Part shown: positions 1 through 64,000 of the stretch, piece by piece
Position numbering within the stretch: the stretch's first letter is position 1
How the letters are laid out: each line of letters begins with the position of its first letter
Assembly: GCA_030428385.1 (NCBI GenBank)
Contig: JAUIDY010000005.1
Location: forward strand, 1 to 64,000
DNA from: Rhodothermia bacterium
Lineage (GTDB): Bacteria; Bacteroidota; Rhodothermia; Rhodothermales; JAAAOL01
DNA: 64,000 nucleotides
Direction: 5' to 3'
Made by a program: the position numbers and the translations under genes
Notes under the pieces: generated by a model
Database searches by the model: none
What the model was told of the DNA's origin: nothing
The model's input: only the letters and a program-made list of their open reading frames with translations

Positions 1-1
1 A

Positions 2-379
2 TACGGCTTCTCACAGATCGTCACCGCCACACCCGGCCGCTTTGTCTTCCTTTCAGGGCAGGTGGCCTGGGATGCCCAGCAAAACCTCATCGGACGGAAT
101 GATCTCAAAGCCCAGACGCAGCAAGCACTCCGCAACGTTGAGAAGGCGCTTGGTGCTGCCGGGGCACGCCTGACGGATCTGGTGGCGCTGCGACTTTATA
201 TCGTTAACTATGATGCTTCGCGGGACGCCCCAGGGATCACCGAGGTGTTGAAGGCGATGTTCGCGGGAAGTGAGCCACCGGCCTGCACGTGGATCGGCGT
301 GGCGAAGTTGGCCGATGAAGGATTTCTGATTGAGATAGAGGCGACGGCGGTAGTGGACACGGAGGCAGGGGCCGGATAA
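2..379 (+). CDS. RidA/YjgF family protein, N-terminus cut by window edge
   Basis: The frame is open from base 2 and ends at TAA 377-379, so the gene starts outside the window. RidA proteins are small trimeric proteins; the best known hydrolyse reactive 2-aminoacrylate/enamine intermediates. The conserved pieces are visible: a FLSGQVAWD beta strand, the helix of LKAQTQQALRNVEKAL, the RLYIVNYD strand and the terminal IEIEATAVV strand. In the canonical deaminase an arginine sits in PARSCVEV; here the aligned segment is PACTWIGV, so that arginine is a cysteine. This suggests a RidA subgroup without the classical imine deaminase activity (inference). The stop codon lies at the left edge of a structured spacer. 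Confidence 0.85.
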   Translation, partial: YGFSQIVTATPGRFVFLSGQVAWDAQQNLIGRNDLKAQTQQALRNVEKALGAAGARLTDLVALRLYIVNYDASRDAPGITEVLKAMFAGSEPPACTWIGVAKLADEGFLIEIEATAVVDTEAGAG

Positions 380-518
380 CCCCCGCTTCAGCCGACTGTG
401 GGCGTGACGGTCTTGCCTGTGTTGAGCGAAAGAGTATCGTTGCTTTGTGCGGCGGCTGCGTTGTCCATTGCGGCTGCGCTTTGCCGCTATGCGTTCTTCA
501 AAATCTTGACCTGTTAAC
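376..518 (+). repeat. Structured spacer A, attC-like
   Basis: This 143-bp spacer shares an ordered set of short blocks with a second spacer at 1323-1440: GCCGAC-n4-GGCGyGACGGTC (392-412 here), TTGCCT, TTTGTG, TTGCGGCTkCG (468-478) and a final CTGTTA (511-516). TAAC near its left end and GTTA near its right end, with GCCGAC facing CGGCTG inside, give an imperfect large palindrome like an integron attC site. Strict RYYYAAC/GTTRRRY cores are not met. It directly precedes the ATG at 519. Confidence 0.45.
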
Positions 519-1007
519 ATGCGTATAAAGCCAAGACTGATCATCGTCTGTGGGCTACCTGGATCGGGCAAAACTACACGAGCCAAGCAACTTGAAAAAC
601 AACTCAACGCGGTTCGTATGTGTCCAGACGAGTGGATGGATGCGTTGAACATCAATTTACATGAAGAAGACACGCGTGAGAGAATCGAAGCATTACAATG
701 GAAGCTAGGTCAAGATCTTCTAAGAGTAGGATTAGTTGTGATAATCGAGTGGGGAACGTGGGCCAGAGTCGAGCGAGACACCTTACGCCTAGGTGCGCGT
801 GCACTTGGAGCCTCCGTAGAGTTGCACTACCTTACCGCATCACCAGATGAACTCTTTGAACGCATTCAGCAAAGGGGACGAGAGAATCCGCCCATAGAAC
901 GTGAGGCCGTCGACCGGTGGTATGAGTTTTTTCAAGTGCCAACGGCAGAAGAAATGGCGCTCTTCGATGAAGCGACCGTTATAGAAAAAGAGATTAAACC
1001 GAGCTAG
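519..1007 (+). CDS. AAA/zeta-toxin-like P-loop kinase
   Basis: The 162-residue protein begins KPRLIIVCGLPGSGKTTRA, with a Walker A motif GLPGSGKT at residues 12-19. The layout (P-loop, WMDALN and REDTRERIEALQW-like helix, LHYLTAS strand, then an ERIQQRGREN lid with basic residues) matches small P-loop kinases of the AAA_33/zeta-toxin/chloramphenicol phosphotransferase-like group. The substrate cannot be read from sequence. By eye the gene is clearly less GC-rich than its neighbours and it sits between two related repeat spacers, which suggests horizontal acquisition, perhaps as a cassette. No antitoxin-like gene is adjacent, so a toxin role is not supported. Confidence 0.75.
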   Translation: MRIKPRLIIVCGLPGSGKTTRAKQLEKQLNAVRMCPDEWMDALNINLHEEDTRERIEALQWKLGQDLLRVGLVVIIEWGTWARVERDTLRLGARALGASVELHYLTASPDELFERIQQRGRENPPIEREAVDRWYEFFQVPTAEEMALFDEATVIEKEIKPS

Positions 1008-1322
1008 TCACTTCTTTTCCTTTGGCATGGCGCAAGAAATATTTCCTTGGATCAGCAATAAGCGAAGGAACGCTTAACAAGGGCGGTAACAACTGGCCGC
1101 AAGCCCCCGCATTCGGCGGGTGATGCCCACCGTTTGCTGCCTTTAAGCTCATGAACGACGGCTCGCGATATCTAACGCTTGGGCAAAAGCGAGTCGTTGA
1201 AGAGGTTCAACGTGTGGGGCAATTACTCTCCTAAGCCTTACCGTAATCGTGGGGGTTCCTTTACAAAAGCGAGGGATGCGACGTACTTACTTTTGGATGA
1301 GCCAGACACGTAGCATGGCAGC
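1008..1322. other. Gene-free gap after the P-loop kinase
   Basis: No convincing gene is seen. It holds a hairpin with stem CCCGC/GCGGG near 1112-1130 without a following T-run, and two sequences matching the attC half-site consensus RYYYAAC: GCTTAAC near 1072 and ATCTAAC near 1171, the latter followed by GCTTGGGC. No matching GTTRRRY partner lies within 141 bp of either. A short reading frame at 1249-1455 overlaps the repeat and is not credible. Confidence 0.5.
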
Positions 1323-1440
1323 AAACCAATCACTCAAGCCGACAACAGGCGCGACGGTCATGTTTCATTCGACCCAATGTGTGCCCTTGCCTTGTTTGTG
1401 GGTAGCACTGCCCGTTGCGGCTTCGTTCAACTGTTATGTG
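1323..1440 (+). repeat. Structured spacer B, attC-like
   Basis: It is homologous to the spacer at 376-518, with the same block order: TCAAGCCGAC-n4-GGCGCGACGGTC (1334-1358), TTGCCT, TTTGTG, GTTGCGGCTTCG (1414-1425), TTCAACTGTTA (1426-1435). GCCGAC on the left can pair with the CGGCTT on the right, so the whole piece can fold back. The TCAAGCCGAC...CGGCTT pair resembles the L boxes of integron attC sites. It lies 44 bp upstream of the AhpD-like gene. Confidence 0.45.
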
Positions 1441-1484
1441 TTTGCCTCTGAATAGACCGCAGACTACATAGGAGGGTAATTGCG

Positions 1485-1847
1485 ATGAAAAACTTCCCAG
1501 AACACTATAAAGAGCTCAACATCTGGCTAGAAAAACTGGGCGTCGAAATGCCCAGCGTCATGCAAGGCTTTTCCGCGTTGCATGAGTCAAGCATTAAAGC
1601 CGGCGCTTTGGATAGTAGAACTAAAGAACTGATTGCGTTGGGCATCGCTATAACCGTCAGATGCGATGGTTGTATCTCATTTCATGTGCATGATGCGCTC
1701 AAGGCCGGTGCCAGCAAAGCTGAAATAGCGGAGACCGTATCCGTAGCCATTCTGATGGGAGGCGGCCCTTCTGTAGTCTATGGAGTTGAAGCAATGCAAG
1801 CGCTTTCCCAATTTGTGGAGCAAGGTGTTGAGTTAATACCCGCTTGA
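1485..1847 (+). CDS. Carboxymuconolactone decarboxylase family (AhpD-like) protein
   Basis: The 120-residue protein carries the CxxCxxxH signature as CDGCISFHVH, near residues 65-74, followed by DALKAGASKAEIAETVSVAI, the typical helix pair of the CMD/AhpD fold. Single-domain members of this length usually act as peroxidase-linked thiol proteins; the two cysteines and the histidine are the redox/proton relay. The start is supported by a strong Shine-Dalgarno stretch GGAGGG seven bases ahead of the ATG, which is uncommon in this window and may reflect a foreign origin. The gene follows the second attC-like spacer. Confidence 0.85.
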   Translation: MKNFPEHYKELNIWLEKLGVEMPSVMQGFSALHESSIKAGALDSRTKELIALGIAITVRCDGCISFHVHDALKAGASKAEIAETVSVAILMGGGPSVVYGVEAMQALSQFVEQGVELIPA

Positions 1848-1924
1848 GTGTTAGCAGGGGACGCATATAAAGAGGCGTTGCAGTAGATGCCCTACACTCC
1901 AGTCACCACTGAACGTAGCATAGT

Positions 1925-2302
1925 ATGGAAGCGACGGAGTGTATTTATACCATGTATCACCCCGTTATTGAATCCTACCTGGTTCGTTTGCCCGACCGGG
2001 TTACGCTCCACGCCTTACAACAGTGGGGCGCGGCGTTTATGCAAGAACTAGAGGGACAAGCGGGCCCGGTGGGGCTTTTGTTTGATACGCATACGCACAA
2101 CTTCGAATCCATCGATTGCCTTCGGTGGCTCAAGGCGTTTTTTACCGAAACGCTTGCTGCCGAAAGTAGCATAGATCGCGTGGCTTTTGTGCAACCCCTC
2201 GCTTACCGCCAACCGGAGGTAGTGAGTGCCTCGGAGGCGTACTTTGCCACAGCCCAGGATGCACAGGCATGGTTAGCCTCCACAGCGACGGACAGGAGGT
2301 GA
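1925..2302 (+). CDS. Small STAS/SpoIIAA-like protein, function unknown
   Basis: A 125-residue soluble protein. The pattern of an N-terminal strand (VIESYLVRLPDR), a helix (LHALQQWGAAFMQEL), a strand ending VGLLFDTHTHNFESI, a second helix and the strand RVAFVQP is that of the SpoIIAA-like/STAS fold. I assign it by fold pattern only. An in-frame ATG at 1952 (MYHPVIES) could be the true start. It is not obviously coupled to either neighbour. Confidence 0.6.
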   Translation: MEATECIYTMYHPVIESYLVRLPDRVTLHALQQWGAAFMQELEGQAGPVGLLFDTHTHNFESIDCLRWLKAFFTETLAAESSIDRVAFVQPLAYRQPEVVSASEAYFATAQDAQAWLASTATDRR

Positions 2303-2409
2303 TGTGGGTGCCTCTTGGCAAGGGCGTGAACCGAATGGCGGGTGACGCATTCTAAACCGGCTTCTCAGGGTCTCGTGTGTCCTTGTTCTATTATTTTTGG
2401 AGTTGATCC

Positions 2410-3240
2410 ATGCGTAGCGTTTTTTGGTCCTTGCTCGTCGTGTTGCTGGCGGGTGGTATGTTTTCGGCGTGTGACAGCGGTGGCGGCGATGACGGCATCG
2501 ATCCCAACCAACCCAATCCCCGCAGCGTCGCGGCCAGCGATTTTACCACCACCGAGTCGGGCCTGCAATACTTCGACTTCTCCGAAGGAACCGGCGATGC
2601 TGCCATCGACGGCGATCAGGTCTTTATTCATTTCCACGGCTGGCTTTCCGACGGGCAACTCTTTGCCAGTTCCATCCTGGTCGAGCAACCCATCGAGTTC
2701 ACCATCGGCGACGGTGAGGTGATTGCCGGGTGGGAAGAAGGCATCCAGGGCATGAAGGTGGGCGGCGAGCGCCAACTCATCGTTCCTCCGGAACTGGCCT
2801 TTGGCGACGAAGGTGCAGGCAGCATCCCGCCGGGCGAGACGATCACGCTGGAGGTGGAACTGCTGCTCATCGCGCCGGAGCCGCAGGATGTGCCCGACGA
2901 AGACTTTACCACCACCGATTCCGGCCTGCAATACTTCGACTTTGAGGTGGGCACGGGCGAAGAAGCCACGCCGGGCAGCGTTGTGAATGTGCACTACGAC
3001 GGCTGGCTCGCCAACGGCTACCTTTTTGACACGTCGTATCTGCGCGGTGCGCCCATCTCGTTCGTGCTGGGGTCGGGGCAGGTCATCGCTGGATGGGATG
3101 AAGGCATTGAAGGCATGCAGGTAGGCGGTCGCCGACAACTGCAAATCCCGCCCGCGCTGGGCTACGGTGCCCAGGGGCGCGGCGTCATCCCGCCCAACGC
3201 CCCGCTGACCTTCGAGGTGGAACTGGTCTCGGTGGAGTAG
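2410..3240 (+). CDS. Lipoprotein with two tandem FKBP peptidyl-prolyl isomerase domains
   Basis: The 276-residue protein has a hydrophobic N-terminus and a lipobox ending SAC at residue 21, then an Asp/Gly-rich linker. Two FKBP domains follow, about residues 43-155 and 165-276. Each opens with DFTTTxSGLQYFDF and holds the FKBP core: VxxHxxGWL, G(D/S)G(E/Q)VIAGWxEGIxGM, VGGxRQLxIPP, and a GxxPP...LxFEVEL end. Such proteins fold proline-containing secreted proteins in the periplasm or on the outer membrane. The two domains are similar enough to suggest an internal duplication. In domain 1 an HFHGWL replaces the commoner HYxGxL. Confidence 0.93.
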   Translation: MRSVFWSLLVVLLAGGMFSACDSGGGDDGIDPNQPNPRSVAASDFTTTESGLQYFDFSEGTGDAAIDGDQVFIHFHGWLSDGQLFASSILVEQPIEFTIGDGEVIAGWEEGIQGMKVGGERQLIVPPELAFGDEGAGSIPPGETITLEVELLLIAPEPQDVPDEDFTTTDSGLQYFDFEVGTGEEATPGSVVNVHYDGWLANGYLFDTSYLRGAPISFVLGSGQVIAGWDEGIEGMQVGGRRQLQIPPALGYGAQGRGVIPPNAPLTFEVELVSVE

Positions 3241-3589
3241 CGATCCCGTTTTCGTTGCACAAACACTGGCGGATGCTACCGCACGATTTTGCTGCCCAAC
3301 GCATACGGCAATGCGCCACGGATCATCTGGCGGACCAAGTCACTCGGCCTGTTCGAGCAAGGCGGAAATGGTAGGAGGTAGATCGGTGTTTCGGGATCCA
3401 AAACGTCATGCCCTGATGGTTGTCCGTCGCTCCTGTTCGATAACGGACATCGGTGTGCTGCCAGCGAACACCAGGACAAAAAATGTGAGGGCTTCATTTG
3501 TCTTAGGTGTAGTATAAACAATGTGATGGAGGAATGGGCATTGCTTTTGTCATAAGGACGATAAGGCCCTGCATTAGCCGAGAGCGATT
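3241..3589. other. Gap before the FtsX permease
   Basis: About 350 bp with short unsupported reading frames on both strands. I see no strong terminator, repeat or RNA gene. A promoter for the permease is expected near the right end, but no motif is clear enough to call. Confidence 0.4.
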
Positions 3590-5998
3590 ATGCTGAAGAA
3601 CCACCTGCTTCTGATCTTGCGCACCCTCCAGAAAAAACGGGGATACACCCTGATCAATATCCTTGGCCTGGCGCTGGGGTTGGCGTGTTGTCTGCTCATC
3701 TTGTTGTATGTGCGCCACGAGCTTAGCTACGACCAGTTTCATACTGAGGCTGACCGCATTCACCGTATCAACTGGATCACCGACAACCCGCAAACGCGGA
3801 CGCCGCATCCCATGGCGCAGGCGTTGGTCAGCGATTTTCCCGAAGTCGCGCAGGCCGTGAGCATCACCCCCATCTGGGGACCAGGGCTGACACGCCCCAG
3901 CTTCTCGGTTCGGTATGAGGATCGGCAGTTTGAGGAGCCAGGCTTTTTAGCCGTCGATAGCACCTTCCTGGAGGTGTTTCCTTTTCCCGTGGTGCAGGGC
4001 AATGCACACGAAGCCTTACGCCGTCCGTTTCAGGTGGTCATCACGCAATCGGTAGCAACCAAATACTTTGGGGAGGAAGACCCGCTGGGTAAGCTGTTGC
4101 GGATCAATGATCAGTATGAGGTGCCGGTTGGGGCTGTGCTGGCGGATGTCCCGGAGAACAGCCATTTCCATTTTGATTTTTTGCTTTCCTATGTGACCCT
4201 GAAGCAAGCCTGGGGGGATAGCGGTTTCTTTGAATGGGGCGACTTCGGACACTACAACTACGTGCGCCTCGCCGATGGGGTGGAGGCGTCAGCCCTGGAA
4301 GCACAACTCATGTCCTGGATTACGCGCTATGTGGAAACGGATGCCGATGTGGAGGAATGGATAGCACGCGGATTCCCTTATTTCCAGGTCCAGCCTATCA
4401 CGGATATTTACTTGCAGTCGCACCTTCGGTGGGAGTTGGAGCCCAATAGCGATAGCAGGTATGTCTACAGCCTCTCGGCGGCGGCGTTGTTTCTGCTGCT
4501 GATTGCCTGCATTAACTTCATGAACCTCGCCACCGCGCGTTCTATAGATCGGGGGCGGGAAGTGGGGGTGCGCAAGGCGCTGGGTGCCAGCCGCCTGCAG
4601 GTGGCAACGCAGTTCCTCGGCGAGTCGCTCGTGATGAGTGTACTCGGAATGGGGGCTGCCCTCGTGCTGGTCAAGACCGCGCTGCCGCTACTCACGGCAT
4701 GGACGGGGTTGCCCCTTTATGTGCCCGATGGGGACGAACGTACCGTCATCCTGCTGATGGTCGGGCTGACCGTGTTTGTCGGTATGCTGGCAGGCAGTTA
4801 TCCGGCGCTGTTCTTTTCAGCGTTTCAGCCCACCGTGGTGATGAAGGGGGCGTTTAAAACAAGCCGACGTGGGGTCTTTCTGCGGAAGGGGCTGGTGGTG
4901 TTACAGTTCGTGTTGTCCATCGGCATGATGATCGGGACGCTCGTCATTTATCACCAGGTCAGGTTTATGCGCCAGGCACCGCTTGGCTTTGAAGAAACGC
5001 AGGTGGTGGTGGTGCCGATGCCAGACAGTACCATGCAGGCCCAGCATGAGACCATCCGGCAGGAAATAGTGGCCCATCCGAATGTGCTGCAAGCCTCAGC
5101 GGTTTCTAATGTGCCCGGTAGTCGGTTTAATCAACATGGCTTCCGCTGGGCGGACGATCCGACCCGTAGAGACGCCTCCGAATGGTATGTCGATTATGAC
5201 GCGTTGGAGACCCTCGGCATGGAAATGATCGAAGGGCGGGGTTTTGAGCGAGGGTTTACAGGCGATGCAGAAGCCGCCTTTGTGATCAACGAAGCGGCCG
5301 CGCGTCAGTATCCGGGGGACGCGGTCTTGGGACAGGAAATGATCTGGTACGCGGATGCCGACACCATCCGAGGCCCGGTGGTGGGCATTGTGAAAGACTT
5401 CAACTTTGCCTCGTTGCACCAGCCCGTCGCGCCCATGGTGCTGCATCTCGCGAATCGGAACGTCAACTATTTGCTGGTGAAGGCACGCACGGAACAGTTG
5501 GACGAAACGGTTGCCTTCCTGGAGCGTCAGTGGAATGTTTTTGCGCCCAACCGCACCTTTTCCTATTCCTTCCTGCGTGACGATCTGGATGCGCTTTATC
5601 AGGCGGAAGAGCGGCTGGGTACAATCATGGGTCTTTTTGCGGGCCTTTCGGTGTTGGTGGCGTGCCTGGGCCTGTTTGGGCTGGCCGCGTTTATGGCGGA
5701 ACAACGAACCAAAGAGATCGGCGTGCGCAAAGTGCTGGGGGCTACGGTGGGGCAGGTTGTGCTCTTGCTCACCAGCGAGTTTACGCGGCTCGTGCTGATT
5801 GCGTTGGTGCTCGTGATGCCGGTGGCCTATGGGGTGATGAATCTCTGGCTGGAGCATTTTGCCTTTCACACCGACGTGAAATGGTATGCGTTGCTTTTTG
5901 TCGGAGGAGGCGCGTTACTCATCGCGTGGCTGACGGTGGGCTACCAGGCCATCAAGGCCGCGCTGACTGACCCCGCAACGTGCTTGCGGTATGAATAG
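3590..5998 (+). CDS. ABC transporter permease, FtsX/MacB type
   Basis: An 802-residue membrane protein with the duplicated layout of Bacteroidota MacB-like permeases: N-terminal helix (about 21-41), extracytoplasmic MacB core (about 50-280), FtsX core with three helices (about 290-410), a second helix near 430-450, a second periplasmic domain (about 455-680) and a C-terminal FtsX core (about 685-795). The cytoplasmic coupling helices are plain: MNLATARSIDRGREVGVRKA and RTKEIGVRKVLGATVGQ. These proteins transmit ATP hydrolysis mechanically to the periplasm, exporting lipoproteins or small molecules. No ATPase gene is adjacent, so the partner is encoded elsewhere. Confidence 0.93.
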   Translation: MLKNHLLLILRTLQKKRGYTLINILGLALGLACCLLILLYVRHELSYDQFHTEADRIHRINWITDNPQTRTPHPMAQALVSDFPEVAQAVSITPIWGPGLTRPSFSVRYEDRQFEEPGFLAVDSTFLEVFPFPVVQGNAHEALRRPFQVVITQSVATKYFGEEDPLGKLLRINDQYEVPVGAVLADVPENSHFHFDFLLSYVTLKQAWGDSGFFEWGDFGHYNYVRLADGVEASALEAQLMSWITRYVETDADVEEWIARGFPYFQVQPITDIYLQSHLRWELEPNSDSRYVYSLSAAALFLLLIACINFMNLATARSIDRGREVGVRKALGASRLQVATQFLGESLVMSVLGMGAALVLVKTALPLLTAWTGLPLYVPDGDERTVILLMVGLTVFVGMLAGSYPALFFSAFQPTVVMKGAFKTSRRGVFLRKGLVVLQFVLSIGMMIGTLVIYHQVRFMRQAPLGFEETQVVVVPMPDSTMQAQHETIRQEIVAHPNVLQASAVSNVPGSRFNQHGFRWADDPTRRDASEWYVDYDALETLGMEMIEGRGFERGFTGDAEAAFVINEAAARQYPGDAVLGQEMIWYADADTIRGPVVGIVKDFNFASLHQPVAPMVLHLANRNVNYLLVKARTEQLDETVAFLERQWNVFAPNRTFSYSFLRDDLDALYQAEERLGTIMGLFAGLSVLVACLGLFGLAAFMAEQRTKEIGVRKVLGATVGQVVLLLTSEFTRLVLIALVLVMPVAYGVMNLWLEHFAFHTDVKWYALLFVGGGALLIAWLTVGYQAIKAALTDPATCLRYE

Positions 5999-6175
5999 GG
6001 CTGTCGGGGTGTTTGAAGAAGTAGAAATCAAACAATCTGCTAACGGTAGCCCTTGAGAAAATGGTGCCGAAGGCCGTTTTTAAGAACGTTGCCTGGTGTA
6101 CGTCTCCCACTGCCTCCGGCACGGGCAACCTCATCACCCTGTCAGGATACGAGCCAACCCTGGGCTCACAACATC

Positions 6176-6544
6176 ATGCTGGAACACACACACCTCGCAT
6201 CGGGCAACGCCGCTGAAAGCTCCTCGGCACCGACCTTTAAGCTCCGGGTAGAGCATCGCATGGGCGCGACCGATCCGGCCGTGTACAACTTTCAAAAAGC
6301 CTGCGTGACCATCGGGCGGCTGTCGGACAACGACATTGTGCTGCCGAGTACCATGGTCAGCCGCCGCCATCTGGAGATTCACTACGCCGACCGCGCCTTC
6401 TGGTTGGTGGATGTGAAAAGCCGCAACACCACCAAGGTAGAGGGGCACGCCCTGAACCCGAACGAACGCTACGTCTTGCTCGATGGCGACTCGTTTGAGG
6501 TGGGCGGCTATCGCATCACGTTTCTGGGGCTGGTTGCAGGCTGA
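6176..6544 (+). CDS. FHA domain protein
   Basis: The 122-residue protein is one forkhead-associated domain, a phosphothreonine-binding module. Residues 45-110 hold the landmarks: VTIGRLSDNDIVLP (GR of strand 3), STMVSRRHLEI (the S-R-RH phosphopeptide loop), LVDVKSRNTTKVEG (SxN turn) and LLDGDSFEVGG. The frame is open further upstream to 6053, but the ATG at 6176 (MLEHTHLA) fits a free-standing FHA protein better. Its ligand is probably a Ser/Thr-phosphorylated protein; two Ser/Thr kinases are encoded in this window, though not next to it. Confidence 0.85.
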   Translation: MLEHTHLASGNAAESSSAPTFKLRVEHRMGATDPAVYNFQKACVTIGRLSDNDIVLPSTMVSRRHLEIHYADRAFWLVDVKSRNTTKVEGHALNPNERYVLLDGDSFEVGGYRITFLGLVAG

Positions 6545-6803
6545 GGTATTCTACAACAGCCACCCGGCGTCTTGCAACAACCACCCACGGCTCATCCAGA
6601 ACAGCGCAACCTTGAAGGGTAGGCTGCGTCGCATCACCAACCCCTGGTGATGGGCCGCAAACAGCGCCTGCGCGTGTTTTTTGGAGCCATTTTTTCGCCT
6701 GTACTCCGCGACGCAGGTGCAAAGTTAAAAAAGGCATCAATCCAATTACGCTTTGAGACGTAGGATCGTTGGATGGATTTAGTAACGGTCAACACCCAAC
6801 CTT

Positions 6804-9428
6804 ATGCGTCTGCGTTCCTTTTTTGTCGTTCTTGGAATCTGTCTGGTGGGCGCAGCCCCGCTCGCCGGATGTGCGCAGGAAGCCCCGGACCCCGCCGCCG
6901 CACTGCGGGCCGGGCAGTATGAAGACGCCCGCGCCCAACTCGAAGCCCGCGTGCAAGCCACCGACCGCACCGATGAGGAAGTAAGCGCCTACTTCGACAC
7001 CTTTCGGCTGACCGGGGCCTATGAAGAAGGACTCCGCGAAGCCGAGGCGCTGCTACAAAATGCGCCGAACGATGCTTTTCTGCACCACGCCCACGGTCAA
7101 CTGCTGGTTGATGTGGGGCGCTACGAAGAGGCTGAAGCCGCGTTTGTAAAAGCCGGACAGGCCAACACCGACTACCACCGCAACGCCCTCGACCTCGCCG
7201 ATCTGTATGAGGCCACCGGGCGGCGCGGACAGGCGCAGCGGCTCTATAACGCCATCTACCGCCGCTACCGAGCGGGTGAGTTTCGCACCGCCAAAGACCT
7301 GGCCGCAGGCGGACGCGCCGCCGCCGCCTCTGAAGACTTCCACGAAGCCAACGCCGCCTTCCGCACGGCGCACCAACTCGATCCAAACAACGTGGCAGTG
7401 TTGTTCGAATGGGCCGAGCTTTTCCGCGCCAAATACAACGAAGCCGACGCGCAACGCACGTATCAAGATGCGCTGGCGCTCGCCCCGAACCACCCGGATG
7501 TGCTCGTCGGCATGGCGCAGTCCGTGGGCAGCTTTGCGCAGAAAGAAGAACTGGCACAGCGGGCGTTGGCGACGAATCCAAACCATGTCGGCGCGCTCAG
7601 CCTGATGGCGTCGCTGCGGATTCTGGATGACAACTTCGAGGCAGCCGAGGAACTGCTGAACCGGGCGTTAGCGGTAAACCCCGTCGCCATCGACGCCCTG
7701 GCGCATCAGGCAACCATCTACCGGCTGCTGGGCGACGAACAGGCTTTTGTGGAGACGTCGATGCAGGCGCTGAACGTTAATTCGCTGGCCAGCAGTTTCT
7801 ACGTCACCATCGCCGAAAACCTGACGCTCCAGTTTCGCTATCCCGATGTGGTGGAGGTGGCGCAATTGGCCGTCCGCACCGACCCCGGCGACCCGAAGGC
7901 ACATGGCACGCTAGGCACGGCGCTCTTGCGCCTCGGCGACACCCAGCAGGCGCGGCGGCACCTCGAACTCAGCTTCGATGACGACCCGTTTAACCTGTTC
8001 GTGGGCAACACCCTCACGCTGCTCGACGAGTACGAAAACTTCTCCCTGCTCGAAGGCCCGAACGTGCAACTCCTCATCCACAACGACGAGCGCGACGTGC
8101 TCGGTCCGGCGATGCTCGAAGAAGCCGAAGCCGCCTACGCCGCCCTGAGCGAGCGCTACCCGTACACGCCGCCGGGCAAGCTGTTCGTCGAAGCCTACAA
8201 TGACCCCAGCGACTTCGCTGTGCGCATTGCGGGCGTCCCGCATCTGGGGCTGCTGGGCGTGAGTTTTGGCGATGTGGTGGCGCTCAATACGCCGCGTGCG
8301 CAGGCGGGCAACCCGTACAACTGGGCGCGGACGCTGTGGCACGAACTGGCGCACACGATGGCGATAGGCGTCTCGCAAAATCAGGTGCCGCGCTGGTTTA
8401 CCGAAGGGCTGTCGGTGTACGAAGAACAACGCGCGCGGGGCGACTGGGGCCGCGAGATGGACCTCGAACTCTTCGCCGCCATGGACCGCGATGCGCTGCT
8501 CGACCTCGACAACATCGACGAAGGCTTTACGCGCCCGCAGTTTCCGGGGCAGGTGCTGTTGAGCTACTACCACGCCTCCAAGGTGATCGGGTTTATGGTA
8601 GAACAGCATGGCTTTGAATCCATCACGGGCACGCTGCAAGAACTAGCCACCGGGAAAACCATCGCCGAAGCGCTGGAAGCCGCCACGGGCGAGACGATCT
8701 TTGCCATCGACGACGCCTTCCGGGCCGATTTGCAACAGCAACGTGCGGCGCTGATGGGTGTCTTAGAAGCGATGCCGGATTTGTTGGAAGAAGAAGTGCC
8801 GCTGATCGCACGCGAAGCCGGTCAGAATCCGTTCCTCCAGAAGCTTAACGAAGGGGCCGATGCCCTCGCGAATGAGAACTATGACACTGCCGAGACCCGC
8901 TACCGCGAGGCGCTGGCGATGTATCCGAACTACGCCGGGGCGGGCAATGCCTACGTGGGCCTCGCCGCCATCTACCGCGCCCGCGACGAGCAGCAAAAAC
9001 TCATCGACATCCTCCGCCAATACCTCGACATCGCCGAACATGCCGCCGATGAGGCCCGCGAACTGGGGATGTTGTATGCTGAAACAGGACAACCCCAAGA
9101 CGCCATCACGTACCTCCGCCGTTCCCTCGAAATCGACCCGTACGACCTGCCCACCCACGAACAACTCGCCGACCTGAACGACCAACTCCAGCGCCACGAC
9201 CGCGCCATCCCGTACCGCCGGGCCGTACTCGCCCTCAACCCCGTGGATCAAGCCCGCGCCCATTACGCGCTGGCCCAAAGTCTGCATGGCAACGGCGAGA
9301 CCGTCACGGCCAAACGCGCCGTCCTGCAAGCCTTGGAACAAGCCCCCGGCTTCCGCGACGCGCAGCGGCTGCTACTGACGATTGTTGAGGGAAGCGGGAA
9401 TAGGGAAGCGGGAAGTGGGGATTTATGA
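6804..9428 (+). CDS. TPR lipoprotein with a peptidase MA-like metallopeptidase domain
   Basis: An 874-residue exported protein. A hydrophobic N-terminus ends in a lipobox LAGC with Cys 23. Residues 30-410 are TPR repeats (for example DAFLHHAHGQLLVDVGRYEE). A gluzincin-like peptidase domain follows, with zinc motif HELAH at about 513-517 and a downstream glutamate in WFTEGLSVYEE about 17 residues later, as in peptidase MA-like proteins. More TPR units fill 670-860. The C-terminus (EGSGNREAGSGDL) is encoded by a purine-rich repeat that continues beyond the stop. It opens the cluster leading into the MoxR genes, so a role in envelope protein turnover is plausible (inference). Confidence 0.85.
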   Translation: MRLRSFFVVLGICLVGAAPLAGCAQEAPDPAAALRAGQYEDARAQLEARVQATDRTDEEVSAYFDTFRLTGAYEEGLREAEALLQNAPNDAFLHHAHGQLLVDVGRYEEAEAAFVKAGQANTDYHRNALDLADLYEATGRRGQAQRLYNAIYRRYRAGEFRTAKDLAAGGRAAAASEDFHEANAAFRTAHQLDPNNVAVLFEWAELFRAKYNEADAQRTYQDALALAPNHPDVLVGMAQSVGSFAQKEELAQRALATNPNHVGALSLMASLRILDDNFEAAEELLNRALAVNPVAIDALAHQATIYRLLGDEQAFVETSMQALNVNSLASSFYVTIAENLTLQFRYPDVVEVAQLAVRTDPGDPKAHGTLGTALLRLGDTQQARRHLELSFDDDPFNLFVGNTLTLLDEYENFSLLEGPNVQLLIHNDERDVLGPAMLEEAEAAYAALSERYPYTPPGKLFVEAYNDPSDFAVRIAGVPHLGLLGVSFGDVVALNTPRAQAGNPYNWARTLWHELAHTMAIGVSQNQVPRWFTEGLSVYEEQRARGDWGREMDLELFAAMDRDALLDLDNIDEGFTRPQFPGQVLLSYYHASKVIGFMVEQHGFESITGTLQELATGKTIAEALEAATGETIFAIDDAFRADLQQQRAALMGVLEAMPDLLEEEVPLIAREAGQNPFLQKLNEGADALANENYDTAETRYREALAMYPNYAGAGNAYVGLAAIYRARDEQQKLIDILRQYLDIAEHAADEARELGMLYAETGQPQDAITYLRRSLEIDPYDLPTHEQLADLNDQLQRHDRAIPYRRAVLALNPVDQARAHYALAQSLHGNGETVTAKRAVLQALEQAPGFRDAQRLLLTIVEGSGNREAGSGDL

Positions 9429-9475
9429 GGTTGGGAAAGGGAGAATGGGGAAAGGGAGAAGCAACAGAATGACAA
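9386..9475 (+). repeat. Purine-rich GGGAAGCGGGAA-type tract
   Basis: The end of the upstream gene and the following 50 bp consist almost only of G and A, with repeated units such as GGGAAGCGGGAA and GGGAAAGGGAGAA. Similar tracts lie after stop codons near 10305 and 12588 and at 47130-47175. The repeat supplies the last codons of the TPR protein, so it has expanded into coding sequence or the stop was shifted. Confidence 0.7.
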
Positions 9476-9486
9476 TCAATGACCAA

Positions 9487-9591
9487 TGACACGGGCGCAG
9501 CCCGTTAATGACACAAGCCACGCGAGTACCTGACACAGACAACGTCTGTCCATGACTACCGATAGCTGATAGCCAACAGCCGAAAGCCCAC
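9487..9591 (+). repeat. Mini-hairpin array, copy 1 (leader of the DUF4159 gene)
   Basis: Four 15-nt units start at 9491, 9513, 9535 and 9557, a strict 22-nt period. Units 1 and 3 are perfect hairpins with 6-bp stems and 3-nt loops (ACGGGC-GCA-GCCCGT; ACAGAC-AAC-GTCTGT); unit 2 is a degraded one. The 7-nt separators are TAATGAC, ACCTGAC and CCATGAC. A tail of GATAGC- and AGCC-type heptamers runs to the ATG at 9592. Confidence 0.85.
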
Positions 9592-10293
9592 ATGGCCCAA
9601 CTCCTTCATATCGTCTTGCTCCTCACGCTGGCGGTGCCTGCGGCGCCAATAGAGGACGACTTCGGGTTTCGGTTTGTGCGCATCCGGTACGAAGACCCCC
9701 GCGTGCGGCAGTTTGGCGGGGCGGCATGGTCGCACGATTATCCCACTGCCGAGGAAAACTTTTACATCGCGCTGAAACGAACGACGGCGATCCATGTCGA
9801 AGAACCGGCGCTGGTGCTCGAATTAAGCGACGACCGCATTTTTGAGCATCCGGTGTTGTACATTTGCGAGCCGGGCTATTGGGACATGACCGATGCCGAA
9901 GCCGACCGCCTGCGGCAGTACCTGCTGCGCGGCGGGTTCGTCCTTTTCGACGACTTCGGCGGGCAGCGCGAATGGACGTGGTTCTACGAACAGATGAAGC
10001 GCGTCGTCCCCGAACTAGAGCCGACCGAAATACCGCCACATCATCCTATTTGGTCGATCTATTTCGATGTAGACCCCGTCGCTGCGCCGTCGCTGGTGAG
10101 CCGCCGGGAATATAACCAGGGCGAAGACCGCTACATGGCGTACTTCGACGAGACCGGGCGCATGGTCGCCCTCGCCAACCACAACCAGGACATCGGCGAC
10201 GGCTGGGAATGGCCGGACCGCAACTTCGACGACGCCTCCACGGTCAGCTTCCAGATCGGGATTAACTTCGTGATCTACGCACTCACACACTGA
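9592..10293 (+). CDS. DUF4159 domain protein
   Basis: A 233-residue exported protein with an N-terminal hydrophobic segment (residues 2-18). The rest is a single DUF4159 domain: FRFVRIRYEDPR, YPTAEENFYIALKR, LYICEPGYWDMTDAEADRLR, YLLRGGFVLFDDF, ending WEWPDRNFDD...INFVIYAL. DUF4159 proteins have a glutamine-amidotransferase-like fold and are regularly found next to MoxR, DUF58 and BatA genes, as here. The molecular activity is unknown. It is transcribed with the MoxR gene 207 bp downstream, and both have the same kind of hairpin array in front of their start codons. Confidence 0.88.
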   Translation: MAQLLHIVLLLTLAVPAAPIEDDFGFRFVRIRYEDPRVRQFGGAAWSHDYPTAEENFYIALKRTTAIHVEEPALVLELSDDRIFEHPVLYICEPGYWDMTDAEADRLRQYLLRGGFVLFDDFGGQREWTWFYEQMKRVVPELEPTEIPPHHPIWSIYFDVDPVAAPSLVSRREYNQGEDRYMAYFDETGRMVALANHNQDIGDGWEWPDRNFDDASTVSFQIGINFVIYALTH

Positions 10294-10380
10294 TGAGGGA
10301 TGGAGGAAGTGGGTTGAGGGAAGAGGGGATGACGAGGAGAGGTTGAGAGAGGGAGAAATAATGACAACCGAATGACAACC
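10294..10380 (+). repeat. Purine-rich tract and TGACAACC lead-in
   Basis: The stop codon is followed by a G/A-rich stretch (for example GAGGGAAGAGGGGATGACGA) and then by AATGACAACC units that lead into the next hairpin array. The same order, purine tract then AATGACAACCAATGAC, is seen before the copy at 12661. Confidence 0.6.
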
Positions 10381-10500
10381 AATGACACGGGCTCAGCCCG
10401 TAAATGACGCACGCACAGCGAGCACATGACCGCGTAGCGAGTGACAACCAATGACGCGGTCGCAGTCCGCAAATGCCAACAGCCGAAAGCCCAAACCTAT
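10381..10500 (+). repeat. Mini-hairpin array, copy 2 (leader of the MoxR gene)
   Basis: Units ACGGGCTCAGCCCGT (10387-10401) and GCACGCACAGCGAGC (10409-10423) keep the 22-nt period and are separated by AAATGAC. They are followed by ACATGAC, the short hairpin CGC-GTA-GCG (10431-10439), AGTGAC, AACCAATGAC and a further unit GCGGTCGCAGTCCGC (10456-10470). The tail AACAGCCGAAAGCCCA is shared with the copy before 9592. The array ends 24 bp before the MoxR ATG. Confidence 0.85.
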
Positions 10501-11538
10501 ATGTCTGAAGTACCAACCCCAAACGGAGCACCCGATGCCGCCGATGCGCAGATGCTGGAGCGGCTGCAAGAAGGGAAAGAACGCATCTTTAATCAGATCC
10601 GCCGCCGCATCATCGGGCAGGACGAAGTGGTAGAGCAGGTGCTCATCGCCCTGTTTGCGGGCGGGCATTGCCTCATTACCGGCGTGCCGGGCCTCGCCAA
10701 GACGCTGCTCATCCGCTCGCTCGGCGAAATCCTCGACCTCACGTACCGCCGCATCCAGTTTACGCCCGACCTCATGCCCGCCGACATCACGGGCATCGAC
10801 ATCATCGAGGAGGACAAGCTGACTGGCAAGCGCGAGATCCAGTTCGTCAGAGGCCCCATTTTTGCCAACATCGTCCTCGCCGACGAAATCAACCGCACGC
10901 CGCCGAAGACGCAGGCCGCGCTGCTGGAAGCGATGCAGGAGCATCAGGTGACGGCGGGCGGCGACCGCATGCCGCTGCCGGAGCCGTTCTTTGTGCTCGC
11001 TACGCAAAACCCCATCGAACTCGAAGGCACCTACCCGCTGCCCGAGGCGCAACTCGACCGGTTTATGTTCAACATCGTCATCGACTATCTCAGCGCCGAG
11101 GATGAACTGACGGTGGCGATGGCGACGACCTCGAAGGAGCAGGCGGCGCTCGAAGAGGTGCTGAGCGGCGAAGACATTTTGGCCTACCACAAGCTGGTGC
11201 GCAAGGTGTATGTGCCGATGAACGTGGGCAAGTTTGCCGTCGACCTTGTGCGCAGCACCCGCCCGAAAAGCGACGACGCACCGGAGTTCGTGAAGAACTG
11301 GGTGGGTTGGGGTGCGGGCCTACGGGCGGCGCAGTACCTGCTGCTCGGAGCGAAAGTCCGTGCTGTTTTTCGGGGCCGCCACAACGTGTCCATCGAAGAC
11401 ATCCGCGCCCTCGCCATCCCGGTGCTGCGCCACCGCGTGCTGCCCAACTTCTACGCCGAGTCGGAAGGCGTCACCGTCGATGACATCATCCACCGCCTCC
11501 TCGACGAAGTCCGCGAGCCGGTTTCGGGGTTGGTGTAA
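10501..11538 (+). CDS. MoxR family AAA+ ATPase
   Basis: A 345-residue AAA+ protein of the MoxR type (AAA_3 plus lid). Walker A is GVPGLAKT (about 61-68), Walker B/DExx is VLADEINR, followed by TPPKTQAALLEAMQE and the sensor-1 region FFVLATQNPIELEGTYPLPE, all diagnostic for MoxR. MoxR ATPases act as chaperones that mature metal- or cofactor-dependent complexes together with VWA proteins. The frame is open to 10441, but that part is repeat DNA, so ATG 10501 (MSEVPTPN) is chosen. DUF58 and VWA partners follow directly. Confidence 0.95.
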   Translation: MSEVPTPNGAPDAADAQMLERLQEGKERIFNQIRRRIIGQDEVVEQVLIALFAGGHCLITGVPGLAKTLLIRSLGEILDLTYRRIQFTPDLMPADITGIDIIEEDKLTGKREIQFVRGPIFANIVLADEINRTPPKTQAALLEAMQEHQVTAGGDRMPLPEPFFVLATQNPIELEGTYPLPEAQLDRFMFNIVIDYLSAEDELTVAMATTSKEQAALEEVLSGEDILAYHKLVRKVYVPMNVGKFAVDLVRSTRPKSDDAPEFVKNWVGWGAGLRAAQYLLLGAKVRAVFRGRHNVSIEDIRALAIPVLRHRVLPNFYAESEGVTVDDIIHRLLDEVREPVSGLV

Positions 11539-11571
11539 GTGAGCAAGAAAAGCAAGAAATACCGTGTTCCT

Positions 11572-11638
11572 GTCATGCTGAACTTGTTTCAGCATCTCAT
11601 GTCGCCGGTGAGAGATCCCGAATCAAGTTCGGGATGAC
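11572..11638. repeat. GTCAT...ATGAC palindromic element
   Basis: A 67-bp palindromic element lies between the MoxR and DUF58 genes. It opens GTCATGCTGAACTTGTTTCA and closes CAAGTTCGGGATGAC. Inside are the short inverted pairs TGAAACAAGTT-like/AACTTG and GAGATCC. Related elements occur at 18696, 24406, 50444, 50701, 50851, 53484, 54654, 54939 and 60904. Confidence 0.75.
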
Positions 11639-11691
11639 ATAGAAAAAGAAGCTCCGCGTTTTCCCACCAACACCCTCCCGTTTCACACCCC

Positions 11692-12588
11692 ATGGCCCGC
11701 ACCTCACCCGTCCGTTTTATCCGCCCCGAAGTGCTCTCGCGCATCGCCACGTTGGAGATGCTGGCGCGTGGCGTAGTGGAAGGGTTCGTGACGGGGTTGC
11801 ACCGGAGTCCGTACAAGGGCTTTTCGGTCGACTTCATGGAGTATCGCCCGTACATCCCTGGCGATGATCCGATGCGCATCGACTGGAAGCTGTTTGCACG
11901 GTCGGACCGGTACTACATCAAGGAGTTCGAGGACGAGACGAACACCCGGATGCACCTGCTCGTGGACGTGAGCCGGTCGATGGAGTATGCCTCCGGCGAG
12001 GTCACGAAACGCAATTATGCCTTTTATCTGGCCGCGTCGTTGGCGTATTTGATGGTGCGCCAGCGCGACGCCGTGGGGCTGACGCTGTTCGACGATGACG
12101 TGCGCCGCACCATTCCGCCCCGTGCCTCGAAGACGCACCTGCATCTGCTGCTGCGCGAGATGGAACACGCCGCGCCCGGTGGCGAGACGGCCCTGGGCAA
12201 ACCCCTCCATGCCCTCGCCGAGCGCCACCGGCGGCGCGGCTTCGTCGTGTTGATCTCGGACCTGCTGGACGACTCCGACACGCTGGTGGAGGGACTGCGG
12301 CACTTCCGCTTCAACGGCCACGAAGTGATGGTTTTTCACGTGCTCGACCCGCAGGAAATCGCCTTCGACTTTGAGGATATGGTGGAGTTTGAAGACCTCG
12401 AAACCGGAAAAACCATGCTGGTGGAGGCGCAGGTCGCCCGCGAACTGTACCAGGCCAACTTCAACCGCTACCAGGCGAAGCTGAAAAAAGCCTGCGGCCT
12501 CCTCGGCGTCGATTATATCCCGATCACCACCGATCAGCCGCTCGATTTTGCGCTGTTTAACTACCTCGCGGCGAGGAATGGGAAGTGA
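11692..12588 (+). CDS. DUF58 domain protein
   Basis: A 298-residue cytoplasmic protein. The diagnostic DUF58 block is present at residues 44-85: EYRPYIPGDDPMRIDWKLFA followed by RSDRYYIKEFEDE. A degenerate von Willebrand A fold follows, with DVSRSMEY as its metal-site (DxSxS) motif near residue 91 and FVVLISDLLDD later. DUF58 proteins pair with MoxR ATPases in envelope or cofactor-assembly modules. The last residues (AARNGK) run into a G/A-rich repeat immediately after the stop. Confidence 0.93.
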   Translation: MARTSPVRFIRPEVLSRIATLEMLARGVVEGFVTGLHRSPYKGFSVDFMEYRPYIPGDDPMRIDWKLFARSDRYYIKEFEDETNTRMHLLVDVSRSMEYASGEVTKRNYAFYLAASLAYLMVRQRDAVGLTLFDDDVRRTIPPRASKTHLHLLLREMEHAAPGGETALGKPLHALAERHRRRGFVVLISDLLDDSDTLVEGLRHFRFNGHEVMVFHVLDPQEIAFDFEDMVEFEDLETGKTMLVEAQVARELYQANFNRYQAKLKKACGLLGVDYIPITTDQPLDFALFNYLAARNGK

Positions 12589-12660
12589 GGGAAGGGGGAT
12601 GAGGGTAGCGGGAAGAGTAAATAGAAAAAACCAATGAAACGAAGATAAAAATGACAACCA

Positions 12661-12767
12661 ATGACACGGGCGCAGCCCGTTAATGACGCTTGCGAAGCAA
12701 GCATCTGACCGCGCAGCGAATGACAACAAAAGCCGATAGCTGACAGCCAATAGCCGATAGCCAACAA
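12661..12767 (+). repeat. Mini-hairpin array, copy 3 (leader of the BatA-like gene)
   Basis: Perfect hairpins ACGGGCGCAGCCCGT (12666-12680) and GCTTGCGAAGCAAGC (12688-12702) again lie 22 nt apart, separated by TAATGAC. ATCTGAC, the short hairpin CGC-GCA-GCG and AATGAC follow. A tail of GATAGCC-like heptamers (GATAGCTGACAGCCAATAGC) ends at the ATG 12768. The lead-in AATGACAACCAATGAC (12649-12665) matches that of copy 2. Confidence 0.85.
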
Positions 12768-14819
12768 ATGTCCTTCATCAACTCCTTCTTCCTGTTTGCG
12801 CTTGGAGCGGCGGCGTTGCCGGTGCTGTTCCACCTCGTGCGCCGGTTGCAGGCGAAGAAGGTGATGTTTAGCTCGCTGATGTTTTTGCAGGCGACGCAAA
12901 AGGAGGTGGTGCGCAAGCGGCGGCTCCGCGATGTGCTTTTGATGCTGCTGCGCTGTGCCGTCTTTGCGCTGCTGGCGCTGGTGTTTGCACGTCCGTTTTT
13001 GCCGCAGGAGACGCTGCCGTTTCTGCCCGAGCGTGAGGCCCGGTCGGTGGTATTGTTGGTCGATCAGTCGATGAGTATGCAGGCGGGCGACCGCTTCGAG
13101 CGGGCCAAGCAGGAAGCCCTCACCCGCCTCGCCGAAGCGGAAGGCAGCGATGAGTTTTCGGTGGTGGCCTTCAGCGATGCCGCCCAGCAACTTACCCCGC
13201 TCAGCGAGGATGTTTCGCTCCATCAGGCGGTGCTGTCTTCTCTGGAGGCAGGCTATCAGCCTACTGACTTCTACGAACCCCTGCGCCGCGCCACCGAGAT
13301 CCTGAACGACGCCCGCAACGAACAGCGCACCATCGTCTTTATCTCCGACTTCCAGCAGGCGGGTTGGACGGGCACGCTCGACAACTGGAAGCTGGACCCC
13401 GGCATTGCGTTTGTGCCTGTAACCGTGGCGGATGGCGCAGTCGCCAACGCCTATGTGGAAGGCTTCGCCGTGCGCACCCAGCGTACCGGTACCGATGTGG
13501 CGGTGCAGTTCGACGCCCAGATCACGGCAGAAGGCGGACGGGAAAACGAAGGAAATACCGCGCTTTTATCTGTTGATGGTGCCCAAGTGGACCAGCGCAC
13601 GCTGGGGCCTCGCGCCGACCACCGTCTTTCTGCCGAACAAATCGCGCCCCGCGAAGGCTTCTTTCAGGGCGAACTCACACTGGGCGACGATGCACTCACC
13701 GCCGACAACCGCTACTTTGTGACCTATGCGGTCACGGCGCGTCCGTCGATGTTGGCCGTTGACGAAGGGGCGCGTGGTGCCTCGGATGCCTTTTTCCTGC
13801 GCACGGCCTTTGCCCTGGGCGACAACGCACGCTATGACTTTGCCGAAGGCGGGCAGGGCCGCCTCACACGCGGCATCCTCCGGGGATACAACGTCGTTTT
13901 CCTCACGGCACCGGGGGCGCTGACGAGCAGCCAGGTGGATGCGTTGCGCAACTTCATGGAGGCAGGCGGCACCCTCGTCGTTTCCGCTGGGGATCGTCCA
14001 CAAGTAACGGCGCTCTCTGGATTGCTGACTTCACTGGGCATTGGCAGCGCCACCGAAGTCGTCAACGCACGGGCTGCGCAAGCAACGGACGCCATTATCG
14101 GCGAAGTGGACCTGCGGCACCCCATCTTCGAGGTGTTCGCCGGATCCGGGCGCGGCGCGATTTTGCAACCGCGCTTCCGGCGTTACCTGCGCGTCGTTCC
14201 CGATAGCGCTGCCACCGTCCTCGCCCGCTATGACACCGCGGATCCGATGCTGCTGGAGCGCCGGGTGGGATCGGGCAAGGTGCTGGTGTATACGTCCACC
14301 TTCAACACCGCGTGGACCGACTTTGCGCTGGACGAAAGCTACGTCCCGTTCCTCTACCAACTCGCCAAATACGCCATCGAAAGCGGGGCGACACGGCATC
14401 AGTATACGGTGGGGGAAGTGGTGGCGTTGCGCGGACAGCCCGAGCAGGTGTGGGATGTGCGCACGCCCGACGGCGACGTGTTTCAGGTGCAGAACGACTC
14501 GACGGGGGCGGGCTTCTTCCGCGAGGCCGCCGTGCCGGGTCATTACGTAGCCGTGCAGGGCACGCGCCGCTTCCCGTTTTCCGTCAATGTTAATCCAATG
14601 GAGTCCAATCTGGAAGCCCGCGATGCCGAAGAAGTGTACGCCGCCGTGGTGCCGCCCTCCGATGATGTAGCTTTGACGCCGGAACAGGCAACAGCGCTCG
14701 CCATCGAAGACGAAGAGAAGCAGCAAAAACTGTGGCGGGTGATCCTGTTGCTTATCCTCGCCCTGTTCCTCGCCGAGACCTTCTTGGCAAACCGGAAACT
14801 AAAACCCCAACGAACCTGA
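12768..14819 (+). CDS. BatA-like VWA-domain membrane protein
   Basis: A 683-residue protein with the aerotolerance-regulator (BatA) N-terminus: a first membrane segment (about 3-20), VMFSSLMFLQ, then a second (about 58-76). A von Willebrand A domain starts near residue 86 with the metal-binding motif DQSMS (DxSxS). The middle is an extracytoplasmic region, including a glutamine-amidotransferase-like stretch around residues 360-430. A C-terminal helix (LWRVILLLILALFLAETFL) anchors the end. Such proteins are the membrane partners of MoxR and DUF58. The gene is the fifth of six co-directional genes. Confidence 0.9.
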   Translation: MSFINSFFLFALGAAALPVLFHLVRRLQAKKVMFSSLMFLQATQKEVVRKRRLRDVLLMLLRCAVFALLALVFARPFLPQETLPFLPEREARSVVLLVDQSMSMQAGDRFERAKQEALTRLAEAEGSDEFSVVAFSDAAQQLTPLSEDVSLHQAVLSSLEAGYQPTDFYEPLRRATEILNDARNEQRTIVFISDFQQAGWTGTLDNWKLDPGIAFVPVTVADGAVANAYVEGFAVRTQRTGTDVAVQFDAQITAEGGRENEGNTALLSVDGAQVDQRTLGPRADHRLSAEQIAPREGFFQGELTLGDDALTADNRYFVTYAVTARPSMLAVDEGARGASDAFFLRTAFALGDNARYDFAEGGQGRLTRGILRGYNVVFLTAPGALTSSQVDALRNFMEAGGTLVVSAGDRPQVTALSGLLTSLGIGSATEVVNARAAQATDAIIGEVDLRHPIFEVFAGSGRGAILQPRFRRYLRVVPDSAATVLARYDTADPMLLERRVGSGKVLVYTSTFNTAWTDFALDESYVPFLYQLAKYAIESGATRHQYTVGEVVALRGQPEQVWDVRTPDGDVFQVQNDSTGAGFFREAAVPGHYVAVQGTRRFPFSVNVNPMESNLEARDAEEVYAAVVPPSDDVALTPEQATALAIEDEEKQQKLWRVILLLILALFLAETFLANRKLKPQRT

Positions 14820-14857
14820 ATCGAGAGAAAAGAGCCCTCATAAATATTCGGCCTTAG

Positions 14858-15012
14858 CAAAATCGGCGTCTCGGACGTGGAGCGAAGGAAGCGAAAAGCG
14901 CAACTTCTTGTTTGAGCGAAGCGAGTTTGAAGTTGTGCCGCTTCCGCAGTGCAGCGTCAGCCGATTTTGGTGCAGCCTTGATCTTTTGGTTCTTTTGGAT
15001 CAAGCCAAAAGA
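14858..15012. repeat. Nested-hairpin intergenic element
   Basis: CAAAATCGGC (14858-14867) and GCCGATTTTG (14960-14969) form a perfect 10-bp terminal inverted repeat. Inside, GAAGCG...CAACTTC faces GAAGTTG...CGCTTC, so the 112-bp piece folds as one long interrupted hairpin. A second small hairpin, CTTTTGG...CCAAAAG, follows at about 14984-15012. No gene is supported here; together with the tract at 15117-15147 it fills most of the 328-bp gap. Confidence 0.7.
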
Positions 15013-15116
15013 ACGGATAACATGAAAAACCACAGGGAGCATACACGATGAAGTTCCACCCGAAACGTCAGGAAGCACAGAGGCGATGTTAAACAACATC
15101 CCCTATCCCGCCTAGC

Positions 15117-15147
15117 ACCCTCACGTTTCACGTTTCACGTTTTACCC
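15117..15147 (+). repeat. CACGTTTCACGTTTTACC tract before the DUF4175 gene
   Basis: CACCCTCACGTTTCACG is followed by another TTTCACG and TTTTACC, that is 7- to 8-nt direct repeats, and touches the ATG at 15148. The same CACCCTCACGTTT lead occurs at 34776 in front of an inverted repeat. Confidence 0.7.
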
Positions 15148-18100
15148 ATGGCAAGCCCTTATTCCATTCGCCCCAACCGCTTCGATCCGACGCCGCCCAG
15201 CGCCGCGCGCCGCGTCAACGAACTCGTCGATGCCATCCGCCAGCGGTGGCGGCGGCGTGCGCTGATGCAGGGCGGGGCACTGACGCTGCTCGTGCTGCTC
15301 GTCGGCATCACGCTGTGGCTGCTGCTGTACACGACGATCCCGACGCCGCCTGCCGTGCGGACCGCCGTGCTGGTGCTGACGGGGGGCGCCACCATCGGGG
15401 CAGCCCTCTGGTACATCGCGCGCCCGCTGATGCAGAAAATCAGCGACCAGCAGATCGCGATGTTCGTTGAAGAAAAGCTGCCGCAACTGGAAGACCGCCT
15501 GAACAGCGCCGTGGAAGTGGGAGACGCGGCGCATCTGGAGGTGGCGCACGACGGGCTGCTTGACCGGCTGGTGGACGACGCAGCGCAGCACGTCCGCCGC
15601 ATCGCGCCTGCGACCGTCATCGACCGGAAGCGCGAGCGGGTGCTGGTGTATGCCGCCGGGGCGTTTTTGCTGCTGTTTCTCGTCTTTGGGTTCTCGGTGA
15701 AAGACAAGCTGGTGATGACCCGCGAGGGCGGGCTCGACTTTGCGGCGCTGGAAGCACAGCGGGCGCTTCTGACGGTGCAACCGGGCAATGTGGAGGTCGA
15801 ACGCGGAGCCTCGCAGGAAGTGATCGTGAACCTGCGCGACGAACCGGATCAGCCGATGGTGTTGGTCTACAAACAAGGTGACAGCGAATGGCAGAAGGTG
15901 GAGATGCCGCGTGGACTGGGCGAAGACGCAGCCTTCTTGCACGAATTCCTCGCTATCCAGCAGCCGATCCAATACTACGTCGAATACGGCGAAGAACGCA
16001 CCGAGCCGTTCGAGATTGTGCTGTATGAGTTTCCCGCCGTCGCGCAAATCGACCTGACGTACCACTTCCCCGACTACACGGGCCTGCTGCCGCGCACCGA
16101 CCACGACACAGGCGACATTCGCGGCATCAAAGGCACCAACGTCACGCTCGACATTCAGGCCACCGGCGCTATCGAGACTGCTGAACTCGTGCTGGACGAT
16201 GAACACACCATCCCGCTGCGCGATGCAGGCGAGGGCAGTTGGCGGGCCGGGATGCAGCTTCAGGAGCCCGGTTTCTACACCGTCCGCCTCACCGACGCCA
16301 AGGGCAAGGAGAACAAGTTTCCCGTTGAGTACATGATCGAGCCGCTGGACGATGAGAAGCCGTTTGTCGTCGTCACTGATCCGCAGCGCGACGTGCGGGC
16401 GAATGCTGTCGAAGAAGTCCTGACCGCTGCCACCGCCGCCGACGACTTCGGCGTGCAAAGCCTGCGGCTTCGCTTCTCCGTCAACGGCGACGCCGAGCAG
16501 GAAATCGACCTGCTGGCGGATCAGGATGTGGTCACCGAGCGCGTGACCGAGGTGGAAGGTGAGCATCTGTTTTACCTCGAAGACTATCCGCTTCAGCCCG
16601 GCGACGTGATTTCGTACTACGTGGAGGCCGCCGACTATTTCCACGAATCGCCCGAAGCCACCGACATGTATTTCATTGAGGTGATTCCGTTCGATCAGGA
16701 CTACCGCCAGCAGGCCAATGCCGGTGGGCAGCAAGGCGGCCAGCAGCAGAGCGGGCTCGTGCTGAGTCAGCAGGACATCATCGCGGCGACGTGGCGGCTC
16801 ATCCGCACCCGCGACGACATGCCCGAAGACGAATACGACGAGGCCCGCATGGCGCTGGTGCAGGCGCAGGCGACGCTGAAGTCAGAGATCGAAGAGCGCA
16901 TCAACTCGACGGCGTTTTCGCTGGAGTTGCGCGGCAACGAGGAGCAGCAGAAAGTCGTGGAGAACCTGCGCCAGGCTACCGTGGAGATGGGCAAGGCCAT
17001 GGCGGAACTGGGCGATGACGAACTGCGCGACGCCCTCACGCCCGAGCGCAAGGCGCTCACGTTTTTGCAGCGCGCCGACGCCCAGAACCGCGAAAACCAG
17101 GTTGCATCGAGTCAAGGCCAGGGTGGCGGTGGGGCCGGGGCTGAGGAACGCATGACGGAACTCATGGACCTCGAACTCGACATCTCGAAGGACAAGTATG
17201 AGACGCAGCAGCAGGCCCAACGGCAGCAGGCGCAGGAGGTGGACGAGACGATGGAGAAGCTGCGCGAACTCGCCCGGCGGCAGGAAAACCTCGCCAACCA
17301 GAACAACCCAGAAAACCTCGAAGGTGAGGAGCGGGAGCGGTTCATCGACAAACTGAAGCGCGACCAGGACGAACTGCGCCGTCAGGCCGAGCAGATCGCG
17401 CAGAATCTCCAGCAGCAGAGCCGCAACCAGCAGCGTCAGCAGGGGCAGCAGGGCAGCCAGCAGCAAAGCGGACAGCCCAGCAGCGAGCAACTGCGCGAGG
17501 CGCAGCAGCAGATGGAGCGCGTCGCCGATGACATGCGCCGCGCAGAAGAAGCGCTCCGCCGCGACGATGTTGAGGAGGCGATGCAGCGCCAGCAACAAGC
17601 CTTGAACCGCATCGAGGACATGCAGCGCGACTTGCAGATGGCGACCGCAGGCGGGGCCCGTCAGCAGGCCGAAGACCTCGCGCAGGAACTCGACGACTTG
17701 CGCCAGCAGGAGCAGCAGATCGCGCGCAACCTGGAGGAAACCGCCCGCGAGGCTCGGCAAAGCGGCCAGATCGACACAGAGGCGCTGGAACAGTTGCGGC
17801 AACAACGCGAGCGCGTGCGCGAAGACGTGCGTGACCTCGACGAAGCTGCCGAGGCGCTCGAAGCGCGGGTGCGCGACGAAGACCCCGAACTGGCTACCGC
17901 CATTCGCGAGGCCCGCAAACAGATGCAGCGCGACCGGCTGGAAGAAGCGCTGGCAGGCTCCGAGCAGGCGCTGGAGCAGGGCTGGCTCGACCGCGCCGAA
18001 CGCCTCGAAGGAGCCATCATGAACGCCTTCGACAACCTCGACACGATGCGCCGCTCGCTCGAAAGCAGCGCCCCGATGGGCGACGACGAACGCCTCGCTG

Positions 18101-18648
18101 ATGCCCTCAACGAGGTGCGCGCGCTACAACGGCAGTTGGAGGAAGCCCAGCGCGGGGCGCAACAGAGCCCGCAAGGCGAACAGCAAGGGCAGCAGCCCGG
18201 GCAGCAACAGGGACAGCCGCAAGGTGAGCAATCGGGCGAGCAACAAGGCCAACAGCAGGGCGAGCAACAGGGGCAGCAAGGCGGCAATGCACAGGGACGC
18301 GCCGACGCCGCGCGGCAGCAGCGCCAACTCAACGAAGCCCGGCAGACCCTCGAACGCCTGCAGCGCGAACTGGGCGGCAACCGCGCCCTCCAACGCCCGA
18401 TGCAGGAATTGCAGTCTGGCCTCGCCCGCGCCGACCACACCGGCATCTTGCTGGATGAGGAAGGCGGCAAGGAATTCTTCGACCGCAACATTTTCACCGC
18501 GCTCTCCCAACTCGAAACCGAACTGGCCCGCCAACTCGATCAGATCGAACTGGAGAAAAAACTCTTCGGTGGCCGCCGCACCGACGTTCCCGCCGAGTAC
18601 CGCACCCTCGTGGAGCAGTACTACGAAGCCCTCTCGCGTGGGAATTGA
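15148..18648 (+). CDS. DUF4175 family membrane protein with long Gln-rich coiled coil
   Basis: An 1166-residue protein. Three membrane segments (about 44-64, 73-92 and 168-186) precede an extracytoplasmic beta-rich region (about 200-510) and a long helical region (about 545-1160) rich in Gln, Glu and Arg, with runs of QGQQxGQQ around residues 1010-1050 and 750-780. This order matches DUF4175 proteins, which are the last gene of many MoxR-DUF58-BatA clusters. The coiled coil suggests a scaffold or tether; no catalytic motif is visible. It ends the cluster that begins at 6804. Confidence 0.85.
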   Translation: MASPYSIRPNRFDPTPPSAARRVNELVDAIRQRWRRRALMQGGALTLLVLLVGITLWLLLYTTIPTPPAVRTAVLVLTGGATIGAALWYIARPLMQKISDQQIAMFVEEKLPQLEDRLNSAVEVGDAAHLEVAHDGLLDRLVDDAAQHVRRIAPATVIDRKRERVLVYAAGAFLLLFLVFGFSVKDKLVMTREGGLDFAALEAQRALLTVQPGNVEVERGASQEVIVNLRDEPDQPMVLVYKQGDSEWQKVEMPRGLGEDAAFLHEFLAIQQPIQYYVEYGEERTEPFEIVLYEFPAVAQIDLTYHFPDYTGLLPRTDHDTGDIRGIKGTNVTLDIQATGAIETAELVLDDEHTIPLRDAGEGSWRAGMQLQEPGFYTVRLTDAKGKENKFPVEYMIEPLDDEKPFVVVTDPQRDVRANAVEEVLTAATAADDFGVQSLRLRFSVNGDAEQEIDLLADQDVVTERVTEVEGEHLFYLEDYPLQPGDVISYYVEAADYFHESPEATDMYFIEVIPFDQDYRQQANAGGQQGGQQQSGLVLSQQDIIAATWRLIRTRDDMPEDEYDEARMALVQAQATLKSEIEERINSTAFSLELRGNEEQQKVVENLRQATVEMGKAMAELGDDELRDALTPERKALTFLQRADAQNRENQVASSQGQGGGGAGAEERMTELMDLELDISKDKYETQQQAQRQQAQEVDETMEKLRELARRQENLANQNNPENLEGEERERFIDKLKRDQDELRRQAEQIAQNLQQQSRNQQRQQGQQGSQQQSGQPSSEQLREAQQQMERVADDMRRAEEALRRDDVEEAMQRQQQALNRIEDMQRDLQMATAGGARQQAEDLAQELDDLRQQEQQIARNLEETAREARQSGQIDTEALEQLRQQRERVREDVRDLDEAAEALEARVRDEDPELATAIREARKQMQRDRLEEALAGSEQALEQGWLDRAERLEGAIMNAFDNLDTMRRSLESSAPMGDDERLADALNEVRALQRQLEEAQRGAQQSPQGEQQGQQPGQQQGQPQGEQSGEQQGQQQGEQQGQQGGNAQGRADAARQQRQLNEARQTLERLQRELGGNRALQRPMQELQSGLARADHTGILLDEEGGKEFFDRNIFTALSQLETELARQLDQIELEKKLFGGRRTDVPAEYRTLVEQYYEALSRGN

Positions 18649-18695
18649 GAGCGAAAAAAGCTTAAGCGGTCGTTTTTTCTCCAGCCTTCTTTCTT

Positions 18696-18782
18696 GTCAT
18701 CTCGAACGTATGTGAGAGATCTCCCACGTTTGCGCTATTTTATGCGTGGGAGATCTCTCCTCATTTCATTCGTCGAGATGAC
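18696..18782. repeat. GTCATCTCG...CGAGATGAC palindromic element
   Basis: An 87-bp element with outer ends GTCATCTCG and CGAGATGAC and a strong inner hairpin GAGATCTCCCACG/CGTGGGAGATCTC. The inner stem is 13 bp. It may act as a bidirectional structural terminator after the DUF4175 gene, though no T-run follows the stem. The closest relative in the window is at 60904-61020. Confidence 0.8.
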
Positions 18783-18797
18783 ACGTTGCGTTTTTAA

Positions 18798-19949
18798 ATG
18801 CCTAACCCTGTACAAGTCGGAATCGAAGTCCACGAACGCTGGATGCAGCAGTGCCTGACGCTCGCAGCACGCGGGGCAGGGCACGCCAGCCCGAATCCGA
18901 TGGTGGGAGCCGTGCTCGTGGCACCCGGTGAGACGGTGCTGGGTGTGGGCTGGCACGAAGCCTACGGGCAACCCCACGCCGAGCCCAATGCCATCAACGC
19001 GGCGCTGGAAGCGTATGGCGCTGAGGCGGTGCGCACGGCGACGCTGTATGTCAACCTGGAGCCGTGCAGCCACCACGGCAAAACGCCGCCCTGCGCCGAT
19101 TACATCCTCAAGCACGGTATTCCCCGTGTGGTGGTGGGCATGACGGATCCGTTTTCCAAGGTGGCGGGTCGCGGGATTCAGCGGTTGCACGATCGAGGCA
19201 TTGAGGTCATCACGGGCGTGTTGGAAAAGCAATGCCGCCGGTTCAACGAGGCATTTGTGCATCACGTCAAGACGGGCCGCCCACTCGTTACGTTGAAGAT
19301 GGCACAGACGCTGGATGGGCACCTCGCCACCACCACGGGCGATTCACGCTGGGTGTCGGGGTTGGAGGCGCGGACCCTCGTGCACCAGTGGCGCTCCGAA
19401 CTTGATGGCGTGTTGGTGGGACACGGTACGGCTCAGACCGATGATCCGGCACTCACGGTGCGTCATGTGGAGGGGCGGCAGCCCGTGCGTATGGTGCTGG
19501 ACCGCGAAGGCATCCTTTCGCCCAGCCTTCAGCTTTTCACCGATGCGGATGCGGCGCAGACGGTGGCTGTTGTCGGGCCGTATGTCCGGCCTGCGTATAC
19601 CTACCCATTACAACGAGCCGGTGGGCGCGTGTGGCAGGTGCCCGAGCGCGACGGCCATCTCGATTTGGAGGTGCTGCTGGATCGGCTTGGCAAAGAAGGC
19701 GGCGTGGAAAACCGCCCGATGCAGTCGCTGCTCGTGGAGGCGGGGCCGGGGTTGGCGACGGCCTTGTTCAAACAGGGGCTGGTCGATCGTTTTTTTCTGT
19801 TCGTTGCGCCCAAGCTCATTGGCGCAGGCGTGCCTACGTTGCACACGCTGGGCATCGAACGAATGGCCGACGCCCACACGTTTGCGGAACACGGATGGGA
19901 AATGTGTGGGAAAGATCTACTTTTTCGAGGGTATCGACATACGGTTTAA
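18798..19949 (+). CDS. ribD: Bifunctional riboflavin biosynthesis deaminase/reductase RibD
   Basis: A 383-residue two-domain enzyme of riboflavin synthesis. The N-terminal cytidine-deaminase-like domain (to about 150) carries the zinc site: HAEPNAI near residue 59 and EPCSHHGKTPPC near 92-103. The C-terminal reductase domain begins RPLVTLKMAQTLDGHLAT and includes TGDSRWVSG and GVLVGHGTAQTDDPALTVR, then LLVEAGPGLATALF. It deaminates the pyrimidine product of GTP cyclohydrolase II and reduces its ribosyl chain with NADPH. Length is typical. It converges, with two bases between stop codons, on a reverse-strand gene; ribE lies 1.8 kb away. Confidence 0.97.
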   Translation: MPNPVQVGIEVHERWMQQCLTLAARGAGHASPNPMVGAVLVAPGETVLGVGWHEAYGQPHAEPNAINAALEAYGAEAVRTATLYVNLEPCSHHGKTPPCADYILKHGIPRVVVGMTDPFSKVAGRGIQRLHDRGIEVITGVLEKQCRRFNEAFVHHVKTGRPLVTLKMAQTLDGHLATTTGDSRWVSGLEARTLVHQWRSELDGVLVGHGTAQTDDPALTVRHVEGRQPVRMVLDREGILSPSLQLFTDADAAQTVAVVGPYVRPAYTYPLQRAGGRVWQVPERDGHLDLEVLLDRLGKEGGVENRPMQSLLVEAGPGLATALFKQGLVDRFFLFVAPKLIGAGVPTLHTLGIERMADAHTFAEHGWEMCGKDLLFRGYRHTV

Positions 19950-19951
19950 CG

Positions 19952-21439
19952 TCACCACACCACCAACGCACGTGTCATCTGAGCGGCATCGGTTTGCAGG
20001 TGGCTGTAGTACACACCGGCTGGGAGGTTTTCGGCACGCCACGTCACGGCATGATCGCCTGCGGGTTGCCACCCGGTCTGTACCGTGTCGACGCGTTGGC
20101 CGAGGCTGTTGTACACCGAAAGCACCACGTGGGCCGGGTGAGCCAGGGCATACCGAAGGGTGGTGGCATGGTGGAACGGATTAGGCAGATTGGGTTGCAA
20201 CTTTACGCCGGGATGTGCGGGAAGAACCGGGCGGTTCACGCCCGTCTCGGTTTCAGTGACGTTGAGGAATAAAAGGTCGTCGCCGTTGGGGTAGCCGGGC
20301 GTGTTGGCGCGCATCGCGAAATACAGATCCAGCCGCCCGTCCGCATTGAAATCGACGATTTCAACGCCCAACCCCGCGCCGGACACCGTGCGCCCCAGTA
20401 CCGCCGTTGTCGCGTTCGTGAAAACGCCCGTGCCATCATTGAGTAAAACGTGGGAGGCTCCGATGTTGACAACCACAAGGTCGAGATCACCGTCCAGGTC
20501 GAGGTCGCCGAACTTGCCGTCGAGTGTTTGCTGTTGGTCGGGCGGAAGGCGCGAGGCCGTTTCATCGGAGAAGTTGCCGGTGCCGTCGTTGATGTAGAGG
20601 CGGTTTTGTGGATTTTGCGAAGCGCCGAGAAACTGTACGTTAGAGAGGAACAGGTCGAGGTCGCCATCGCCGTCTACATCGGCGGGTGTCACCTTGCGTG
20701 TTTCCATCGTGACGCCCTTGAGCAGCCGGTTCGAGGCATCGGTAAAATGCCCGGTGCCGTCGTTCAGGTAAAAGCCGTTGATTTCTTCGTTGCCCGCAAT
20801 GAGGTCGAGGTCACCATCGCCGTCCATGTCGGCCAGTTCCACGTCCTGGTTGGTGTGATTTTCCACGGGCATGCGGGCGGCGGTTTCATCGGTGAAGGAG
20901 CCCGCACCGTCGTTGATCAAGATCACATCTTGCCCCGCGTTGCCGATGATGAGGTCCAGTGCACCATCGCCCGTCAGGTCGGCAGCCACGAGGGCGTTGG
21001 CTTCGCTGTCGGGAAGCTGGCTGGCGATGCGGACCAGCGTACCGTTGTCCTGCTGTTGATAATATTCGTGCACATTGCTGCGGCCCAGCCCCACGTCGTC
21101 TTCGCTGACAAAGATCACGTCCACATCGCCGTCGCCGTCAAAGTCCGCCGCCGCGATGTCTTCGGTGTCGTGAACGGGGTTGGCAGGCGGGATCTGGTTC
21201 GAGGCCTCGGTGAATCGCCCGGTGCCGTCGTTGAGCAGCAGCTTGTTGCGCTGAAACTCGCCCGCGACAAACAAGTCGAGGTCGCCATCGCCGTCAAAGT
21301 CGACGGCTTCCACATCCATGCTGTTCTGGATGGCGCTAAACGGCAGATGGGTGGACGTGACATCCTCAAAGCGGGGCTGGGCGTGGAGTGCGCAGGGCAG
21401 CAAAAGCGCAAGCCAGACAAGAGCAACAGGGCGGAGCAT
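19952..21439 (-). CDS. Secreted FG-GAP/VCBS repeat protein with T9SS sorting domain
   Basis: The 495-residue protein has a signal peptide (LRPVALVWLALLLPCALHAQ) and then seven or so FG-GAP/VCBS repeats, each with a calcium-loop-like DFDGDGDLDLF motif followed by LLNDGTGxFT. This is a beta-propeller of the integrin alpha type. The last 85 residues are a T9SS sorting module: LPNPFHHATTLRYAL, VYNSLGQRV, LPAGVYYSHL. The protein is therefore expected at the cell surface or outside. The frame extends upstream to 21520, but the signal peptide marks ATG 21439 as the start. Confidence 0.93.
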   Translation of the reverse strand: MLRPVALVWLALLLPCALHAQPRFEDVTSTHLPFSAIQNSMDVEAVDFDGDGDLDLFVAGEFQRNKLLLNDGTGRFTEASNQIPPANPVHDTEDIAAADFDGDGDVDVIFVSEDDVGLGRSNVHEYYQQQDNGTLVRIASQLPDSEANALVAADLTGDGALDLIIGNAGQDVILINDGAGSFTDETAARMPVENHTNQDVELADMDGDGDLDLIAGNEEINGFYLNDGTGHFTDASNRLLKGVTMETRKVTPADVDGDGDLDLFLSNVQFLGASQNPQNRLYINDGTGNFSDETASRLPPDQQQTLDGKFGDLDLDGDLDLVVVNIGASHVLLNDGTGVFTNATTAVLGRTVSGAGLGVEIVDFNADGRLDLYFAMRANTPGYPNGDDLLFLNVTETETGVNRPVLPAHPGVKLQPNLPNPFHHATTLRYALAHPAHVVLSVYNSLGQRVDTVQTGWQPAGDHAVTWRAENLPAGVYYSHLQTDAAQMTRALVVW

Positions 21440-21759
21440 GGGTTCAAGAACAGGCACAAACAAACGCGGACCCTTCAAGATGACCCACGGACTATTGCCA
21501 TGCGCAGACAACGACGCCAACGGTCAGAATGGCGGGGCAGATGCTTCCGAAATTGTGCTGAAACGTTTCCCTAGACGGCTAAGGGAAGAGGGGAGAAGGA
21601 TGGGGAAAGCGAATTGGTTTGGCCATTACACCAAAGGGGGCACGCCCTGTGATGACCCGATCAGAGATGCCACCACCAACAGCAGACACCTTCTGCCTTG
21701 AACCTGAAGCCCCATCTGGGGTAGAAGCCGACCCTTCGAACCACAGAGCCGATCTCTTT

Positions 21760-22386
21760 ATGTTTACTGGCATTATCAAAGACGTGGGGCGGATTGCCCA
21801 CATCGAAGATCTGGGAGGCGGCAAGCGCCTCACGATTGAAGCCGCCTTTGCCGCGGCGCTGGAGCCCGATGAAAGCGTGGCGATCAACGGCGCCTGCCAG
21901 ACAGTGGTGGCCGTAGGCGAGGGAACGTTCGACGTGGTGACCATCGAGGAGACGCTGCGCAAGACCACCTTCGGCGAACTCACCGTGGGCACGGCGGTGA
22001 ATCTGGAGCGGGCCATGCAGCCGAACGGCCGCTTCGATGGGCACTTCGTGATGGGGCATGTTGATGCGACGGGTTCCGTTGTGGAAATAACCAAAGAGCA
22101 AACCAATTGGCTCTATCGCATCCAGTTCGAGGCCGACTTTATGTCGTATCTCATTCCTGTGGGCTCCATCACCGTAGACGGCATCAGCCTGACGGTGGCG
22201 CGGCTCAATGGCAATACGTTCACCGTGGCAATCATTCCGCACACCTTCGATCATACAAATGTGCAAACGTGGAAAGTGGGCACACGGGTGAACCTGGAGT
22301 TCGACATGATCGGTAAATATGTGGTCCGCTGGCTCGAACAGCGGGTGCCGCTGTCGCAAGATCCGGCCCGGTTCCTTTCTGGATAA
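21760..22386 (+). CDS. ribE: Riboflavin synthase, alpha chain
   Basis: A 208-residue protein starting with the canonical MFTGII at ATG 21760; the frame is open further upstream but without conservation. Two lumazine-binding barrels are seen: the first with DESVAINGACQTVV and GRFDGHFVMGHVD, the second with SYLIPVGSITVDGISLTVA and a TNVQTWKVGTRVNLEFD end. The enzyme dismutates two molecules of 6,7-dimethyl-8-ribityllumazine to riboflavin. I looked upstream for an FMN riboswitch and saw none. A hairpin followed by a T-run lies just after the stop. Confidence 0.96.
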   Translation: MFTGIIKDVGRIAHIEDLGGGKRLTIEAAFAAALEPDESVAINGACQTVVAVGEGTFDVVTIEETLRKTTFGELTVGTAVNLERAMQPNGRFDGHFVMGHVDATGSVVEITKEQTNWLYRIQFEADFMSYLIPVGSITVDGISLTVARLNGNTFTVAIIPHTFDHTNVQTWKVGTRVNLEFDMIGKYVVRWLEQRVPLSQDPARFLSG

Positions 22387-22402
22387 CAGCCGTCGTCAGC
22401 GG

Positions 22403-22433
22403 GGTGGTTGTGGGTGATCCACCATCTTTTTTT
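22403..22433 (+). terminator. Possible terminator after ribE
   Basis: GGTGG at 22403-22407 pairs with CCACC at 22419-22423 around an 11-nt loop, and seven T follow at 22427-22433. The stem is short, so the call is moderate. Confidence 0.45.
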
Positions 22434-22471
22434 GAAAAGGCTGGCCTCCTTATGGTTTTTTTGGCGCGAGG

Positions 22472-22498
22472 ATAGGTGTGCACGTTGGGTGCACCTAT
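22472..22498. promoter_or_regulatory. 27-bp inverted repeat upstream of the hydrolase gene
   Basis: ATAGGTGTGCAC faces GGTGCACCTAT with a short centre. It is 28 bp ahead of the ATG at 22526, where an operator or a leader hairpin could sit. No regulator gene is next to it. Confidence 0.45.
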
Positions 22499-22525
22499 AC
22501 TTTTCAACGCTAAACGGCACCTCTC

Positions 22526-23527
22526 ATGGCAACTCCTGTTCAGCCCGGCCTTCATCAGGGAGGCGGATACAGCGTACGCATCGGCAACGATGGCTCCATC
22601 CTCGTCAAGCCCGGCGATATGCTCAGCAAGTACTCGATGGCCATCCACGGCAATTTTAACCACCTCAATGAGTACGGACGCAAAAATGCGGCGGGGCAGG
22701 TTGTCCCCGTCGAAAACGTCAACCTGATTATTGCAGGCGAGACGTTGTATTACCTGCCCCTCGTCAAGGACAATCCGGGCGAGCAGCCCGGTGGCGGCAA
22801 GGGTCCCCGGCCCATTTTTTATATCGGCATTGACGGTACTGGGCCGGCCGGGGACGAATACGACGAAAACATGAAAAACAGCTTCATCAACCGCCTGAAC
22901 AACAACTGGATTTATGGCAAGGTCAACAAGTATTACCGGGGGCCGACGTTGTTGGGGCGCGAGACCTATGGCATCGCGATGGTGGCGTTTACGTATCTGT
23001 ATACCCAACTGAAGATGCATCCGGGCGCGGCCATTTGCCTGGCCGGACACAGCCGGGGCGGGGCCGCTGCCATTGAGGTGGCCTACCAGTTGCAACGCGC
23101 TAACATTGAGGTGGATTGCATGCTCCTGTTCGATGCCGTGGACCGGAGCGATACCGTAGACAGCTACGTCATCCCTAAAAACGTCAAGGTGGTGTATCAT
23201 GCCTTGCGCAACCGCTGGGCGATGTCACGCCTGTCGTTTGGCAACTGTGGAAAGAAGGTGGAGAATTCCGCCACCGATTATTACGAACAACATTTCTGGT
23301 GTACCCATACGGCGGTGGGCGGGGTGCCGTGGACCAAGCGCGACAACTCGGCGCTTCCCGTTCCACATCCATCACCCTACATCCAGGAGCCGGGCGAACT
23401 CCTTGCGACCCGCGTAACGCTCAAGCAGGACAAAGACGGCTCGGCGCTCGTATGGGCATGGATGTACCCGCGCATCATCAACACCTTGATCACGATTCAG
23501 CATGCACAACGTGCAGCAGCAGCGTGA
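22526..23527 (+). CDS. LysM-like plus alpha/beta hydrolase protein
   Basis: A 333-residue protein without a signal peptide. Residues 12-80 look like one LysM unit: ILVKPGDMLSKYSMAIHGN, then NVNLIIAGETLYYLP. Residues 90-330 resemble a serine hydrolase: FYIGIDGTGPAGDEYDEN is an oxyanion-type loop, GHSRGGAAA carries the nucleophile (GxSxG), LLFDAVDRSD offers the acidic residue and WCTHTAVGG the candidate histidine. The hydrolase part recalls DUF2235/Tle-type lipases. A peptidoglycan-binding unit fused to a lipase-like domain without signal peptide is the build of some secreted effectors. No secretion or immunity genes are next to it, so this is inference. Confidence 0.65.
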   Translation: MATPVQPGLHQGGGYSVRIGNDGSILVKPGDMLSKYSMAIHGNFNHLNEYGRKNAAGQVVPVENVNLIIAGETLYYLPLVKDNPGEQPGGGKGPRPIFYIGIDGTGPAGDEYDENMKNSFINRLNNNWIYGKVNKYYRGPTLLGRETYGIAMVAFTYLYTQLKMHPGAAICLAGHSRGGAAAIEVAYQLQRANIEVDCMLLFDAVDRSDTVDSYVIPKNVKVVYHALRNRWAMSRLSFGNCGKKVENSATDYYEQHFWCTHTAVGGVPWTKRDNSALPVPHPSPYIQEPGELLATRVTLKQDKDGSALVWAWMYPRIINTLITIQHAQRAAAA

Positions 23528-23754
23528 GTAGATGGCGCAGCGGTATTTCCACCGCCTATTAGGCCGCGACTACTTCCTGCAACCCCCGCCCAACTACCCC
23601 AAACAGTAGGGTTTATGCGGGTGCGATGAACGGATGGCAGATTTACGGTAAAGCCAGCGAGACGTGCGAAACAAGCCGGAAAAGGGATCGCTTAAGGGGG
23701 TCGCTTCTGCGATGCAGGAGCTTCCCTCATGTTAGTCACCAAACGGACATTACC

Positions 23755-23847
23755 ATGCGCGCACGTATGCTAGACATCGCTGCGACGGGGTTGGTTACCG
23801 CCGCTGCTGCGAGTTACGTCGCCTTTGTGTATTACATCAGCCAGTAG
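23755..23847 (+). CDS. Possible 30-residue single-span membrane peptide
   Basis: A short frame starting ATGCGCGCACGTATG encodes MRARML followed by a hydrophobic stretch (DIAATGLVTAAAASYVAFVY) that could span the membrane once. A strong terminator starts about 35 bp after the stop. No Shine-Dalgarno is evident. It may be a real small protein or chance. Confidence 0.35.
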   Translation: MRARMLDIAATGLVTAAAASYVAFVYYISQ

Positions 23848-23880
23848 CTATCCGCTACTTCCATCTTCATGCAAAAGGAA

Positions 23881-23921
23881 ACGGGACCGGGCCTTCAGGG
23901 TATCCGGTCCCGTTTTTTGTG
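23881..23921 (+). terminator. Rho-independent terminator
   Basis: AACGGGACCGG and CCGGTCCCGTT form a 10-11 bp GC-rich stem around a short loop, followed by TTTTTT. It ends the transcript that includes the small peptide frame and lies about 20 bp before the next gene's start. Confidence 0.85.
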
Positions 23922-23940
23922 TCCTCCTCGGAACTGCATC

Positions 23941-24396
23941 ATGACGCCTTCGCCTGCCGACGTTGAACACTACCTGCACACCCACATTCCCGTCTCCGAG
24001 GCCATCGGGGTGCGGGTGGCCAGCCTCGATGCCCCGGGCGTACGCCTCACGGCTCCGCTGGCACCCAACCTGAACCACCGGGGCACGGCGTTTGGGGGGA
24101 GCATCGCCACGCTGGCGATTCTGTCGGCGTGGACGCTTATACACACGCGGATGCGTAGCGAAGGCATTTCGTGCCGCCTCGTCATCCGCCGCAATGCGAT
24201 GGAATATGACCGCCCCGTGGATGGGGCGTTTGAAGCCGTCTGTGCACCACCGTCGGACGATGACTGGGCGCGATTTATGGAGATGTATATCCGCAAAGGC
24301 AAAAGTCGCCTCACCCTCACCGCCGACGTACGTGTCACCGGTGCCGCCGAAGCCGCCGCGACGTTTGAGGGCACGTTTGTGGCGTTGGCGGTGTAA
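23941..24396 (+). CDS. YiiD C-terminal-type thioesterase (hotdog) protein
   Basis: A 151-residue protein with a hotdog pattern: VSEAIGVRVASLDAPGVRL, APLAPNLNHRGTAFGGSIAT and later LVIRRNAMEYDRPVDG. NLNHRGTAFGGS is the hallmark of the thioesterase domain found at the C-terminus of YiiD-like proteins, where Asn/His/Gly bind the acyl thioester. The acyl substrate is unknown. The ATG at 23941 is preferred to an upstream ATG at 23869, because the latter would place the terminator inside the gene. Confidence 0.82.
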   Translation: MTPSPADVEHYLHTHIPVSEAIGVRVASLDAPGVRLTAPLAPNLNHRGTAFGGSIATLAILSAWTLIHTRMRSEGISCRLVIRRNAMEYDRPVDGAFEAVCAPPSDDDWARFMEMYIRKGKSRLTLTADVRVTGAAEAAATFEGTFVALAV

Positions 24397-24405
24397 GTAC
24401 TATGC

Positions 24406-24476
24406 GTCATCGCGAGGAGCCGAAGGCGACGTGGCGAGCTCACCCCGTTGAAAAGCACCGTTGGGCTCATGAGGAC
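24406..24476. repeat. Degraded GTCATCGCGAGGAGC element
   Basis: It opens GTCATCGCGAGGAGC, then GACGTGGCGAGCTCACCCCG, like the elements at 50701 and 54654, but the right half is decayed (ending GGGCTCATGAGGAC). It lies between two convergent genes. Confidence 0.6.
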
Positions 24477-24491
24477 GAAAAACAAGAGGAG

Positions 24492-25112
24492 CTAAGCGGA
24501 TAGCTTAAACGTAATCGGCAACGACATCTTGACCTTCACTACTTTACCGCGCTGTTTGCCCGGTGTAAAGCGCAGCGTTTGAACGACGCGCACGGCTTCT
24601 TCATCACACCCGGCTTCAATACCGCGCACCACCCTTGGATTCTGGATTTTGCCTTCCTCATCAACGACAAACTGCACGATGACCCGACCTTGCACACCGG
24701 CTCGTCTTGCGGAGGCTGGGTACCGGAGGTGGCGCTGAATAGATGCCAACCCACCCACCAGTTGTGGCATTTGTTCGACGACAACGAACACCTCAGGCTC
24801 CGGCATTTCTTCATCGTAGCAATCACAGGGTGGAGGTGGTGGAAGAAGCTCTGCTTCGGTGAGGTTGATATTCAGCGTTGCTGCGGGGAGCGAGAGCGGG
24901 CGTAGCGTTGTGATGGCTAGAGGTCGGGGTGGTAGAGACGGGATAACAGGACGCACGATCAACTCGTGACCAAAAGCGGTGATATGCCAGGGCAACGTCC
25001 AAGACCTTCTTATTTGGGAGAATGCAAGAAACAGGAACATTAGCACGACCAACGCGAGCAAGGTGCGCACTTGGGAAGACCGGGTAGCAAGATCAGAAGT
25101 CATAACGAACAC
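24492..25112 (-). CDS. TonB-like energy transducer
   Basis: A 206-residue protein with one N-terminal membrane segment (about 17-35, [15 protein letters not shown]), a proline-rich periplasmic spacer with LLPPPPPC around residues 88-95, and a TonB C-terminal domain from about 118: [57 protein letters not shown]. It passes proton-motive force from ExbBD to outer-membrane TonB-dependent transporters. No exbB, exbD or receptor gene is adjacent. An in-frame ATG at 25103 is an alternative start. It diverges from typA. Confidence 0.9.
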
Positions 25113-25185
25113 CTCGTCAGGCAGAACAGCGGGTATTACCCAGACACCAGCGGTATGCCCAAGTTGCTTTTATACAACCCATCTT

Positions 25186-27012
25186 ATGCAACAACACAAC
25201 CTTCGAAATATCGCCATCGTCGCCCACGTCGACCATGGCAAAACAACCCTCGTGGACGCCATGCTGTGGCAAAGCGGGCTCTTTCGCGATAACCAGGACG
25301 TGCCCAACCGGGTGATGGACTCGATGGACCTGGAGCGCGAGAAGGGCATCACCATCATGGCGAAAAACACAGCGGTGCGCTACGGCGACGTTAAAATCAA
25401 CATCGTCGATACGCCGGGGCACGCCGACTTTGGCGGCGAGGTGGAGCGGACGCTGCGTATGGTGGACGGCATCATGCTGTTAGTGGACGCCGCCGAAGGG
25501 CCACTGCCGCAGACACGCTTTGTGCTCTCGAAGGCGCTGGCGCTGGGGTTGCCCGCCATCGTCGTTATCAACAAAGTCGATCGGCAGGATGCCCGTCCCG
25601 AAGCCGTGCTGGACGAAGTGTACGACCTGTTCATCGACCTCGGCGCGTCGGAGGAGCAGATTGATTTCCCCGTGCGCTATACCATCGCCCCGGCGGGACA
25701 AAGCACCACCGAGGTCGGCGGCGAGATGACCGACCTCCGCCCGCTGTTCGAGGCCATCCTCGACACCATCCCAGCGCCCGTCGGCGACCCCGATGCTTCG
25801 CTGCAGGTACTGGTCACCAACGTGCAGCCCGACCCGTACCGGGGGGCGCTGGCCATCGGCCGGGTGGTTCAAGGTACGCTCCGCAACCGCCAGCGTGTGA
25901 CGCTTTGTCACCGCGATGATACCACCCATGTTGTCGAAGTCACGTCGCTGTTTGTCAACGAAGGGCTCGACCGGGCCGAGGTGGACGAAGCCGGGCCGGG
26001 CGACATCGTAGCCGTGGGCGGGATGCAGGGCATCGGGCTGGGCGAAAGCCTTGCCGCCCCCGACGACCCGCAGCCGCTGGAGCCACTGCATGTGGACGAG
26101 CCGACGATGTCGATGGAGTTTCGCATCAACGACGGGCCATTTTCCGGGCGTGAGGGCAAGTACGTGACGAGCCGTAACCTGCGCGACCGGCTGTTCAAAG
26201 AGGCCGAGAACAACCTGTCGATGAAGGTCGAGGAAACCAACACCGCCGACACGTTTCAGGTGTACGGGCGCGGCGAGTTGCAGATGGCAATCCTTATCGA
26301 GCAGATGCGCCGTGAGGGCTTCGAGTTTTGCGTGGGCATGCCGCAGGTGATCACCCGCCGCGTCGAAGGCACGCTGCATGAGCCGTTTGAAAGCGCCCTC
26401 ATCGACGTGCCCGAGGAGTTTATGGGCGTGGTAATGGAGAAGCTGGGCCGCCGGAAGGGTTCGCTGCGCAACATGATCAACAACGGTTCCGGGCGGGTGC
26501 GGTTGGAGTTTTCGATCCCCAGCCGCGGCCTCATCGGCTACCGTACCGAGTTCCTCACCGACACCAAAGGCACCGGCATCCTGACGCACCTGTTCGACGC
26601 GTTCCGTCCGTGGGCCGGCGACATTTCGCACCGCTCCACCGGCGGGCTGGTGGCCGACCGCGCAGGCAAAGCCACGAGCTACGCCATTCTCAACCTGCAA
26701 GAGCGCGGGCAACTGTTCGTGGGGCCGCAAGACCCGGTGTACGAAGGTATGATTGTCGGCGAAAACAGCCGCGACGTGGACCTCGATGTAAACATCACCA
26801 AGGAGAAGAAGCTGACCAATATGCGCGCCGCCTCCGGCGATGTACTGGAGCGCCTGACGCCGCCGCGCCGCATGAGCCTGGAAGAAGCCATCGAGTTTAT
26901 CCGCGAAGACGAACTGATCGAAGTGGCACCGACCAGCTTCCGCCTGCGCAAACGCTACCTCAACCCACACGATCGCAAGCGGTTTGATAAAGGCGGCGTG
27001 GCGCAAGCTTAA
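25186..27012 (+). CDS. typA: Translational GTPase TypA/BipA
   Basis: A 608-residue translation-factor GTPase. G1 is [15 protein letters not shown] (residues 11-25), the switch-II G3 is [15 protein letters not shown], and G4 is NKVDR. The TypA-specific C-terminus is present: [19 protein letters not shown], ending [14 protein letters not shown]. TypA binds the ribosome and helps assembly and stress or low-temperature translation. The frame is open to 24979, but ATG 25186 ([19 protein letters not shown]) gives the family N-terminus. Confidence 0.97.
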
Positions 27013-27439
27013 ATAGGCTCCGTGCGTTTAGGGGAGTTACCTCAGGCGGAGGGTGAAAGACTTTCGGTGCACGGACGGTGTGTCTGTGGCTCACGGCTAC
27101 CATTCCAGTCCTTTAGCAGTGCGTGTGCGGTGTGTGTACCCATCGTTCAACGCGTGTTGCTTGCTCGAACGGACGAACGTGCCGGTCCACCAAGCGAATA
27201 CCAGTTGCCAGTAGGTCCATTCGTAAATGGCCGTTCGCCTTCATGATCGTGCCGTTGTGGCATTCAGGTACGTAGAACGGGTCAAACTCTGGATCGAACG
27301 TGGATGATTCCCTTCCATAATGCCGGGGTCACAGTTCGTTTACCGAGCGATGACAATATGCTAACAAAACGGTGAGGACAACGTGCTGGATGTGCCCTTA
27401 TCCTGCTGCCTCGTCTTATCAGAACTCACCCAAAGCAGC
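27013..27439. other. Gap between typA and the choice-of-anchor protein
   Basis: About 430 bp. Short frames exist on both strands, but none has a recognisable product. I see no clear terminator, repeat or RNA gene. Confidence 0.4.
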
Positions 27440-29341
27440 ATGTCCACTTGTTTCTCCTCGGCCCGCCTTTTTCTTCTTTTTGCGGTAGCGCTTGTCGTTT
27501 TGACACCTGCTTCGCATGCCCAACTTTCTCCCATCGGAAGTTACCGTTCGGCAATTTTCGGCGAGGGGGCCGCTGAAATTACAGCCTACGATGCGCAAAG
27601 CCAGCGCCTCTTCTTTGTCAACGCCTTTTCCCAAACGGTCGACGTCCTCGACGTCCGTAACCCAGCAAATCCCTCCTTCTTGTTTTCCATTGACATCTCC
27701 CGTTTTGGCGACCAGGCCAACAGTGTAGCCGCCCACAATGGCCTCGTCGCCATTGCCGTCCAAAACAACGATGCCCAGGCGCGTGGACGTGTCGTCTTTG
27801 TCAACGCCGATGGCGACGTTCGCGGCATGGTTACCGTAGGAGCCCTGCCCGACATGGTGGCGTTCACGCCCGATGGTAAACACGTCGTCGTTGCCAACGA
27901 AGGAGAGCCCAATGATGAGTACGACGTCGATCCCGAGGGTAGCATTAGCATCATTACACTGCCGGAACTAAACGACCCCGTTGCGGGCATTGGGAGACCC
28001 GTGTTGCGCCATCAAACGCTTACGACATCCACGGTCCGTACGGCTACCTTCACAGCCTTCTCAGAAAACACCCTCGACCCGTCCGTTCGCATCTTTGGCC
28101 CCGGTGCCACGGTGGCCCAGGACCTGGAACCCGAATACGTCGCCATCTCACCAGATGGAAGCACCGCCTGGGTGTCGCTCCAGGAGAACAACGCGTTGGC
28201 GGTGGTCGACATTGCACGTGCGACCATCACCGACATCGTCGGGTTGGGTTTCAAAGACCACCGTCTTGCCGAAAATGCACTAGATGTTAGCAACCGGGAT
28301 GATGCCATCAACATCACAACGTGGCCCGTGTACGGAATGTACCAGCCCGATGCCATCGCTACCTTCATCGCGGGCGAAGAAACCTACATCATTTCGGCAA
28401 ACGAAGGAGATTCGCGCGACTACGATGGGTTCTCCGAAGAGGAACGCGTAGGCGATCTTCTCCTTGATGCATCCGCCTTTCCTGATGCCGCCACACTCCA
28501 ACTTGACGAAAACCTTGGCCGCTTAAAGGTCACCTCCACCCGAGGAGACATCGATGGAGACGGTGACTACGATGAACTCTATGCGTTTGGCGCGCGCTCT
28601 TTTTCTATCTGGAATGCCGATGGTACGCTTGTGTATGACAGCGGCAGCGATCTGGAGCAGCTGATCGCGGCAGAAGAGCCAGACAACTTTAACGCCACCG
28701 ACGACGAGAACGACTCCTTCGATGACCGAAGCGATGACAAAGGCCCCGAGCCCGAAGGGGTTGTCGTAGGCGTCGTCGATGGCCGCACGTTTGCTTTCCT
28801 TGGTCTCGAGCGGGTGGGCGGCATCTTGGTCGTTGAGGTGACAAACCCTGCCAATCCAACCATCTTGCAGTATGTCAACTCACGCATTTTCTCTGGCGAA
28901 CCAGAGGATGACATGGCCGGCAACCTGAGTCCCGAAGGATTGCTGTTTATCGACGCTGCCGACAGCCCAACCCAGGCGCCGCTCCTGGTTGTTTCGTACG
29001 AAGTCAGTGGAAGTGTCGAGATTTTTGAGTTTGCCACGCCTCCGGGCACGTATGCCAGCAAACAATCCATCTCCTCGACAAGCTCTGTACAGCTTGCGGG
29101 GTACCCCAACCCGTTTAATCCCACAACGCGTGTGTCCTTCCATCTGGCTACGGCCCAAACCATCCGTGCGGCCATTTACGACGCCCTCGGTAGGGAGGTC
29201 GCCCTTCTGGGCACCGGGCCGCACGCTGCAGGTACCCACACGGCAACGTTTGATGCCTCGCACTTACCCAGCGGGATGTACTTCGTGCGCGTACAGTCGC
29301 CCAGTGAAGTCCAGGTACTTCCCCTCACCCTCTTGAAATAA
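27440..29341 (+). CDS. Secreted choice-of-anchor I protein with T9SS sorting domain
   Basis: A 633-residue protein with a signal peptide (ARLFLLFAVALVVLTPASHA). The body is a beta-propeller-like domain of the choice-of-anchor I family, seen beside alkaline phosphatases: VVVANEGEPND, EPEYVAISPDG, WVSLQENNALAVVDI, ISANEGDSRDY, KGPEPEGVVVG, FLGLERVGGILV. The C-terminus is a T9SS type A sorting module: YPNPFNPTTRVSFHL, IYDALGREVALL, LPSGMYFVRVQ. It is likely a surface or secreted protein; any phosphoesterase activity is unproven. ATG 27440 is chosen for the signal peptide. Confidence 0.92.
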   Translation: MSTCFSSARLFLLFAVALVVLTPASHAQLSPIGSYRSAIFGEGAAEITAYDAQSQRLFFVNAFSQTVDVLDVRNPANPSFLFSIDISRFGDQANSVAAHNGLVAIAVQNNDAQARGRVVFVNADGDVRGMVTVGALPDMVAFTPDGKHVVVANEGEPNDEYDVDPEGSISIITLPELNDPVAGIGRPVLRHQTLTTSTVRTATFTAFSENTLDPSVRIFGPGATVAQDLEPEYVAISPDGSTAWVSLQENNALAVVDIARATITDIVGLGFKDHRLAENALDVSNRDDAINITTWPVYGMYQPDAIATFIAGEETYIISANEGDSRDYDGFSEEERVGDLLLDASAFPDAATLQLDENLGRLKVTSTRGDIDGDGDYDELYAFGARSFSIWNADGTLVYDSGSDLEQLIAAEEPDNFNATDDENDSFDDRSDDKGPEPEGVVVGVVDGRTFAFLGLERVGGILVVEVTNPANPTILQYVNSRIFSGEPEDDMAGNLSPEGLLFIDAADSPTQAPLLVVSYEVSGSVEIFEFATPPGTYASKQSISSTSSVQLAGYPNPFNPTTRVSFHLATAQTIRAAIYDALGREVALLGTGPHAAGTHTATFDASHLPSGMYFVRVQSPSEVQVLPLTLLK

Positions 29342-29359
29342 CCTCGCCAGTTGCTACCT

Positions 29360-29406
29360 AAAACAGAAAACGCCCACCAACGAATGGCTGGGCGTTTTCT
29401 GTTTTA
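29360..29406. terminator. Bidirectional terminator hairpin
   Basis: AAAACAGAAAACGCCCA and TGGGCGTTTTCTGTTTT form a 17-bp stem around a 13-nt loop. The A-run on the left and the T-run on the right make it work in both directions. Confidence 0.85.
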
Positions 29407-29483
29407 CCCCTTGTCAGAGCATTAACACTTGTTTATTCCTACGTTGTGAGCTTGCAGTGTCTTCCTGAACCTGGAGGGATGTG

Positions 29484-29849
29484 ATGCGCCTGATCCTCGT
29501 CTACAACGCCAACGCTGGACTCTTTAGCGCCCTCACGGATACAGCGCACAAGATCCTCTCGCCGGAGACCTATGAATGCCGTCTCTGTTTTCACACCTAC
29601 GGCACCTTCGGCATGCTGCGCCCGTGGAAAGAATTTCTGGAGCAGCTGGGTATCCCGCTGGCGTTTTATCACCGCAATGAGTTCCGTTCGGCGTTTCCGC
29701 AGTCTCAGGTTGCGTTGCCGGTGATATTGAAAGAGGAGGAAGGTGAATACAGCCCTCTGGTTTCGGCAGAGGACATTAATGCGTGTGAAAACCTCGATGA
29801 ACTGATGGAGAAAGTGACAGCGGGGTTGGAGAAAGGAGATGTGACATAG
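29484..29849 (+). CDS. Conserved small protein, function unknown
   Basis: A 121-residue soluble protein starting MRLILVYNANAGLFSALTD, then AHKILSPETYECRLC and YGTFGMLRPWKEF. I recognise the opening LVYNANAGL...HKIxSPxTYxCxLC...GxFGM as a conserved small family that databases sometimes label GTPase. No P-loop is present, so I would not use that name. Two cysteines lie in ECRLC. It has its own promoter region after the terminator and is followed 55 bp later by another small gene. Confidence 0.7.
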   Translation: MRLILVYNANAGLFSALTDTAHKILSPETYECRLCFHTYGTFGMLRPWKEFLEQLGIPLAFYHRNEFRSAFPQSQVALPVILKEEEGEYSPLVSAEDINACENLDELMEKVTAGLEKGDVT

Positions 29850-29903
29850 GTTGAACCACATCCGTGCATTTTGCAGTTTATACATCGTTCATACAATGTT
29901 GCT

Positions 29904-30176
29904 ATGGCTTACCATCTGATCGGGAAATACGTCCGCGTACATCTGTATTCGCATGCCGGGCACATGCTGGGCAGTCTCACCGGGCGCGTCGCTGATATTA
30001 GCTTAGATGTGGAGGTGGCTCCCGGCATGAAAAAAGACCTCGCCTACGTCGTGGACATTGAAACCGGCGGCGACGAGCCGTACCGCAACAGCAACGGCGT
30101 GGAAAACGAGGCCTGGTTCGCCGTGCAGGACCTCGAAATTATCGAAAAAGACCAGCCGCGCTTCTTTCCGAATTGA
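29904..30176 (+). CDS. Conserved 90-residue protein, function unknown
   Basis: A 90-residue acidic protein with beta-type pattern: LIGKYVRVHLYSHAGHMLGS, LTGRVADISLDVEVAPGM, LAYVVDIETGGD. It ends in VQDLEIIEKDQPRFFPN. The small beta-barrel pattern could be SH3-like. It overlaps the following gene's start by a few bases (TTG 30173 within the stop region), so the two are translationally coupled. Confidence 0.55.
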   Translation: MAYHLIGKYVRVHLYSHAGHMLGSLTGRVADISLDVEVAPGMKKDLAYVVDIETGGDEPYRNSNGVENEAWFAVQDLEIIEKDQPRFFPN

Positions 30177-30865
30177 AACCGCTCTGTGTTGTGGAAGAAT
30201 CAACCGCCTTTATCGAGGCCATCAAAACAGGCGATGTTGATCAGGTAGCCGCCCTGTTGGAACAGCATCCTGCGCTTGTCTCGGCACGGACTGAGCAAGG
30301 CGTTTCGGTGATCATGCTGGCGTGTTATATGCAGCAAACCGCCGTGTTGGAGGTGCTGCTGGCACAAAAGCCTACGCTGACGCTGCACGAAGCCGCCGCC
30401 ATGGGTCTCACCGCGCAGGTAGCCGCATGGCTCGACGCAGATCCTTCGTCCATCAATAGCTTCACCCCCGATGGGTTTGCGTCGCTGGGATTGGCAGCCT
30501 TCTTCGGGCGGCTTGAGACGTTGACGCTGCTGCTCGAACGTGGGGCCGCGGTCAACACGACGTCGCAGAATGCCATCCAGGTGCGCCCGCTTCACAGCGC
30601 CGTGGCCCACCGGAATCCAGCGGTGGCGTTGCAGATGGCCGAGCAACTGCTGGCGCATGGCGTGGACGTGAACGTCGCCCAGCAAGGCGGGTGGACGCCC
30701 TTGCACCAGGCCGCCGCCCACAACCACACGGCAATGGTGGACCTGTTGCTGCAACATGGATCGGATCGCACGGCACGCAGCGACGACGGCAAAACCCCTG
30801 CCGACATGGCGCGTCAGCAAGGACACACGGACCTAGCCCATGAGCTTGCGCTAGCGGAAACCTAA
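30173..30865 (+). CDS. Ankyrin repeat protein
   Basis: About 224-230 residues of ankyrin repeats. Clear units are DGFASLGLAAFFGRLETLTL followed by LLERGAAVN, then VRPLHSAVAHRN, and GGWTPLHQAAAHNHTAMVDL followed by LLQHGSD, ending DDGKTPADMARQQGH. Such proteins bind other proteins. There is no ATG at the start: either TTG 30173 or GTG 30191 is used. The stop overlaps by four bases with the stop of the convergent mgsA gene. Confidence 0.88.
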   Translation: MKPLCVVEESTAFIEAIKTGDVDQVAALLEQHPALVSARTEQGVSVIMLACYMQQTAVLEVLLAQKPTLTLHEAAAMGLTAQVAAWLDADPSSINSFTPDGFASLGLAAFFGRLETLTLLLERGAAVNTTSQNAIQVRPLHSAVAHRNPAVALQMAEQLLAHGVDVNVAQQGGWTPLHQAAAHNHTAMVDLLLQHGSDRTARSDDGKTPADMARQQGHTDLAHELALAET

Positions 30866-31254
30866 TCGTTCCCCAGTACCTCGCCGCTCAGAATGCGGCG
30901 GGCAGTGGCGGTGTTGGTGGCCAGCGGGACGTTATGAACGTTGCAGGCCCGCATCAGCGTTTGGATGTCAGGGTCGTGCGGGTGTTTATCGAGCGGATCG
31001 ACGAAGAAAAAGACCGCCTGCACCGTGCCTTCGATCACTTCGGCGGCAATCTGAACGTCGCCGCCGAGGGGGCCGGAAAGATAGCGGTGCACCGTAAGGC
31101 CCGCTTCCTCCGAGAGCAGGGACCCGGTGGTGCCCGTCGCCACCAGTTCAAACTGAGCCAGCGCATCTTTGTGTTGTAAGGCAAAAGAGATCATCTCGGC
31201 CTTTTTGCCGTCGTGGGCAATCAAGGCAATTTTACGAATGGGATCGGCAGGCAT
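30862..31254 (-). CDS. mgsA: Methylglyoxal synthase
   Basis: A 130-residue enzyme that converts dihydroxyacetone phosphate to methylglyoxal and phosphate, a bypass of lower glycolysis. It carries IRKIALIAHDGKK, the phosphate loop ATGTTG, the SGPLGGD segment with the catalytic aspartate region, and FFFVDPLDKHPHDPDIQTL, all as in known MgsA proteins. The frame is open upstream to 31368, but the added N-terminus is not conserved and its far end touches a palindromic repeat, so ATG 31254 is preferred. Confidence 0.94.
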   Translation of the reverse strand: MPADPIRKIALIAHDGKKAEMISFALQHKDALAQFELVATGTTGSLLSEEAGLTVHRYLSGPLGGDVQIAAEVIEGTVQAVFFFVDPLDKHPHDPDIQTLMRACNVHNVPLATNTATARRILSGEVLGND

Positions 31255-31360
31255 GGCAGCGTCGTTGGGAAAAGGTGCCGCAATATATTCATTGATGCCG
31301 ACTGGTGTGGGGGTTATGTCGGCTGTTGGCATCGGGATTATTGGCTGCGCCTTTTGGTTG

Positions 31361-31410
31361 CCAGCCATGCGACGCGCCAGGGCACGTCGCTACGGGATCA
31401 TCAACACACG
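31361..31410. repeat. GCGACGYGCC...GGCACGTCGC palindromic repeat, copy 1
   Basis: GCGACGCGCCAGGGCACGTCGC at 31369-31390 is a near-perfect palindrome (one mismatched pair each side of the centre). With its flanks it matches the reverse complement of 41480-41535. Confidence 0.65.
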
Positions 31411-31414
31411 CACC

Positions 31415-31509
31415 GTTTCTCCCATTCCCCCTTTCCCATATTTCCCCATTCTCAAATTCCTCTTTTCCTGCATCCTCTTTTCCTCCTATCTTTCCTACTC
31501 CGCTTCCTA
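31415..31509. repeat. Pyrimidine-rich TTCCC tract before the kinase gene
   Basis: About 95 bp of nearly uninterrupted C and T with units like TTTCCCCATT and TTTTCCTCC, ending 17 bp before the kinase ATG. It is the complement type of the GGGAAG tracts found after other genes. Confidence 0.6.
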
Positions 31510-31525
31510 GAAGAACACAGACGCT

Positions 31526-33298
31526 ATGGCCTCGCAGCATTCGGATCCACTGGTAGGACAACAGATTGGTCGGTATGCCATTCAGTCTGTGCTGGGGCGG
31601 GGGGGCATGGGTGTGGTGTACAAGGCCTACGACACCGGCCTCGACCGCACCGTGGCGATCAAAACCATCACGGCCCACCTTGCCGAGGATAGTCAGTTTA
31701 TCCGCCGCTTCTGGACCGAGGCCAAGGCGATGGCCAAGCTGGAGACGCCGCACATCGTGAATGTGTACGACGTGGACGAGACGCCGCACGGGCTGTGGAT
31801 CTTGATGGAATATGTGGAAGGCCAGTCGCTCGGCGAACGCATCAAAACGGGCGGTCCTTTGTCGTGGAAAGAGGCGCTGCCTATCATTGAGCAAACGCTG
31901 CAAGGGTTTCGCTATGCCCACGAACGCGGGGTGCTGCACCGCGACGTGAAGCCGAGCAACGTGATGGTGACGCCGCGTGGGATGGTCAAAATCATGGATT
32001 TCGGTCTCGCCAAGGTGCATTCGGGCGAAAGCACGATGACGGTAGGGACGGGCGGGACGCTCTATTATATGGCCCCGGAGCAGGTGAAAGGGCTCTCTCA
32101 CGTGGATGCCCGCAGCGACCTCTATTCATGGGGAATGAGCTGTTATGAGATGCTGACGGGCGACATCCCGTTCGACAAATCGGAGAGCCAGTTCTCCATC
32201 ATGAATGCCATCATCAATGGGGAGTACCACAAGCCGCTCAACTTCCCGGCAGATGTCCCAGTGGCCTTGCAAGCGTTGATAAAGAAAGCCCTTGCGCTTG
32301 ACCCGGAAGCTCGGTTTCAGAGTGCCGACGAAATGCTGGAGGCACTGGCGGCGTTTGTGCGTGGGAAAGAGGGAGGAGAGGCCGTTCGGGTGTCTACGGT
32401 TGTACCCGAGGCGCCGGTACCCGCTGCTGATAAAAAGCCACAGCCTGCGTCGGAGCCTTCGTCATCAAGCGACAAAAAGAACAGGAAACCGCTCGTGGGG
32501 GCAGTTATTGCGCTGGTGGTGGTTTTGGGCGGGGCGTGGTGGCTGTGGGGCGACACACTGCTTATGTATTTAAACTCGGACATGGCCGATCACAACCGCC
32601 TCATCACCACGGAGCCGCCCGGCGCACGTGTGATGGTTAACGGCGTATGGATTGGGGAATCGCCGGTGGAGGTGCCGTTGGACCTGGTGGACTTTAGCGA
32701 TCAGGTGATGATGGTACACGTCCAGCACGAAGCCTACCGCAACATCAGCACCCGTACGGCAGCACGTAGCCTGCCCCTGCATTTTGCGCTGGAGCCCAGC
32801 GGGCGGCTCAACCTGAACATTGCCCCTCCCGATGCCCAGGTCTTGCTGAATGGGGAGCCGCTGGAGCGTACGCGGTGGTCGGATGTGGAGGTGACGGTGG
32901 GAAGCCATCAACTCACGGTTTCGCAGCCCGGTTTTGAGACCGTCGAGCGCATGGTGGAGGTGCAGCAAGGCATTATGCACCCGGTTGAAGTGCGGCTCCC
33001 TCCGGTGGAACGAGGGCGCAACCCGGTCATTGAAGGCTTGTTAACACCGGGACAGCAACCGCCACCACCGCCCAACCAGGCACCGGGCACATTGGAAATC
33101 ATCGCACGGCCCTGGGGCGACATTTACGTTGATGGCACGTTGCACCGGGAAGGGTGGGACCGGATTTTCAGCATTGAACTGCCGCCGGGAACGCACATCG
33201 TGCGCCTCGTGCATCCGCAGCTTGGAGTTTTCGACGAGGTCTTAACCCTTTCCTCGGGCGAGACCTTTCGTATTGATGTCGACATGAACGATCTGTAA
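31526..33298 (+). CDS. Membrane Ser/Thr protein kinase with C-terminal PEGA-like domains
   Basis: A 590-residue PknB-type kinase. The kinase domain (about 12-280) has GRGGMGVVYKA (glycine loop), VAIK (lysine), HRDVKPSNVM (catalytic loop) and DFGLAKV, then GTLYYMAPEQV. A proline/serine-rich juxtamembrane region leads to one membrane helix (about 326-345). The outside part has three PEGA-like beta domains: TTEPPGARVMVNGVWIGESP, APPDAQVLLNGEPL and RPWGDIYVDGTLHREGW. It is a membrane sensor kinase whose outer domains may bind envelope ligands. The next gene starts 20 bp later, so the two are probably one operon. Confidence 0.93.
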   Translation: MASQHSDPLVGQQIGRYAIQSVLGRGGMGVVYKAYDTGLDRTVAIKTITAHLAEDSQFIRRFWTEAKAMAKLETPHIVNVYDVDETPHGLWILMEYVEGQSLGERIKTGGPLSWKEALPIIEQTLQGFRYAHERGVLHRDVKPSNVMVTPRGMVKIMDFGLAKVHSGESTMTVGTGGTLYYMAPEQVKGLSHVDARSDLYSWGMSCYEMLTGDIPFDKSESQFSIMNAIINGEYHKPLNFPADVPVALQALIKKALALDPEARFQSADEMLEALAAFVRGKEGGEAVRVSTVVPEAPVPAADKKPQPASEPSSSSDKKNRKPLVGAVIALVVVLGGAWWLWGDTLLMYLNSDMADHNRLITTEPPGARVMVNGVWIGESPVEVPLDLVDFSDQVMMVHVQHEAYRNISTRTAARSLPLHFALEPSGRLNLNIAPPDAQVLLNGEPLERTRWSDVEVTVGSHQLTVSQPGFETVERMVEVQQGIMHPVEVRLPPVERGRNPVIEGLLTPGQQPPPPPNQAPGTLEIIARPWGDIYVDGTLHREGWDRIFSIELPPGTHIVRLVHPQLGVFDEVLTLSSGETFRIDVDMNDL

Positions 33299-33318
33299 CC
33301 GATGTGAAGGAGAACGCC

Positions 33319-34113
33319 ATGAAGTACCTGTTGGCTTGTTTGGGAATGCTGTTTCTGTGCAGCAGCGGTTCCGTATACGCGCAGCGCGGCGGCAACTGTG
33401 GGCGGTATGAAGATGCCCGTGAGCAGTATATCGTGGGTGCGTTTGATGACGCCATTTTTATGGCCCGCCAGTGCATCGACAACCCGCCCGAACTCACACG
33501 CGAGGCGATGCAGTACCTCTATCCGCTCCTCGTACAGGCCTACCTGGCCCAACCCCAGCGTGACATGGCGCGGGCGTCGATCCGCGAATTACACACCGCC
33601 CTGCCCGACTATCGCCCCGACCCGATCCAGGACCCGCCCTCGTATCACAAGCTGTTCTCCGAAGTCCTTGCCGACATCGCCGATCCGCCCATTCCCGCAG
33701 CGCCGCCCGCTACCGATGCCGTGCTGCTATATTTTGATACGCGGGAGTTGAATATCGACCAGGAAGTGGCGGTGCCGCGCATCGAGCCGCAGCTTCAGCG
33801 GGCGCTCACGCTCGAAGGCTTTGCCTTCACCAACCAGCCCGACCACGCCGATTTTCTGGTCGAACTGAACGCGGCCACGCGGGCCGGGGTGGAGCGCTAC
33901 GGGCGGCACAGCGCCTACGCCGACCTCATCATCACGGTCATCAATCCCCGCAATGGACTGGAACTGTACAAAGCCACGGTGCAGGATGTGCAAGGTCGTA
34001 ATGGGAGCGACTACACCGATGCGGGCCTGCGGGCCCTTTCCGCCGTGGCGGCAGGTTTCCGGCAGGAATACCTCGGTGAACTCGTCGATCAACTGCGGCA
34101 CGAAGCCCGCTAG
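33319..34113 (+). CDS. Exported protein of unknown function, paired with the kinase
   Basis: A 264-residue protein with a signal peptide cut after SGSVYAQ. The N-terminal half (residues 30-115) is a helical, TPR-like region with YEDAREQYIVGAFDDAIFMA and EAMQYLYPLLVQAYLA. The C-terminal half has alternating strands (VLLYFDTREL, DFLVELNAATRAG, ADLIITVINP) without a known name. The start ATG 33319 has AAGGAG upstream at good distance. Its position directly behind a PEGA-type kinase suggests a periplasmic partner or output of that kinase (inference). Its stop overlaps the stop of the next convergent gene by four bases. Confidence 0.8.
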   Translation: MKYLLACLGMLFLCSSGSVYAQRGGNCGRYEDAREQYIVGAFDDAIFMARQCIDNPPELTREAMQYLYPLLVQAYLAQPQRDMARASIRELHTALPDYRPDPIQDPPSYHKLFSEVLADIADPPIPAAPPATDAVLLYFDTRELNIDQEVAVPRIEPQLQRALTLEGFAFTNQPDHADFLVELNAATRAGVERYGRHSAYADLIITVINPRNGLELYKATVQDVQGRNGSDYTDAGLRALSAVAAGFRQEYLGELVDQLRHEAR

Positions 34114-34607
34114 GCCGCCGTAGCCAGGGGCTTCGCCATCGGTTGCCACGTGCCAAACAGGTCTTCCAACACCTCGCGGCGGTAGCTGAAGATCTCGTCG
34201 AGTTGCTTGCGCACCATCACGGCGTGGGCCACGGAGCCGAGGGGGCCAAGTGGCAGGGCATAATGGATCAGGTCTTCCACCTCTACGCCGCCATCGATGG
34301 CGCGGAAGTGGTGCTCGTGATGCCACAGGCTATACGGCCCAAACCGCTGCTCGTCGACAAACCGGTACGGGGCTTCCACATGCGTGATCTCGGTCGTCCA
34401 ACGCACGGGGATTTTGAACATCGGACGTACCGTGTAGGTCACAATGGCACCCGGATACATCTCTTCCGGCGGCTCATTGGTGATCTGGAAGTCAAGCCAC
34501 TCGGGCGTGATTTGCCGCAGGTTACGCGGGCTGGAGAAGAACGCCCACGCTTCGTCGAGCGAAATGGGCAGGCGCTGGATGGTATGGAGACGGTGTATTT
34601 TTTTCAT
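34110..34607 (-). CDS. SRPBCC (START-like) ligand-binding protein
   Basis: A 165-residue protein of the SRPBCC superfamily, near the CDP-paratose-2-epimerase-associated/cyclase group. Pattern: HTIQRLPISLDEAWAFFSSP, then LRQITPEWLDFQI, IVTYTVRPMFKIPVRWTTEI, RFVDEQRFGPYSLWHHEHHF, YALPLGPLGSVAHAVMVRKQ. The fold makes a deep hydrophobic pocket; the ligand is not known. ATG 34607 (MKKIHRLH) is preferred over an ATG at 34658 that adds a weakly supported extension. Confidence 0.85.
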   Translation of the reverse strand: MKKIHRLHTIQRLPISLDEAWAFFSSPRNLRQITPEWLDFQITNEPPEEMYPGAIVTYTVRPMFKIPVRWTTEITHVEAPYRFVDEQRFGPYSLWHHEHHFRAIDGGVEVEDLIHYALPLGPLGSVAHAVMVRKQLDEIFSYRREVLEDLFGTWQPMAKPLATAA

Positions 34608-34732
34608 GAGGTATGGACACGATAGCCATCGACACAACAGGGATTTTACAACGACCAAGGTAGGGCAGCGTATCCTTTTCCAACGTTACATGGTTGTTAT
34701 TTGAGGGGGCACCGTAGGGGCGGGGTCAAACA

Positions 34733-34797
34733 TGAAACGTAAAACGTGAACTCATTTCCCGACGACTGTGCCTGGCACCCTCACGTTTTACGTTTCA
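34733..34797. repeat. 17-bp perfect inverted repeat of TGAAACGTAAAACGTGA
   Basis: TGAAACGTAAAACGTGA at 34733-34749 and its exact complement at 34781-34797 flank 31 bp. The right arm is preceded by CACCCTCACG, shared with the tract before the gene at 15148. It lies between two reverse-strand genes. Confidence 0.75.
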
Positions 34798-34803
34798 CGA
34801 GTC

Positions 34804-35454
34804 TTATGGACCAGCGCTCGGCATTGGCAGCGTAATGACGGCATCGCACAGGGCTTCGACGAGGGGAGCGGCGTGACTGGCAAGAAGGACGAGGCCGCCT
34901 TCGTCGCGGAAGTTGGTGACCAATCCGGTGGCAGCTTCGCCGCTTTCGGTGTCGAGGCCGCGGAAGGGTTCGTCCATCAACAGCAGGTGGGGCTTAGCGA
35001 CGAGCGCGGCGGCGAACTGGGTTTTTTGCAGCATGCCGCTTGAATAGGTGCCGATGAGGTTGTGCCGCCGTTCGTCGAGTAGCACCTGGTCAAGCATATG
35101 GTCGATGTGGGCGGGGCTTGTGTCGGTCCATTGGCCTCGCTCGCGCACGATCCATTGCAGCAGTTCGACGGCGGTGAGATGCTGCGGCAGTCCCGGCTCG
35201 GCATATACCAACCCGACGTGCTGCAGGTATTGATAGGGCGCGGCATGGATGTCGAGGTTGCCATATCGGATCGTGCCTGCCGTTGGGTAGGCTACGACGG
35301 AAAGAAGCCGTAGCAGCGTGGTTTTGCCAGAGCCGTTGGGTCCTACGAGCCCGGTGACGGTGCCGGGCGCAAATGTCCAGTTTACATTCTCGATCACAAA
35401 CGGCCCCTGGGCATAACGTTTCGAGAGGCCGTCGAGGATGAGCGGTTCAGGCAT
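34804..35454 (-). CDS. ABC transporter ATP-binding protein
   Basis: A 216-residue ABC ATPase. It has Walker A GLVGPNGSGKTTLLRLL, Q-loop VGLVYAEPGLP, signature TYSSGMLQKTQFAAAL (SSGM in place of SGGQ, as in some exporters), and Walker B HLLLMDEPFRGLD, with a switch HAAPLVEALCD. It starts at ATG 35454, eight bases inside the end of the upstream permease gene, so the two are translationally coupled and form one exporter. The substrate is unknown. Confidence 0.92.
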   Translation of the reverse strand: MPEPLILDGLSKRYAQGPFVIENVNWTFAPGTVTGLVGPNGSGKTTLLRLLSVVAYPTAGTIRYGNLDIHAAPYQYLQHVGLVYAEPGLPQHLTAVELLQWIVRERGQWTDTSPAHIDHMLDQVLLDERRHNLIGTYSSGMLQKTQFAAALVAKPHLLLMDEPFRGLDTESGEAATGLVTNFRDEGGLVLLASHAAPLVEALCDAVITLPMPSAGP

Positions 35455-36685
35455 AGTGTTTCGGGTGACGGGCTTCATGGGCGTAGGTGAGCAGAACAGC
35501 CGCCGCAGCGGCCAGCAACACATCGAGCAACGTCCATGCGAGGACGTCGACGAAGGAGAGGGCATCGGACAACGCAGCCAGCCCACCAAGGCTTAGCACA
35601 AGCGGAGCGGCCCAACGCAGGTTCAGGAAGACGCGGGTCCACATCCAGTCGCGCACGGACTGCCGCCCGAGTTGAAAGGGGAGCGGCGAAAGCATGGGCG
35701 TGGCATGAAATCCAGCCGCGGCATTTTGGATGAGCAGCAGCAAGAACAAGAACGTGGCGATATGGACAGGCGGGGCCGCGCGGTAGACCAAGATCCACAA
35801 GACCCCATGTGCGAGGGCCACGAAGCGTCCAAGTGGCAGGCGGCGGTCGAATTGGCGCAGGCTGGCCCACACGGCAGGCCGCCAGCGTGTCGGGACCCAG
35901 TAGAGGGAATGATAAGGCACGGGGGCCCGGCCCGAACGGCTGCGGCCGCCCACACTGACAAAGATCTCGCTGTAAAACGCATTGGTAGAATAAAACGGTC
36001 GGTCGTACTGCCGGGCCCGCATTGCCAGTCGCGCGGATGCCCACAGCAACACCGCGGCACCGGGCCCCCAGCCCCACCCCGTGGCGCTGACGTAGGCACT
36101 TGAGACCAGCGCGGCGAGGGCGATGACAAACAGTGTCTGGGTGACGAGCATGGACGGCACCATGCCTTCGGGGACCGAATAGCCGTAGCCCGTCTCGTCT
36201 CGGAACGCACGGTACCACCGGCCTTTTTTGCGTTCGTGCCATGCCTGCGACTCGGGCCCAATCGCGCCGTAGCGTTCCAAACTTAGCATCGCCGTGCCGA
36301 GCACAATGAGGGCCATATCCAGCAGGGCTTTCCCTTTGTTCCACAGCGCGGCACCGGGGGTTTTACTATCCGCAAATGCCAGCAACAGCCCCAGGATACC
36401 AAACACGATCAGGAGCGGACGCAGCCGCTGCATCTGATGTGCCAGCAAACGGGGCGGGGCAATGTTTAGCCGTTGAATGAGAGGACGCCGGGGATCGGGG
36501 AGCAGCAGGTGCGGTGTCATTACCACAAACGCTGCTGACCCGATCAAGGCTGCGTAGCGCAGCAGCCGCACACGCTCGGTGAGGTCTGCCTCAAGCCCGG
36601 TGAGTAAGCACAGATAGCCCAGCACAGCGGTAAGCAACACATAAGCGATGCGCGTACGGGGGGAAGAAGGGGTCAGGGAGGGCAA
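35447..36685 (-). CDS. ABC exporter membrane subunit (putative)
   Basis: A 412-residue polytopic membrane protein. I count about ten hydrophobic segments, among them IAYVLLTAVLGYLCLLTGL near the start, LLIVFGILGLLLAFAD, VTQTLFVIALAALVSSAYV, VALAHGVLWILVY, ATFLFLLLLIQNAA and WTLLDVLLAAAAAVLLTYA. No enzyme motif is visible. The 8-bp overlap with the ABC ATPase gene makes it the permease of that system. The family cannot be named from sequence alone. Confidence 0.8.
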   Translation of the reverse strand: MPSLTPSSPRTRIAYVLLTAVLGYLCLLTGLEADLTERVRLLRYAALIGSAAFVVMTPHLLLPDPRRPLIQRLNIAPPRLLAHQMQRLRPLLIVFGILGLLLAFADSKTPGAALWNKGKALLDMALIVLGTAMLSLERYGAIGPESQAWHERKKGRWYRAFRDETGYGYSVPEGMVPSMLVTQTLFVIALAALVSSAYVSATGWGWGPGAAVLLWASARLAMRARQYDRPFYSTNAFYSEIFVSVGGRSRSGRAPVPYHSLYWVPTRWRPAVWASLRQFDRRLPLGRFVALAHGVLWILVYRAAPPVHIATFLFLLLLIQNAAAGFHATPMLSPLPFQLGRQSVRDWMWTRVFLNLRWAAPLVLSLGGLAALSDALSFVDVLAWTLLDVLLAAAAAVLLTYAHEARHPKHYA

Positions 36686-36740
36686 CGGGCAGCGGTGTGG
36701 TCAATCGATGAAACGGCGGGGCAATACGAGGAGGATGTGC

Positions 36741-37517
36741 TCAGGATGCAGGATGTTCGTCCACATACCGCTGCAGCACGGGGCGGGCATGTTTAACACT
36801 TTTGAGATACCACCACGCCCGGAGGGCCGTTAGCCGCTGCGCCGAGAGATCGCCGTGGAAGCCCTGGCGCTGGATACGGTCGCACTGGGCATGATACAGG
36901 CTCACCGCTGCTGCCACCGAAATGTTGAAGCTCTGCGTAAACCCCGGCGTGGGGATGATGCAGCGTTGGTCGGACAGGGCGAGCAGGTCGGGCGTCACGC
37001 CGTTGAGTTCATTGCCAAAAACCAGTGCCGTCTTCTGCGTAAAGTCGATTTCGGCGATGGGGACGGCGGTGTCGTCGAGGTGGGTGGCGACAATGTGGTA
37101 GCCGCGTGCCTTCAGGTATTCCACACCGGCGGCGGGCGTTTCCCAGGTGTAAACGTCGAGCCATTTATCTGCGCCTTGGCTCGTGCGGGCGGAGTGTTTG
37201 TAGATGGCGTCGTGCGTGATGATGTGAAACGGCTGAAAGCCCAACGCTTCGGCGGTGCGCATCACGGCGCTGACGTTGCCCGTGTTGATGAGGCCCTCCA
37301 CCACCGTCGCCACCGTGTACGTGCGCCCGGCCAGCACCGCGTCGATGCGCGCCTGCCGCCGTTCGGAGACATAAGGCGTGAGGATGTCGAGGAGCGTCTC
37401 GGGGGTCCACCTCCGCCCGTCGATTTCGAAACGGTGGTTTTCGGGCAGCGCACCGAGGGCGTCGGTGAGCAGCGTCTCCATCACCTGGGCGGCGTTTTTG
37501 GTGTCGTCGGTGGTCAT
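36741..37517 (-). CDS. SPOUT-class RNA 2'-O-methyltransferase (TrmH/SpoU family)
   Basis: A 258-residue SpoU-type enzyme. The three family motifs are present: NTGNVSAVMRTAEALGF (motif 1 with the catalytic arginine), TALVFGNELNGVTPD (motif 2) and IPTPGFTQSFNISVAAAVSL (motif 3). These residues form the deep trefoil knot that binds S-adenosylmethionine. The C-terminal DRIQRQGFHGDLSAQR region suits tRNA (guanosine-18) methylation, so TrmH is likely, but other SpoU members are possible. Confidence 0.9.
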   Translation of the reverse strand: MTTDDTKNAAQVMETLLTDALGALPENHRFEIDGRRWTPETLLDILTPYVSERRQARIDAVLAGRTYTVATVVEGLINTGNVSAVMRTAEALGFQPFHIITHDAIYKHSARTSQGADKWLDVYTWETPAAGVEYLKARGYHIVATHLDDTAVPIAEIDFTQKTALVFGNELNGVTPDLLALSDQRCIIPTPGFTQSFNISVAAAVSLYHAQCDRIQRQGFHGDLSAQRLTALRAWWYLKSVKHARPVLQRYVDEHPAS

Positions 37518-37576
37518 GCTTAGGGCGTACGTGGGGACGGGGCGGCTATGTACGAACCGAAGGCAGGAGGGTTCAC

Positions 37577-39151
37577 CTATTTAACGAGCGTCAGCCGTCC
37601 CGCACCCTGAAAGAGGTCGCCGCCAACAGCACGTGCCTCCACCCGGTATACATACATCCCCGATGGCAGGTCGGCCAGTTCCAGTTGGATTTCTTGCTGG
37701 GCTCCTGCGGCCATCGAGCCCTGGTTCCACACGTCCACCTGCCGGCCCAACATGTCGTACAGGCGAACAGTGACCGTGGCGGATGCGGGCAGGTCGAAGC
37801 GTACGGTTGTTACCGGGTTGAACGGGTTGGGATAGTTGCCGTTGAGGGCGAATGCGGTGGGCAGGTCCGCGTGTTCGGTGTCGGTGAGGGTGCTGCGGGT
37901 GACTTCCATCGTAGCGGTAGGGCCCGTCACTTCCACGGCGGTGTCAAACGTAAGGACGCGGTGGTATAGCGTAACCGTCGCGCCTGTTGCTACGCCGTTG
38001 GCCGTCAAAAGCGTGCCCAGTGCTCCAAACTCAAGCGCCGTTTCGAGGTTGATGCCCACGTTTTCATCAAACAGCAGCGTGGCGAAGTTTTCGTCGAGCG
38101 AAAGCTGCCACGTGTATTCGAGCGGCTGCCCTTCGGGGTCGCTGCCGGGGTTCCACGCAATCATCAGGAGCGCTGCCGGGTCGCCTTCAATAAGCACGTC
38201 GCTGCCCGAAAGCGGGCTGGTAATAACCGCTGCCGTTGGTGGCTGGTTGGTATCGATGACGGTGATGGTGAAGGACTGGGCATTGCTGTCGGTGCCGTCG
38301 GAGGCTACCAACACCACATCGTGCGTCCCGATGTCGGCGCGGTTGGGTGTTCCGGTCAAGGTCGCCGTGGCGGTTTTGCCCGGGATAAAGGTGAGCCAAG
38401 TGGGCAGTTGGGTCGCGGACAGCGTCTCGGCATCGTCTTCCACGTCGTTCGTTTCGATGGCGTAGGTGTAAGGCTCGGTCACGTTCACCTCCGTCACGGG
38501 CGTACTCGTGAAAACGGGGGCGTCATTAACAGGCGCAATGGTGAGCGTGACGGTACCCTGGGCGGTTTGTCCGTCTTCATCTTGCACGGTATAAATGAAG
38601 GAGTCTGTCCCAAAAAAGTCAGGGTCCGGCGCATAGTCTACCGCATTGCCATTGATCACAGCGGACCCGTTGGGCGGGTCGCTGACAGCGGCCAGCGATA
38701 AGTCACTCGTGCCTGTGTCGTTGGCAAGGACGTTGAGCGTGGCGCTGGTGTCTTCATTGAGTGTGGCGGTGTCATTGGTGGGGACCGGCGCATCCACCGT
38801 TGGGTCGATGGTAAAGGTGTGCACCGTCCATTCCGAGACGTTGCCGTCGTCGTCCTGCACGCGGACGCTAAAGGTGTAATCGCCCGGGGGAAGGTTGTTG
38901 AACGTGATGGACGTGCCATTGGTGAGGGCCGACCCGTCTTGTGGCCCTTCGAGCATCCATTCATAATCGTCTACGTCGACGGAATCGGGAACCGTCCAGG
39001 AAAAAAAGACAGGGCCAGCGCCTACCGTGTCGGCGGGTGCTTCGGTGAGAGTTGGTGGCGGCAGTGGATCTTGGGCAAAAGCCTGGTTGGCAAACCCTAG
39101 CACATACAGACTGCCCAACAGTACAAGGCAACAAGCGAAATAGCGTAACAT
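37577..39151 (-). CDS. Secreted Ig/cadherin-like protein with T9SS sorting domain
   Basis: A 524-residue protein with a signal peptide (YFACCLVLLGSLYVLGFANQ) ending AFAQ. The middle has Ig-like and cadherin-like repeats: PPGDYTFSVRVQDDDGNVSE, TATLNEDTSATLNVLANDTG (a tandem-95/VCBS-type repeat), VTLTIAPVNDAPVFTS and a Put-Ig region. The C-terminus is the T9SS type A module: NYPNPFNPVTTVRFDL, LYDMLGRQVDVW, LPSGMYVYRVEARA. It should be an adhesive or structural surface protein. No partner genes are adjacent. Confidence 0.93.
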   Translation of the reverse strand: MLRYFACCLVLLGSLYVLGFANQAFAQDPLPPPTLTEAPADTVGAGPVFFSWTVPDSVDVDDYEWMLEGPQDGSALTNGTSITFNNLPPGDYTFSVRVQDDDGNVSEWTVHTFTIDPTVDAPVPTNDTATLNEDTSATLNVLANDTGTSDLSLAAVSDPPNGSAVINGNAVDYAPDPDFFGTDSFIYTVQDEDGQTAQGTVTLTIAPVNDAPVFTSTPVTEVNVTEPYTYAIETNDVEDDAETLSATQLPTWLTFIPGKTATATLTGTPNRADIGTHDVVLVASDGTDSNAQSFTITVIDTNQPPTAAVITSPLSGSDVLIEGDPAALLMIAWNPGSDPEGQPLEYTWQLSLDENFATLLFDENVGINLETALEFGALGTLLTANGVATGATVTLYHRVLTFDTAVEVTGPTATMEVTRSTLTDTEHADLPTAFALNGNYPNPFNPVTTVRFDLPASATVTVRLYDMLGRQVDVWNQGSMAAGAQQEIQLELADLPSGMYVYRVEARAVGGDLFQGAGRLTLVK

Positions 39152-39386
39152 AGGGGATGATGGTTAGGGTACTTCGAGAAGGGAAGGATTATTTACGTTC
39201 ATCTACCTCTAATAACGCAAAATATTGAGAGGATACGAGAATCGTTGGGTAAAATAGGGGCGCGTATCATCGGAATGAAGGGAAACGGGGGAGGCTTCTG
39301 AACACGAAGGGGCAACGTGCCGAACCTCCCCGCGCCTCAGGCATAGCAGCGCGCATGGTACGCACTCACCCATCCCTTAGTCTTTT

Positions 39387-40112
39387 ATGAATCTCACCGA
39401 TAAAGTCGTCGTCGTCACCGGGGCCAGCAGCGGCCTTGGGGTAGAATTTTCCAAGTTGCTCGTTGCCAAAGGGGCTATTGTCTACGGGCTGGCGCGGCGG
39501 CTGCAGAAGCTGCAAGCGTTGCAAGACACCCTCGGCGACGGGTTTCACCCCGTGGCGTGCGACGTGCGCAGCGAGGGCGATGTGAAGGCAGCCTTCAGCG
39601 ATATCATCCAGAAAGCCGGGCGCATTGATGCGCTGGTCAACAACGCAGGATTGGGGCAGTTTGGGCCGGTAGACGAACTCACACTGGAAGAGTGGGAGGT
39701 ACAGATGGACACCAACCTGCGTGGCGTCTTCCTGTGTACCCGCGAGGCGGTGCCTCCGATGAAGCAGCAAAATGCCGCTACCGGCTTTGGCGGGCACATC
39801 GTTAATATTGCCTCCATCGCCGGGCTGATTGGCAATCCTCACATTGGGGCCTACAATGCCACCAAGTTTGGGCTCCGGGGCTTCAGCGAGTCGTTGATGA
39901 AAGAGTTGCGCGACGACGGCATCAAGGTCTCGTGCATCTATCCCGGCTCCGTCGAGACGGAATTTGCGAGCGTGGCTGGTGCCCGGCCTTCGTCTTCCAC
40001 CCATCGTATGCAGCCCGAAGATGTGGCGGCCACCGTGGTTCATGTGCTGGAAGGTCCCGATAACTACCTGATCTCGGAAGTGGTGATGCGTCCACTGCGG
40101 CCCCGGGGGTAA
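39387..40112 (+). CDS. Short-chain dehydrogenase/reductase
   Basis: A 241-residue classical SDR. The cofactor motif TGASSGLG (TGxxxGxG) is at residues 11-18, followed by NNAGLG, the catalytic serine in IVNIASIAGL and the YxxxK pair in YNATKFGLRGF. An LARR stretch after the second strand points to NADP(H). It reduces or oxidises an unidentified carbonyl/alcohol. It is followed by a terminal-inverted-repeat element six bases after the stop. Confidence 0.93.
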   Translation: MNLTDKVVVVTGASSGLGVEFSKLLVAKGAIVYGLARRLQKLQALQDTLGDGFHPVACDVRSEGDVKAAFSDIIQKAGRIDALVNNAGLGQFGPVDELTLEEWEVQMDTNLRGVFLCTREAVPPMKQQNAATGFGGHIVNIASIAGLIGNPHIGAYNATKFGLRGFSESLMKELRDDGIKVSCIYPGSVETEFASVAGARPSSSTHRMQPEDVAATVVHVLEGPDNYLISEVVMRPLRPRG

Positions 40113-40117
40113 TAGTA

Positions 40118-40280
40118 AGAGGCTGTTCAGGTTGATGCCTTTGGACTGCGTAAGGGCCTTTTGGGCGCCTTGCCCTTCGTGTTTTTGGCCCGTAGCGCTG
40201 CTACGAACCGCAAACCCGACGAGCAATCCCCCTCAAAAGTCCTCTTGCTCGCCTACAAATTCAAAACCTGAACAGCCTCT
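40118..40280. mobile_element. 163-bp element with 16-bp terminal inverted repeats, copy 1
   Basis: AGAGGCTGTTCAGGTT (40118-40133) is the exact complement of 40265-40280. At the centre is CGTAGC-GCT-GCTACG (40191-40205), a 6-bp stem with a 3-nt loop. Read on the reverse strand it aligns with 62514-62677 in block order: GCGAGCnnGAGGAnTTTTGA, CRTAGCAGCGCTAYGGGCC, AAAAGG...CGCAG...GCATC. No open frame of note and no target duplication is evident. Confidence 0.8.
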
Positions 40281-40349
40281 AAGCACATCTTGCGCCCTGC
40301 CGGTGCAGCCAGTATACTTCCCGACACGTAGCAATCAGACGCACAACAG

Positions 40350-41459
40350 ATGATGGAACGGCGGGATTTTCTTAAGAAGGCGGCAGTGGGTGCCGCTGCT
40401 GGAACAGCCCTCACAGGATGTGGCAGTGATGCCAGCGAAAGCGGTGTCCCCAACGTGCAGGCACGCCCCACGGTGCGTTGGCGGCTCGCGTCCAGCTTCT
40501 CGCGGTCGTTGGACACCATCTACGGCGTCGCCGAAGTTATGGCCGAACGGCTACGGGCCCTCACCGATGACAAATTTCAGATTCGCACGTATCCGGGGGG
40601 TGAACTTGTGCCTGCGCTGGAGGTGCTGGAGTCGGTACAAAAAGGCACGGTGCAGATCGGGCACAGCGCCAGCTATTACTACATCGGCAAAAACCCGGCG
40701 CTGGCGTTCGATACCACGGTGCCGTTTGGTCTCACCGCGCGGCAATACAACGCGTGGGTGTACCACGGCGGGGGCATGGACCTGCTGCGGCCTATGTTTT
40801 CGGACTTCAACATTATCAACTTTCCGGGTGGCAATACGGGCATGCAGATGGGCGGCTGGTTTCGCGAACCCATCGATGGCCTCGCCGACCTGCGTGGTGT
40901 GCGGATGCGCATTCCCGGTCAGGGTGGACGGGTGATGGATGCCCTCGGTGTGACGGTGCAGCAAATCGCCAGCAGCGAAATCTACCCCGCCCTCGAACGG
41001 GGCACCATCGACGCGGTGGAATGGGTGGGGCCGTACGACGATGAAAAGCTGGGCTTTCACAAGATCGCACAAAACTACTACTACCCCGGCTGGTGGGAGC
41101 CCGGCCCGGCGCTTACGTTTTATGTCAACCAGGACGCCTGGGACGCGCTGCCGGTGGGGTACCAGCAGGCGTTAGAAGTGGCCTGCCACGAAGCCAGCGC
41201 CCTCATGCTCGCGAGCTATGATGCCAAAAACCCCGCTGCCCTGTCGCGGCTCGTAGCCGAAGGCATCAGCCTGCGCCCGTTCTCGACGGACATCATGCAG
41301 GCCGCCCGCACGGCCGCCACCGACCTCCTTGCCGCCGACGCCGACAACGACCAATACCGCACCTTATACGATGCGTATGAGCAGTGGCGTATTTCCTCGT
41401 ACCGCTGGTTCAGCCTCGCGGAGCGGAGCTATGCGGCGTTTGCCTACGACAACGTTTGA
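40350..41459 (+). CDS. TRAP transporter solute-binding lipoprotein (DctP family)
   Basis: A 369-residue DctP-type binding protein. The N-terminus RRDFLKKAAVGAAAGTALTG is a twin-arginine signal that ends in a lipobox Cys. The mature part shows the family pattern: VRWRLASSFSRSLDTIYG, GELVPALEVLESVQKGTVQI, RGVRMRIPGQGGRVMDALGV (the conserved ligand arginine in RMRIPG) and ALERGTIDAVEWVGPYDDEK, typical for carboxylate binding; an alpha-keto or carboxylic acid ligand is likely. No TRAP membrane subunits are adjacent, so it is an orphan here. The second of two ATG codons (40353) could be used. Confidence 0.92.
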   Translation: MMERRDFLKKAAVGAAAGTALTGCGSDASESGVPNVQARPTVRWRLASSFSRSLDTIYGVAEVMAERLRALTDDKFQIRTYPGGELVPALEVLESVQKGTVQIGHSASYYYIGKNPALAFDTTVPFGLTARQYNAWVYHGGGMDLLRPMFSDFNIINFPGGNTGMQMGGWFREPIDGLADLRGVRMRIPGQGGRVMDALGVTVQQIASSEIYPALERGTIDAVEWVGPYDDEKLGFHKIAQNYYYPGWWEPGPALTFYVNQDAWDALPVGYQQALEVACHEASALMLASYDAKNPAALSRLVAEGISLRPFSTDIMQAARTAATDLLAADADNDQYRTLYDAYEQWRISSYRWFSLAERSYAAFAYDNV

Positions 41460-41479
41460 GAGAATGGGGATGCGTATGT

Positions 41480-41535
41480 GTGGGCGATGGCCGTAACGAC
41501 GTGCCATGGCACGTCGCAGGGTTGGCCATACGGAC
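41480..41535. repeat. CGACGTGCCATGGCACGTCG palindromic repeat, copy 2
   Basis: 41497-41516 is a perfect 20-bp palindrome, with flanks TGGCCGTAA on the left and TTGGCCATACGG on the right that match the copy at 31361-31410 on the other strand. It lies directly before a mini-hairpin array. Confidence 0.75.
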
Positions 41536-41545
41536 GATGAAAAAA

Positions 41546-41616
41546 ATGACACGGGCGCAGCCCGTACCTGACCACATAATGACGCAGGCCCCGCCTGCCC
41601 AGACAACCACAAACCC
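41546..41616 (+). repeat. Mini-hairpin array, copy 4 (leader of the LOG gene)
   Basis: ACGGGCGCAGCCCGT (41551-41565) is followed by ACCTGAC, then CACATAATGAC and a second perfect 6+3+6 hairpin GCAGGCCCCGCCTGC (41584-41598). It ends 18 bp before the ATG at 41617. This copy is far from the MoxR cluster but keeps the same leader position and strand. Confidence 0.8.
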
Positions 41617-42165
41617 ATGCCCCGTTCCATCGGAGTCTACTGTTCGTCCAGCAACCGCGTGGGAGCCGTGTATTTTGCAGAGGCCGAGGCACTGGGGCAG
41701 TTATTGGGTGCGCGGAACGACACGCTGGTCTACGGCGGGGGCAACGTGGGACTGATGGGCGCGTTGGCGCGGTCGGTGCATGCCCATGGGGGGCGCGTCG
41801 TCGGCGTCATCCCAGAGGCATTAAAAGCCCGCGAAGGCGTGGCGTACGATGTGGCCGACGAACTCATCACCACGCAGACCATGCAGGAGCGCAAGGCGCT
41901 CATGTTCAGCCGCGCCGAAGCGTTTATCGTGCTGCCCGGCGGGTTTGGGACGCTGGAGGAGTTTTTCGAAGTGCTGACGCTGCGGCAACTCGGTTATCAT
42001 CAATGCCCGATTGCGTTGGTCAACACCAATGGGTTCTACGATCCGTTGCTGGCGTTATTCAAACACTTATATGCCGAGCAATTCGCCTTTCCCGGCGCAC
42101 AGGCGGCGTACCACGTAGCGCCAACGCCTGCCGCGGCCCTGGCATACATTGATAGCTCTTTTTAG
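41617..42165 (+). CDS. LOG family protein (TIGR00730 type)
   Basis: A 182-residue Rossmann-fold protein with both LOG motifs: LVYGGGNVGLMGALA and the signature LPGGFGTLEEFFE, in which the PGGxGTxxE residues hold phosphate and catalysis. Members remove the base from cytokinin or other nucleoside 5'-monophosphates, yielding ribose 5-phosphate. The physiological substrate in this organism is unknown. Length is typical. Confidence 0.94.
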   Translation: MPRSIGVYCSSSNRVGAVYFAEAEALGQLLGARNDTLVYGGGNVGLMGALARSVHAHGGRVVGVIPEALKAREGVAYDVADELITTQTMQERKALMFSRAEAFIVLPGGFGTLEEFFEVLTLRQLGYHQCPIALVNTNGFYDPLLALFKHLYAEQFAFPGAQAAYHVAPTPAAALAYIDSSF

Positions 42166-42189
42166 AAAACCGTTCGTCCGGCACACATC

Positions 42190-43500
42190 CTAAACGGACA
42201 CCGGCCCGAAGGCTTCGACGGTTTGCAGCGCCCCTTCCAGGTCGCGAATGAGGTCGCCGACGGCTTCCAGACCAATCGACAGTCGCACGCCGCCTGCGTG
42301 AATGCCCATTTCTTGCTGTTCTTCGAGCGGGATCGGCGCGTGGGTCATGCTGGATGGATGTTCAACCAGCGTCCGCACGTTGCCCAGGCTCACGGCCAGC
42401 GTTACCGTGTAGGCATGTTCGGCGAGGTGGTTGATGAAGCGGATGCCTGCATCGCGTTGCTCTTCTAGTGTGTCTCCTGCCAACTCGAAATAGATCATCA
42501 GACCCGGCGCGAAGGTGCCGTTGTAGTCCACCATCTGACGCTGTGCGATGGCATACCCCGGATGGGTTTCGAGTCCCGGATACGAGACCGAGGCTACAGC
42601 TGGATGATCGTGTAGAAAACGCGCAACCGTGCGTGCCGACGCCTGCGCCTGTTGCATCCGTACCATCAGGCTGGGCAACCCGTAGGTCAGAATGCTCCAC
42701 GCCGAACGCGGCGAAAGCACGGCGCCAAAGTCCTTGCGGTAGAGCAACAGCGCATCATGGTGCGAGGCCGGACCAATCACCACGCCGCCCATGTCCGTCC
42801 CAAACCCCGAGATGCCCTTCGTGAGGCTATGCACCACAAAGTCAGCGCCCCATTCCAGCGGGCGCTGGCAGTAGGGCGTGGCAAAGGTGTTGTCTACCAC
42901 AAGGAAGATGCGTTGCTCAGTAGGTCGGGTGTCATTTATTGCCGCGATGCGCTTTGCGAGAGCCGCGATGTCCAGAATCACCATCGTGGGGTTGACGGGC
43001 GTTTCCAGATACACCACCCGGGTTTCGGGCCGCACCAGCCGCAGCAACACGTCGGGGTCGGTGAGGTCGGTCGGGCTTACGCTGATGCCCTGGCGGGGCA
43101 GCCAGTTGTTCATCAGCGAGTGGGTGCAGCCATAGAGGGCACGGTGCGTGATGAGGTGGTCGCCGGCCTGCATCAGCACGCCCAGCGCTGCCGAGATGGC
43201 CGCCATACCCGAAGCAAAACTAACCGCCATCTCGCCGCCTTCGGCCAGGGCCAGGCTTTCTTCGAGCAGGTCCTTGTTGGGCTCCCGCAGGCGGTCGTAG
43301 ATGTAAATGTGGGCATCGGGTTCGCCGTGATGGGCGTATTCCTGAAAGCCCTGCGCCCCCCGCCCGGTTGAGTCGAGCCGGAACGTCGTGGAGGTAGAGA
43401 TCGGGGGGACAAGATGGTGCCCGTATTCCCAGGCATCAGACTGCATCCGCCCGTGAATCAGGCGGGTAGTAGGGGCATAGCTGGTTGCTTTATCTGGCAT
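42190..43500 (-). CDS. PLP-dependent Cys/Met metabolism enzyme (gamma-lyase/synthase family)
   Basis: A 436-residue fold-type I PLP enzyme of the cystathionine gamma-synthase/methionine gamma-lyase group. It shows GGEMAVSFASGMAAISAALG (phosphate-binding SGMAA), YLETPVNPTMVILD, VVDNTFATPYCQRP (Asp to the pyridine N) and VHSLTKGISGFGTDMGGVV with the Schiff-base lysine in SLTKG. The C-terminus has SLGNVRTLVEHPSSMTH, which carries the carboxylate-binding arginine region. Distinguishing methionine gamma-lyase from cystathionine enzymes needs comparison of family members. It is transcribed in the same direction as, and 14 bp after, an Lrp-type regulator gene. Confidence 0.93.
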   Translation of the reverse strand: MPDKATSYAPTTRLIHGRMQSDAWEYGHHLVPPISTSTTFRLDSTGRGAQGFQEYAHHGEPDAHIYIYDRLREPNKDLLEESLALAEGGEMAVSFASGMAAISAALGVLMQAGDHLITHRALYGCTHSLMNNWLPRQGISVSPTDLTDPDVLLRLVRPETRVVYLETPVNPTMVILDIAALAKRIAAINDTRPTEQRIFLVVDNTFATPYCQRPLEWGADFVVHSLTKGISGFGTDMGGVVIGPASHHDALLLYRKDFGAVLSPRSAWSILTYGLPSLMVRMQQAQASARTVARFLHDHPAVASVSYPGLETHPGYAIAQRQMVDYNGTFAPGLMIYFELAGDTLEEQRDAGIRFINHLAEHAYTVTLAVSLGNVRTLVEHPSSMTHAPIPLEEQQEMGIHAGGVRLSIGLEAVGDLIRDLEGALQTVEAFGPVSV

Positions 43501-43513
43501 GGTTGCTCTCGGT

Positions 43514-43984
43514 TCAGGCGTTTACATCGGGAAGCGGTAAACGCGTTTCGTGTTTGACGGTGGACAGCACAAACGACGTGCGAATGCGGTCGACGTTGGG
43601 AATGGCGGCGAGTTTGTGCAGCAGGAAGTCTTCGTACTGCCCGATGGAGCCGAACACCACCTTCATCAGGTAGTCGCTCTCGCCCGTCAGGTGGTAGCAC
43701 TCCAGCACTTCATTCAGCGCCGAGACCTGATCGCGGAAGGCTTCTACCTTTTTCACCTCATGGGAGGCGAGCGAGACGGTCACAAACGCGGTCGTTCCCA
43801 GTCCCACCTCTGCGGGGTCTACCAGCGCGACGAAGCCCCGTAGCACCCCGCGCTGCCGCAGCTTGCGCACCCGTTCGAGCGTAGTCGCTGGGGCCAAACC
43901 CAACTGCCGCGCCAACTCGGCGTTGCTCATCTGGCCGTCCTGCTGCAACAACGTTAAAATTTGATGGTCAACGTCGTCGTTCAT
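43514..43984 (-). CDS. Lrp/AsnC family transcriptional regulator
   Basis: A 156-residue regulator. Residues 1-60 are the helix-turn-helix: DHQILTLLQQDGQMSNAELA, RQLGLAPATTLERVRKLRQR, GVL. Residues 70-150 form the RAM ligand-binding domain, with LECYHLTGESDYLMKVV and IGQYEDFLLHKLAAIPNVDR. It lies 14 bp upstream of and co-directional with the PLP enzyme, so it probably controls its own operon in response to an amino acid. A candidate operator lies in the divergent gap at 44012-44030. Confidence 0.93.
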   Translation of the reverse strand: MNDDVDHQILTLLQQDGQMSNAELARQLGLAPATTLERVRKLRQRGVLRGFVALVDPAEVGLGTTAFVTVSLASHEVKKVEAFRDQVSALNEVLECYHLTGESDYLMKVVFGSIGQYEDFLLHKLAAIPNVDRIRTSFVLSTVKHETRLPLPDVNA

Positions 43985-44011
43985 TTGGAATTATGACGCA
44001 ATAAATGGGCT

Positions 44012-44030
44012 ATCGTTTGGTGAACGATAC
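44012..44030. promoter_or_regulatory. Candidate Lrp-type operator
   Basis: TATCGTTTGGTGAACGATA is a perfect 7-bp inverted repeat with a 5-bp spacer. It lies 27 bp upstream of the regulator's start in an AT-rich divergent region, a place where Lrp/AsnC regulators usually bind their own promoter. Confidence 0.55.
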
Positions 44031-44186
44031 AAAATTATATCTATTGTTCAAAAATAAAAAGATTTGGGCAAATAAAATTCATAAAGATGGGGTGGAAGGA
44101 GGAGACTGGATGGTAAGCTTGCGTTGGCTTACCATGGCACAGAACGTTTTGGCGACCGCATCCACCCACCGATATCCATTTGATGT

Positions 44187-44723
44187 ATGATGACGATTGA
44201 CGTAGAAGCGGAATATCAGCAGCTGGCTACCTTTTTTGACGAAGCGGCTGCGTTCTTGGATGACGGGGATAACCGCCTGTTTGCGCGTGTGCCCGAGGTG
44301 TCGGGATGGTCGGTGGCGCAGCAACTGTTTCATAGCTGGAAGGCGGGTGGGCAGATGCTTAAGGCGGCGCTCATGCTGTATCACGGGCGTGGTCCCATCG
44401 ACCACGATGCCGACGGCCCCAATCGCATCGGGCGTATTGTGCTGACGCGGGGACGTTTTCCCCGTGGCGAAGCCCAGGCTCCTGCGGCGCTGGTGCCTCC
44501 GGAAGAACTTACCCGTGCGGAGTTGCAGATGGCCGCGCATCGCAGCCACGCTACGTTCGAAAGTCTCAACGGCTTGTTGCCCTCGCTGGCAGAGGTGCCA
44601 GGGCGGTTTGCCCATCCCTACTTTGGGCCGCTTACGGCGACGGAGTGGGTGCGGGCGGCGCGTATTCACTCAGACCATCACCTTGCCATTATTCAGGATA
44701 TCGTGCGCGAAGCAGGAGTCTAG
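44187..44723 (+). CDS. DinB-like (DUF1569) four-helix protein
   Basis: A 178-residue helical protein with the DinB metal-site pattern: VSGWSVAQQLFHSWKAGGQM supplies the first histidine, MAAHRSHATFES the second region and RIHSDHHLAIIQDI the last (HxDHH). DinB-like proteins bind a divalent metal and are often thiol-dependent transferases, but this one's reaction is unknown. Two ATG codons lie side by side at 44187 and 44190. It is followed 43 bp later by an esterase gene, which is probably co-transcribed. Confidence 0.85.
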   Translation: MMTIDVEAEYQQLATFFDEAAAFLDDGDNRLFARVPEVSGWSVAQQLFHSWKAGGQMLKAALMLYHGRGPIDHDADGPNRIGRIVLTRGRFPRGEAQAPAALVPPEELTRAELQMAAHRSHATFESLNGLLPSLAEVPGRFAHPYFGPLTATEWVRAARIHSDHHLAIIQDIVREAGV

Positions 44724-44766
44724 GGAAGGGCGCAAGGGAGACAGGTGCTGACTTTTAGGACAAGCT

Positions 44767-45414
44767 ATGACGGCTGCTGAATATCATCTTGTCACCCAAC
44801 GGACGGCGCGGTATCACGTGCTGGAGCCGGTGGGAGAAGTGCGCGAGGTGTGGATGGTGCTGCATGGCTACGGGCAACTGGCCGCGTATTTTCTGCGGCA
44901 TTTCCGCCCGGTAATGGATGAAAACCTGTTGGTGGTGGCCCCGGAGGCCCTGTCGCGTTTTTATTTCGACCAGCAGAGTGGGCGGGTGGGGGCGGCCTGG
45001 ATGACGCGCGAAGACCGCCTGCACGAGATCGACGACTATGTGGCGTACCTGGATGCCGTGGCCGCCGCCGTCACGCAACCGTTGGATCGCTCCGTGCCTG
45101 TGAACGTCTTCGGCTTTTCGCAGGGAGCGACGACGGCGTGCCGGTGGGCGGTGATGGGCAAAACGCCCGTGAAGCGGCTGGTGATGTGGGGCGGGTGGCT
45201 GCCACACGACCTCGACTATGCCCAACATGCGCCTGCATTGCGTGAAAAAGACCTCACCTTTGTGGTGGGCACCGAGGATGAGTATGTCACTCCCGAACGC
45301 CTCGCTGAGCAAAAGGCCCTGCTCGAACAGCACAACCTTCCCTATCGCCTGCTGATGTTTGAGGGGGGGCACCGGCTTCATGCCGAAACCCTGGCGCAGG
45401 TCATGGACCGCTAG
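44767..45414 (+). CDS. Alpha/beta hydrolase of the phospholipase/carboxylesterase family
   Basis: A 215-residue serine hydrolase. The nucleophile motif GFSQGA is in NVFGFSQGATTACRWAVMG, the acid is in FVVGTEDEYVTPERL and the histidine in FEGGHRLHAETLAQV. VLHGYGQLAAYF gives the oxyanion region. It is close to YpfH/Est-type esterases that act on short esters or lysophospholipids. Its stop overlaps by four bases with the stop of the convergent kinase gene. Confidence 0.9.
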   Translation: MTAAEYHLVTQRTARYHVLEPVGEVREVWMVLHGYGQLAAYFLRHFRPVMDENLLVVAPEALSRFYFDQQSGRVGAAWMTREDRLHEIDDYVAYLDAVAAAVTQPLDRSVPVNVFGFSQGATTACRWAVMGKTPVKRLVMWGGWLPHDLDYAQHAPALREKDLTFVVGTEDEYVTPERLAEQKALLEQHNLPYRLLMFEGGHRLHAETLAQVMDR

Positions 45415-47081
45415 CGCACCTCGATTTGTGCGGTTTCGGAGACTTCGGCATCGAATAGCCCGCCGCGCCGCAGAATCAACTGGTCGCCGCGCCGCGCCCG
45501 TCCACCGTGGGCCCTTGAAGACAACAAGACACGCTGCCCATCGACAGCCTGGGCACCCCGAACAGTGAAATACAACTCGCCCCGCAGGATGCCCTGCGCG
45601 TTGCGGGAGGATAGGATGGTGCCGCCTGCTGCCGAACCCTGGCGCAGCACCACGCGCCCGTTTACCACCACGTCTTCTGCCACCACAAGCGGCACGATTC
45701 GTCCTTGCTTGTAGTTTTCGCCAGAGTTAAGCATTTGAACGAGCCGCACCTTCACGGGGGTACCCTCGGGTAGGGTGATTATGGTAGAGGTAGCAGCCGG
45801 AGGGGGCGGCGGTTCAGATGAGGGGGCGGGTGGCGTGTTCGCAGCGGGTGTTGCGGGAGCGGTCGGCTCAGGCGTGGGCTCAGAAGCCGGAGGTGTGGAA
45901 GGGATGGCTGGAGATGCCCCCGGCGATTCAGAGGCAGGGGTGGCGGCAGACGGTGCCGCGTCTGTTGGCGGTGGTTGTTCGGCGGGTGCGTCCGGTGTTG
46001 ATGCCGCGCTAGGTGGCGGGGCCTCTGCTACGGGTGGCGCAGGTTGAGGCGGAGCCGGTGTGGGTTCGGGCGAAGGCCACAGGATAACAGCGAGACCAGC
46101 GGCGACCAGCAGCGCTCCCAGGCCGGCCATCGCTTTTGCCCAGCTTCGCTTTTTCGGTTCCGGCGATGCCGCAGCCAGGGCCGGAGCCGTGTGCGTCTTG
46201 TCGAGGGGCGCTTCAATGAAGGGGGCCGTCTGGGTCGGGGCGATGGCGGCCAGGTGTTCGTTTTTGTCGAGGGCGGCGCGGAAGGCGGCGGCGGTCTGGA
46301 ACCGCGCTGCGGGGTCTTTGGAGAGGGCTTTTAAGATGGCGGCTTCGACGTACTCCGGGATGTGGGGCGCGAACTGGCGGGGCGGGGGCGGGGGCACTTC
46401 CACCTGGGCCCGCATGAGTTGAAAATCGCTGGTGCTGTCGAAGGGTACCTGCCCCGTCAGCATTTCGTAGAGCAGGATGCCGAGTGCATAGATATCAGAG
46501 CGCTGGTCGCCACCTTCGCCGCGTACCTGCTCCGGGGCCATATACTTCAGGCTACCGACGGCGCTGCCTACCTGCGTCATCCGTGCGGCGCCCAGCACCC
46601 GCGCGATACCGAAGTCCATCACTTTCGCCGGACCGGCGGTGCTTAGCATCACGTTGGCGGGTTTGATGTCGCGGTGGACGATACCGAGCTGATGCGCATG
46701 CTCAATGCCCGCCAGCGCCTCGAAAAAGAGCGACAGGGCTTCCTCGGTCGCCATCGCGCCGGTGCGTGCCAGGCGGTCGTCCAGCGGCTCGCCCGGGATA
46801 TATTCCATGACGATCAGGAGGCCGCCATCGTGTTCCAGCAGGTTGTAGACGGTGGCGACGTTGGGGTGGTTGAGCCGTGCCAGGGTCACCGCCTCGCTCC
46901 GAAACCGTTCGGCGATCTCAGGTTTTTCGGCCAACTCGGGGCGCATCACCTTCAGGGCAACTTCGCGCTGAAGCATCCGGTCGCGGGCTTTAAAGACGGC
47001 ACCCATGCCGCCTTGCCCTAGCTTTTCAAGGACCTCGTAGGTGCCAATCGTTTGGCCGACCATGGCGCACAGGGTTGTCAT
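45411..47081 (-). CDS. Membrane Ser/Thr protein kinase with Pro/Ala-rich linker
   Basis: A 556-residue PknB-type kinase. Kinase domain (about 13-275): LGQGGMGAVFKARD, VALKVM, HRDIKPANVML, MDFGIARV, SLKYMAPEQV. A single membrane helix lies at about 325-342 (GLGALLVAAGLAVILWP), then a long Pro/Ala/Glu-rich spacer (about 345-445). The last 110 residues (IITLPEGTPVKVRLVQMLNS, NGRVVLRQGSAAGGTILSSR) recall the periplasmic domain of TrbI/VirB10-like or FlgA/SAF-type beta folds. It differs from the PEGA-type kinase at 31526 in its outer part. ATG 47063 (MVGQTIGTYE) is an alternative start. Confidence 0.9.
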   Translation of the reverse strand: MTTLCAMVGQTIGTYEVLEKLGQGGMGAVFKARDRMLQREVALKVMRPELAEKPEIAERFRSEAVTLARLNHPNVATVYNLLEHDGGLLIVMEYIPGEPLDDRLARTGAMATEEALSLFFEALAGIEHAHQLGIVHRDIKPANVMLSTAGPAKVMDFGIARVLGAARMTQVGSAVGSLKYMAPEQVRGEGGDQRSDIYALGILLYEMLTGQVPFDSTSDFQLMRAQVEVPPPPPRQFAPHIPEYVEAAILKALSKDPAARFQTAAAFRAALDKNEHLAAIAPTQTAPFIEAPLDKTHTAPALAAASPEPKKRSWAKAMAGLGALLVAAGLAVILWPSPEPTPAPPQPAPPVAEAPPPSAASTPDAPAEQPPPTDAAPSAATPASESPGASPAIPSTPPASEPTPEPTAPATPAANTPPAPSSEPPPPPAATSTIITLPEGTPVKVRLVQMLNSGENYKQGRIVPLVVAEDVVVNGRVVLRQGSAAGGTILSSRNAQGILRGELYFTVRGAQAVDGQRVLLSSRAHGGRARRGDQLILRRGGLFDAEVSETAQIEVR

Positions 47082-47221
47082 ACAGAGGAGAGAAGACTAA
47101 GGTAGGTGTTGAGGAGGAACTGCACAATGTTGGGACGTGGGAAGGGCGATGAGGGAAGCGGGTATGAGGGAAAGCCGTATTTTGGAAGTGGCTGGCTCAT
47201 CACAACCTCATTCGCTACCTC

Positions 47222-47854
47222 ATGGAGACACAGTTACGCTGGGACGTCATCGCGGCGGCCCGGGCCCTCAACCAACGCGGGCTGAACCAGGGCACCTCGG
47301 GCAACATCAGCGTGCGGCACGGCGGCACGGTGTTGATCACGCCTACCGGCCTTGCCTTCGACGACCTGACACCGGAGCATATCGCGGCGATTGATTTGAC
47401 CGGAACGGTGGTTAAGGGCACCGCCAAGCCGTCCAGCGAGTGGCGGATGCACACGGGTATTTATCGGGCGCGGCCCGACGTGCAGGCGGTGGTGCATGCG
47501 CACCCGCCCCACACAACGGCGCTGGCGTGTCTGCGACAGGACATCCCGCCGTTTCATTACATGGTGGCTGTCGCTGGAGGCTCCTCCATCCGCTGCGCCC
47601 CGTATGCCACCTACGGCACGGCTGAACTGGCCGAGGCCGCGGTACAGGCCTTACACGAACGCACCGCCTGCCTGCTGGCAAACCACGGGCTGCTCACCAT
47701 CGGCATCACGTTAGACAAGGCGATGTATGTGGCGCAGGAGGTGGAAACGCTGGCGCGGCAGTATCTGTTGGCGTGTCAGGCGGGCACTCCCGTCTTGCTC
47801 AGCGAGGCCGAAATGGACGACGTGTTGGATCGGTTTGCCGACTATGGGAAATAG
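47222..47854 (+). CDS. Class II aldolase/adducin family protein
   Basis: A 210-residue zinc-dependent aldolase of the fuculose-phosphate aldolase type. Motifs: NQGTSGNISVR (phosphate loop), TPTGLAFDDLTPE, PSSEWRMHTGIYRARP with the catalytic glutamate, VVHAHPPHTTALA (two zinc histidines) and ANHGLLTIG (third zinc histidine). It cleaves a sugar phosphate or related hydroxy-acid phosphate; MtnB-type methionine-salvage dehydratases have the same fold, and the substrate is not fixed by sequence. Confidence 0.93.
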   Translation: METQLRWDVIAAARALNQRGLNQGTSGNISVRHGGTVLITPTGLAFDDLTPEHIAAIDLTGTVVKGTAKPSSEWRMHTGIYRARPDVQAVVHAHPPHTTALACLRQDIPPFHYMVAVAGGSSIRCAPYATYGTAELAEAAVQALHERTACLLANHGLLTIGITLDKAMYVAQEVETLARQYLLACQAGTPVLLSEAEMDDVLDRFADYGK

Positions 47855-47894
47855 ACGGGCGGTCGCATGAGGAAGGGCAATAGCATCGCCGGCC

Positions 47895-47919
47895 AGGGTC
47901 GCCACGGGGGGCGACCCCT
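47895..47919. repeat. GGGTCGCC...GGCGACCC hairpin
   Basis: AGGGTCGC and GCGACCCCT pair around CACGGGGG. It lies between the convergent aldolase and channel genes and could stop transcription, although no T-run follows. Confidence 0.55.
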
Positions 47920-47966
47920 ACGGGAGCCATGAACGGTCCGATTCCCTATCCCCCAAACCACTTCCC

Positions 47967-49238
47967 TCATTCCTCATCCCGCTTCCCTCGCTGTTGCCGG
48001 GCGTGGGCGCGGGCTTCGATCTGCTCAGCGATGTCGGGGTAGTGCGTGAGGATACGGTCGAAGATTTCCTTGTCGAGGCGGTACAGGTCGCAGAAATCGG
48101 TGGCGCGGACGGTGGCGGTGCGGCGGGTGTCGGTGACGAGCGCAATCTCGCCGAAGAAGTCACCGGCAGTCATGGTCGTGTAGACGGTGTTGCCATCGGG
48201 GGCGACGGCCTCGGCGGTGCCGTGGGCGATGAAGTACATCTCGCGTCCGGGATCGCCGCTGCATACAATGGTGTCGCCGGGCATAAAAACGACGGGCTTC
48301 ATTTGCAGCGCCACCTCGCGGATAAAGGCATCACTTGCGCCCTGAAACAGCGGCACGCTTTCGATGATGTCACGCTTCAGGTGCATCGAAACCTCGGTGC
48401 TGAGGCTGGGTGGCAGGGAGCGCAGGATGGTGGATTCATCGTAGAGCAGCCGGTTTTCCCAGAGATAGTCGTGGTAGGCGCGAATGCGGTGCTGGAGGTC
48501 ACGCGGCAGGTTGCGGTATTTCATAAACGCCGTCAGACGGTCGCGCTGCTGGATGTAATGCGCCTTGGCCGGGTCGATGTTGGCGATGATGGAAGCGATG
48601 TTGCCGATGAGATAGGCATAGACGCCCACGCCCAGCAACATCACGCCGGTGGCATACAGCCGCTGTACACTGCCCGCGGGGACGACATCGCCATAGCCCA
48701 CGGTGGTCAGCGTAGCGATGCACCAATAGGCGGCGTCGAGGTAGCGGTCGAAGGCAGGAGCCGCCTCGTTGCGTAGCGCCACCCAGCCGCAGGCAATGCC
48801 GTGTGCCGAGAGCATCAGCCCGTAGGCGAAGAAGGCGAGGCGCAGGACAGCCGCATTCCGGACAAAGCGGCGGCTCCATCGCTGCATGAGCAGCACCACG
48901 CGGTAAATCTTGACGAGCCGCAATAGCAGCAAAGGCGTTAGGCCGAAGAGGGCGTAAAACGGGACCGCTGCAAGGGCGTCAAGCGCAAGGCCGAACCGTG
49001 CCCAGCCGCGCTGCATCCCCAGGCCGGGGGTCAGGCTGCGTCCTTCGCGGTAGCGCCAGAGCCGGATCAGCAGGTCGATGGCGAAGACCACAAAGGAAAT
49101 TGTGGTGCCTATCTCAATGTGCCAGGGCGAGAGGAACGACGGCAGCAGCGCCAGCGGAATAAACAAGGCCGCTGCCGTTGCCACGACCGCCACCAGGATG
49201 TCCCACGCCTGAAAAAGCCGTTCGCTGTAGTGCTTCAT
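47967..49238 (-). CDS. Cyclic-nucleotide-gated potassium channel
   Basis: A 423-residue six-transmembrane channel. Helices S1-S6 cover about 10-240; the selectivity filter TTVGYGD is in CIATLTTVGYGDVVPAGS, typical for K+ channels. A C-linker (YIQQRDRLTAFMKYRNLPRD) leads to a cyclic-nucleotide-binding domain (about 305-415) with FMPGDTIVCSGDPGREMYFI, then FFGEIALVTDTRRTATVRA, where FGExAL and RTA bind cAMP or cGMP. ATG 49238 (MKHYSERL) is taken, since the frame upstream runs into a repeat. It probably couples nucleotide level to K+ flux. Confidence 0.93.
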   Translation of the reverse strand: MKHYSERLFQAWDILVAVVATAAALFIPLALLPSFLSPWHIEIGTTISFVVFAIDLLIRLWRYREGRSLTPGLGMQRGWARFGLALDALAAVPFYALFGLTPLLLLRLVKIYRVVLLMQRWSRRFVRNAAVLRLAFFAYGLMLSAHGIACGWVALRNEAAPAFDRYLDAAYWCIATLTTVGYGDVVPAGSVQRLYATGVMLLGVGVYAYLIGNIASIIANIDPAKAHYIQQRDRLTAFMKYRNLPRDLQHRIRAYHDYLWENRLLYDESTILRSLPPSLSTEVSMHLKRDIIESVPLFQGASDAFIREVALQMKPVVFMPGDTIVCSGDPGREMYFIAHGTAEAVAPDGNTVYTTMTAGDFFGEIALVTDTRRTATVRATDFCDLYRLDKEIFDRILTHYPDIAEQIEARAHARQQRGKRDEE

Positions 49239-49329
49239 CGACACGGTGTTGTGGGTTGCTTCAAGGATGGCAATATACAGCGCCCCGCCGGTGTCGATGG
49301 CAGGCTCCGAGGTGAGGGGCGCATAAGAA

Positions 49330-49384
49330 CATCCTCCGACCCCGATTTTATCGGGGCCACCTCCCATCAAGGGAGGGGTTTGGT
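49330..49384. repeat. CCCCGAT...ATCGGGG repeat, copy 1
   Basis: ACCCCGATTTTATCGGGG folds as CCCCGAT-TTT-ATCGGGG, beside CCTCCCATCAAGGGAGG. Its complement matches 54779-54831 almost base for base in the same order. Confidence 0.75.
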
Positions 49385-49414
49385 GTGCTTTCCGGTCGTG
49401 TTAAAACAGGGTTT

Positions 49415-50287
49415 TTAGGCTGCCGGAACGAGGAACACGGGCACGGGCGCTTGCAACATGATGCGCTCGGCGGTGCTGCCCAGCACAAACCGTTCGAAGC
49501 CCGTATGTCCGTGCGACGTCAGCACCACGAGGTCGATGCCGTGGTGTTTGATGTAATCGACGATGGTGGGCAGGACGCGTCCGCTTTCGACAGCGTGTGT
49601 GAGGGGTACCGTGGGGCCTTCGGTTTCCGTGGTCCACTCCTTCAAGGCATCCAGCACGTTTTCCCTGATTTCGGGAAAAATGGGGAGGTAGGAGGTTTGC
49701 AGGTCGCCATAGATGGGCGGCAGGTTAAGGTCTTCAAAGACGTGCAAGACATGCAACTGGCTGCTGTCGTACTGGGCCGTCAGGTCTTTGGCAAAGGGCA
49801 AGGCCGTCCGGCTGGTCTCGGAGAGGTCGAGCGGAGCGAGGATGGCATCCACCAGTTTGCCCGGAGGCGGGTCGTGCTCCCGCACCGCCAGCACCGGGCA
49901 CGTCGACCGTCGCGCAATCTCGGCAGCGACGCTGCCCATAAACAGCCGCCGCAGGCCCCGCCGTCCATGCGTGCCCACCACCAGCAGGTCGATGTCGTGC
50001 GCTGCCACATAGTCGAAAATGCCCTCCACCGCGATGTCGCCCGCGTCAATCGTGGTCGTGACAGTGAGTCCGGACAAGTCGCGACTGCCGAGCAGTTCGG
50101 TCATGCGGGTGTGCAGGCGTTCCTGCAAGTCTTCGTCGGCCTCGTAATATAACTCCGTCACCTCGACGACGTGCAGGATGTGGAGCGCTGCGTCGTAGCG
50201 CCGGGCGAGGTACACCGCATGATCAAGCGCTTGCGCGGCGGTGTCCGAGAAGTCGGTGGGGTGCAGGATCTGGTTGAAGGTCAGCAT
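49415..50287 (-). CDS. Tandem universal stress protein (UspA domains)
   Basis: A 290-residue protein made of two UspA domains (about 1-145 and 150-290). Each opens with a strand and LHPTDFSDTAAQALDHAVYL or ILAPLDLSETSRTALPFA and closes with the ATP-binding loop GTHGRRGLRRLFMGSVAAEI in domain 1 and TSHGHTGFERFVLGSTAERI in domain 2 (G-2x-G-9x-GS pattern). It is likely an ATP-binding, dimeric stress protein. Domain order suggests an internal duplication. Confidence 0.94.
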   Translation of the reverse strand: MLTFNQILHPTDFSDTAAQALDHAVYLARRYDAALHILHVVEVTELYYEADEDLQERLHTRMTELLGSRDLSGLTVTTTIDAGDIAVEGIFDYVAAHDIDLLVVGTHGRRGLRRLFMGSVAAEIARRSTCPVLAVREHDPPPGKLVDAILAPLDLSETSRTALPFAKDLTAQYDSSQLHVLHVFEDLNLPPIYGDLQTSYLPIFPEIRENVLDALKEWTTETEGPTVPLTHAVESGRVLPTIVDYIKHHGIDLVVLTSHGHTGFERFVLGSTAERIMLQAPVPVFLVPAA

Positions 50288-50406
50288 GATCCGGGGTGTT
50301 AGAAGTGGCAGCGTTCAGGAAAAGTAAAGTACAGTGTTTTGTATTGAAAACGCTGCCAGTTATGGTTTGATAATGGTGTCGGGGATTTCCGGCAAATTGC
50401 ATTCTC

Positions 50407-50599
50407 ATACCAACTCCGAGAAATAGCAGTGCATGGGGAAAGTGTCATGCTGAACTTGTTTACTGCGTCAGTCACTTCGTTCGTGTCAGCATTTCTGCTT
50501 CTTGCGTTGAGATCCCGAAAGATCCTGAATCAAGTTCAGGACAGGGTTCGGGATGACATCTCCTTTAACGTTGCACCCCAATTCTTCGGAATTGGTATC
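50407..50599. mobile_element. 193-bp MITE-like element, copy 1
   Basis: Left end ATACCAACTCCGAGAAAT and right end (complement) ATACCAATTCCGAAGAAT form a terminal inverted repeat that extends, imperfectly, to about 28 bp and ends GTGCA on both sides. The inside (50444-50557) is a GTCATGCTGAACTTG...TTCGGGATGAC palindrome. It has two relatives at 53446 and 54904. Confidence 0.8.
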
Positions 50600-50700
50600 A
50601 TGTCATCTCGCTGAGCGAAAGCGAGGAGACACGAGGGCGCAGCCCGACTGACGCCAATAGATCTCTTCTAACTACGCAGAGCTTGCGCACGCTCCCACTC

Positions 50701-50806
50701 GTCATCGCGAGGAGCACTAGCGACGTGGCGATCTCACCCAGACAGAAAACAGCATCGCAGACGGGGTGAGATCACCACATTCCGCCGGGACGGGATTCGT
50801 GATGAC
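50701..50806. repeat. GTCATCGCGAGGAGC palindromic element
   Basis: Opens GTCATCGCGAGGAGC, then GACGTGGCGATCTCACCC; closes GGGGTGAGATCACCAC and GATTCGTGATGAC. GATCTCACCC pairs with GGGTGAGATC. The same design is at 54654-54757. Confidence 0.75.
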
Positions 50807-50850
50807 GATCAAAAAGGTATTGTGCATAAGTCCTGTACGTTCAAGAATGC

Positions 50851-50932
50851 GTCATTCCGAGCGCAGTCAAGGGATCTTGTCGGTAGGCAATATTTCCACA
50901 CGTCGAGATCCCTCACGTTCGTTCGGGATGAC
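50851..50932. repeat. GTCATTCCGAGCG palindromic element
   Basis: Opens GTCATTCCGAGCGCAGTCAA and closes CTCACGTTCGTTCGGGATGAC-like ends, with AGGGATCTTGTCGG facing ACGTCGAGATCCCTC. Related to the element at 54939. Confidence 0.7.
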
Positions 50933-50970
50933 GTTACTCGATGAACGCGTTTTTAAACTCGCATTAGGGT

Positions 50971-51831
50971 TTACGCCACCACGTCTTCCGCATCCGGCGC
51001 GGCGGGCTCTACCACCGGAATGAAGTGCTCGGCGATGATGTCTTGCAGCGCCTGTCCCACGGCTTTGCGGTCGGCGTCGGGCGGCGGCGTGTAGGTGCCA
51101 AAGGTGACGGTGGCATAGATGACGGGAAGGCCAATTAGCTTGGGCAGGTGCCCACCCAGCGTCATGCCGCCCCACCAGCAGACGGCTTCTTCGGCGGGCA
51201 GCGCGTTTTCTGGCGTGCGGTACGACAGCGCAGCATACACAATCGAGCGCTTGGTGCCGATGATGGGGCTCAGGAGCGCCGATTTAAAGCGCAGCAGCCC
51301 TTCGCCCCGGCTGGTGGTGCCTTCGGGGAACAGCACCACGCTGTCGCCCCGCGCCAGCGCCTTCTCCATGAGCGCGTTCACACGGGGCACGTCGCTGCGG
51401 GTGGTGCGGTCTACGAACACGGTACCCGCAGCCTTCGCCATGATGCCCATCACGGGCCATTGCGCCACCTCGGCTTTCGACACAAACACCACCGGGCGCA
51501 GGCTCAGATACAGCAGGATGTCGAGGTAGCTGAGGTGGTTGGAGACGAGAAAAAACGAGCCGTCGGGCAGGTCGCCTGTAATGTCGGCGCGCACGTTGAG
51601 GATGCGAATCAGTCCGCCTGCCCACCACAGTTGCAGCCGCTGGCGTGCCCGTTTCGCCCATTCCGCACGGACACGCCCTTCGTCGTGCAGATATGCGAGG
51701 TAGCCGATGGGCAGAAAGAACGGGACGAGGAGCAGGTTCAGGAGCAGGATCAGCAGACAGCGCCAGCCGATGCGCAGGCTACGCAGCAGGGAGGAAGAAC
51801 GCGGCGGTGGGGGCGTCGAGGGTGGCGACAT
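50971..51831 (-). CDS. 1-acyl-glycerol-3-phosphate acyltransferase-like protein (PlsC/OlsA type)
   Basis: A 286-residue membrane acyltransferase. A hydrophobic helix (about 22-45) is followed by the acyltransferase motifs NHLSYLD (HxxxxD) and VLFPEGTTSRGEGLLRFKSA (FPEGT), which bind the acyl donor and glycerophosphate-like acceptor. The gene overlaps the end of the upstream GNAT-type acyltransferase gene by about 53 bp. In ornithine-lipid synthesis OlsB (GNAT-like) makes lyso-ornithine lipid and OlsA (PlsC-like) adds the second acyl chain, so this pair may make ornithine or a related aminolipid (inference). Confidence 0.85.
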   Translation of the reverse strand: MSPPSTPPPPRSSSLLRSLRIGWRCLLILLLNLLLVPFFLPIGYLAYLHDEGRVRAEWAKRARQRLQLWWAGGLIRILNVRADITGDLPDGSFFLVSNHLSYLDILLYLSLRPVVFVSKAEVAQWPVMGIMAKAAGTVFVDRTTRSDVPRVNALMEKALARGDSVVLFPEGTTSRGEGLLRFKSALLSPIIGTKRSIVYAALSYRTPENALPAEEAVCWWGGMTLGGHLPKLIGLPVIYATVTFGTYTPPPDADRKAVGQALQDIIAEHFIPVVEPAAPDAEDVVA

Positions 51832-52576
51832 CAAGCAGGACGAGGTAGTCGATGGTCTTAAAGGCACGGTCGATGGCGGGCGCGCTGCACACCGATGCGC
51901 CGAAGCTCAGGTACACGCGCATCAGCCGGGGCACGGCGGCCTTGGCAATTTGGCCCACTGGCACTTCCGGCACGCACGCAAAGTCAGGCAGCGCACGCAC
52001 CCGGATGGTGGGGTGCAGCAGCGACCGATCCGCAAGATAGCGAAAAACGCGATCTCCTTCGGCGGGATCCTGACTCGTCAGCGAACAGCAGCCAAAGAGG
52101 TACCGTTTTTCGTTCGCCACGAGGTACGCCCCGATGCCGCGCCACAGCAGATGCAGCACCGGCAGGCACCGATGGTGCTGGGCAATACACGCCCGCCCGA
52201 GTTCCACGCCGTCGCGCAAGACGGCGGCAGGCATGTCCGCAAAGTCAAACTCCGTCGCCGAGTAAAACCCCGCGCCGCGCTGGGCCATTTCCTGCGTTTG
52301 GAGCCGGTAGGTGCCCACCACCGTCCCCGTTTCGGTTTCTTCGACAAGCAGATGGTGGCACATTCGGTCGAAGGCGTCCTCGTCTTTGCCGGTCAGGTAG
52401 GCATGGTCCAGTCCCTCGCCTAGCTCCAGGTTAAAGACCTCATAGCGCAGCCGCAGCAGCGTCTCCCGTTCGGTGAGGGTGGTGGCAAACCGCATCCGGT
52501 AGCGCCCGGCTTCCAGCGTGAGGGCGGGCAGCCGGGTGGCGGCACGTTCGGAGGGAGGCGGAGCGTGGAGCAGCAT
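51779..52576 (-). CDS. GNAT-type N-acyltransferase, OlsB/hemolysin-like
   Basis: A 265-residue acyltransferase of the OlsB family (N-acyl amino acid synthase). It shows YRMRFATTLTERETLLRLRY at the domain start, FDRMCHHLLVEETETGTVVG, TYRLQTQEMA, then LRDGVELGRACIAQHHRC followed by PVLHLLWRGIGAYL, the acyl-ACP-binding segment, and LFGCCSLTSQDP. It transfers a hydroxy-fatty acyl group from ACP to an amino acid such as ornithine. It is the first gene of a two-gene unit with the PlsC-like acyltransferase. Confidence 0.87.
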   Translation of the reverse strand: MLLHAPPPSERAATRLPALTLEAGRYRMRFATTLTERETLLRLRYEVFNLELGEGLDHAYLTGKDEDAFDRMCHHLLVEETETGTVVGTYRLQTQEMAQRGAGFYSATEFDFADMPAAVLRDGVELGRACIAQHHRCLPVLHLLWRGIGAYLVANEKRYLFGCCSLTSQDPAEGDRVFRYLADRSLLHPTIRVRALPDFACVPEVPVGQIAKAAVPRLMRVYLSFGASVCSAPAIDRAFKTIDYLVLLDVATLDAPTAAFFLPAA

Positions 52577-52871
52577 GGCAGCGGGACGAAAGAGGGAGAA
52601 AGGCCGTGCGCACGAGGGTTAACGGAGGAAGGTAGCAGAAGGTTTGATGGCGTCCATTACGCCAGCGTCAACAAGGGGTTACCGGGATGTTAGGGACGGT
52701 TGCTGCGTTGCTTGTTCTCCGACGTTTTTGGGCAAGAATGGCTAGCGAACAAGAACTTGTTTTGGCAAGTATGTACGGGTATTTTGGTGAGCATACAATG
52801 CAGAAAAATTCGTGTTATAGCACATAGGTTGTTTCTGGAATCAAGCTCTCGGCTTCGTACATCAATGTAAT
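52577..52871. other. AT-richer gap before the DUF1780 gene
   Basis: About 295 bp, becoming AT-rich towards the right. No gene, terminator or repeat family of the window is evident. It may be part of a horizontally acquired segment that includes the next gene. Confidence 0.4.
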
Positions 52872-53441
52872 ATGGAAGAGGAGAAGAAAATTATTGAAGC
52901 TGAAAGACGCGTGCTAGAACAGACTTTACGATTTTTCTCGAATGACGTAGAAGCGCAGGCTGAACGCGAACGTTGGGTTGTCGGAGAGTTTCTGTCAAAG
53001 CTTGGTATCACCTTTAGCTATGACGAGTTAATCTCGCCACCACAAGCTGATGAAGTGGATGTTGCTTTCCGTGATGCGCGCTTTCAAGTAAAGGAAATAT
53101 ACGATCCTCGTGAGCGCCGCTATGCGGAACTCAAAGAGGATTTGAGACGAGCCGAAACAGCGAAAAAGCTTCACGATCTCTATGGAAAGGTTGAAACTCG
53201 TGACAACAGATATGTGGATGTACTTCCAATAATCGAAAAATTTGCCTCTGATCCGAAATACACGCCTAGTTGGGCAAGTACCGATCTGCTTTGCTACGTT
53301 ACACGCACTGATGCAACAATCGAGAAGCCTGCGCAGGTCTCACGAGCACTTCAACATTGGCGCTCTGTGTCATGCCTTTTTGGTTCCAAGCCTATCATTC
53401 TAGCGACACAGGTCAATGCTCCCTCTTTCCTGAAAGTGTAA
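52872..53441 (+). CDS. DUF1780 family protein, putative nuclease
   Basis: A 189-residue protein matching the DUF1780 pattern: ERERWVVGEFLSKLGITFSY, PPQADEVDVAFRDARFQVKE, YDPRERRYAELKEDLRRAE. The order D...x10...Q-V-K (DVAFRDARFQVKE) resembles the PD-(D/E)XK nuclease core, and the family is annotated as a putative endonuclease. Activity is unproven. By eye, the gene is less GC-rich than its neighbours and ends inside a MITE-like element, which suggests recent acquisition. Confidence 0.78.
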   Translation: MEEEKKIIEAERRVLEQTLRFFSNDVEAQAERERWVVGEFLSKLGITFSYDELISPPQADEVDVAFRDARFQVKEIYDPRERRYAELKEDLRRAETAKKLHDLYGKVETRDNRYVDVLPIIEKFASDPKYTPSWASTDLLCYVTRTDATIEKPAQVSRALQHWRSVSCLFGSKPIILATQVNAPSFLKV

Positions 53442-53445
53442 TGTT

Positions 53446-53591
53446 ATACCATCTCCGAGAATAGGGAGTGCATTAGGGAAAGTGTCATGCTGAACTCGTT
53501 TCAGCATCTCTGCTTCCTGCGTTGAGATCCCGAAACAAGTTCGGGATGACATCAACTTTAACTTTGCACCCTGATTTTTCGGAATTGGTAT
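53446..53591. mobile_element. 146-bp MITE-like element, copy 2
   Basis: Left end ATACCATCTCCGAGAATAG and right end (complement) ATACCAATTCCGAAAAATC form the terminal inverted repeat, each running on to GTGCA. The inside is GTCATGCTGAACTCG...GTTCGGGATGAC (53484-53550). The left end starts five bases after the stop of the DUF1780 gene. Confidence 0.8.
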
Positions 53592-53647
53592 TAGCTGGCT
53601 GGCTTGTCGCTAGCGTGAATGACCTGGCGAAAGTTCTCATTAATGCA

Positions 53648-53682
53648 AAAACGCCCCGGCTTGCAGAAGCACGGGGCGTTGG
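53648..53682 (-). terminator. Terminator of the lipoprotein gene
   Basis: Read on the reverse strand, AACGCCCCG and CGGGGCGTT form the stem around a 13-nt loop and TTTTTG follows. It is about 40 bp downstream of the stop at 53722. Confidence 0.8.
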
Positions 53683-53721
53683 GACCGGACGACAGCCGGT
53701 GGCGGAAGCAAGAGCGTTCGG

Positions 53722-54525
53722 TTAGCGGACGAGGACGCCGAGGCGCAGGTTGCCGAAGAACCGCTCGCCGCTGGTTTCGATGGTGACCTCGCCGTTGTCG
53801 AACGTGGCGGTGAAGGTGATGTCGATTTCCGTGGTGCGCTCCTGGCCGTTGCGGATCGCGGTGCGCAGGGCGTGGTAGGTGCCCGTGGCGGTACCCGTGG
53901 CGGCGCGGGCCGTCTGGTCTTTCGGCACGGTCACGTCCACGTTGGCGGTCATTTCGTGGTCGAGCGTGCGGCTCACGTTGTTGCGGTTCACTTCATCGAG
54001 GCCTTCGCGGGCGTAGCTGCCTACGATGCTCAGGACGTCGGTGTCGATGTCGGTGATGGTCCATTCGCCCGTCAGGCTTTCGAGCGTGTGGGTAACGTTG
54101 GGACCGGTAAAGCCGCCCGAGCCTTCAATGATGCGGAAAATAATGGTGTCGGCCCCGTCGCGGTCCTGCTGCGGCGTGCCATCATCGAGGAACTGGCGCT
54201 CGTAGACGCGGTGGATTTCGCCGGTGCGTCCGCCTTCACCCGTGCGGCTCATGTCGAGCGTGCCCACCCACAACTGCCGCGTTTCGTCGTACGTCCACTC
54301 CACCGGGCCTTCGGTGGTTTTGCTGGCCCCGTTCGCCACGGCGATGGCGTCGTTTAATTGGTCGGCCATGCCGCCCGTCTCTTCGCTGAGGGCGATGACA
54401 ACGGACTCGGCGGCGTCTTCGGTGGCGTCCGCGTCGGCGGAATCAAGGTTGGCGTCGGTGGTGTCGCAGCCCACGAGGGCGAGGAACAGGAAGGCAAAAA
54501 TCGAGAGCGTGAGGAAGCGTTGCAT
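53722..54525 (-). CDS. Exported lipoprotein of unknown function
   Basis: A 267-residue lipoprotein. A hydrophobic start (LTLSIFAFLFLAL) ends in the lipobox LVGC at about residue 20, then an Asp/Ala-rich linker (DTTDANLDSADADATEDAAE). The rest is beta-rich: VEWTYDETRQLWVGTLDMSR, IHRVYERQFLDDGTPQ, TEIDITFTATFDNGEVTIET. No known family is recognised; the pattern suits an outer-membrane-attached beta-sandwich. ATG 54525 (MQRFLTL) is chosen over the open upstream frame. Confidence 0.8.
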   Translation of the reverse strand: MQRFLTLSIFAFLFLALVGCDTTDANLDSADADATEDAAESVVIALSEETGGMADQLNDAIAVANGASKTTEGPVEWTYDETRQLWVGTLDMSRTGEGGRTGEIHRVYERQFLDDGTPQQDRDGADTIIFRIIEGSGGFTGPNVTHTLESLTGEWTITDIDTDVLSIVGSYAREGLDEVNRNNVSRTLDHEMTANVDVTVPKDQTARAATGTATGTYHALRTAIRNGQERTTEIDITFTATFDNGEVTIETSGERFFGNLRLGVLVR

Positions 54526-54653
54526 GGTTTTGGTCGGTTGCTGGTTATAAAAAAGGAGGTGTGTTTCGGTGTTGTGCCGGTTTGACCAGGCATTGCAATA
54601 CCTCATTCCATTCGGGCGGAAATTTTTTTTGGACATACCCACGTCTCTAACCT

Positions 54654-54757
54654 GTCATCGCGAGGAGACAAGGGCGAGGTGGCAATCTCACCCCGTCCGG
54701 GATGCCGTATTTCATCGGGGTGAGATCACCACAACTCCTTCGGAGCTTCGTGATGAC
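54654..54757. repeat. GTCATCGCGAGGAGA palindromic element
   Basis: Opens GTCATCGCGAGGAGA, then GAGGTGGCAATCTCACCCCG; closes CGGGGTGAGATCACCACAAC and CTTCGTGATGAC. Same build as 50701-50806. Confidence 0.75.
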
Positions 54758-54778
54758 GAGAAAAGAAAGGACTTATGT

Positions 54779-54831
54779 CAAACCCCTCCTTTGAGGGAGA
54801 GGGCCCCGATGAAATCGGGGTCGGAGGGTGT
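54779..54831. repeat. CCCCGAT...ATCGGGG repeat, copy 2
   Basis: CAAACCCCTCCTTTGAGGGA followed by CCCCGATGAAATCGGGG and TCGGAGGGTGT matches the complement of 49330-49384. Within the stem loop GAAA here faces TTTT there. Confidence 0.75.
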
Positions 54832-54903
54832 AAAACGGCGGCGGATTACACTCCCAGTCGCTGCGCGACAGCCCCCTCAAGGGGGCGGTTTTTGAACCCG
54901 CTC

Positions 54904-55061
54904 ATACTATTTCCGAGAAAGAAAAGTGCATTAACCATGTCATCCCGAACGAAGGTGAGGGATCTCGACGTGTAGAAACGCCACCAAGCGACGCGATCCC
55001 TCGCCGAGGCTCGGGATGACGTGCTACAAAACTATGCCCCCTGTTTTTTCGGAGTTGGTAT
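54904..55061. mobile_element. 158-bp MITE-like element, copy 3
   Basis: Left end ATACTATTTCCGAGAAAGA and right end (complement) ATACCAACTCCGAAAAAAC form the terminal inverted repeat. The inside is a different palindrome from copies 1 and 2: GTCATCCCGAACGAAGG...GGCTCGGGATGAC (54939-55020). Confidence 0.8.
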
Positions 55062-55131
55062 CATACATCATGAAGCGCAATTTGCGGCAGTCGTTTAAAA
55101 ATGGTATTCCGCTCTCACCTGCTCACTCTCC

Positions 55132-55163
55132 CCCACGTTCCCCCTTTCCCACGTTCCCCCTTT
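55132..55163 (+). repeat. 16-bp direct repeat CCCACGTTCCCCCTTT, two copies
   Basis: Units 55132-55147 and 55148-55163 are identical and adjacent. The tract continues as TCTCAAC and lies 66 bp before the trmB start. It is of the same pyrimidine-rich type as 31415-31509. Confidence 0.8.
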
Positions 55164-55228
55164 CTCAACTTGATAGATCTCCCAGAACGGGCGATATTAG
55201 CGGCCCGCTTAACACATCTGAAAACCCT

Positions 55229-56188
55229 ATGCCCTTGTCGACCCTCGTGCTGCATCCGGCTGATTTGGCCGCCGCGAAGACACCGCCGCGCCTGTTTGGG
55301 CGGTCGGAGCCGCTGGTGCTGGAAATTGGGTTTGGCGACGGGACGTTTCTGGCGCATCTCGCCGAGGCCCATCCCGATTGGAATGTGCTAGGCGCGGAGG
55401 TGTCGTTGGCATCGGTGGGACGGGCGTTTCGACGGCTGCGCCGAGAAGGGCATCACACGGCGCGGCTGTATCGCGGGGACGCGGCGTTTTTGCTGCGCGA
55501 CATCGTGCCTGCTGAAAGCCTGCACCGCATCTATGTCAACTTCCCCGACCCGTGGCCCAAAAAGCGGCACCGCGACAAGCGGCTGTTGCAGGCCCCCTTT
55601 TTCCAGCTGGCCGCGGCGCGGCTGGAAGACGGCGGGACCATCCATTTTACCAGCGACCACGCCGAATATTTCGCCTTTGCGCTTGAGGAAGCTGCCACGA
55701 CGGGCCTGTTTCACACCACCTTGCATCCACCCACGCCTGCGTCGCTGACCACCAAATATGCCCGGAAGTGGCAGGCGCAGGCGAAGCACATCCAGCACGC
55801 CATTTTTACCCGCCTTGCCGCCCCCGCTGCGCCGATTCTGCCCGTTGTTGAGACGTTATCCACCATGCACCACGCCATCTTGCAGGGCACGCTGCCTGCC
55901 ATCGACACCTTCAAAAAACACGTCCAGCCGTTCGCCGGCGGGCACGTCATTGTGCTGGAAGCCTTTCGGCCCGTCTCGGGCGATGGGCTGTTGTTCGTCG
56001 TTCGCATCGAGGAGGCCGAATTGACGCAGGAAGTGCTTGTGGAAGTCTTTTCGCATGGCGAGGCGTACCGCGCAGGCATCAAGGCGTGGGGCCAGCCGCT
56101 GGCAACACGCGGCACCCGCGAGGCCGTCGGCGCTGTAGCCCAGTGGCTCACGGAGCGGGGACTGACAGAGGTTGAGCGGTATTATTAG
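55229..56188 (+). CDS. trmB: tRNA (guanine-N7-)-methyltransferase with C-terminal extension
   Basis: A 319-residue enzyme that methylates G46 of tRNA. The SAM site is LVLEIGFGDGTFLAHLAEAH (about 30-49) and the TrmB signature is YVNFPDPWPKKRHRDKRLLQ (about 108-127); IHFTSDHAEYF follows. Typical TrmB proteins have about 210-240 residues. Here about 100 more follow (from about 215), as in some thermophile relatives. ATG 55229 is used because the upstream frame is repeat DNA. A methyltransferase gene lies 193 bp downstream. Confidence 0.94.
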   Translation: MPLSTLVLHPADLAAAKTPPRLFGRSEPLVLEIGFGDGTFLAHLAEAHPDWNVLGAEVSLASVGRAFRRLRREGHHTARLYRGDAAFLLRDIVPAESLHRIYVNFPDPWPKKRHRDKRLLQAPFFQLAAARLEDGGTIHFTSDHAEYFAFALEEAATTGLFHTTLHPPTPASLTTKYARKWQAQAKHIQHAIFTRLAAPAAPILPVVETLSTMHHAILQGTLPAIDTFKKHVQPFAGGHVIVLEAFRPVSGDGLLFVVRIEEAELTQEVLVEVFSHGEAYRAGIKAWGQPLATRGTREAVGAVAQWLTERGLTEVERYY

Positions 56189-56381
56189 GAAGTGCATGGG
56201 TGTCGGTCGGACCGAGGGAAGGTCGAATCCTGACGCGTCGTGGTTGGTTGATCCTCCCCCCAACTCCCTCCTTACTACGAAAAGAGGGGGAGAAAGGATA
56301 GCGGTGTCTTCATCGTGGAAAACAACGGTGACCGCTGCGCCTTTTGCTCGTTCTGTTTCCAACGCTTCAAACCCCCAACCG

Positions 56382-57044
56382 ATGTCTCGTAAACACCTCA
56401 GCCTTTCGCCCGCCCTTAACGACTACCTGAGCGCCGTCTCCTTGCGGGAGCCGGAAGTGTTGCGGCGTCTTCGCGAAGAAACAGCCACACACGCATTGGC
56501 CAACATGCAGATTGCGCCGGAACAGGGGCAGTTTATGGCGCTGCTGGCGCGGCTTGTCGGGGCAAAAAACGTGCTCGAAATAGGCGTTTTTACGGGCTAT
56601 AGCTCGCTGGTGGTGGCGTTGGCGCTGCCGGACGACGGGCGCCTCGTGGCGTGTGACGTGAGTGAGGAATACACAACGGTGGCGCGGCGCTACTGGCAGG
56701 AAGCGGGCGTGGCGCACAAAATTGACCTACGCATCGCTCCTGCGCTCGACACGCTTGATGCGCTGCTGGCGGATGCACAGGCGGGGACGTTCGACTTCGC
56801 CTTCATCGACGCGGACAAGCCCAGCTATGACGCCTATTACGAGCGGACCCTGCACCTCCTACGTCCCGGTGGCCTTGTGGTGTTCGACAATATGCTGTGG
56901 GGTGGGCGTGTCGCTGATCCCAAGGAAGAGGCCCCACAGGCACGGGCCCTCCATGCGCTGAACCAGAAACTACAAGCCGACGACCGTATCCATCTCAGCC
57001 TGTTACCCATCGCCGACGGCGTAACACTGGCACTGAAGCGGTGA
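56382..57044 (+). CDS. Class I SAM-dependent O-methyltransferase
   Basis: A 220-residue methyltransferase of the caffeoyl-CoA/catechol O-methyltransferase type. Motifs: KNVLEIGVFTGYSSLVVALA (SAM-binding), GRLVACDVSEEY, FDFAFIDADKPSYDAYY with the metal-binding Asp, and GGLVVFDNMLWGGRVADP with DNxLWxG, the family's divalent-metal site. It methylates a catechol-like or other hydroxyl substrate with Mg2+. ATG 56382 is chosen; the open frame upstream lacks conservation. Confidence 0.93.
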   Translation: MSRKHLSLSPALNDYLSAVSLREPEVLRRLREETATHALANMQIAPEQGQFMALLARLVGAKNVLEIGVFTGYSSLVVALALPDDGRLVACDVSEEYTTVARRYWQEAGVAHKIDLRIAPALDTLDALLADAQAGTFDFAFIDADKPSYDAYYERTLHLLRPGGLVVFDNMLWGGRVADPKEEAPQARALHALNQKLQADDRIHLSLLPIADGVTLALKR

Positions 57045-57111
57045 GGAAAGGGGTTTGAGGGGAGAGTGAGAGTGGGAGAGGTAGCGATAGGGATCGGTGT
57101 GGCACCCGTAA

Positions 57112-57131
57112 AGACGCGTCGAGGCGCGTCT
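57112..57131. repeat. AGACGCG...CGCGTCT hairpin
   Basis: AGACGCG (57112-57118) and CGCGTCT (57125-57131) pair with a 6-nt loop, in the context GTAAAGACGCG...CGCGTCTCAC. It lies between two convergent genes. Confidence 0.5.
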
Positions 57132-57167
57132 CACGGTTGGATAGAGCAGGGCGAAGATCCGCCCCGC

Positions 57168-57728
57168 TTACGACGCGCCTTCCACTTCGCCCAGCTTTTC
57201 GACAAACTGCTTGCTGAGGTTCGGGTAGGCGATGCGAAACATCTCAAAGGGCTCTTGCTCGGCTTCGCCTTTCTTTTCCAGTTCCTTGTAGAGGCGGGCG
57301 CAGGCGTTCCACACCGAGCGTCGCAGTCCCCATTTTTCGGCCGAATACGATGCGGCGCGGCGCTTCCCCAGTTCGTCCATCCAACTCACCTGCACGTAGG
57401 GTTTTTTGGTGCCGTTGCCGATGTCTTTAAACGTCAGGTTGAGCCCCACCACGCCGCTGCGACTGCGGGCTTCCGCCGATTTTTTGGCGGCGTCGTCGGG
57501 TTCGGGCAGGTCCTCCAACAACTCGTCGCGGTATTTCATGGCATGGTCATACAATGCCGAATCGCGTCCGCCGTGCTTTTTATCTGAGAAAAACTTGCTG
57601 ATCCGTGTCCCTTGCCGACGGGCGCGTACGAGCCAACCATGCGTAGAAGAGCGGTCGGGGTGTTCGTCGTCGGGCTCAATATCAATGCGGGTGATGTGAT
57701 GCAGTTCGTCCTGCGTGGGCGTTACCAT
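57168..57728 (-). CDS. Double AP2-domain-like DNA-binding protein
   Basis: A 186-residue basic protein with two AP2/ERF-like units. The first (about 12-75) reads ITRIDIEPDDEHPDRSSTHG, WLVRARRQGTRISKFFSDKK, HGGRDSALYDHAMKYRDELL, the three-strand-and-helix pattern of bacterial AP2 domains. The second (about 90-150) reads SGVVGLNLTFKDIGNGTKKP, YVQVSWMDELGKRRAASYSA, EKWGLRRSVWNACARLYKE. Bacterial AP2 domains are usually fused to HNH homing endonucleases; here there is none. It could be a DNA-binding regulator or a remnant of a mobile endonuclease. Confidence 0.75.
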   Translation of the reverse strand: MVTPTQDELHHITRIDIEPDDEHPDRSSTHGWLVRARRQGTRISKFFSDKKHGGRDSALYDHAMKYRDELLEDLPEPDDAAKKSAEARSRSGVVGLNLTFKDIGNGTKKPYVQVSWMDELGKRRAASYSAEKWGLRRSVWNACARLYKELEKKGEAEQEPFEMFRIAYPNLSKQFVEKLGEVEGAS

Positions 57729-58006
57729 AATGGAATGACGTCACGTAACATGGTAGGGAAAACAATAGGTACATAGGCTGGCCTAGCATGATACCAGCGC
57801 CATACCAGCGGGACTCGGGAGAAAAGCGGGGGGGAGGAGGGCCGAGTAGAGGGGCGAGCGTGTACAGGCACGCTCACAATCGAGGGAGCCAAAATATACG
57901 AAACAATCGGCCACATGCACACCGCACACAACAAAAAGAGCGTCGGTGTCCGTTTTTTTGTCAGGTTTTTGAAAAGGTTTCCAGGCCGGACCGGGGATCA
58001 GCCCCC

Positions 58007-59509
58007 TCAGGCCCGGCGTCGCTGCTGCCAGGCGTTAGTGGCGGTGACGGGCGAGGGGCTGTGGTTGGGGGAAGAAACCGCGCGCGCGTGCTGGGCATGA
58101 TACAGCACGGCGGCCAGCGCCGCCGCCTCATCTCCCACCGGGTCGTCCGGGGTGAGCGCCTCGGGTGAAAAATACTGACTCACAAAATGTGTGGAGAAGT
58201 TGCCACTACAAAACGCCTCGTGCTGCATCACAAACCGGCAGAACGGAATCGTCGTTTCCATTCCGGCGATGGTGTATTCCTGCAAGGCCCGGTCCATGCG
58301 GCGGATCGCTTCGGCACGGGTCCGGCCCCACGCGGTGAGCTTCGAGATCATCGGGTCATAGTGAATCGACACCTCGCCGCCTTCGGCGACGCCTGCATCG
58401 ACGCGCACGCCAAAGCCCGACGGGGCGGCATGGCGGAGCAACGGGCCAGGGTCGGGCAGGAAGTTGTTGACGGGGTCTTCGGCGTAGACACGGCACTCGA
58501 TGGCATGTCCATGAATCGACAGGGCGTCTTGCCCATAGCCCAGTTCCTCACCTTCGGCGATGCGGATCTGCTCGGCGACGAGGTCGAGGCCGGTAATCCA
58601 CTCCGTCACGGGATGCTCCACCTGGAGGCGGGTGTTCATCTCCATGAAGTAGAAGTTCAGGTCTTTGTCCACCAGAAACTCCACGGTGCCCGCGTTGACA
58701 TAGCCACAGGCGCGGGCGGCTTCCACGGCTGCCTGGCCCATCTTGTCTCGTACCTCCGGGGTGAGGACGGACGACGGCGCTTCTTCGATCACTTTCTGGT
58801 GCCGCCGCTGGATGGAGCATTCGCGCTCGAACAGGTGCACGATGTGGCCATGCTGGTCGGCAAGGATCTGGAACTCGATATGGCGGGGCTCCACGATGTA
58901 TTTTTCCACAAACACACGCCCGTCGCCAAACGCGCTCTGGGCTTCGCTCTGGGCGGTCTGCATCGCGCGTTTAAAGTCGGACGGATGCTCCACAATGCGC
59001 ATCCCTTTCCCGCCGCCGCCTGCCGCTGCCTTGATGAGCACCGGGTAGCCGATGTCCTCGGCGATGCGGGCGGCTTCGTCGAAGTTGGCCACGGCGTCTT
59101 CGGTGCCAGGGGCCATCGGGACGCCGGCAGCAGCCATCATCGCCCGCGCCTCGGTTTTGTCACCCATCGACCGGATGGCATCGGGCGGTGGGCCGATAAA
59201 CATGATGCCCGCATCGGCACACGCCTGTGCAAACGTGGCGTTCTCGGACAAAAAACCGTAGCCGGGATGCACGGCGTTGGCTCCGGTTTGCCGCGCCACC
59301 GCGAGGATGTTTTCCTGGACCAGGTATGATTGCCCCGAGGGCGGTGGCCCGATTTCATAGGCTTCGTCGGCCATTTGCACATGCGGTGCGGTGCGGTCTG
59401 CGGTGGAATAGACAGCGACGGTGGGAATACCCAACTCGCGGCAGGTCCGCATGACACGAATGGCGATTTCGCCCCGGTTGGCAACTAGTACTTTGGTGAT
59501 TTTTGGCAT
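58007..59509 (-). CDS. accC: Biotin carboxylase subunit of acetyl-CoA carboxylase
   Basis: A 500-residue biotin carboxylase. It starts ITKVLVANRGEIAIRVMRTC and has PGYGFLSENATFAQAC, the glycine-rich ATP loop AAAGGGGKGMRIV, ERECSIQRRHQKVIEEAPS and the catalytic FYFMEMNTRLQVEHPVTEW, ending GRVYAEDPVNNFLPD-like. It uses ATP and bicarbonate to carboxylate biotin on AccB. No accB is adjacent, so other biotin-dependent carboxylases (propionyl- or pyruvate-type) remain possible. The C-terminal 40 residues beyond the usual end are longer than in E. coli AccC. Confidence 0.93.
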   Translation of the reverse strand: MPKITKVLVANRGEIAIRVMRTCRELGIPTVAVYSTADRTAPHVQMADEAYEIGPPPSGQSYLVQENILAVARQTGANAVHPGYGFLSENATFAQACADAGIMFIGPPPDAIRSMGDKTEARAMMAAAGVPMAPGTEDAVANFDEAARIAEDIGYPVLIKAAAGGGGKGMRIVEHPSDFKRAMQTAQSEAQSAFGDGRVFVEKYIVEPRHIEFQILADQHGHIVHLFERECSIQRRHQKVIEEAPSSVLTPEVRDKMGQAAVEAARACGYVNAGTVEFLVDKDLNFYFMEMNTRLQVEHPVTEWITGLDLVAEQIRIAEGEELGYGQDALSIHGHAIECRVYAEDPVNNFLPDPGPLLRHAAPSGFGVRVDAGVAEGGEVSIHYDPMISKLTAWGRTRAEAIRRMDRALQEYTIAGMETTIPFCRFVMQHEAFCSGNFSTHFVSQYFSPEALTPDDPVGDEAAALAAVLYHAQHARAVSSPNHSPSPVTATNAWQQRRRA

Positions 59510-59856
59510 GAGGATCAGACGTGGGCACAAGAACAGGTGCGGAAAGGAAGGATAACACTTTTTCTCCCTATTGGGCGCAATATTTTACATGCACTGCCAG
59601 GGAGTTGTAGGGAATTGGCGATAAAAGAAAGGGGGCAGGAACGTACACCCGTACTTTGCAGGCGTCGAAAGGGTCACAACTGGCATGGTCTATGTTCTAA
59701 AGAAACAAGCGCTCGCACCGACCAGTATGGACATTTTTGGCGCATAAAACCTGCAAAAACGTCGTGCCTGTTGCTGCTGCACCGGTTAAAACCTGCTAGG
59801 ATGTCGGATGCGGGCGCACCCAACCAGGACCGAACCTTTTTGTACGATAGATCGCG
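59510..59856. other. Divergent gap between accC and the DnaJ gene
   Basis: About 350 bp. It should hold both promoters. I see no strong repeat or hairpin; TACTTTGC near 59655 is a possible Bacteroidota-type -7 element but is not convincing alone. Confidence 0.4.
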
Positions 59857-60792
59857 ATGCCGACCCTCAAAGATTATTACAAGATTCTGGGCGTTGCCGA
59901 AAATGCCGATGCGGAGGCCATCAAAAAGGCCTACCGCAAGCTGGCGCGTACCTATCATCCCGACCGCAACCCCGACGATGCGGCGGCGGAAGATCGGTTT
60001 AAGGAGATTCAGGAGGCGCACGACATCCTCGGCGACCCGAAAAAGCGGAAAGAGTACGACATGATGCGCAAGAACCCGTTTGGCGCCTTTGGCGGATTCC
60101 AGACAACGGGCGGCGGGCAGTATTACCAGCGCCCCGATGGCACGTATGTGCGGTTTGATACCGGCGGGGCACCGGGCGGCTTTGGCGATGGCGGTTTTGG
60201 GGGGCTGGGCGATATCTTCAGCCGCCTTTTTGGAGGAGAGCCCGAAGCTCCGCCACGGGCAGGTGGTCCGCGCAGGGCCGCGCAGGGACACCACGCCGAG
60301 GTGCAGGTGACGCTTTCCCTGGAAGAAGCCTTGCAGGGCGGGAAGGCCGAGGTGACCTTGCCTACGGGCGAGCGCGTCCGGGTGCCTTTTCCGAAAGGCG
60401 TGCCCAATGGGTTTAAGGTGCGGCTCAAAGGGCGCGGGTATCCACAACCCGGAGGGCGGCCCGGCCATGCCTACGTGACGTTCGACGTAACGCCGCATCC
60501 CGACTTCCGCCGCGAAAGTGATGACCTGTATACCACGGTCACAATTCCTGTTTTCGAGGCCCTGCTCGGCACTAGCCGCAGTGTGACGAACGCCTACGGC
60601 AGCCGCGTGAAGGTGCCCATTGCTGCTGGAACACAGCCGGGCTCCAAACTGCGCCTCAAAGGCCAGGGCGTGCGCACCGACAAAGGGACCGGCGACCTCT
60701 ACGTCGAAATCGCCGTCACGCTGCCGGAGCACCTCACGCCGGAGCAGAAAAAAGCGCTACAAGACGCCGCGAAGCTGTTCGAAAAGGAATAG
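59857..60792 (+). CDS. CbpA-like DnaJ co-chaperone
   Basis: A 311-residue J-domain protein without a zinc finger. The J domain (residues 4-70) has YKILGVAENADAEAIKKAYR and the HPD motif in YHPDRNPDD. A Gly/Phe-rich linker (about 72-135) follows, then two C-terminal substrate-binding beta domains with EVQVTLSLEEALQGGKAEVT and LRLKGQGVRTDKGTGDLYVE. This layout is CbpA/DnaJ2, which stimulates DnaK ATPase and binds unfolded protein. It has its own promoter region upstream. Confidence 0.94.
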   Translation: MPTLKDYYKILGVAENADAEAIKKAYRKLARTYHPDRNPDDAAAEDRFKEIQEAHDILGDPKKRKEYDMMRKNPFGAFGGFQTTGGGQYYQRPDGTYVRFDTGGAPGGFGDGGFGGLGDIFSRLFGGEPEAPPRAGGPRRAAQGHHAEVQVTLSLEEALQGGKAEVTLPTGERVRVPFPKGVPNGFKVRLKGRGYPQPGGRPGHAYVTFDVTPHPDFRRESDDLYTTVTIPVFEALLGTSRSVTNAYGSRVKVPIAAGTQPGSKLRLKGQGVRTDKGTGDLYVEIAVTLPEHLTPEQKKALQDAAKLFEKE

Positions 60793-61141
60793 CGAATCTC
60801 CGCGTTTGCCGTTTGCCCCCGGTGCTTTTCCCAACGGAGTGAGATCGCCTGTCGCCTGTGGTTCCTCGCGTTGACCTGGGTACACGACAATACGTTCATT
60901 CTTGTCATCTCGGCGACCAGCGGAAGGAGAGATCTGCCACCCTGCAGGTTAGCATGACGCTGGAACGAGGCGTTGTGCCATTTCCAACGTGGGAGATCTT
61001 TCACATGCGGTCGAGATGACACCGTTCAAGGTTTTGTCGTGTACGGAGCGCGATGACATAAAAAAGCGATGCCGTTGAGCAATAGTGGTCGTCCCACCTC
61101 TGCTGCAAACAGGGCCCCATTCTCCCAAACACCCAAACTCC
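60793..61141. other. Gap with one palindromic element
   Basis: About 350 bp between convergent genes. The only structure I see is the GTCATCTCG...CGAGATGAC element at 60904-61020. Confidence 0.5.
60904..61020. repeat. GTCATCTCG...CGAGATGAC palindromic element, long form
   Basis: Outer ends GTCATCTCG and CGAGATGAC match 18696-18782. Inside, GAGAGATCTGCCAC faces GTGGGAGATCTTTC-like sequence with an added 40-bp middle. Confidence 0.7.
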
Positions 61142-62476
61142 CTACGGTATCTCCCGGAGCAGCCGCTCGTAGACCCGCTCTGCCACGTCGAGCGCCAACT
61201 CGTCCACCAACTCGTTGGTGAGTTCTTCGCGTCCGAGGCGGTCGGTGTCTTCGAAGAGTTCACGCTGGGAGCCGGAGAGGTCCAGGTCTTCCCAGTTGCC
61301 GTCAAACACGCCGCGTTTGAGTCGTTCGGAGGCGCTGGCGCGGACGCTGCCCTGGTCTAACACGCGCTGTGTGCGAGTATCAATGATGCGGTACTCCACC
61401 GTCGCGTCGAAGTCGAGTGTATAGGTTTGTTCGACGAAGACGGTGTCGACGCTGCCCCGCCCGGAGCGGCTGCTGCCACGGGCGCGTAGCTTCACGTTGC
61501 GCTCGCGGTTGCGGATGTTGCGTTCTTCGGATTCAAACTTGGTCATCTCGCCGGCCACCACAAGGTCGGCATCCACCACCCGTCCGATGTCAGCGGCGTC
61601 GCGGCGGGACAGGATCACGTCTTCGTAGCGCAGGCGGCGCAGTTCGCGACGCAGTTGCACAGGATCGGCCGCGGCGATGAAGGGGACAGGCGCGGCCCAG
61701 TGGTCGTACGTGAGCACGTCGTTGAGGTCGCGCACGAGGTCACGTGGCGTGGCGCGGCGGGCGGCGTCGGTCTGGGCGAGTGGGAGGAAGGCGACGTAGT
61801 GCGTGCCTGCCGCCAGTGCGTCTTCTTGCAGCGCCAGCGCTTCGCGGGCCAGCGGGTGGTCGGGGCCGACGTACTCGGCGACGTGGGTGGCGCGGTCAAA
61901 GCCGCCCCGGTAGTGCTCTCGCTCCACTTCCTGCTGGGCCCATTTCAGGTGGACGCGGCCCTGTGCCTCGCGGATTTCGTCTTCGGTGTCGGCGCTTTCG
62001 GCATATTCCAGGGCGCGGTCGTAGGCCGCCAGCGCCTCGCTCCAGTCGGCGGCTTGCTCGGCGCGGTCGCCTTCTTGCAAGAGCACCACCAGCGCCTGCC
62101 GTTGGACGCGCCCCCGGTAGTCGGCATAGTCGGCTGGCACGGCAAGTGTCACGCCTACGTCGTCGGCGTCGGCGCGCAGCGCGTCCAGGTTGTCCAGTTC
62201 GAGGATGGCGTCATCTGGCAGCCCCTCGGCCAGCGCAGCATCGGCGGCGGCGAGGTAGTCGTCGATGGCGTTTGCGCCCACCACTTCCAGCCGGTCCCGC
62301 GCCTCGGCAAACTCCGGCTCCCGTTCCAGCACGTCGATGTAGTACCGGGCGGCCTCGGCCCAGCGTTCCTGGGCTTCGAGTTGGGTGGCTTTTTCGTAGC
62401 GTTTCTGGGTGCTTTTGCAGCCGGTGAGGGTGGTGAGCAGCACAAAGGCAGCAAGCAGGGTGGGAAGGCGTCGCAT
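61142..62476 (-). CDS. TPR-like lipoprotein of unknown function
   Basis: A 444-residue lipoprotein with lipobox LTGC (Cys about 20). Residues 25-230 are helical and TPR-like: YEKATQLEAQERWAEAARYY, YIDVLEREPEFAEARDRLEV, EALAAYDRALEYAESADTED. Residues 240-430 form a beta-rich region with VAFLPLAQTDAARR, VILSRRDAADIGRVVDADLV, VAGEMTKFES and DFDATVEYRIIDTRTQRVL, which recalls the LPP20/CsgG-like assembly fold. The name is not settled. The gene starts at ATG 62476 (MRRLPTLL). Confidence 0.8.
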   Translation of the reverse strand: MRRLPTLLAAFVLLTTLTGCKSTQKRYEKATQLEAQERWAEAARYYIDVLEREPEFAEARDRLEVVGANAIDDYLAAADAALAEGLPDDAILELDNLDALRADADDVGVTLAVPADYADYRGRVQRQALVVLLQEGDRAEQAADWSEALAAYDRALEYAESADTEDEIREAQGRVHLKWAQQEVEREHYRGGFDRATHVAEYVGPDHPLAREALALQEDALAAGTHYVAFLPLAQTDAARRATPRDLVRDLNDVLTYDHWAAPVPFIAAADPVQLRRELRRLRYEDVILSRRDAADIGRVVDADLVVAGEMTKFESEERNIRNRERNVKLRARGSSRSGRGSVDTVFVEQTYTLDFDATVEYRIIDTRTQRVLDQGSVRASASERLKRGVFDGNWEDLDLSGSQRELFEDTDRLGREELTNELVDELALDVAERVYERLLREIP

Positions 62477-62513
62477 GGAGGTTAAGAGCAAGGAGTGGGA
62501 ATGTTGGGCGCTA

Positions 62514-62677
62514 AGAAACGGTCTGGTATGTGGGTTGAGGAGCGAGCCCGAGGAATTTTTGAACCTGCAACGAACGACTTTGGAGGGTCATAGCAGCGCT
62601 ATGGGCCGAGAAAGCGGGCGATGTCAGGGGTAAAAAGGACCGGGCGCAGCCCCAAAGCATCGTGCCAGACCGTTTCT
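62514..62677. mobile_element. 164-bp element with 13-bp terminal inverted repeats, copy 2
   Basis: AGAAACGGTCTGG (62514-62526) is the exact complement of 62665-62677. The central palindrome is CATAGC-AGC-GCTATG (62589-62603). It matches copy 1 at 40118-40280 in length and block order, yet its terminal stem has a different sequence. It occupies the divergent promoter gap between the lipoprotein gene and the large secreted-protein gene. Confidence 0.8.
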
Positions 62678-62882
62678 AAGATACGGAAGGGGTACTAAAC
62701 AAGACGCGATAGCCACGGAGACTTTCTCTCATGGCTGCGATTTCGACGGTTCAGCCTAAAAAAGGAACGGTTCAACAATGTCCCCGTCGTGCAAAAAAAG
62801 CAGTGGCTGTATGCTAAATACAGGCGCACCGCCCATCGGGTGTGTGCCTGCACCCGCTTCAGCCACCCGACCCACCCCCACG
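62678..62882. other. Gap before the large secreted-protein gene
   Basis: About 205 bp, AT-richer near 62750-62815. Promoters for the rightward gene are expected here; no motif is clear. Confidence 0.4.
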
Positions 62883-64000
62883 ATGCACGGTAGCCGATAC
62901 GCCCGATTTTTTTTGCTCCTTGTGCTGTTGGCAAACACGACCACCGACGGTTTCGCGCAGGACTGCGCGCCCGGTGAGGCATTTGCTGTGCTTGATGTCA
63001 ACAATGTAGAAGCAACGGTTTATAACACGGGCAGCCTCTTCTACGGCTCCCAAGGAACTGACGGCTATGAAGTCCCGAAAGGCAGCGGCGTGCATGCCAT
63101 ATTTAACGGGGGGCTCTGGTTTGGAGGCATGGTGGATGGGGAACTGCGGATGGCTGCGCAGACCTATGCGCAAGGTAGATCCGACTATGAATGGTTTCCG
63201 GGTCCGCTCAACTATGATGGTACGCCCCCTGACCCGAATGAGTGTTCCCTGTATGATCGAATCTGGACCATCACCCGTGCTGACATCGACACGTATAACC
63301 AAACCGGCACCGCCACCGATGACCTCGTTTCGTGGCCAATAGATCTCGGCGCTCCGGTGGTAGATGGCGACGGCGTAGCAGGTAATTACAACCTCGCTGG
63401 TGGCGACCGGCCCGAGCTTATCGGTGACCAGATGGCATGGTGGATCATGAACGATGCCGCCGGACCACACAACACAACGCAGGTGGATCCGATGGGCATG
63501 GAACTGCGGGTCACGGCCTATGCCTATGATGCCGACGGACCGCTTTTCAACACCACATTTTATCGCTTTCATCTCACCTACAAACCTATTCAGGTAACCC
63601 CTTCTGAAAGTTCTGAGAATGGTGTTTCTTCGCTCGATGCAAAATCACTACAAGAAACGTATTTCGGATTGTGGTTCGACACGGATTTAGGTAACCGTTC
63701 CGATGATTTTATTGGATCAGATTCTACGCGCAGCCTTGCTTTTGTTTACAACGGTGATGATCAGGATGAGGGTGAATCAGGTTATGGTCCACGTCCCCCT
63801 GCTGTAGGTGCAGCGTTTTTGGATGGGGCAAAAGATGCAACAGGACATAGGCGAGGAATGTCCTCATTTATTTCCTTTATCAGTAGTTCCACTGTCCAAG
63901 GAAGTCCACGGAGTGCTCGTGATTATTATGACTATATTCGGGGAAAATGGAGGGATGGGTGGCCGCTAACCTATGGGGGCGATGGATTTGGGGATGACCT
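62883..64000 (+). CDS. Large secreted surface protein, 3' end cut by window edge
   Basis: The frame starts at ATG 62883 with a signal peptide (ARFFLLLVLLANTTTDGFAQ) and stays open to the right end of the window (at least 372 residues). It shows the pattern of long T9SS-exported proteins of Rhodothermia: EATVYNTGSLFYGSQGTDGY, EVPKGSGVHAIFNGGLWFGG, AAQTYAQGRSDYEWFPGPLN and QETYFGLWFDTDLGNRSDDF. The expected C-terminal sorting module lies beyond the window, so T9SS export is inferred by similarity. The 3' third of the visible part is AT-richer than the rest. Confidence 0.85.
   Translation, partial: MHGSRYARFFLLLVLLANTTTDGFAQDCAPGEAFAVLDVNNVEATVYNTGSLFYGSQGTDGYEVPKGSGVHAIFNGGLWFGGMVDGELRMAAQTYAQGRSDYEWFPGPLNYDGTPPDPNECSLYDRIWTITRADIDTYNQTGTATDDLVSWPIDLGAPVVDGDGVAGNYNLAGGDRPELIGDQMAWWIMNDAAGPHNTTQVDPMGMELRVTAYAYDADGPLFNTTFYRFHLTYKPIQVTPSESSENGVSSLDAKSLQETYFGLWFDTDLGNRSDDFIGSDSTRSLAFVYNGDDQDEGESGYGPRPPAVGAAFLDGAKDATGHRRGMSSFISFISSSTVQGSPRSARDYYDYIRGKWRDGWPLTYGGDGFGDD

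Follow-up and report, generated by a model that had tools for sequence, protein, structure and literature searches.

Arrays of TGAC-tagged mini-hairpins in the intergenic DNA of a Rhodothermia bacterium and its relatives

Introduction

Among described bacterial repeats, tagged REP elements come nearest to the arrays reported here. CGTC-tagged REPs are found between co-directional and convergent genes and exhibit compensatory stem variation, and no dedicated transposase is known for them (Di Nocera 2013, PMC3733652). Their stems of 8-9 bp start with A/T pairs and enclose loops of 4-5 nt, and their dimers are mostly HH, head-to-tail dimers being negligible (PMC3733652). GTAG-tagged REPs and REPINs, which are found with RAYT transposases, carry the tag directly 5' of the hairpin and are dispersed, intergenic and sometimes clustered (PMC2817692, PMC3116915). 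Intergenic heptad repeats, such as GGGAATC/GGGGAYT (PMC4692102) and TAACTGA (PMC4679880), form periodic DNA near the ends or starts of genes. These are plain tandem repeats, without interposed hairpins. The small dispersed repeats (SDRs) of Nostoc (Elhai 2008, Genome Res 18:1484) are reportedly tiny hairpins with compensatory changes that lie within heptamer repeats; cyanobacterial SDRs are said to measure 21-27 nt and to be family-specific in sequence.

The arrays described here were recognized in a stretch of 64,000 nucleotides (the window, contig C141 of a 6.19-Mb draft genome) from a Rhodothermia bacterium. Their unit is TGAC followed directly by a small triloop hairpin (stem of 6, 4 or 2 bp, loop mostly GNA) and by a 3-nt tail that leads into the next TGAC. 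Units stand head to tail, their hairpins shortening from the head of the array towards the neighbouring gene, and a gap often holds two arms that point outward.

Like the CGTC-tagged REPs, the arrays are short intergenic palindromes with a tetranucleotide tag and compensatory stem variation, and they likewise lie in co-directional and convergent gaps and have no known transposase. On the other strand their linker reads YGTCAT, as the CGTC and TGTC REPs begin; because the bodies mostly begin with G or A after TGAC, CGTC or TGTC stands beside the hairpin on that strand, but 3-4 unpaired nucleotides precede the following stem. The arrays differ from CGTC-tagged REPs in their stems (6, 4 or 2 bp), in their 3-nt loop, and in running head to tail at fixed spacing with the tags of paired arms placed centrally; given these departures in stem length, loop length and dimer type, we do not file them as CGTC REPs. 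They share with the GTAG-tagged REPs and REPINs a tag directly 5' of the hairpin and a dispersed, intergenic, sometimes clustered placement, but their tag is TGAC, their stems vary freely, and no RAYT lies beside any array that was read, the RAYT fragment of this genome adjoining a GTAG-type repeat instead. Periodicity of 7 nt near gene ends and starts links them to the intergenic heptads, and a GGGAANN run lies just 5' of array 1; those heptads, however, lack hairpins. Relative to a CRISPR array the arrangement is reversed, with constant linkers of 4-7 nt and variable palindromes. Array bodies, unlike the SDRs as reportedly described, are 7-15 nt long, interchangeable in sequence and set in ordered arrays. 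This comparison points to the tagged REPs, and especially the CGTC group, as the nearest described elements and to the arrays as an undescribed variant of the REP-like kind, the Nostoc SDRs in heptamers being the closest kin in spirit.

Results

Arrays and other repeats of the window

An initial annotation of this DNA described a leader array of mini-hairpins, with four 15-nt units (two of them perfect hairpins) on an exact 22-nt period, ending at a start codon. The array is real and extends further than was then seen, recurring at 10362, 12652 and 41547 of the window and in many other gaps of the genome. Upstream of array 1 lies a TPR/peptidase-MA gene (6804-9428) and downstream a DUF4159 gene (9592-10293), the gap between them being 163 nt long; MoxR, DUF58 and BatA/VWA genes come next. 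The features of this gap are as follows.

9388-9463, + strand: G-rich GGGAANN heptad run, directly 5' of array 1 and overlapping the 3' end of the TPR gene
9470-9556, + strand: array 1, TGAC at 9470, 9480, 9487, 9509, 9531 and 9553 (spacings 10, 7, 22, 22, 22)
9491-9505, + strand: hairpin body ACGGGC-GCA-GCCCGT (ACGGGCGCAGCCCGT), 6/6 pairs, supported by a single-strand fold
9513-9527, + strand: degenerate body ACAAGCCACGCGAGT, 4/6 pairs
9535-9549, + strand: hairpin body ACAGAC-AAC-GTCTGT (ACAGACAACGTCTGT), 6/6 pairs, supported by a single-strand fold
9563-9590, + strand: GATAGCY/AACAGCC/GAAAGCC heptad run, as read from the sequence, reaching the DUF4159 start codon at 9592

The exact 22-nt period is set by the TGAC tags at 9487, 9509, 9531 and 9553 and holds for array 1; genome-wide it is one spacing among several. 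Of the four proposed units, those at 9491 and 9535 form perfect 6-3-6 hairpins whose stems differ in sequence, whereas the unit at 9513 is imperfect and position 9557 marks the beginning of a GATAGCY heptad run, with no hairpin. The head of the array, at 9470, lies upstream of the annotated start and consists of TGACAATCAA followed by TGACCAA. The proposed ending at a start codon is correct at 9592, but elsewhere arrays end at the stop codons of convergent genes.

Arrays are present in three gaps of the MoxR/DUF58 gene cluster, at 9470, 10362 and 12652, and a fourth sits elsewhere, flanked by a DctP gene and a gene of the LOG type (Lysine_decarbox).

10362-10470, + strand: array 2, TGAC at 10362, 10373, 10383, 10405, 10427, 10442 and 10452
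10387-10401, 10409-10423 and 10456-10470, + strand: hairpins of array 2 (6/6, 5/6 and 5/6 pairs)
10431-10439, + strand: mini-hairpin of array 2, CGCGTAGCG
11571-11639, strand not assigned: classic TGTC-tagged REP pair, TGTC-ATGCTGAAC-TTG-TTTCAGCAT ... ATCCCGAAT-CAA-GTTCGGGAT-GACA
12652-12744, + strand: array 3, with hairpins at 12666-12680 and 12688-12702 (each 6/6 pairs)
12710-12718, + strand: mini-hairpin of array 3, CGCGCAGCG; a GATAGCC heptad run then extends to 12762
41547-41598, + strand: array 4, with hairpins at 41551-41565 and 41584-41598 (each 6/6 pairs)

Several other features of the window were recorded alongside the arrays. G-rich, GGGAANN heptad-like runs lie 3' of stop codons and 5' of arrays at 9388-9463, 10295-10355 and 12586-12617; for similar G-rich heptads in Xanthomonas and Nostoc, G-quadruplexes have been reported (PMC4692102). 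RANAGCY heptads (GATAGCT, GATAGCC, AACAGCC, GAAAGCC) are found at 9563-9590, 10476-10492 and 12731-12762, in the order array, heptads, start codon. The MoxR start in the list of open reading frames is a GTG at 10441, within array 2; the in-frame ATG at 10501, past array 2 and the heptads that trail it, is a likelier start. The MoxR protein itself is 76% identical to homologs from Rhodothermales/Rhodothermaceae MAGs and ~60% identical to those of more distant phyla, which places the host in or near that order. The TGTC REP pair at 11571-11639 lies in the MoxR/DUF58 gap of the same gene cluster and belongs to no array; it is included as a comparison element. A second classic TGTC pair lies at ~53486-53550 (TGTC-ATCCCGAAC-TTG-TTTCGGGAT, with an inverted partner), and both pairs are of the kind that gives the spurious translations MLKQVQHD and CHPELDSGS. 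Further short tandem arrays are TCACGTT (7-nt, 3.1 copies) at 15121-15142 and a CCCACGTT-type array (8/16-nt) at 55132-55164.

Enrichment and genome-wide anatomy

Within the window, TGAC followed by a perfect 6-3-6 palindrome occurs 7 times, always on the + strand, whereas first-order Markov sequences of the window contained 0.23 such cases on average and never more than 2. The initial annotation had proposed that the element should be abandoned if palindromic 15-mers were not enriched genome-wide; after TGAC they are. Across 1.07 Mb of the genome, 20 perfect 6-3-6 hairpins were observed after TGAC against 1.5 expected, together with only 2 perfect 5-3-5 and no 7-3-7 forms, and in the same 1.07 Mb there was no excess of 5-3-5, 7-3-7 or 6-4-6 forms after the tag. 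When TGAC-N18-TGAC stretches were taken without selecting for hairpins, the body had at least 5 of 6 pairs in 26/34 intergenic stretches and in 0/8 from coding sequence (p = 1e-4).

Searched with a covariance model of 31 units, the whole genome yielded 96 matches at E ≤ 1. In the parts that were read (about a fifth of the genome in bulk, as sampled contigs, plus the stretches around model matches), 57 arrays comprising 246 TGAC units were counted; all of them lie between genes, in 43 intergenic regions, as judged from our own codon-model gene calls. Arrays entered these anatomy counts by having at least one hairpin, a choice that raises their pairing percentages and leaves the unselected tests unaffected. 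Up to 8 units stand head to tail, and the tag is TGAC, rarely TGAG. Genome-wide, the distance from TGAC to TGAC is mostly 22 (90 cases), 10 (31), 14 (15), 18 (11) or 11 (10) nt; those of 22, 10, 14 and 18 nt are accounted for by a linker of 7 nt, a loop of 3 nt and a stem of 6, 0, 2 and 4 bp, respectively. Pairing is complete in 53/90 of the 22-nt units. Of 115 hairpin units, 75 have a GNA loop and none has TNC; because TNC is the complement of GNA, only the TGAC strand bears the stable loop. Most units of the 14-nt class read GC-GNA-GC, and those of the 18-nt class are in essence a single sequence, GCCC-GAA-GGGC. A deeper meaning of the even stem lengths was considered and dropped, given this uniformity of the two short classes and the 5-bp stems of relatives.

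Stem covariation and folding

That structure is kept while stem sequence is free, as had been suggested for array 1, is borne out across units. The alignment of 31 units yielded a covariation score of 0.763, against 0.223 +/- 0.032 for shuffled alignments and at most 0.156 when the partner was slid by 1-3 columns; the score is inflated by related copies, a relatedness that the slide control retains. In this alignment 94.1% of cells are paired, and two-sided changes occur in all six pairs. G-T mismatches (17) do not clearly outnumber A-C mismatches (13; p = 0.58). RNA of the TGAC strand should favour G-U, so that these counts give no sign of selection on such RNA.

Folding energies calculated for DNA lie 1.2-2.9 sd below those of shuffled sequences, no more. 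The short body GCGAAGC has a far lower stability when made of RNA. As DNA, both GCGAAGC and CGCGNAGCG match or closely resemble listed mini-hairpins of extraordinary stability (76.5 C for a 2-bp hairpin, 88.5 C for CGCGAAGCG; PMC10527192).

Order, orientation and placement

Arrays are polar: their hairpins shorten from the head to the tail near the gene (47 ordered pairs versus 13, permutation p = 0.0002). Where a gap holds two arrays, these point outward in 14/14 cases, with the TGAC heads central, and reading revealed a second, weaker arm in two more regions (C145 and C176), so that 14 is a minimum for outward pairs. The two arms of a pair have no near-identical stem in common (0/33 comparisons, 5.5 expected, p = 0.003); with different stems, the arms would be kept from pairing with each other. 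Block copying of whole arms was considered and set aside, the best arm-to-arm alignment (98) being barely above that of resampled units (up to 93).

Gaps with arrays are co-directional in 35 cases, convergent in 5 and divergent in 2, and divergent gaps are avoided (2/42 versus 94/447, p = 0.008), a placement also reported for REPs (PMC3733652). Single arrays between co-directional genes share the direction of the genes in 21/25 cases and oppose it in 4, which leaves room for a role as RNA; GGGAANN heptads often lie 5' of these single arrays and GATAGCY heptads 3' of some. Many arrays stop within ~40 nt of a start codon, several abut the stop codons of convergent genes, and some are antisense to both neighbours.

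Relatives and the search for a cognate enzyme

Within the order, with one draft genome per species, the arrays extend to several families: G001, a genome of the same family, and G006, G022, G036 and G065 have arrays that share the linker and layout described here. Spacings of 22 and 10 dominate there too, and in the pairs shown the arms point outward. The bodies differ, and include GCGCCGAAGGCGC (5-3-5) and GCGANC-GCA-GN'GAGC, in which, in a few examples, pairs 3-4 form a tandem G.A/A.G mismatch and the fifth pair is G-C, A-T or C-G. Words with the tandem G.A mismatch at pairs 3-4 and a covarying pair 5 (GCGAGCGCAGCGAGC, GCGAACGCAGTGAGC and GCGACCGCAGGGAGC) were noted at loci L186, L188, L191, L195, L196, L198 and L199 of relatives; GAGCGNAGCGAGC words appear to be common in other phyla as well. 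A further order-wide match, in G055 (L190), was set aside because it looks like a false positive in coding sequence.

The fixed sequence TGACACGGGCNNNGCCCGT is present in 7 copies in this genome and in none of 39 relatives, and a search by sequence therefore misses the family. A phylum-wide covariance search at E ≤ 0.01 returned only this genome, an absence that is weak evidence because few candidates were scored per genome and sensitivity was low. Outside this genome, the DUF4159 protein is matched most closely in G002 (51% identical), where the gap upstream of the gene is ordinary; no arrays were found around MoxR in named Rhodothermales records, and viral contigs gave no match to one degenerate array pattern.

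No cognate enzyme emerged from a Y1_Tnp search of this genome, its relatives and the order. The genome gave a single Y1 transposase match, a RAYT-like fragment that lies at the end of a contig and scores 41 bits against a cut-off of 80; no TGAC array lies beside it. The fragment (L001, G000:C203:57856-58109) is truncated, with about three 21-nt tandem repeats (AACGCACGCCGCTGATGTTGG) on its 5' side and a GTAG-type palindrome, GTAGGGGCAACCCCCCGTGGTTGCCCC, on its 3' side. No arrays lie beside IS200-like genes of relatives in the stretches read, and Y1 genes, found in 34/113 genomes of the order, do not track the arrays. A link to RAYT/IS200 was rejected: in the genome itself, in six selected relatives and across the 113 genomes, neither the position nor the presence of Y1 genes followed the arrays.

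Discussion

With moderate confidence, we regard the arrays as copies of a REP/BIME-like repeat, dispersed through intergenic DNA, of which the folded TGAC strand would be selected and handled by a putative shape-reading protein. The selected form would most likely be single-stranded DNA, as offered by a lagging-strand template, a transcription bubble or an extruded cruciform, on which the C-GNA-G mini-hairpins may fold in succession. DNA seems likelier than RNA in this role because of the outward pairs, the antisense placements, the lack of a G-U preference and the resemblance to stable DNA mini-hairpins. Free stem letters combined with fixed geometry are the trace that a reader of shape would leave, and for this reason we infer a putative protein that recognizes TGAC and the form of the hairpin rather than the letters of its stem. 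Such a protein might mobilize or copy the arms, which would then be miniature elements, or it might compact or mark the DNA between genes; any effects of the arrays on the next gene would be secondary. Of the roles suggested initially for array 1, that of a binding array may hold for a protein that takes DNA or single-stranded DNA.

Part of the evidence could be accommodated at the level of RNA, if arrays were transcribed in 5' or 3' untranslated regions and their mini-hairpins set mRNA stability or ribosome access. The covarying hairpins, the excess of single co-directional arrays in gene direction (21 versus 4) and the many arrays that end ~40 nt or less from a start codon would suit such an element. 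We nevertheless think it unlikely: opposite arms occupy 14 gaps, some arrays are antisense to both genes or abut stop codons, G-U-type mismatches are not favoured over A-C, and the window has no match in Rfam 15. Stems of two base pairs, moreover, are very weak in RNA. Control of translation of the next gene, suggested initially for array 1, is not sustained as the specific role, since outward arrays, ends at convergent stop codons and antisense placements depart from the same-strand position upstream of a gene that a cis-regulatory RNA leader takes.

Distinctly unlikely, in our estimate, is a neutral product of replication, in which NNNTGAC runs arise by slippage of heptads and hairpins are made and kept perfect, without selection, by template switches in quasi-palindromes. 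Other 7-nt runs (GGGAANN, GATAGCY) do flank arrays, heptad repeats are common in the intergenic DNA of other bacteria (PMC4692102, PMC4679880), and perfect stems make up more than half of the 22-nt units. Template switching in hairpins should, however, invert loops, and GNA is never inverted to TNC; the geometry is fixed, and polarity, outward pairing and the differing stems of the two arms need more than slippage. The initial suggestion of a slipped-strand repeat that keeps symmetry founders on similar points, as simple slippage leaves both the GNA loops and the long-to-short order unexplained. Highly improbable is a row of sites in double-stranded DNA at which a regulator or a nucleoid protein would recognize TGAC half-sites at set spacings, with hairpins as by-products of dyad-symmetric sites. 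TGAC is indeed the most constant part, and the commonest spacings, 22 and 10, are close to two turns and one turn of the helix, but those of 14 and 18 are off helical phase; a dyad free in sequence is not needed by a reader of duplex, in which a strand-specific GNA loop would be meaningless.

The preferred reading, a REP/BIME-like repeat whose folded strand is handled by a shape reader, could be carried one step further. The arrays might represent a new class of element, an ordered ladder of interchangeable single-stranded DNA mini-hairpins (C-GNA-G, 6 to 2 bp) on a TGAC linker, with two outward arms that do not cross-pair and a dedicated protein that reads tag and shape. We put this forward tentatively and consider it doubtful.

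Tagged palindromic repeats are widespread, and the arrays are a relative of them in habit, in which stem letters are free while the tag, the type of loop, the length classes, the order and the orientation are conserved. They separate the features that must be retained from those that are free, and TGAC with its GNA mini-hairpin may serve as a handle with which to fish out the putative reader protein. Since the preferred loops are of exceptional stability as DNA, the single-strand folding of intergenic DNA should also be directly testable.
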